A stretch of DNA of 21,741 bases from a virus: IMG/VR virus record IMGVR_UViG_3300010334_005710, positions 1 through 21,741 of that record. The stretch is one strand, 5' to 3'. The position numbers were made by a program, and so were the translations under genes. This document shows, one piece after another, positions 1 through 21,741 of this stretch (positions are counted from its first letter, which is position 1; the number at the start of each line of letters is the position of its first letter). A model generated the notes under the pieces. The model saw only the letters and a program-made list of their open reading frames with translations. It was not told the origin of the DNA and made no database searches.

Positions 1-441
1 GATGACTGGATAGTAGGAGCCAACAATAAAAAACATCCTATTCCAGCTGTTGTAAAAACTAATAGGTATTTTAAACTTCATACTCAATCGGTAAATTTTT
101 CTCGTAAAAATCTATTCATTAGAGATGAATATACATGCCAATACTGTTATCAAAAAAAAGAAACAAATAAATTAACATATGATCATGTTATTCCAAAATC
201 TAAATGGAACAATAAAAATGGTAGTCCAACTTGTTGGACCAACATAGTTACGGCTTGTGTTGAGTGTAATAGGAAAAAAGGAAATAAAACACCAGCACAA
301 GCAAATATGTCTCTTAAAACCTTCCCATATCAACCAGCCAAAAATTTTAAGTACTTGCCTGTTGTAGGGTTGTTGCTTAATATAAGATCAGACATCCCAT
401 CAGAATGGCAACCATATTTGCCAGAGTCATATTTTAACTAG
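1..441 (+). CDS. HNH endonuclease, 5' end cut by the window edge
   Basis: The frame is open from the first base of the window to a TAG at 439-441, giving 146 residues with no start, so the N-terminus lies outside. It shows an HNH/McrA-type nuclease core: a CQYC pair at residues 46-49, the catalytic DHVIPKSKW segment at 61-69, then a second pair in CVECNRKKGNKTP beginning at residue 86. The four cysteines should hold a structural zinc, and the DH pair should bind the metal that cuts DNA. The tail after residue 100 is not recognised. Such proteins are common in phages as free-standing endonucleases, some acting as homing enzymes and some at packaging; nothing here decides between these. The gene is followed after 9 bases by the next gene on the same strand. 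Confidence 0.85.
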   Translation, partial: DDWIVGANNKKHPIPAVVKTNRYFKLHTQSVNFSRKNLFIRDEYTCQYCYQKKETNKLTYDHVIPKSKWNNKNGSPTCWTNIVTACVECNRKKGNKTPAQANMSLKTFPYQPAKNFKYLPVVGLLLNIRSDIPSEWQPYLPESYFN

Positions 442-450
442 GATATAATA

Positions 451-870
451 ATGAGGATTGACGAAGTTTTTACAATCAAACCTTCAAAAGAAGAAAATAA
501 ATCTGCTCTCTATTGTCTAGTCGGTAGTGAAGACTTTATTGACGATAATGGGAATCCTAGAATTAATTCTGAGGATAGTCCAAAAATTATGGCAAAATCT
601 ATTCCCAACAAACCTTCCAAGCATATGGGAACAACCGATAAGATGCAACTAAGATTTTATATCCGTACAAAACAAAACGATATAATCTATAATCCGGTAA
701 CCATAGAATCAAACGTCAAGAATAAGGAAACTTTTGATTTTATCAACAACACATGCAAAGGAGGACTATCTTTTAGAGAGGTTCCTCAGTCTGTTTTTGA
801 TAAGTATGTTTCGTTCTTGAAGACCAAAAATATACGATGGCTCAATGCAGCACAAAGAGAATTGAAGTAG
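451..870 (+). CDS. Unknown protein, paralogue of the 1590-1976 product
   Basis: A 139-residue protein of unrecognised family. The ATG has AGGA at 440-443 with 7 bases of spacing, which supports this start. It is clearly related to the protein at 1590-1976. Both contain DxxGNPR followed by an acidic stretch, then RFYIR, YNP about 12 residues later, an FxEV segment, and near the C-terminus FLKTKN followed by W and RE. It has no signal peptide or membrane segment and looks like a small soluble alpha/beta protein. The two copies are separated by two unrelated genes and have diverged widely, so the duplication is old. No function can be assigned. Confidence 0.8.
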   Translation: MRIDEVFTIKPSKEENKSALYCLVGSEDFIDDNGNPRINSEDSPKIMAKSIPNKPSKHMGTTDKMQLRFYIRTKQNDIIYNPVTIESNVKNKETFDFINNTCKGGLSFREVPQSVFDKYVSFLKTKNIRWLNAAQRELK

Positions 871-873
871 AAT

Positions 874-1218
874 ATGCCCACATACTCATACTCTTGTAAT
901 AAATGTGATAAAAATTTTGAGCTATTTTTATCTATGAAAGATTACACAGAACAACCTCGGTGTCCGTCTTGCAGCTCTGTTAAAACCTGTCGAAGATATA
1001 TGGATGATGTGGCTACATTAAATGCTTCAGTAAAAAAATCAGATAGTGAACTCAAAACTTTAGGAGATATTGCCAACAGAAACAGAGACAGAATGAGCGA
1101 TGATCAAAAACAAGCCCTAAATGAAAAACATAGTGCCTACAGAGATAATGAGGTCTTAAAAGATTTACCGACTGGTATGTCTAGAATGAAAAAACAACCT
1201 AAAACAAAATGGAACTAG
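874..1218 (+). CDS. FmdB-like zinc-ribbon protein
   Basis: A 114-residue protein starting MPTYSYSCNKC, the typical opening of the FmdB/CxxC_CxxC_SSSS putative regulatory family. Cysteines at 8, 11, 30 and 33 form two CxxC knuckles of a zinc ribbon. The remainder is charged and probably helical, with a basic C-terminus (MKKQPKTKW). FmdB-type ribbons are common in phage genomes, but their molecular role is generally unknown; nucleic-acid or protein binding is the usual guess. The gene begins 3 bases after the preceding stop and is followed by the next gene after a single base, so it is part of one transcript. No strong Shine-Dalgarno sequence precedes it. Confidence 0.8.
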   Translation: MPTYSYSCNKCDKNFELFLSMKDYTEQPRCPSCSSVKTCRRYMDDVATLNASVKKSDSELKTLGDIANRNRDRMSDDQKQALNEKHSAYRDNEVLKDLPTGMSRMKKQPKTKWN

Positions 1219-1219
1219 T

Positions 1220-1597
1220 ATGACTTCTCAAGAAACACAAGAATCACAAGATGATATTCTCGATAATCTAAAAAAGATCTTAGATAAAGATGAATTCGAA
1301 GAGATTAAACATAGATTTGAGACACAGTTAAATTTATTCCCGGAATCAACCAAGCTTATCTCTTGTCCTCATGAAATTGTATTTTCCGTCACAGCCAATG
1401 TGCTCGAAGAGGATAAAGAAGGTCAGAACGTAGGATCTGTACAATTATTATCTCAAACATACCATATGCCAGTACCACAAGACAAAAACTATGTTGATTT
1501 TGTCAATGCTTTCATGGAATTTTTTGAAAAAACAATACAGGACTCTTATAATGATGCAAATAAAAACACAGTAAACAAGGAAACCAAAAATGGATGA
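1220..1597 (+). CDS. Unknown acidic protein
   Basis: A 125-residue acidic protein. The N-terminus (to about residue 40) is rich in Glu, Asp and Gln and probably helical. The middle (about 47-90) looks like a beta-rich core, and the C-terminus ends in an Asn/Lys-rich tail. No known motif was recognised. The start has GGA nine bases upstream and lies 1 base after the previous stop; the stop overlaps the next gene by 8 bases. It is probably translated as part of the same message as its neighbours. Confidence 0.7.
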   Translation: MTSQETQESQDDILDNLKKILDKDEFEEIKHRFETQLNLFPESTKLISCPHEIVFSVTANVLEEDKEGQNVGSVQLLSQTYHMPVPQDKNYVDFVNAFMEFFEKTIQDSYNDANKNTVNKETKNG

Positions 1598-1976
1598 CTT
1601 TATCTTCTCTGCAAAAAAAAATAACACTAAAAATAAAGACCTACCTGATGAATTTTATACCATATCTGGTACTAGTGACTATTTGGATATTGACGGAAAC
1701 CCTAGGCTCAACGAGGAAGATCAGAAGGTCTGTGCTAAAAAATTATACAGGGCCGACGGCTCCCATAGGTTCTATATTAGATTAGCAAACAACAATTCGG
1801 TCTACAATCCAATATCTCTATATGGAGATGAAAAGCCAAATGTTTTTTTAGACAGAGTTGTTAGGAGTGGATTTAAGTTCAAGGAAGTAAATGAGAAGGT
1901 ATTTAATATGTATCTAGGTTTTCTTAAAACAAAAAATGCAGCATGGTTACATAATGCAGAAAGAGAGATGATCTAA
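1590..1976 (+). CDS. Unknown protein, paralogue of the 451-870 product
   Basis: A 128-residue protein sharing the same string of motifs as the product of 451-870: DGNPRLNEED, RFYIR, YNP, FKEV and FLKTKN, ending with W and REM. The start has AAGGA at 1577-1581 with 8 bases of spacing. A competing ATG four bases downstream is out of frame and lacks any family support. The stop codon TAA shares its last base with the ATG of the next gene. Function is unknown. Keeping two diverged copies in one operon suggests either a heteromeric complex or separate targets, but this is inference. Confidence 0.8.
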   Translation: MDDFIFSAKKNNTKNKDLPDEFYTISGTSDYLDIDGNPRLNEEDQKVCAKKLYRADGSHRFYIRLANNNSVYNPISLYGDEKPNVFLDRVVRSGFKFKEVNEKVFNMYLGFLKTKNAAWLHNAEREMI

Positions 1977-2323
1977 TGGCAAGAACAAGTAAATTACATC
2001 AATATTCTACATACTGGCTTAATAGTCAAGGATTAAGCATAAGCAGTATTGCTACAGAATTAGATTTAACAGATAAGCAGGTTTCAAAGATTTTAGAGAA
2101 AAGTAATAGCGTTAATGAAACAAACAGTATAAAAACTAATTCTAGTCCTGTTAATTCTGGTAAAATATCCTCTAAGGACCTAATGATCAGACACACGTCA
2201 GCAAAAAAGAATAATAGTGTTGCTATTATGACCAAGGAAGCTTCTGAACTTAATGATGAAGCGAAGAAAAATAATCAAACTCATCCTAATCTACAAAAGA
2301 ATATATTTAGGCCGAACGACTGA
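1976..2323 (+). CDS. Small helix-turn-helix protein
   Basis: A 115-residue basic protein starting with TAATG overlap to the previous gene. Residues about 14-43 (WLNSQGLSISSIATELDL and the following DKQVSKILEK) look like a helix-turn-helix in which each new residue step resembles the Trp/resolvase-like 'how does the helix advance' pattern. A Ser/Asn-rich linker follows, then a motif-like segment MIRHTSAKKNNSVAIMTKEA and an acidic helix, and the C-terminus ends IFRPND. The domain suggests DNA binding; whether it acts as a regulator or a replication accessory protein cannot be told. The rich, low-complexity linker suggests two separate binding parts. Confidence 0.6.
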   Translation: MARTSKLHQYSTYWLNSQGLSISSIATELDLTDKQVSKILEKSNSVNETNSIKTNSSPVNSGKISSKDLMIRHTSAKKNNSVAIMTKEASELNDEAKKNNQTHPNLQKNIFRPND

Positions 2324-2327
2324 ACAT

Positions 2328-2750
2328 ATGAAAAAATACCCTTCGAAATACTCGAACGGTAAGTTGGTATCAGCAGCTCAGTATATTACTGAATTAATAT
2401 GTGAGAAGAAAGCTAAGCTTACCGGACAGGACTTGCATTATAAATTTTGGAGTCATAAGACATGGTCAGCATATTACAGAAATCAAATAGGTACTGCTAA
2501 CAAGCTGCTACTTAAGTATTCTGAAGCTGCTATAGTTAAAGCTTTAAATACGTATGAGGCTGCAAAAATTTATTCTCTACGTGCTCCTCACCTGACTCCT
2601 ATAATAGAGCAACAACAACTACTACTCGACTCTCAGAATCAATCGCTTACTCTTGAGCTCGATAGGAAAGAAAACAAGACGTTTAAAACTAATACTAATA
2701 GTACAAAAAATATTTTATCCAAGCTAAAGGATCTAGATAATGGCACTTAA
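2328..2750 (+). CDS. Unknown small protein upstream of the recombinase
   Basis: I place the start at the ATG at 2328, 4 bases after the preceding stop, giving 140 residues. A longer reading from 2253 would overlap the preceding gene by 71 bases, and its extra residues look like out-of-frame translation. The N-terminal 80 residues are basic and rich in aromatic residues (FWSHKTWSAYYRNQIG) and include SLRAPHL further on. The C-terminal part is a helical Gln/Leu/Lys-rich tail. I do not recognise the family. Its position directly before the recombinase, overlapping it by 11 bases, would fit a replication or recombination accessory protein such as a loader, but no motif proves this. Confidence 0.6.
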   Translation: MKKYPSKYSNGKLVSAAQYITELICEKKAKLTGQDLHYKFWSHKTWSAYYRNQIGTANKLLLKYSEAAIVKALNTYEAAKIYSLRAPHLTPIIEQQQLLLDSQNQSLTLELDRKENKTFKTNTNSTKNILSKLKDLDNGT

Positions 2751-3759
2751 AGAAGATGTAAAGAAAAATTTTGGTGACAATGTAATGTTAACAGCAAATG
2801 CTGTTATTGATAAGTCATTGATTACTATCCCAGTTAGTCCAGCATTAGATGTTGTACTAAATGGTGGTATTCCAGAAGGATCATTTGTTATTTTTACTGG
2901 CCAGCCTAAGTGTGGAAAAACAACCACCTCTTTAGATTTCTGTGCAACAGCCCAGAAGAAAGAATATGCTCACGGATCATTCAAAGAAGGGCGAGAGGTT
3001 TATTATCTCAACATAGAAGGTCGTTTAAAGAAAAGAGACCTAGAAGGCATACCCGGATTAAATCTAGAAAAATTCAATATTATTGGATCTCAGGAAGGTA
3101 AAATCCTACATGCAGAAGAATATCTCCAAATTGGAGAAAGAATCATTAATGAAATTCCAGGATCGGTAGTTATTATCGACTCATACTCTGCTCTATGCAC
3201 AGAAGCTGAAATTACTAGCGATATGGATAAGATGCAAAGAGCAGACGGAGCTAAGTTATTAGCCAAATTTTGCAGAAAAGTGTCTAATGTTATTCCTGTT
3301 AATAGAAATGTAGTTATAGGTATTACTCATCAAATGGGTAATCCGGGAATGGGTCATAGTGAGTGGAAAGAAAAGAGTGGTCAGGCTATTGCTTATCAAA
3401 CAGACATTAAAATCAAGGCTAACTATTTTAGTCCTTGGAATTTAAGCACAGATAGTCCCCAGATTGGACAAGAAGTACATTGGCAGGTAATGTGTTCTGC
3501 CCTAGGTGCTCCTGGCGGTAAAATTACAAGCTACATTAGATATGGTCAGGGAATTGATAAGCAGATGGAGTTATTGACACTTGCTGTAGATTTGGGTCTT
3601 GTGTCAAAGGGTGGTGCATGGTATACTATGTCATCTGTCGAGGACAAGCCCAAATTTCAGGGTCTTGAGAAAACAAGACAGTATTTGGTCGATCATCCTG
3701 AAGTTTATGATGATTTATGGACAAAGGTCAAGGATACTATGGGAATCAAATGCAAGTAA
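2740..3759 (+). CDS. RecA/UvsX-like strand-exchange recombinase
   Basis: A 339-residue ATPase expected to form a filament on single-stranded DNA and catalyse homologous pairing during repair and recombination-dependent replication. Visible RecA-fold signatures are Walker A GQPKCGKT at residues 54-61, a YLNIEG segment supplying the catalytic Glu in place of the bacterial FIDAEH, Walker B VVIIDSY with Asp147, and the loop-2 region starting THQMGNPGMGH, which corresponds to the NQIR and GNP segments of RecA. Length is close to RecA (about 350). The start has AAAGGA at 2726-2731 with 8 bases of spacing. It heads a run of replication genes. Whether it is closer to RecA or UvsX needs a phylogeny. 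Confidence 0.9.
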   Translation: MALKEDVKKNFGDNVMLTANAVIDKSLITIPVSPALDVVLNGGIPEGSFVIFTGQPKCGKTTTSLDFCATAQKKEYAHGSFKEGREVYYLNIEGRLKKRDLEGIPGLNLEKFNIIGSQEGKILHAEEYLQIGERIINEIPGSVVIIDSYSALCTEAEITSDMDKMQRADGAKLLAKFCRKVSNVIPVNRNVVIGITHQMGNPGMGHSEWKEKSGQAIAYQTDIKIKANYFSPWNLSTDSPQIGQEVHWQVMCSALGAPGGKITSYIRYGQGIDKQMELLTLAVDLGLVSKGGAWYTMSSVEDKPKFQGLEKTRQYLVDHPEVYDDLWTKVKDTMGIKCK

Positions 3760-4157
3760 AAGATCTAGATGGGAATTCTTGTAATTGGCAATTGATTGGC
3801 AATATTGCGCATGGGTCTATTCAAAATAAATCCAGTCTACATTTACAAGCTAGAGATTTAATCCACGCTTGCTTTCCCACCTTACAGGTTTTGGAGGAAA
3901 TACCAGTTAATATCAGAAGATCGGAAACCCTTTATCTGGATTTTTATTTACCTCTGGTCAAGAAGTGTATAGAAGTTCATGGCGAGCAACATTATAAGTT
4001 TAGTAGATTTTTTCATAATAGTCCGCTAGGATTTATCAGACATAAGAAAAGAGATCAGGAGAAGAAAGATTGGTGTGAATTAAATGGAATTGAATACATA
4101 GAATTACCATTTGATCAAATAGACCAATGGACATCAAGGATAAAAAATGAACACTAA
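3750..4157 (+). CDS. Small PD-(D/E)XK nuclease, Vsr/DUF559-like
   Basis: I choose the ATG at 3750, overlapping the recombinase stop by 10 bases and giving 135 residues. An upstream in-frame ATG at 3717 would add 11 residues lying wholly inside the recombinase gene. The core is LYLDFYLPL followed by CIEVHGEQHY: Asp64, then Glu75-x-His77, the pattern of Vsr-like and DUF559-like nucleases in which Lys of PD-(D/E)XK is replaced. Basic residues follow (RHKKRDQEKKDW) and a closing IEYIELP strand. It probably cuts or nicks DNA. Being coupled to the recombinase, it could act on recombination intermediates, but it could equally be a domesticated mobile nuclease. It is related to the C-terminal domain of the 20817-21617 product. 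Confidence 0.7.
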   Translation: MQVKDLDGNSCNWQLIGNIAHGSIQNKSSLHLQARDLIHACFPTLQVLEEIPVNIRRSETLYLDFYLPLVKKCIEVHGEQHYKFSRFFHNSPLGFIRHKKRDQEKKDWCELNGIEYIELPFDQIDQWTSRIKNEH

Positions 4158-4629
4158 AGAACAAGTTAATGAATGGGATAGGGTTCTTGACGAATACGAA
4201 AAGGGTATTGGTCTTGGAACATATAGAGCTGATACTTTTCCAGAAGAAGAACTTAATGGTTATTTTCAGATGAGCAGAGACGAACTAGAAAAAACGACCC
4301 CAGAAGTTTGTGGAGAGATTGCTTATAGATTGGGCCAGTTTGCGTTTCATGTTCAACGATCTATTAATAGAGAACTATCAAGACTTAACTGGGCAGATGA
4401 AACAATAAAAGAAACAATAGCAGAAGACATTAATAACTATAAGGGATATGGTTATATTGAGAAGTCTTTTCAGGCGATTAAAAATAATGAAAAAGCCTCA
4501 GCACTAAATAAAATCAAAAAATATGCTAAACAAAGAAGCGATAGGCTTCAGTATTTAGCTAACAGTATTAAGCATCTGTCGGATATTATGTTGTCTATTC
4601 AAAGAGCAAAGGTGAAAAATGGATCTTAA
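4147..4629 (+). CDS. Helical protein, possible UvsY-like recombination mediator
   Basis: A 160-residue all-alpha, charged protein; the start has AAGGA at 4136-4140 with 6 bases of spacing and overlaps the nuclease gene by 11 bases. Residues about 72-100 form one long helix, then comes NNYKGYGYIEKS, a Lys/Ala-rich helix, and a final helix of about 35 residues (QRSDRLQYLANSIKHLSDI). From memory, T4 UvsY has a similar order: helix, a YYSGRG turn, and a long C-terminal helix. UvsY loads UvsX on SSB-coated DNA. The neighbouring recombinase supports such a role. No strict motif defines UvsY, so this is a structural guess; otherwise it is an unknown helical phage protein. Confidence 0.5.
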   Translation: MNTKEQVNEWDRVLDEYEKGIGLGTYRADTFPEEELNGYFQMSRDELEKTTPEVCGEIAYRLGQFAFHVQRSINRELSRLNWADETIKETIAEDINNYKGYGYIEKSFQAIKNNEKASALNKIKKYAKQRSDRLQYLANSIKHLSDIMLSIQRAKVKNGS

Positions 4630-5011
4630 TGAATTAATGAAAAACCCAGAACAAATCAAAAGTCTCATTCAGGTACTACAGACTTTGCTACCTCAAGCTA
4701 CCGGAGCTAATGAAGCAGAAGAGAATGAAGAGGAGGAGTTTTCTTCTCCAATAAAGACAAGAGGATCTAAAAAAAGACCGAAACAGGCAAAAAATAAATT
4801 TACAGATATGCCAGAGCTTAATATGCATAAAGAGGACGTGGCCATAGATAAGAAATTGGCCAAGTTTCCTCCAGTGAGCAGGGCTAGACAATTTGAGATG
4901 GTCGATGTAAAATGTAGAGTGTGCGGAAGGACAGAAACAGTCAGTCCGTCTCTCGTTTTTGAAGGGTTAGAGAGATACAAGTGCAACAACTGTTCAACAT
5001 CAGCGGGCTGA
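4619..5011 (+). CDS. Zinc-ribbon protein with acidic linker
   Basis: A 130-residue protein in three parts. Residues 1-27 form a hydrophobic helix. Residues 31-60 are a low-complexity linker that is first very acidic (EEENEEEEF-like) and then basic. The C-terminus carries a zinc ribbon with CRVC at 99-102 and CNNC at 122-125. AAAGGTG at 4608-4614 precedes the start. The layout, an N-terminal interaction helix joined flexibly to a C-terminal nucleic-acid-binding ribbon, is common in small phage DNA-metabolism proteins. It lies between the possible mediator and the replicative helicase, which fits a replication accessory role; the function itself is unknown. Confidence 0.7.
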   Translation: MDLNELMKNPEQIKSLIQVLQTLLPQATGANEAEENEEEEFSSPIKTRGSKKRPKQAKNKFTDMPELNMHKEDVAIDKKLAKFPPVSRARQFEMVDVKCRVCGRTETVSPSLVFEGLERYKCNNCSTSAG

Positions 5012-5028
5012 AAGGATAAAGTAACAAA

Positions 5029-6495
5029 ATGATTTTGTGTGACCCCTCAGCAGAAAGAGCCGTTTTGGCGGGAATCTGCAGTTTTGGTGAAGATGCATAT
5101 CTTGATACTGCCGATATTATTCAGCCATCAACCTTCACTATTGATAGCAATAGTATAATCTACACATGCTTAAAGACTATTTGCGAAAGAGACCATAAGC
5201 CCAGTATAGATATTCCGTCCATTTTTTCAGTGGCACAGGAACTAAACTTTGGACACATCTTATCGAAAAAGGAAGAGGCCCAACACCTAAAGGCTATCTT
5301 AGATTTTCCTGTTAATTTGGAGAATGTTAGAAAATTTGCTGCTAAAATTCGTAAGTTAGAAATAGCAAGACTCTTAAGAAAACAACTAGAGACAGCCCAA
5401 GATAAAATTCTTGATATTAATGGTAGCGAGCCAATAGCTTCGATCTTAGGAATAGCTGAAGATGCTATATTTAATTTCTCTTCCTTACTAAGCGACACAG
5501 ATAATCATCCTGTTTGTTTTGGCAAGGGATTAGATGACTACCTAAAGCATCTTGAAGAACATAAGATTGATCAGGTTGGGGTGTCTACAGGCTTTCCAAT
5601 ATATGATCAAGCAATTGGTGGAGGTTTGAGAAAGGGAACTGTAAACGTAATAGCTGCCAGACCCAAAACAGGTAAAACATTATTATCAGATAATATGGGA
5701 GAGTACATAGCTAATAAGTTACATATTCCTGTATTAAATATGGATACTGAAATGAATAAAGAAGATCATATCCATAGAATATTAGCAATGATGACGGAAA
5801 CAGAGATCAATACTATAGAAACTGGTAAGTTTACTGAGTCTCCCGATAAGAGAATCAAAATACTTCAAGCAGCAGATACTCTAAAGGAGAGTAAGTGGTT
5901 TCATAAGTCTATTGCAGGAAAACCATTTGAAGAACAATTAGCTGTTATGAGAAGATGGTTGTTAAAAGAGGTTGGTCTTAATGATGACGGAACAGCAAAG
6001 GAATGTGTCATATTCTATGACTATTTAAAGCTAATGGATAGTGCTGGTATGAGCCAGGATTTAAAAGAGTATCAAGTACTCGGATTCATGATGACTGCAC
6101 TACATAACTTTGCTGTTAGATATCAAATTCCAATTGTGGCTTTTATACAGTTGAATAGAGACGGTATTACCAAAGAGAGTACCGATACGGCCAGCGGTTC
6201 AGATAGAATTATTTGGTTGTGTAGTAATTTCTCAATTTTCAAACGCAAATCTGACGAAGAGATTGCAGAAGATGGACCAACAAACGGAAATAGAAAGCTG
6301 GTACCCTTGATTAGTCGCCACGGAGGAGGATTGGATGATAATGACTATATCAATTGTCATATGAAAGGGTGGTGTGCTAAAATATCAGAAGGACAAACCA
6401 GATTAGAATTACTTCACAACAATAAAAATGACAAAGATGGATTTATAGTAGATGACAACTCTAATGAACAAGAAACAGCAATTTCATTCGAATGA
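5029..6495 (+). CDS. dnaB: Replicative DNA helicase, DnaB family
   Basis: A 488-residue hexameric ring helicase that unwinds the fork in the 5'-3' direction. The N-terminal domain (about 4-110) starts DPSAERAVLAGI, the DnaB-N pattern that contacts primase. The RecA-like motor has Walker A ARPKTGKT at 210-217, the expected TE segment in LNMDTEMNK, Walker B VIFYDYLKLM with Asp331 and the FIQLNRD motif around 372-378. The SGSDRIIWL stretch stands where DnaB proteins have SG.IEQDAD, so this region is diverged. AAAGGA at 5011-5016 is 12 bases from the ATG, a rather long spacing. The gene overlaps the primase gene by 44 bases, pairing helicase and primase translation. Confidence 0.9.
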   Translation: MILCDPSAERAVLAGICSFGEDAYLDTADIIQPSTFTIDSNSIIYTCLKTICERDHKPSIDIPSIFSVAQELNFGHILSKKEEAQHLKAILDFPVNLENVRKFAAKIRKLEIARLLRKQLETAQDKILDINGSEPIASILGIAEDAIFNFSSLLSDTDNHPVCFGKGLDDYLKHLEEHKIDQVGVSTGFPIYDQAIGGGLRKGTVNVIAARPKTGKTLLSDNMGEYIANKLHIPVLNMDTEMNKEDHIHRILAMMTETEINTIETGKFTESPDKRIKILQAADTLKESKWFHKSIAGKPFEEQLAVMRRWLLKEVGLNDDGTAKECVIFYDYLKLMDSAGMSQDLKEYQVLGFMMTALHNFAVRYQIPIVAFIQLNRDGITKESTDTASGSDRIIWLCSNFSIFKRKSDEEIAEDGPTNGNRKLVPLISRHGGGLDDNDYINCHMKGWCAKISEGQTRLELLHNNKNDKDGFIVDDNSNEQETAISFE

Positions 6496-7606
6496 TCAGG
6501 CAAAGTTAAAGATTGTTTGTGATGATCTTTGTGATCATACCGAAGAGCTTTTGGAACACTTTGGCCTAGAATATGTTTATAGTGGTAAATTAATAACGAT
6601 GAGTTGCCCAATCCACGGGGGTGACAACAAGTCTGCATTAAACTTATATCCACAAGGAGACGTATATAGAGGTAATTGGAAGTGTCGAACTCATGGTTGT
6701 GAAAAATATTTTAAGTCTTCTATCATAGGCCTTATAAGAGGTATCATCTCTAACCAAAAATACAATTGGATTAAAGACGGAGATAATAGCTGTTCTTTTC
6801 AAGAAGCAATGGCTTTCTGTTTACAGTTCTTGAACAAAGACTTATCAGATATCAAAATATCTAATGTTGACAGAAATAAAAAATCTTTTTCTAGCACAAT
6901 TAGATATATTAATCCAGAGGTTAGTAAAGAAACAACAGGAATAAGCCGCAAACAAATAAGAGCAAATCTAAGAATTCCTGCAGAATACTATATTAAAAGA
7001 GGATATTCATCAGAGATATTAGACAAATACGATGTTGGTTTTTGTGACAAGCCTAACAAAGAAATGTCTAATAGGATTGTTGTTCCTATTTACGATCATA
7101 AATATAAGTATATGGTAGGATGTTCTGGAAGAAGCGTTTTTGAAAAATGCTCAGAATGTAAAAGCTTTCATAATGCTTCTGATCCCTGTCCCGATGAAGA
7201 AAGAGCTCGATTCTTTTCTAAATGGAAACACAGTTCCTCTTTTCAGTCACAGAATCATCTATATAATATATGGTTTGCTAAAACCCACATACTAGAAACT
7301 TATACTGTTATTATTGTAGAAAGCCCAGGAAACGTATGGAGACTAGAAGAAGCAGGAATACACAATGCAGTAGCTATCTTTGGATCTTCACTGAGTGATA
7401 GACAAAAAATGATACTTGATGCTTCTGGGGCTATGACTATCATAACCATGATGGACAACGATGAAGCTGGCAAGAAAGCATCTGAATTAATCAGACAAAA
7501 ATGCTATAAAACCTATAATGTAAAAAACATAGAATTCCCAGCACAAGATGTGGCCGATTTATCTATAGACTACATTCAAAATAATATCCTTCCCCTAATA
7601 AAGTGA
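6452..7606 (+). CDS. dnaG: DNA primase, DnaG/TOPRIM type
   Basis: A 384-residue primase that makes RNA primers at the fork. The N-terminal zinc-binding module is CPIH at 52-55 with CRTHGC at 78-83. The central RNA-polymerase domain includes LRIPAEYYIKRGYS, matching the DnaG segment between zinc domain and TOPRIM, and the TOPRIM fold supplies VIIVESPGNVW with Glu290 and MMDNDEAG with Asp335 and Asp337. An extra Cys-rich insert (CSECKSFHNASDPC, about 233-246) sits between them. It lacks the roughly 150-residue helicase-binding C-terminus of bacterial DnaG, as many phage primases do. Another ATG at 6464 is equally possible; neither has a good ribosome binding site, fitting coupling to the helicase gene. 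Confidence 0.88.
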   Translation: MTTLMNKKQQFHSNDQAKLKIVCDDLCDHTEELLEHFGLEYVYSGKLITMSCPIHGGDNKSALNLYPQGDVYRGNWKCRTHGCEKYFKSSIIGLIRGIISNQKYNWIKDGDNSCSFQEAMAFCLQFLNKDLSDIKISNVDRNKKSFSSTIRYINPEVSKETTGISRKQIRANLRIPAEYYIKRGYSSEILDKYDVGFCDKPNKEMSNRIVVPIYDHKYKYMVGCSGRSVFEKCSECKSFHNASDPCPDEERARFFSKWKHSSSFQSQNHLYNIWFAKTHILETYTVIIVESPGNVWRLEEAGIHNAVAIFGSSLSDRQKMILDASGAMTIITMMDNDEAGKKASELIRQKCYKTYNVKNIEFPAQDVADLSIDYIQNNILPLIK

Positions 7607-7610
7607 TACA

Positions 7611-8336
7611 ATGATTTTAGGAATATCTGGCAGAAAACAATCTGGAAAAAGCACAACTGGTAATTTTATTGTTTCTCTTTACCTATCTCGTCTTGGGATA
7701 TCAAAACAAGTTGATCTTGATATTGAAGGAAGAATTATAGTATCTGATTTATTTGGAGATACCACCTATCAGGGAGTATTAGATACGTCGGTTAGAAACA
7801 ATGACTTTATGCTTAACAAACTATATAATCTGTTAGACAAACATGTTAAAATATATAGTTTTGCAGATCCTCTCAAACAAGATATTTGCATGAATATTTT
7901 AGGTTTAACATATGAACAATGCTATGGTTCCGATGAAGAGAAGAATAGACTAACAGAATTAACTTGGCCAAATTCAACAGACAAGATGACATCAAGAGAC
8001 ATTATGCAATATGTCGGGACAGACATCTTTCGTAAGATGAAATCAGACGTCTGGGTATCTGCAACAATTAATAGGATAGATAAAGAAAAACCACAGCTTG
8101 CTCTTATTACAGATTGTAGATTTCCTAATGAGGTATCTAGCATCAAAGATGTTGGTGGTTATGTTATGAGACTAACTCGTAATCCATTCCATTCTGATCA
8201 TTTGAGTGAAATTATATTGGACGAACCCGGTTATGACTGGTCTAATTTTAATTACGTATGTCGTAATGACGATATGAGTATATATGATCAGTGTACAGAT
8301 ATTCAAAAATTTTTACAGGAGACTCTAACATCATAG
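7611..8336 (+). CDS. Deoxynucleoside monophosphate kinase (T4 gp1-like)
   Basis: A 241-residue P-loop kinase that phosphorylates dNMPs to dNDPs, recycling host DNA for viral synthesis. Residues 4-15 give the P-loop GISGRKQSGKST. Later motifs typical of phage dNMP kinases are SFADPLKQ, SRDIMQYVGTDIFRKM, DVWVSATI, ITDCRFPNEV with Asp and Arg, and an R-rich LTRNPFHSDH segment followed by E and a terminal N-rich stretch. Length matches the family (T4 gene 1 product is 241 residues). It starts 4 bases after the primase stop, without a clear Shine-Dalgarno sequence, so it is likely read through from the primase gene. Confidence 0.88.
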   Translation: MILGISGRKQSGKSTTGNFIVSLYLSRLGISKQVDLDIEGRIIVSDLFGDTTYQGVLDTSVRNNDFMLNKLYNLLDKHVKIYSFADPLKQDICMNILGLTYEQCYGSDEEKNRLTELTWPNSTDKMTSRDIMQYVGTDIFRKMKSDVWVSATINRIDKEKPQLALITDCRFPNEVSSIKDVGGYVMRLTRNPFHSDHLSEIILDEPGYDWSNFNYVCRNDDMSIYDQCTDIQKFLQETLTS

Positions 8337-9373
8337 TCACATACTTTAGAAGTTCTTCTTACAACACCCACAGTCTCTGCGAGCAGCAATATTTTCTCGA
8401 ATACGTTTTAGGCTATCGAGGTCCTTCTGGTCAAAAAGCTGATAAAGGAACGATTGTGCATAAGGTTCTAGAAATCTTGGCCGTTATCAAAAAAGCTCAA
8501 CAAGATAAACTATCGTCCATAGATGACGACGTTGTTGGCAAGCTAGATGTCAATAAATACGATTTAAATACTATTACAGAAAAAGTATATAAGCACTATT
8601 CTGAAGCAAGCTCCCATCATAAGTGGTCACCAAAGGATTACAAAGATTGTAGTGCTTGGGTATATAAGGCTATTGAGTTTAATGGAGGTATGTTTGACCC
8701 AAGAAATAGACACATCCTATGTCCTGAACAGCATTTTGATATTGAAATCAAAAAACCTTGGTCGGCCTATTCTTATGATACTCCAGAAGGCAAGCTCGAA
8801 GGAAATCTTGGAATAAAAGGAACCATCGATCTCATTACCCTTGTGGACGATAATACAATAGAAATAGTTGATTGGAAAACAGGACGAAGATTAGATTGGG
8901 CGACAGGCAAAGAAAAGACCCAGGAAAAACTAGAAAGTGATCCCCAGCTTAGAATTTATCATTATGCTATTAGTCATTTATATCCTCATATAAATCATAT
9001 TATTTTTTCTATCTACTTTATTAATGATGGTGGTCCATTTTCTATATGTTTTGATAAATCTGATTTACCCAAGACAGAAGAAATGTTACGTCAAAAATTT
9101 GAGATAGTAAAGAACACAAGAAAGCCCAGACTAAACAAAAGTTGGATGTGTACTAAATTATGCCATTTTGGAAAAACCACCTTTGATAATACTCATATAA
9201 CACCACAGATAGAATATAGAGAAAACCATACTTGTAATATGGGTTCTACTATGACCAAATGCGAACAAGTCAAACATGATATCGACTTGCATGGAATGAA
9301 TGCTGTGGTAGAACAGTACAAAAACCAGAACCACTCCTTTGGAAAATACAAGGCGCCAGGAAGCACAGAATGA
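8291..9373 (+). CDS. RecB/Cas4-like PD-(D/E)XK exonuclease
   Basis: A roughly 350-residue nuclease of the PDDEXK_1 family, probably trimming DNA ends for recombination. From a GTG at 8291 the numbering is: YFRSSSYNTHSLCEQQYFLEY near residues 18-38, KGTIVHKVLE (family motif GxxxHxxLE), GTIDLI with Asp180, EIVDWKTG with Glu191, Asp194 and Lys196, then DPQLRIYHYA (QxxxY motif). One N-terminal Cys and late MCTKLC and HTC cysteines could hold a 4Fe-4S cluster as in Cas4 and AddB. The family similarity begins about 14-16 residues after the GTG, so the true start may be an unusual codon near 8330-8336 (see findings). The stop overlaps the polymerase start as ATGA. Confidence 0.85.
   Translation: MYRYSKIFTGDSNIIVTYFRSSSYNTHSLCEQQYFLEYVLGYRGPSGQKADKGTIVHKVLEILAVIKKAQQDKLSSIDDDVVGKLDVNKYDLNTITEKVYKHYSEASSHHKWSPKDYKDCSAWVYKAIEFNGGMFDPRNRHILCPEQHFDIEIKKPWSAYSYDTPEGKLEGNLGIKGTIDLITLVDDNTIEIVDWKTGRRLDWATGKEKTQEKLESDPQLRIYHYAISHLYPHINHIIFSIYFINDGGPFSICFDKSDLPKTEEMLRQKFEIVKNTRKPRLNKSWMCTKLCHFGKTTFDNTHITPQIEYRENHTCNMGSTMTKCEQVKHDIDLHGMNAVVEQYKNQNHSFGKYKAPGSTE
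8317..8321 (+). promoter_or_regulatory. Ribosome binding site AGGAG for the RecB/Cas4-like gene
   Basis: A strong AGGAG lies inside the end of the dNMP kinase gene. It is followed, in the nuclease reading frame, by ATC at 8330, ATA at 8333 and GTC at 8336, but no ATG, GTG or TTG. The ATA overlaps the kinase stop TAG as ATAG. The site fits translation starting here much better than at the GTG at 8291, which lies upstream of it. Confidence 0.5.
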
Positions 9374-11238
9374 AAAATTACGTTCCCCTTCACGCACATT
9401 CTCACTACAGTTTATTGGATGGACTAAGTAAGCCAGCTAAAATGGCTGAAAGGTGTTCAAAAATTAATGTTAAGTCTTGTGCATTAACAGACCATGGAAC
9501 AATAGCTGGTACGGTTCAATTTTTCCAAGCTATGAAAGCAAAAGGAATCAAGCCCATATTGGGTTGTGAACTTTACATTAGCCAGCAAGACTCTCAAATT
9601 AAGACCAAAGAAAATAGCGATCTTAGTCATTTTATTTTATTGGCAAAGAATAAGACGGGGTGGTTCAATTTAATCAAGATCATATCTGAAACAAATAAGC
9701 CAGAAAATTTTTATCACAAACCAAGAATTAGCTTTGATAGACTAAAACCATTTCTAGATGGTAATTTAATAGGATTCTCTGGTCATCTTGGATCAACAAT
9801 AGCAGATGCTATACAAGCAGATCCAGACAATGCTATGAAGATAGGAGCAGAACATGTATCGTATATGAAGGATTTGTTTGGAGATAATTACTTTCTCGAA
9901 AGTCAACTAATGGATAGAGAAAGTACTCCGGAACAAATAGAGCTAACAAATATCATAAGAAGGCTTGGAAGTAATACCAACACAAAGATTATCTGTACCC
10001 CAGATGCTCATTATTGCGAAAAAGAAGATGCTGTTGATCAGCGTATTCTTCTGTGCAATAACTTAAAAACAACATTAACAGAGATTAACAAAAAGATGTT
10101 AAATAACGAAAGCATTCCAATGGGCTGCTTTTTTAAATCGGACAACTTTCATATTTTATCTCCAGAAGAAATAGCACTGCTACACACAGAAGACGAAATA
10201 GAGAATACTAATTATGTAGATAGTTTATGTGAAGATTATGATATTTTGCACAAGCCGATGCTACCTCCATTTTCTTGTCCAAATAATATTAATCCTGACG
10301 AATACCTAAGAGAACTTTGCAGAAAAGGATGGAAAGAGAAAATAGCCAATAATATAGATAAAGAAGACCAACAACAATATATTGATCGTATTAAATATGA
10401 ATTGGATATTTTACAGGGCGCTGACTTGTCTAGCTACTTTTTGATCGTTGGAGATATCGTGAACAAGGTTCGCCTTGAGCACTGGCTCCCTGGCCCCGGT
10501 AGAGGCTCTGCTGCGGGTTGTCTCGTCTCGTATTTAATTGGTATTACCTCCATTGACCCGATCAAGTATAATTTAATTTTCGAAAGATTTTACAATTCTG
10601 GCCGAAATACAAAAGACCGTATTTCCATGCCAGATATTGATGTTGACGTTCCAATTAATAAGAGAGAGTATATTATCGAATATATTAAATCAAAATACGG
10701 CCATGATAAAGTTTCACAAATGATAACTTTTAACACCATGAAGGGAAGAGGGGCCTTAAAAGAAGTATTAAGAGTTTATGGAAACATAACATTTGATGAA
10801 ATGAATAGAATTACTAAATATATCCCAGACGAAGCAAAAATCGCAGACGAACTGCAAGAAATGAAAGAAGATACCGGAGAAGCATCCATTCTACGATGGG
10901 CACTAGAAAACAATGTTGACAAGCTCAAGGAATGGTGCTATATTGATGATAACAACGAATTGTCCGGACCCCTTGCCAAAAGATTTGAGCAAGCTATAAG
11001 ATTAGAGGGCACAAAGTCCAATCAATCCAAACATGCTGCTGGTGTAGTTATTAGTAGTCAAAATTTGGGTTCTGTGTGTCCAATGGTATATGATTCAAAA
11101 AACAAACAGTTGATAGCTGGTATGGAGATGCAGGATTTAGAAGCATTGGGTATTATTAAGTTCGATGTTTTGGGCATAGCCATGTTAGATAAAATTATGA
11201 ATATATCAGAATATCTTAAAAACGGAGAGTCAATATGA
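9370..11238 (+). CDS. dnaE: DNA polymerase III alpha, N-terminal half (PHP, palm, thumb)
   Basis: A 622-residue protein equivalent to the first half of bacterial DnaE. The PHP domain (about 1-260) keeps likely metal ligands: HAHSH at 8-12, TDHG at 40-43, CELY, HFILL and PDAHY. The palm carries PGPGRGSAAG, which binds the incoming nucleotide, and MPDIDVDV with catalytic Asp422 and Asp424. The third catalytic Asp is Asp599 in KFDVLGI. Translation then stops at 622, before the fingers. The start has AGGAA at 9358-9362 and overlaps the nuclease stop as ATGA. The rest of the enzyme is encoded at 12111-13739. No intein motif (N-terminal Cys block or C-terminal His-Asn) is present, so the parts presumably assemble non-covalently. 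Confidence 0.93.
   Translation: MKNYVPLHAHSHYSLLDGLSKPAKMAERCSKINVKSCALTDHGTIAGTVQFFQAMKAKGIKPILGCELYISQQDSQIKTKENSDLSHFILLAKNKTGWFNLIKIISETNKPENFYHKPRISFDRLKPFLDGNLIGFSGHLGSTIADAIQADPDNAMKIGAEHVSYMKDLFGDNYFLESQLMDRESTPEQIELTNIIRRLGSNTNTKIICTPDAHYCEKEDAVDQRILLCNNLKTTLTEINKKMLNNESIPMGCFFKSDNFHILSPEEIALLHTEDEIENTNYVDSLCEDYDILHKPMLPPFSCPNNINPDEYLRELCRKGWKEKIANNIDKEDQQQYIDRIKYELDILQGADLSSYFLIVGDIVNKVRLEHWLPGPGRGSAAGCLVSYLIGITSIDPIKYNLIFERFYNSGRNTKDRISMPDIDVDVPINKREYIIEYIKSKYGHDKVSQMITFNTMKGRGALKEVLRVYGNITFDEMNRITKYIPDEAKIADELQEMKEDTGEASILRWALENNVDKLKEWCYIDDNNELSGPLAKRFEQAIRLEGTKSNQSKHAAGVVISSQNLGSVCPMVYDSKNKQLIAGMEMQDLEALGIIKFDVLGIAMLDKIMNISEYLKNGESI
10459..10482 (+). other. Hairpin with TTCG loop in a GC-rich patch of dnaE
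   Basis: GTG (10459-10461) pairs with CAC (10480-10482) and CAAGG (10464-10468) with CCTTG (10473-10477) around a TTCG loop, with an AA/AG internal loop between the stems. The hairpin lies at the start of a stretch, to about 10560, that is notably richer in G and C than the surrounding gene. It may be chance within a conserved coding region; an RNA role is not shown. Confidence 0.35.
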
Positions 11239-11417
11239 CAAACATAGTAAAAAAAATGCAAGACGTTCAGATAGGAGAGAGATTTACTGTAGCTGGAACA
11301 GAATATATTAAGACCAACGAAATCAGAGTTACTTGTTGTAAATCAATTAACTGTGAAGTGGTTGGTAATGCTGATGCTAAAACCTATTTTTCACCGGAAA
11401 TGGATGTAAATGGCTAA
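11235..11417 (+). CDS. Small unknown protein between the polymerase halves
   Basis: A 60-residue protein with ATGA overlap to the first polymerase gene and GGAGAG about 6 bases upstream of the start, so it is very likely translated. It seems to be a small beta protein: IGERFTVAGTEYIKT, then RVTCCKSINCEVV with three cysteines close together, then TYFSPEMDV at the end. Its stop overlaps the exonuclease gene by 8 bases. No function is recognised. Being translated in strict coupling between polymerase and proofreader suggests a part in the polymerase complex, possibly a theta-like or assembly factor, but this is inference from place alone. Confidence 0.65.
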   Translation: MTNIVKKMQDVQIGERFTVAGTEYIKTNEIRVTCCKSINCEVVGNADAKTYFSPEMDVNG

Positions 11418-12105
11418 TTTTCAAAAATTGTGTGTGTTTGATCTGGAAACTGACGGGGTCAATCCAGATAAGTGTAGCCCAGTACAAATAGCTGCTATTA
11501 TGGTTGATCCTATGAAGTTGGAGATTGTTAAGAACTCCGAGTTCAATATTAACCTAAAACCAGAGGTTCTACAAGACAATGCAGACTATGACTATAACGA
11601 TAGTGATGTATTAGATTTTCATGCTAAGGTAAGAAATTCTACCAAAGCAGAAATTTTAAAGAGTTGGTCAGGATATCAAAAACAAGATAATGGTTGGAAA
11701 GCTTTTGTTTCATATTTAGACATGTATCATACTAGAGCTAGTAAAAAGTCTTGTTTTAGTGCTCCCATAGCTGCTGGCTACAATATTAATAGATTTGACC
11801 TTAGAATTATAGACAGATTAAGTGTCAAATATAATAATGTAAATAAAGAGGGTCGATCCTCATTATTTTATCCCAGAGACGTACTAGATCTCATGAATGT
11901 GATGTTCTACTGGTTTGAGGGAAGTAATGAGCTTAAGAACTATACTTTAGATCATGTTAGAGAGTATTTTGGATTAAGTACCGAAGGATCACACGATGCT
12001 CTAAAAGATGTTCAGGATACTGCAGAATTAGTAATTAGGTTTCTAAAGTTACACAGGAAACTGTCGGATAAAATTACATTTAAAGGATCTTTTGCGAAAA
12101 CTTAA
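11410..12105 (+). CDS. dnaQ: DnaQ-like 3'-5' proofreading exonuclease
   Basis: A 231-residue DEDDh exonuclease, expected to remove misincorporated nucleotides. Exo I is FDLETDG with Asp11 and Glu13; Exo II is YNINRFD with Asp130; Exo III is GSHDALKDVQDTA with His195 and Asp200. All four carboxylates and the catalytic His are present. Compared with bacterial epsilon (about 243 residues) there is no extended C-terminal alpha-binding tail, and about 60 residues with acidic and helical content are inserted between Exo I and Exo II. It is encoded between the two polymerase genes and 5 bases before the second, which fits its being the proofreading partner of that enzyme. RNase T-like activity on RNA is the main alternative. 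Confidence 0.92.
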   Translation: MANFQKLCVFDLETDGVNPDKCSPVQIAAIMVDPMKLEIVKNSEFNINLKPEVLQDNADYDYNDSDVLDFHAKVRNSTKAEILKSWSGYQKQDNGWKAFVSYLDMYHTRASKKSCFSAPIAAGYNINRFDLRIIDRLSVKYNNVNKEGRSSLFYPRDVLDLMNVMFYWFEGSNELKNYTLDHVREYFGLSTEGSHDALKDVQDTAELVIRFLKLHRKLSDKITFKGSFAKT

Positions 12106-12110
12106 AACTT

Positions 12111-13739
12111 ATGTCTGAATATTTAGCTTTTGATTGTGGTTGTAGATTTCCTGTTGAGAGAATTGCTAATGGTAAAACCTCCATTGACTTTAATCCAACA
12201 ATTGAGTCTATGAATTTGGAGTGTAGAAAAACATGGGATCTTATTTCTACTGGTAATACAAAAGGATGTTTTCAGTTAGAGTCTAGGCTCGGACAAGCCA
12301 TGGCTAAAAAACTCAAACCAGAAAATATTGAACAGCTATCAGCCCTAATTAGTATTTTAAGACCAGGATGTTTGGAAGCTATTAGAGATGGTAAGAGCGT
12401 TTCAAACCATTATATAGATAAAAAGAATGGACAAGAAAGTATTGACTATTTTCATCCCAGTTTAGAAAAAGCCCTACAAACGACTTATGGGGAAATGATT
12501 TATCAAGAACAGTCTATGGAGATAGCTCAAACCATAGCTGGTTTTGATCTCAAAGAAGCAGACATGCTAAGAAAAGCCATTGGCAAGAAAAAACCAGAAG
12601 AAATGGCCAAGGTTAAGTCTAAATTTTTAGATGGTGTCAAACAGACAAAGATTGTTTCAAGCGATCAAGCAGAAGAAATATTCGGATGGATAGAAAAAAG
12701 TCAGAGATACTCCTTCAATAAGTCCCATGCTGTATCATATGCCATAAACGGCTATTTATCAGCATATGCAAAAGCTCATTTTCCTAAGATATTTTTTGCT
12801 GCATATTTAAAATTTGCTAAGGATAAAATAGATCCTCAACAAGAAATCAAAGAGTTAATTCGTAATGCTAGCGAAATGGATATTAACGTTTGTATTCCTG
12901 ATCTAAGAAACCTTAATGAGTTTTTTGTTATAAAAGAGCAGAATATTTATTTTGGCCTTACCGATATTAAAGGGGTGGGTTCTTCTGTCTTTAATAAGCT
13001 CATAGAGATTACCCAGGATATGGATTTAACCAAACTTAACTGGGTTCAACTATGTGGTAAAATTTTAATGAATATTAACTCTACAGCAGCTAAAGCCCTC
13101 ATTGGAGGAGGAGCTTTGGACTATACTAAAAAAAGTAGAACCGAAATGCTTTTTGAGTATGATATTATGTCAGGATTAACAAAAAAAGAGCTAGAACAGT
13201 TTATGTCTTATTCTGATAGTGAGAATACAACCAACCTAAAGCAGTGCCTATCTCACCTGTGTGATAATGGCACAAAAATAAATAAAAACCGTAAACAAAA
13301 TTTGGCTGGTTTATTAGAATTATTAAATAATCCACCATATTCTTTGATGGATAAAATAGAGTGGTTATCTGATACAGAAAGTCAGCTTTTGGGAGCCTCG
13401 ATAACCTGCTCAAAGCTAGATACTTATGATATTAGCATGACCAATATGGATTGTAAAACATATAAAAATACCTATATAGATAAAAATATTATTCTTGCTG
13501 GAGAGATAACCAATATTAATGTTGTCAAAACTAAAAAAGGTAAAAATCCAGGACAAGAGATGGCATTTCTAACTATAGAAGATGGTGGTGGCATGTTAGA
13601 TTCTGTTGTTCTATTTCCAGAAAAGTGGGCAGAATACAAACACCATCTATTTGAAAGCAATATTCTCATTTTTGTTGGCAGTAAAACTAAAAACAAAGAT
13701 GCGTTTGTGGTGGAAAAGTGTTTTATACCGAAGTCTTGA
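12111..13739 (+). CDS. dnaE: DNA polymerase III alpha, C-terminal half (fingers, HhH, OB)
   Basis: A 542-residue protein equivalent to the second half of DnaE; with the first half it totals 1164 residues, close to the 1160 of E. coli. The fingers include GCFQLES at 52-58, LRPG, YQEQSM, AIGKKKPEEMAK and FNKSHA at 202-207. A helix-hairpin-helix follows (DIKGVGSS, about 285-292) and an OB fold (from about 459, IILAGEITN, to SVVLFPEKW). The N-terminus carries about 40 residues with CGC at 9-11 and Cys38 that have no counterpart in E. coli DnaE. No Shine-Dalgarno sequence precedes the ATG, so it may depend on reinitiation after the exonuclease gene. A clear clamp-binding motif was not found. It holds no catalytic Asp and must join the first half to work. 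Confidence 0.92.
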   Translation: MSEYLAFDCGCRFPVERIANGKTSIDFNPTIESMNLECRKTWDLISTGNTKGCFQLESRLGQAMAKKLKPENIEQLSALISILRPGCLEAIRDGKSVSNHYIDKKNGQESIDYFHPSLEKALQTTYGEMIYQEQSMEIAQTIAGFDLKEADMLRKAIGKKKPEEMAKVKSKFLDGVKQTKIVSSDQAEEIFGWIEKSQRYSFNKSHAVSYAINGYLSAYAKAHFPKIFFAAYLKFAKDKIDPQQEIKELIRNASEMDINVCIPDLRNLNEFFVIKEQNIYFGLTDIKGVGSSVFNKLIEITQDMDLTKLNWVQLCGKILMNINSTAAKALIGGGALDYTKKSRTEMLFEYDIMSGLTKKELEQFMSYSDSENTTNLKQCLSHLCDNGTKINKNRKQNLAGLLELLNNPPYSLMDKIEWLSDTESQLLGASITCSKLDTYDISMTNMDCKTYKNTYIDKNIILAGEITNINVVKTKKGKNPGQEMAFLTIEDGGGMLDSVVLFPEKWAEYKHHLFESNILIFVGSKTKNKDAFVVEKCFIPKS

Positions 13740-13764
13740 CTTTGGTAAGGTCGGCTGGTATTAT
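13736..13764 (+). promoter_or_regulatory. Sigma70-type promoter for ssb
   Basis: A -35 hexamer TTGACT (13736-13741) and a -10 hexamer TATTAT (13759-13764) are separated by exactly 17 bases; each matches the bacterial consensus at five of six positions. The -35 box overlaps the TGA stop of the polymerase gene. Transcription should begin near 13770, leaving a leader of about 35 bases with a strong ribosome binding site. Confidence 0.7.
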
Positions 13765-13792
13765 ATCGTGTTGTTGTCAATTAAACTTTTTG

Positions 13793-13798
13793 AAGGAG
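13793..13798 (+). promoter_or_regulatory. Ribosome binding site of ssb
   Basis: AAGGAG lies 7 bases before the ATG at 13806. It is the best Shine-Dalgarno site in the window and fits high SSB production. Confidence 0.75.
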
Positions 13799-13805
13799 AA
13801 GACAG

Positions 13806-14183
13806 ATGAATATTACTATTCTAAGAGGAAATTTGGCTCGTGATCCTGAGCTCAGAGTTGTTAATACTAACGGGAAACAAACTTCTGTAGTTAATTTTAC
13901 AGTTGCTGTATCTAGAGAGTATACCAAGTCGAATGGGGAAAAAGATAAAGTGGCTTCTTTTATTAACTGTGAAGCCTGGGATACTGGGGCTGATATTATA
14001 AGTTCTTCTTTTAAGAAGGGCGACCTAGTCTTGGTAGAAGGTTCTCTTAGGAATGATTCTTGGGAAAAGGACGGAGTTAAGCATAGTAGCTTAAAGGTTA
14101 GGGTCAATAATTTTTCAAAGATCACAAAGCTAAGCAAGCCCTCAAAGGCTCAATCAGAAGAAGTTGAAACTGTAAACTTCTGA
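13806..14183 (+). CDS. ssb: Single-stranded DNA-binding protein
   Basis: A 125-residue OB-fold protein of the bacterial SSB family that coats single-stranded DNA at the fork. The N-terminus MNITILRGNLARDPELR is the family opening; NFTVAVSREYTK, FINCEAWDT, FKKGDLVLVEGSLRNDSW follow in the usual order. The C-terminal tail (after about residue 108) is short and ends EEVETVNF, an acidic stretch with a terminal Phe but not the usual DDIPF, so any docking to partner proteins could differ from that of the host SSB. It has its own promoter, strong ribosome binding site and terminator, suggesting production independent of the polymerase operon. Confidence 0.93.
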   Translation: MNITILRGNLARDPELRVVNTNGKQTSVVNFTVAVSREYTKSNGEKDKVASFINCEAWDTGADIISSSFKKGDLVLVEGSLRNDSWEKDGVKHSSLKVRVNNFSKITKLSKPSKAQSEEVETVNF

Positions 14184-14208
14184 TCTATTTACAAAGATGC
14201 AACATATC

Positions 14209-14228
14209 GGGGGCGAAAGCCCCCTTTT
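14209..14228 (+). terminator. Intrinsic terminator after ssb
   Basis: GGGGGC (14209-14214), a GAAA tetraloop and GCCCCC (14219-14224) form a six-base-pair GC stem, followed directly by TTTT and a T-rich tract. It ends the ssb unit and separates replication genes from the sugar-transfer cassette. Immediately downstream bases 14229-14272 contain only a poor promoter match (TTGTCC, TATCTT), so how the cassette is transcribed is unclear. Confidence 0.92.
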
Positions 14229-14272
14229 GTTGTCCTTTCATTTTTTAATCCTATCTTTTAAAAAACTCCCAT

Positions 14273-15946
14273 ATGAATAAACTTAAAATTCTGATGTGTT
14301 CTGAAGCTAGTTTTCTAAGCTCTGGTTTTTCTATATATGCAAAAGAGATACTATCCAGATTATATAGCACAAATAAATATGAAATTGCAGAATTTGCTTC
14401 GTATGGAAATGTGAATGATCCAAGAGATTCATCTATTAAATGGAAGTATTATGCTAATGCCGTGTCGGATAATGATCCTAGACATAAAGAATACTCTTCA
14501 AGAACAGACAATCAGTTTGGAAGATGGAGATTTGAAAAAGTTGTATTAGATTTTAAGCCGGATGTTGTAATCGACGTTAGGGATTATTGGATGAGCTCAT
14601 ACCAAGCCATATCTCCTTTAAGACCATATTTTCACTGGATTCTAATGCCAACAGTTGATTCCGAACCCCAACAAGAATCCTGGCTTGATACATATCTACT
14701 GGCAGATGCAATCTTTACTTATTCAGATTGGGGTGCTGATGTACTCAAAAAACAAACATCAAACAAGATTAATCACATAGACACGGTTGCTCCAGGAGTA
14801 AATCTAGGAGTATTTAAACCTCTTGATAAAGATACAAAACAAAACATACGATCTTCTTTAAATATACCAGAAGATGCTATTATTATTGGTTCTGTTATGA
14901 GGAACCAAAAAAGAAAACTAATGCCTGAGCTATTATTTTCTTTTAGGAATCTTTTGGACCAGTGTGAACAAAACCATCCAGAAATAGGAAAACAATTATT
15001 TTTATATTTACACACAAGCTATCCAGACTTAGGTTGGGATATTCCAGGACTATTAAAAGAAACCAGATTAGCAAATAAGGTCATATTCACATATTACTGC
15101 AAGAACTGTAAAAGTGTCCATGCTAAAAGGTTTTGTGGGCCAACACCAACATGCTCTCATTGCGGAGAAAGATCTTGTCAATTCCCCTCTGTTGTAGCGG
15201 GTGTAACATCAGAACAACTAAGTAGTATATATAATTTATTCGATATGTATGTTCAGTATGCCATTTGTGAAGGAGCAGGAATGCCACAAATAGAGGCTGC
15301 TGCTTGTGGAGTACCTGTATTTACAGTAGAGTATAGTGCCATGATGGACGTTATAGGAAAGCTAGGAGCAACACCTATACGAGTTAAAAAGAAATTCAAA
15401 GAACTCGAAACTAGAGCTATGAGAGTATATCCAGACAACGAATACCTTGCACAAAAGCTTTTGGAACACATATTATATCCAGAATCTAAAAAAACAGAAA
15501 TATCCAACAATATTAGAAATTTAACAGAAAAAGAATTCAACTGGGATAATATTGCTAAAAAATGGGAGAACTATTTTGATCTGCTGGATAAAAAAGAATA
15601 TAGAAGCAATTGGAATGTCCCAGCAAAATTTCTAAACCCTTTACCAGACAATCTGGATCCAGATCAGATAAAGGACAAACACTTCGACCTGCTAATGTAT
15701 GTCTGTAATAATAATCTACAAAACTATAATATGCTTTCTAGTATGCTCTTTTTAGATATGCTTAAAGATCTTGATTATGGTTTTACTCAAAATGGAAATA
15801 CTGTTGGCAGCTATAATCTATCTGATTCTATATCTATGATTAGTACCTATATTAATAATCATAATAATTCTGAGAAAGCAAGATCATCCAACGTAGTATT
15901 TAACGATGATTTTATACAATACGCTCACATGAAAGGTAGCTCATGA
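14273..15946 (+). CDS. GT4-like glycosyltransferase with inserted zinc ribbon
   Basis: A 557-residue GT-B glycosyltransferase, presumably moving a sugar from a nucleotide sugar to an unknown acceptor. The N-terminal Rossmann domain runs from KILMCSEASFLSSGFS to about residue 180 with VDSEPQQESWLD. The C-terminal domain has IGSVMRNQKRKLMP for donor phosphate contact and CEGAGMPQIEAAACGVPV with Glu333 and Glu341, the E-x7-E signature of retaining GT4 enzymes. A zinc ribbon (CKNC at 276-279, CSHC at 294-297) is inserted between them. The last 100 residues are an unrelated helical tail. No Shine-Dalgarno sequence precedes the ATG. It heads a coupled cassette of eight genes; its stop overlaps the next ATG. 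Confidence 0.88.
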   Translation: MNKLKILMCSEASFLSSGFSIYAKEILSRLYSTNKYEIAEFASYGNVNDPRDSSIKWKYYANAVSDNDPRHKEYSSRTDNQFGRWRFEKVVLDFKPDVVIDVRDYWMSSYQAISPLRPYFHWILMPTVDSEPQQESWLDTYLLADAIFTYSDWGADVLKKQTSNKINHIDTVAPGVNLGVFKPLDKDTKQNIRSSLNIPEDAIIIGSVMRNQKRKLMPELLFSFRNLLDQCEQNHPEIGKQLFLYLHTSYPDLGWDIPGLLKETRLANKVIFTYYCKNCKSVHAKRFCGPTPTCSHCGERSCQFPSVVAGVTSEQLSSIYNLFDMYVQYAICEGAGMPQIEAAACGVPVFTVEYSAMMDVIGKLGATPIRVKKKFKELETRAMRVYPDNEYLAQKLLEHILYPESKKTEISNNIRNLTEKEFNWDNIAKKWENYFDLLDKKEYRSNWNVPAKFLNPLPDNLDPDQIKDKHFDLLMYVCNNNLQNYNMLSSMLFLDMLKDLDYGFTQNGNTVGSYNLSDSISMISTYINNHNNSEKARSSNVVFNDDFIQYAHMKGSS

Positions 15947-16956
15947 ATATTCTTTATGTTGGAAGCTACAGAATGAATGACGATGTTGGAGAAATGTCTA
16001 GACTATATTTACAAGACATAGCATCGAAACATAATGTTACAGCTAGGCCAGTTTTTATTACTAAAAATACTATAACAGATATAGATCCAAAAATTATAGA
16101 GTTAGAAAATAATTTATTTTCAGAGTATGATTATTGTATACAAGCTCTTCCAATGGAAATGTTAACATTTTGTGGTGGTATAAAAAAACACATAGCTCTA
16201 ATATCTCACAACTATTTAAATGCTATTAGCAATTATTCAGTACTCAATCAGTTAAAGAGGATGAATATTGTGGCCGTTAATAATGCCGAAGATGAGTCTA
16301 TGCTGGTAAGGTCGGAGGTTTCTTGTCAAATCAAAAGAATAGACTGTCCAATAAATCTAGATATGGCTAATTCAATAGACAAAAAATTTAATTTTGGAAT
16401 CCATGAGAACCATCACAAGTTTTATTTATTTGCAAATTACAAAGAAGATTTAGAAGTTATACACAAAACAATATTAGCTTTTTATATGGCCTTTAGGTGT
16501 AGAGAAGGACATAGTCTCATAATGATCCTAGAAGGTTCTGATCAGGATAGAGAACATCTTCACAAAGCAAGATTAGACCTTAAAAAACAACTACATATAG
16601 TTGAATATAATCATTCAATTAATGAACTATATATATTTGACCAACTATCAGATAGCGATAAGCTTATGATACACAGCTCTTGCGACACTCTTCTAAACCT
16701 ATCGCAGACAGCGTCGATTCTGCAAAAACAATATGCATTATTCTTTGGTAATAGTATAATAGATAAAAATAATGTTGATACTATAGAGCTCCCAAATAAA
16801 TCTCATTACGGAGATACTATATACTATCCTGGAAATTTTATTGAATCTTTAGTAACTAATAGTATCTCGGCAACTATGATTAGTTGCAGCGCAAAACATA
16901 AAAAAATGCCAACAACCAACATCTACAACCATAAGCTATCATCTATCATATCATGA
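15943..16956 (+). CDS. Diverged GT-B-like glycosyltransferase
   Basis: A 337-residue protein starting with ATGA overlap and AAAGG about 6 bases upstream. The start (MNILYVGSYRMNDDVGEMSR) and middle (IALISHNYL, then FYLFANYKEDLEVIHKTILAFY) resemble the two halves of GT-B glycosyltransferases: an N-terminal Rossmann beta strand with a turn and the linker to the donor-binding domain. The late segment IHSSCDTLLNLS is where an E-x7-E motif is expected, but no matching Glu pair is present. It could be a catalytically altered or acceptor-binding member. Two related genes (16953 and 19653) flank the cassette's interior. Assignment rests on pattern and context only. Confidence 0.6.
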   Translation: MNILYVGSYRMNDDVGEMSRLYLQDIASKHNVTARPVFITKNTITDIDPKIIELENNLFSEYDYCIQALPMEMLTFCGGIKKHIALISHNYLNAISNYSVLNQLKRMNIVAVNNAEDESMLVRSEVSCQIKRIDCPINLDMANSIDKKFNFGIHENHHKFYLFANYKEDLEVIHKTILAFYMAFRCREGHSLIMILEGSDQDREHLHKARLDLKKQLHIVEYNHSINELYIFDQLSDSDKLMIHSSCDTLLNLSQTASILQKQYALFFGNSIIDKNNVDTIELPNKSHYGDTIYYPGNFIESLVTNSISATMISCSAKHKKMPTTNIYNHKLSSIIS

Positions 16957-17825
16957 ACACAAGCATAAATAATGTTATTGAAACAGTTATGAGAAATTCA
17001 AAACAACAAAAATTAAATATTTTATACAATGACACTTCATCCTCTCCCTTACCAGGGCTTTTATCCAACTCAGATAATTTAAATTTTATTAAGGTCAACA
17101 AGATTGAACCAAAAACGCTTGATATAGGATTTAGTGCTTATTTTTGTGACGACTATCTAGAAATAGATAAAGGACATTCTAATATTATTAATGCTATGCA
17201 TGTTAAAAATATCATTCCTTTTGCTGATCTTCCTTTTAGAACATTGAAAAAAGAAGATTTCTTAATACTTAATCAAAACCTGTTATCTTCTAAGAAAATT
17301 TGTTTTAATGACTTGGTCTATAAGATATGGAGTCAATATTTTCAGATAGATCAAATCAAACCTGGAGTACCAGATTTCCAGCTCAATGATTCAAAAGAGA
17401 GGAAGTCCATTATTGTTGTGTCTACTTCTAATAAAAAACAAGCTAAAACCATGCACGAACAAATAAGCAAAGTTGTTGATAATGTTGGACTAATATCAAA
17501 TTTTAATAAGATCTCATCAGAAGAAACTATTACTATATTAGGTCAATACAAAGTAGCTATTGTTCTGGACAATTCTATATCTTGTTTTATGGCTATGAGC
17601 GCTGGTTGTGGTGTGGTTTGTCCTATTCCTTTTTACGAGGAAGTTCTAACATATAAAAACAGCAAAGAACTCAATGAATCAATATCATTAGCGGATCAGC
17701 TTTTCGATAGTGGTAAAACTTTACTATTAGCTAAAAAAATGAAAGAAGACAATAGCTTTAAAAACTTTGACAGAGAGCTATATAACTGTATTATCAATAT
17801 AACAAAGGAGCCATTTTTATTATGA
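16953..17825 (+). CDS. Glycosyltransferase-like protein, diverged
   Basis: A 290-residue protein with ATGA overlap to the preceding gene. Residues about 132-230 look like a GT-B donor-binding half: RKSIIVVSTSNKKQ, a strand and turn, ILGQYKVAIVLDN, then MAMSAGCGVVCP, which corresponds to the EAMACGCPVV stretch of glycosyltransferases but has lost the first acidic residue. The N-terminal part has FSAYFCDDYLE and PFADLPFRTL with no obvious motif. It may be an inactive paralogue that binds a sugar nucleotide or a partner, or a diverged enzyme. A strong AAAGGAG (about 17803-17809) in its 3' end belongs to the next gene. Confidence 0.55.
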   Translation: MNTSINNVIETVMRNSKQQKLNILYNDTSSSPLPGLLSNSDNLNFIKVNKIEPKTLDIGFSAYFCDDYLEIDKGHSNIINAMHVKNIIPFADLPFRTLKKEDFLILNQNLLSSKKICFNDLVYKIWSQYFQIDQIKPGVPDFQLNDSKERKSIIVVSTSNKKQAKTMHEQISKVVDNVGLISNFNKISSEETITILGQYKVAIVLDNSISCFMAMSAGCGVVCPIPFYEEVLTYKNSKELNESISLADQLFDSGKTLLLAKKMKEDNSFKNFDRELYNCIINITKEPFLL

Positions 17826-18241
17826 GTAGAAATATTAATCTATATAATTCTCAGGCGGAACAAAATTTAGATGGTTTTGATAATATCCCGCTATCTAAAT
17901 TAGATGATATTGTTAATTACTCTGTAGATATTTTATTTTATAGAGAAATGAACTCCCTAGAACCTGATCAAAAAAATCAGATTTTAAACGTAATGTTACA
18001 AAAAATACGTACTGGTGGCAGTCTAGTTTTAAAATTCGTCGATTCTAAAATACTATCAAAAATGTATTGGGATAATCAGATAACATCCCAAGCTTTCATG
18101 GACAAAATATCAAATAATAAAAATATCACTACTCCGGAAGAAATAAATGAAATTGTTAACAAAGATGAATTCACATTATCTAGAATAGAACATAAAGAAG
18201 AACAAATTCTAGTGTCAATTAATAGAAAAGAGATTCTATAA
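17822..18241 (+). CDS. Methyltransferase-like fragment without SAM-binding loop
   Basis: A 139-residue protein, ATGA-coupled to the preceding gene and preceded by AAAGGAG with about 12 bases of spacing. The stretch from residue 18 (FDNIPLSKLDDIVNYSVD) through the LEPDQKNQILNVM helix to KIRTGGSLVLKFVD (63-74) matches the region of a class I SAM methyltransferase around motifs II to IV, with the GG turn of the lysine/proline-GG loop. The preceding part, which should hold the GxGxG SAM loop, is missing, since there are only about 17 residues before it. It therefore appears to be a family of shortened methyltransferase folds retained in the sugar cassette. Methyl transfer is unlikely on its own. 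Confidence 0.55.
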   Translation: MSRNINLYNSQAEQNLDGFDNIPLSKLDDIVNYSVDILFYREMNSLEPDQKNQILNVMLQKIRTGGSLVLKFVDSKILSKMYWDNQITSQAFMDKISNNKNITTPEEINEIVNKDEFTLSRIEHKEEQILVSINRKEIL

Positions 18242-18242
18242 A

Positions 18243-18992
18243 ATGAAAAATACTCTTTGTGAAAATTGTTTGTTTTCTGACCATGCATCATCACAATCTC
18301 CTTGTGAACATGAAGTAATTAAGCATATAAAGGATACTAAAACACTAAAGATTGATAATGATTTCTATGTTATAGAAAACTACATGTGTAAAATGGGATT
18401 TTCTAAAAAGGCATTCGACAGTAATTCAGAAAAATACTCTTTAGAAGAGATTAAACAAGAAATATTAAAAAACGCATGTATAAAATACTACTTAGTTATG
18501 GATATCACAGAAGCAAATAGTGAACAGCTGTCCAATACCTGCTCAAAAATTAACGAATTAAAGATTCCACCCAAATACATATCTTTTTTAATCTTTAGTG
18601 AAAACAGTAAAGATAAGATAGAACTACTTAAAGAGTCAAAGATTACCAATGTAGAATGGAAAGCTCATTCTTTTATTGCTGATGTAGACAAAAATAATGG
18701 TTTACATTTAGCTCTAGATACAAACTTAAAGAAAAACAATTCTCAATTATTGTTGTTCTATAATATAGATGACATAGATGATTTAGACCAAGATGTCAAT
18801 GAGATTAATACAATAGTCAACATAGAACAACCAGCATTTCATATACTTAAAAAAAACAACAAAGAAAATACAATGGACGGTCTCTTCTTATCTTTTGATT
18901 CTTATGAATATGCTAAAAGCCAAAACAAAGATATCATAAGGGCTATAAGCGATTTAGAAAATACCATAATATTAAACTATGGAACAAAATAA
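18243..18992 (+). CDS. Cys-rich protein of unknown function in sugar cassette
   Basis: A 249-residue protein. Cysteines at 6, 9, 21 and 49 in the first 50 residues (LCENCLFSDH, then SPC, then YMC) could hold zinc or an iron-sulfur cluster. The remainder (YYLVMDITEANSE, NSQLLLFYNIDDIDDLDQ) has alternating strand and helix patterns loosely like a GT-A glycosyltransferase but lacks a clear DxD donor site other than acidic runs. It starts 1 base after the preceding stop with no good Shine-Dalgarno sequence and overlaps the next gene by 14 bases. Treat it as unknown with a probable N-terminal metal site. Confidence 0.6.
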   Translation: MKNTLCENCLFSDHASSQSPCEHEVIKHIKDTKTLKIDNDFYVIENYMCKMGFSKKAFDSNSEKYSLEEIKQEILKNACIKYYLVMDITEANSEQLSNTCSKINELKIPPKYISFLIFSENSKDKIELLKESKITNVEWKAHSFIADVDKNNGLHLALDTNLKKNNSQLLLFYNIDDIDDLDQDVNEINTIVNIEQPAFHILKKNNKENTMDGLFLSFDSYEYAKSQNKDIIRAISDLENTIILNYGTK

Positions 18993-19656
18993 CATCAATG
19001 CTATTATCATAGCCACAGAAATAACAAAAGGCATGAAGTCTGTTGGACCCAAAGCATTGCTGCAGATTAAAAAAACAACATGTGTTATTGAGTACCAAAT
19101 TAATGAATTAAAAAAGAACTATAAAAACATTAATATATATGTTGCTATTGGTTTTGAATCAGATAAGATGATAAAAACCCTATCTAAGCATAACATTAAT
19201 ATTATTTTTAATCCCGATTTCAGATACACAAATCAAGTAAAATCTATAATAGATTGTGTTAATTTATACGATATTAATAATTTACTAGTGATTAATAATG
19301 GAATTTTATTCAAAAAGTCCTTTGGTTGTATCAAGTCTAACGAACCATCTTCTGTGTTCACTTTGAGCAAAAGCAAAATGGATTTCAACATAGGCTGTCA
19401 AAAATCTGACGAAGTAATGTATTTGTTTTATGATCTACCAGAAAAATGGACAGAGTGTGTTTTACTTAATAATACAGCAATTAATGACCTTAAGTCTATA
19501 TCAAAAAATAAAAATATGTCTCAGCTATATGTATTCGAAATGGTTAATATGCTAATAGAGAATGGACATAGTTTTAAAAGAGTTTCTCTCGACTCTCGTA
19601 ATATTATGAAAATCTCTGGAATAAAAGACTTAAAAAGGGCCAAGGTATTTATATGA
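18979..19656 (+). CDS. Sugar nucleotidyltransferase-like protein, degenerate active site
   Basis: A 225-residue protein resembling GlmU/LicC-type nucleotidyltransferases, which join a sugar phosphate to an NTP. The start INAIIIATEITKGMKSVGPKALLQI lines up with AIILAAGxGxRM...PK.L, with PKALL at 24-28 preserved. The GxGxR loop is replaced by TEITKGMK. The next strand (IYVAIGFESDKM) and NPDF appear as in the family. The metal-binding Asp expected after LLV is Asn-Asn (INNG, 105-108). It may be a catalytically altered member or a sugar-nucleotide binder. It overlaps the preceding gene by 14 bases and the next by the ATGA overlap. Confidence 0.6.
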   Translation: MEQNNINAIIIATEITKGMKSVGPKALLQIKKTTCVIEYQINELKKNYKNINIYVAIGFESDKMIKTLSKHNINIIFNPDFRYTNQVKSIIDCVNLYDINNLLVINNGILFKKSFGCIKSNEPSSVFTLSKSKMDFNIGCQKSDEVMYLFYDLPEKWTECVLLNNTAINDLKSISKNKNMSQLYVFEMVNMLIENGHSFKRVSLDSRNIMKISGIKDLKRAKVFI

Positions 19657-20363
19657 ACTTTTTTGTACAACCAGTAGACGATAAGTTTATTAACAACACA
19701 ATTATCTCCCTAAGAGAAATGGGTCACGATGTTCTATCTGTGCCAGTTGAGCAAAATCTATACAGAATTTACCATAAATTTCAGTTTGAGTCTGCTCTAT
19801 TTTTAGCATCAAAATTTGATAACGAAATAGCTCAATTTATTTCTGAGTTTTGCTCAAAAAATATTAAGTTTTATATATACCATGATGATAATATCAACAA
19901 AGATCTGCTCCAACACTATGGATCTGTATGTAAAAATCTAACTACTACTAAACATGAAAAATGCATACACATACCAGAATTGATCAACCAGTATCTGTAT
20001 AAAAACAATAAACAGCAAAAAGAGCCAATTGTCTCTTGCTTTTTAGATTCTGTGGGAGAAATCCCCAAAGAACTAGAAGAATATCTTTATCCTAATTCAA
20101 ATTTGAAACTTAGGTTATTTAATAATCCTACCATTAAACATTATCAAAATCTTGGAGTCTTAGACGAATACGATAAACCAAATATTTTAAATCAGTCAGA
20201 ATATTTTCTTAGTTTTGATGGTTATTATTCTAATGAGGCAATTGCGTGTGGATGTAAAGTTCTTAGTCTAAAAGATTTGAAGAAGATAGACAAAGTCAAA
20301 AACAAAAAGAGTAAGCAAAAAGTACAAACATATCAAGAATTTATAGAGTCTAATTTATTATGA
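19653..20363 (+). CDS. Glycosyltransferase-like protein, C-terminal GT-B pattern
   Basis: A 236-residue protein started by an ATGA overlap with AAGG upstream. N-terminal NFFVQPVDDKFINNTI and DVLSVPVEQN have alternating strands and helices. Near the end, NILNQSEYFLSFDGYYSNEAIACGCKVLSL resembles the final donor-domain motif of GT-B proteins (x-x-E-A-x-x-x-G-x-x-V). The C-terminus is strongly basic (KVKNKKSKQK). The protein is short for a complete GT-B enzyme (typically about 350), so it may be shortened or need the neighbouring protein at 20360-20845, which looks like a further fragment. The assignment is a pattern judgement. Confidence 0.5.
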   Translation: MNFFVQPVDDKFINNTIISLREMGHDVLSVPVEQNLYRIYHKFQFESALFLASKFDNEIAQFISEFCSKNIKFYIYHDDNINKDLLQHYGSVCKNLTTTKHEKCIHIPELINQYLYKNNKQQKEPIVSCFLDSVGEIPKELEEYLYPNSNLKLRLFNNPTIKHYQNLGVLDEYDKPNILNQSEYFLSFDGYYSNEAIACGCKVLSLKDLKKIDKVKNKKSKQKVQTYQEFIESNLL

Positions 20364-20845
20364 AAACTAAAACACTACAAAAAAATACCGCAAACAAAGA
20401 TCTTGGTTTTTTATTTTTAAGATTGGATTCTAGTAATAGTCCTATCTATGACAATCTTATTGAGATAGCAAATAATAGACCATATGATCAAACATGCATA
20501 TTTAGCAGTAGTGCTGGTGGTTGGTCTGGAGATCAGTTACCCATATTTCACATTAATGAAATGAAATATTTTTTTGGATCAATATTGGTATTTGATATAG
20601 CCTCTCTTATACTTACTAGAGATTTTCCAAATCTACACAAAAGAATATACTATGCCCTTGATTTACCCTGGACAGACAATCCAACAAGCAAATATACTGA
20701 TTGGCATGGAATATTTTGTCAAAATAATTTAGAGATTGTGTGTCAAAATAAGAATATTTATGATATATACGATATATGTTGGAAGAAACCCCTTTCAGTA
20801 ACATCAGAAATAAATTATGAATCAATATCCGAAATCATTAAATAG
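20360..20845 (+). CDS. Unknown protein closing the sugar cassette
   Basis: A 161-residue protein with ATGA overlap at its start. The body reads LGFLFLRLDSSNSPIYDNL, a CIFSSS strand, FHINEMKYFFGSILVFD and YYALDLPWTDN, and closes with IVCQNKNIYDIYDICWKKP. The strand-helix alternation and LPW segment look like the N-terminal domain of a GT-B fold, but I know no family with certainty. Its C-terminal 29 bases overlap the following endonuclease gene in another frame. It is probably the last gene of the sugar cassette. Confidence 0.55.
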   Translation: MKTKTLQKNTANKDLGFLFLRLDSSNSPIYDNLIEIANNRPYDQTCIFSSSAGGWSGDQLPIFHINEMKYFFGSILVFDIASLILTRDFPNLHKRIYYALDLPWTDNPTSKYTDWHGIFCQNNLEIVCQNKNIYDIYDICWKKPLSVTSEINYESISEIIK

Positions 20846-21617
20846 TTTAGATAAAGAAGAAAAATACTCTCTTCTAAAGAATATGTATATTACAGAAAAG
20901 CAAAGCTTTGCTGATATAGCAGAAAAACTGGATACGTATCCTAATAAAATCAGGAGAGAAATATTAGCATTAAAGATTCCTATTAGAGATAAATCTGATG
21001 CTCAAAAAAATGCCCTAAAATCTGGCAAGCATAAACACCCAACCAAGGGTCAAAATAGGTCTGAGGAAATTAAGAACAAAATAGGTATGGGGGTTATGAA
21101 GTCGTGGGACTCTCTTGATGATGCTGCTTTGAATAAGAGAAAATTAAAAGCAAAAGAGGCTTGGGAAAACCTAGACGAAGACACTAAACAAAATATGATT
21201 AAGCTAGCAAATGATGCTGTTAGAGCAACATCAAAAACAGGATCCAAACTAGAAAAATTCATATTCAATAAGTTGCTAGAGGATGGATACAAAGTTGATT
21301 TTCATAAAGAGCAAAACTTACTAACTACCAAGTTGCAGATTGACTTGTTTCTGCCTACCATGAATGTAGCTATCGAGATTGACGGACCATCTCACTTTCT
21401 TCCAGTATGGGGAGACGATGCTCTGCAAAAGAATATTAAATACGATCAGAAGAAAGAAGGACTAATTTTAGGAAAAGGGTTAAAGTTGATCAGAATCAAA
21501 CAAACCAAAGACTTTTCCAAATCTAGATCAAATAATACATATGCTACCCTCAAGAATTTGCTAGAAAATATTTCAAATCAAACTAACTCAGAACGTAACT
21601 TTACAATAGAGGACTAA
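20817..21617 (+). CDS. HTH/NUMOD3-like/Vsr-like endonuclease
   Basis: A 266-residue modular endonuclease. Residues about 28-58 form a helix-turn-helix (SFADIAEKLDTYPNKIRREI). Then GKHKHPTKGQNRSEEIKNKI (70-89) resembles the NUMOD3 DNA-binding motif of homing endonucleases, and two related units with W-x-x-L-D follow (KSWDSLDD and EAWENLDE). The C-terminal part from about 143 is a Vsr-like PD-(D/E)XK nuclease: LQIDLFLP with Asp176, then AIEIDGPSHF with Glu187, Asp189 and His193, and a closing LIRIK strand. The layout is like homing enzymes such as the EDxHD group, though it does not interrupt any gene here. It overlaps the preceding gene by 29 bases. Confidence 0.75.
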   Translation: MNQYPKSLNSLDKEEKYSLLKNMYITEKQSFADIAEKLDTYPNKIRREILALKIPIRDKSDAQKNALKSGKHKHPTKGQNRSEEIKNKIGMGVMKSWDSLDDAALNKRKLKAKEAWENLDEDTKQNMIKLANDAVRATSKTGSKLEKFIFNKLLEDGYKVDFHKEQNLLTTKLQIDLFLPTMNVAIEIDGPSHFLPVWGDDALQKNIKYDQKKEGLILGKGLKLIRIKQTKDFSKSRSNNTYATLKNLLENISNQTNSERNFTIED

Positions 21618-21618
21618 A

Positions 21619-21741
21619 ATGGTCAAGAAGAAAGAGGAAGTAATCGTGGAGAATGCTCAGGAAATTGTAGAAAAGAAAACTGTCACACCTAATGATCTAG
21701 AGTGGACTGATCATGTTCTTGCTTTATTAAGCGATGACGAA
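21619..21741 (+). CDS. Unknown protein, 3' end cut by the window edge
   Basis: The frame opens with ATG 1 base after the endonuclease stop and stays open to the last base, giving 41 residues. The first 20 residues are a Lys/Glu-rich helix (VKKKEEVIVENAQEIVEKK), and TPNDLEWTDHVLALLSDDE follows. GAGG at 21609-21612 lies 6 bases upstream and serves as a ribosome binding site. The family cannot be named from this much. Confidence 0.6.
   Translation, partial: MVKKKEEVIVENAQEIVEKKTVTPNDLEWTDHVLALLSDDE

What the first reader, a model, noticed from the sequence alone, without database searches (positions are those of the whole stretch)
9370..13739. C-family DNA polymerase encoded as two separate proteins with the proofreader gene between them
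The DnaE sequence stops at residue 622, directly after the palm, and resumes at 12111 in a new gene. All three catalytic Asp (422, 424, 599) are in the first protein; fingers, helix-hairpin-helix and OB fold are in the second. Intein blocks are absent and the break differs from the cyanobacterial split-intein site, which is in the FNKSH region. The intervening genes encode a 60-residue protein and a DEDDh exonuclease, so the order polymerase-N, small protein, proofreader, polymerase-C may guide assembly of a four-part enzyme. The two halves sum to normal DnaE length, so the split is clean rather than a deletion.
Basis: partly seen in the sequence, partly recalled or inferred. Interest (0 to 1): 0.75.

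Follow-up and report, generated by a model that had tools for sequence, protein, structure and literature searches.

The report
Two-piece phage DNA polymerase III
A large group of uncultured aquatic phages encodes its copying enzyme (a bacterial-type DNA polymerase III) as two separate proteins, with a tiny protein and a proofreading nuclease encoded between the halves; this is real, old and inherited, a clear variant of a known theme (split phage polymerases) rather than something wholly new.

Summary
Confirmed. The window, an uncultured phage fragment, encodes DnaE as an N-half (9370-11238: PHP, palm, thumb, all three catalytic Asp) and a C-half (12111-13739: fingers, HhH, OB). A 60-aa protein (11235-11417) and a DEDDh exonuclease (11410-12105) lie between them, in one tightly packed run with SSB. 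It is no artefact. All 220 relative loci (129 distinct junction sequences) have separate ORFs, none fused, nearly all in the order N-S-X-C with an almost constant gap. The split forms are one clade (support 100). In 25 large contigs (74-244 kb) this is the only DNA polymerase found: no PolA, no PolB, one Pol III palm. Catalytic, PHP-ligand and exonuclease residues are invariant. Splicing is unlikely: there is no room for an intein or intron. The break maps to the palm-fingers linker (E. coli DnaE 566-585), and the C-half gained a 30-residue extension with an invariant CGC motif found in no other DnaE examined. 'Clean split of normal length' is partly coincidence, because the C-terminal domain is missing and the N-half is longer. 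Most likely a two-chain replicase that assembles without splicing, with X as proofreader. S's role is open. Precedents exist: split PolB gene 43, split minimal Pol III, phage phiT1.

The parts
9370..11238 (+). N-half of DnaE (622 aa): PHP, palm, thumb; catalytic D422, D424, D599; all nine PHP metal-ligand positions present (H8, H10, D17, H42, E67, H87, H139, D212, H214)
   Evidence: Pfam PF02811, PF07733; aligns to E. coli DnaE 6-565 and to Taq DnaE; these residues invariant in 49 representatives
11235..11417 (+). S, 60-aa beta-barrel-like protein with invariant Cys-Cys (C34 C35); ATGA overlap with the N stop
   Evidence: present between N and X in the relatives; AlphaFold2 model pLDDT 86.9, all beta; only non-significant Foldseek matches to EF-P/eIF5A-type domains
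11410..12105 (+). X, DEDDh (DnaQ-like) 3'-5' exonuclease, D11 E13 D130 H195 D200
   Evidence: PF00929, phrog_192; active-site residues invariant in 88 representatives; only RNase_T exonuclease in each of 12 large contigs
12111..13739 (+). C-half of DnaE (542 aa): fingers, helix-hairpin-helix, OB fold; no C-terminal tau-binding domain
   Evidence: PF17657, PF14579, PF01336; profile positions 31-349 = E. coli DnaE 586-901; AlphaFold2 model matches DnaE structures 4iqj, 7pu7, 5fku
12111..12200 (+). 30-residue N-terminal extension of the C-half with invariant C9-G10-C11-x-F13; with C38 a possible zinc knuckle or docking element
   Evidence: invariant in 91 representatives; absent from the fused DnaEs examined (junctions); short beta strands in the model; no other significant match in held sequences
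13806..14183 (+). SSB, last gene of the run
   Evidence: PF00436; follows C in nearly all relatives
14209..14224 (+). strong terminator-like hairpin closing the N-S-X-C-SSB run
   Evidence: 6-bp all-GC stem followed by T run

Best explanation
This is the phage's own and probably only replicative DNA polymerase: a DnaE-type Pol III alpha whose gene was broken once, in the ancestor of a large phage clade, in the linker between palm and fingers. The two polypeptides are not joined. They bind each other to rebuild one active site, N giving PHP, palm and catalytic Asp, and C giving fingers, HhH and OB. X binds the complex as the proofreading exonuclease. The short CGC extension on the C-half, and perhaps S, most likely stabilise the new interface or link X to the polymerase. 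Tight gene packing makes the four proteins together. Shown: the split, its conservation, intact active sites, absence of another polymerase or DnaQ-like exonuclease in the large contigs searched, one clade, no room for splicing. Inferred: non-covalent assembly, X as bound proofreader. Guess: the roles of S and the CGC extension.
For: Separate ORFs in 220/220 loci (129 distinct junctions), N-stop to C-start 833-1000 nt in 212 of 220. Split forms form one clade with support 100 on a long stem. One PF07733 polymerase and no PolA/PolB in 25 contigs of 74-244 kb. No locus showed one half without the other where enough sequence was held. Catalytic and PHP residues invariant in N, fingers motifs invariant in C. 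Break corresponds to E. coli DnaE 566-585. Genes overlap or nearly touch: N/S ATGA, S/X 8-nt overlap, X-C 5 nt in the window, X-C overlapping or under 10 nt in 208 of 221 loci. Phage precedent: the split gene 43 products of Aeromonas phage 25 co-purify and have polymerase activity, and split Aeh1 NrdA is active (PMC2988022).
Against: No direct evidence that N and C bind, or that S belongs. The C-half model is weak around residues 84-128 and 199-203. No phage beta clamp or delta-prime relative was found in 12 large contigs, so how processivity is achieved is unknown. None of the contigs is certified complete, so a second polymerase could lie outside them.
Confidence: 0.82

Rival explanations
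1. The halves are joined after all, by an intein pair, by an intron containing S and X, or by ribosomal bypass, giving one normal chain.
For: Inteins and introns do invade this polymerase: an in-frame HNH intein lies in the C-half of L151/152 and a LAGLIDADG ORF interrupts the N gene of L011 and L027. Cyanobacterial DnaE is joined by a split intein.
Against: N has only 23 residues after D599 and C only 30 before its first aligned residue, too short for intein halves. S and X fill the gap with coding sequence, leaving about 5 non-coding nt in the window. No Rfam intron in the window. N's in-frame stop and C's own start are kept in all relatives. A 30-residue non-DnaE extension would be left at the joint.
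Confidence: 0.04
2. Only the N-half (all catalytic Asp) does chemistry; the C-half is an independent DNA-binding or regulatory protein.
For: All three catalytic Asp and the PHP domain are in N.
Against: Fingers bind template and nucleotide in known DnaE structures. The C-half keeps the canonical fingers, HhH and OB order and its invariant motifs (FNKSH, RPG, YQEQ), and it is always present with N.
Confidence: 0.05
3. The split arose when a homing endonuclease or similar mobile element broke dnaE; the element was later lost, and S and X moved into the gap. S is a bystander and the order has no assembly role.
For: Free-standing endonuclease-like ORFs sit between N and S in L141, L143 and L178, and an intron-like LAGLIDADG insertion and an intein sit elsewhere in the same polymerase genes. 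Homing endonucleases fractured nrdA in Aeh1 and gene 60 in T4 (PMC2988022). In L082 and L204-206 the S domain lies inside an ~820-840-aa RCC1-like ORF in the same place, so S need not be a free subunit.
Against: The S-X block is kept in the relatives over 129 distinct junctions, which argues for selection on S and X; the endonuclease insertions look like recent additions in three loci. This concerns origin and is compatible with the best explanation for function.
Confidence: 0.35
4. The break is a sequencing or assembly artefact or a degraded gene.
For: Metagenomic contig, no cultured member.
Against: 220 relative loci in many independent assemblies show the same break, and both halves keep invariant active-site residues.
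Confidence: 0.005

Closest known systems
Rossellomorea phage phiT1 DnaE (PV767480; gp20, gp19, gp18)
   Same: DnaE in two ORFs broken at the same palm-fingers linker, with a small ORF between
   Different: Only ~33% (N) and ~30% (C) identical; not sister to this clade in the tree, though on long branches; its 49-aa ORF does not match the S profile; no exonuclease between; no CGC extension
Split 'minimal' Pol III alpha of group 2.2 jumbo phages (Iyer et al. 2021, PMC7824862)
   Same: Pol III catalytic core in two proteins thought to reconstitute one enzyme
   Different: There a minimal core in distantly located genes beside a family B polymerase; here a PHP-bearing, nearly full DnaE in one gene run and no PolB found
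Split gene 43 (family B polymerase) of Aeromonas phages 25 and 44RR; split nrdA of Aeh1 (PMC2988022)
   Same: Phage enzyme genes broken into two polypeptides that reassemble without splicing
   Different: Different polymerase family and single phages, not a clade-wide fixed state; no proofreader gene between the halves
Cyanobacterial split-intein DnaE
   Same: dnaE in two genes
   Different: Joined by trans-splicing inteins at the FNKSH region; here no intein and a break ~170 residues earlier
DnaE1/DnaE3 and PolC of bacteria
   Same: Same catalytic domains; PolC also joins DEDDh exonuclease and PHP polymerase
   Different: Single chains; PolC has the exonuclease inserted in PHP

Membership tests
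DnaE (C-family Pol III alpha) | PHP + palm with three catalytic Asp | tested here: met
DnaE (C-family Pol III alpha) | fingers, HhH and OB domains in that order | tested here: met
   in a second polypeptide; OB match is below the Pfam cut-off
DnaE (C-family Pol III alpha) | single polypeptide | tested here: not met
   0 of 220 loci fused
DnaE (C-family Pol III alpha) | C-terminal tau-binding domain | tested here: not met
   C-half ends after OB; matches 583-1051 of 1146 of NF004226
DnaE (C-family Pol III alpha) | polymerase activity | not testable with these tools
   needs protein
Split-intein DnaE | intein N and C parts at the break; break in FNKSH region | tested here: not met
   no residues available for an intein, break at E. 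coli 566-585
Minimal split Pol III alpha of jumbo phages (Iyer 2021) | minimal core without other Pol III domains, distant genes, with a PolB in the genome | tested here: not met
   PHP, HhH and OB present; genes ~0.87 kb apart; PolB 0 of 25 contigs
Homing-endonuclease-fractured gene | endonuclease gene between the halves | tested here: inconclusive
   not in the window; endonuclease-like ORF between N and S only in L141, L143, L178
PolC | DEDDh exonuclease inserted in PHP | tested here: not met
   exonuclease is a separate gene; PolC models match only weakly
DnaQ/epsilon-type proofreader (X) | DEDDh residues intact | tested here: met
   D11 E13 D130 H195 D200 invariant in 88 representatives
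DnaQ/epsilon-type proofreader (X) | binds the polymerase | not testable with these tools
   needs pull-down or complex prediction

The most novel reading that the evidence does not exclude
A four-chain replicase: after the break the clade evolved a dedicated interface (the CGC extension of the C-half, with invariant cysteines, and the CC-bearing S protein) that clamps the halves and the exonuclease together, so that S is a new obligatory polymerase subunit.
Probability: 0.27. Interest if true: 0.72.

Novelty: new variant of a known kind. Interest (0 to 1): 0.5.

Why it matters
If the halves assemble as inferred, a whole phage lineage replicates 150-240 kb genomes with a naturally two-chain Pol III. 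That gives a natural test of which DnaE interfaces are enough to rebuild the active site, a possible new polymerase subunit (S), and a case where a probable genome accident became fixed clade-wide. The split also means that ordinary annotation will miss or mislabel the replicase of these common aquatic phages.

Tried and rejected
Artefact or pseudogene: rejected (220 split relatives, invariant active sites). Intein or intron joining: rejected on space, on coding density of the gap and on absence of an Rfam intron. Second polymerase in the phage: PolA and PolB not found in 25 large contigs, with controls ringing. Phage clamp or loader: PF02768 and PF13177 not found in 12 contigs with controls ringing; PF09116 (T4 clamp) and PF07068 (T4 capsid) gave nothing but their controls were also silent, so uninformative. 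Fused member of the clade: none in scans of IMG/VR and GTDB genomes with single proteins and with alignments, but only the best 80 of up to ~400 matches per scan were kept. X in cultured phages: no match. Literature searches for split DnaE in phages found only the precedents cited. Fold of S: no significant PDB match.

Full report
The observation. The window is a 21,741-base IMG/VR viral record. N carries PHP and palm; C carries fingers, HhH and, weakly by Pfam, OB. By comparison with solved structures N matches E. coli DnaE 6-565 and the C-half profile matches 586-901 from its residue 31 on. The missing piece is thus only the short linker between palm and fingers, E. coli 566-585. An AlphaFold2 model of the C-half (mean pLDDT 81.7, weak at residues 84-128 and 199-203) matches DnaE structures first.

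Is it real and general? Scans of IMG/VR with each half and with alignments returned up to about 400 matching stretches per scan, of which the best 80 were kept each time. In all 220 loci in which both sides of the break could be read, the halves are in different ORFs and never fused. They give 129 distinct junction sequences, which guards against counting one contig or one phage twice. The distance from N stop to C start is 833-1000 nt in 212 of 220; of the eight exceptions, those examined hold an extra or a much longer ORF in the gap. No locus had one half alone where enough sequence was held. The upstream and downstream neighbours are kept too. Assembly error and pseudogene are excluded.

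Is it functional? In 49 N-halves D422, D424 and D599 never vary, and neither do nine positions that fit the PHP metal ligands (H8, H10, D17, H42, E67, H87, H139, D212, H214). Assigning them as ligands rests on the alignment to Taq DnaE and on general knowledge of PHP motifs. In 88 X proteins the DEDDh residues never vary. In 91 C-halves the fingers motifs never vary. In 25 large contigs of the clade (74-244 kb) there is one Pol III palm and no PolA or PolB (in one of them the palm gene is itself interrupted), and X is the only RNase_T-type exonuclease in each of 12 of them. The contigs are not certified complete, so 'only replicase' is strong but not proven. No bacterial-type clamp or delta-prime relative was found; whether these phages borrow the host clamp is open.

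What is new at the joint. The C-half starts with about 30 residues that no other DnaE examined has at this place. They contain C-G-C-x-F, invariant in all representatives, and a further invariant Cys lies at 38. The model shows short beta strands there. A profile of this piece found nothing else significant in the held sequences. S has an invariant Cys-Cys and a confident all-beta model, but no significant structural match; the best are EF-P or eIF5A-type domains at E about 0.3. In one sub-clade (L082, L204-206) the S domain sits inside an ~820-840-aa RCC1-like ORF at the same place. This weakens the idea that S must be a small free subunit, while keeping the S domain between N and X.

Not joined. 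N ends 23 residues after D599 and C has 30 residues before homology begins, which is too little for intein halves. S and X occupy the whole gap, with overlapping starts and stops (N/S ATGA; S/X 8 nt; X-C 5 nt), so there is no space for an intron core, and Rfam finds none in the window. The packing fits translational coupling, which is inference. A Shine-Dalgarno-like sequence is often lacking before C (82 of 221 have one by a loose test).

Origin. A tree of 41 DnaE sequences puts all 20 split representatives in one clade with support 100 and a long stem; placement of other long rows is unsure. The simplest reading is that the break happened once, before the clade diversified to about 55% identity. 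The same polymerase genes have been hit by mobile elements in relatives: an in-frame HNH intein after RPG in C (L151, L152), a LAGLIDADG ORF interrupting N just before MPDIDVD (L011, L027), and ~230-aa endonuclease-like ORFs between N and S (L141, L143, L178). Breakage by a mobile element that was later lost is plausible but not shown.

Compared with what is known. Split phage enzymes that reassemble without splicing are established: gene 43 of phage 25 and nrdA of Aeh1 (PMC2988022). A split minimal Pol III core beside PolB is described in jumbo phages (PMC7824862). Among cultured phages, phiT1 has DnaE broken at the same linker, while Larrie and Jayan are broken near the catalytic PDxDxD motif; most others examined are single ORFs. 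What differs here is a PHP-bearing DnaE, fixed as two chains across a whole uncultured clade as its apparent sole replicase, with a proofreader and S always between the halves and a clade-specific extension at the joint. I found no description of it in the searchable literature, which holds open-access papers only. Verdict: new variant of a known kind.

Noticed in passing
L151 8729-11128 (also L152): In-frame intein with HNH-like region in the C-half, inserted at RPG|C (CIAGDTKILV ... NVIVHN|C).
   Followed up: partly
L011 2149-5133; L027 2132-5119 (also L029-L033 by BLAST pattern): N gene interrupted just before the catalytic MPDIDVD motif by ~1 kb with an out-of-frame LAGLIDADG-like ORF; looks like an intron, no Rfam match.
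   Followed up: partly
L141 2130-2813, L143, L178 4439-5134: Extra ~230-aa ORF resembling an HNH homing endonuclease between N and S; no Pfam match at threshold.
   Followed up: partly
L082, L204, L205, L206, between N and X: S domain is embedded in an ~820-840-aa protein with RCC1 repeats placed between N and the exonuclease.
   Followed up: partly
L199 3989-7271 (Rossellomorea phage phiT1): DnaE of a cultured phage is split at the same palm-fingers linker with an unrelated 49-aa ORF between.
   Followed up: yes
L325 872-4452 (Tenacibaculum phage Larrie); L202 3983-7390 (Bacillus phage Jayan): Other cultured phages with DnaE in two ORFs, broken near the PDxDxD motif; the tail of Larrie's first ORF might be intein-like (not tested).
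   Followed up: partly
window 3717-4154: Homing endonuclease-like ORF (phrog_9084, phrog_559) overlapping the end of the UvsX/RecA-like gene 2740-3759.
   Followed up: no
window ~16000-21741: GC drops from ~0.34 to ~0.28 downstream of a glycosyltransferase gene; the ORFs searched there have no Pfam match.
   Followed up: no
L237, L238, L239: Three contigs of this phage clade were binned into bacterial MAGs (Alphaproteobacteria, Flavobacteriales, Chitinophagia); weak host hints only.
   Followed up: no
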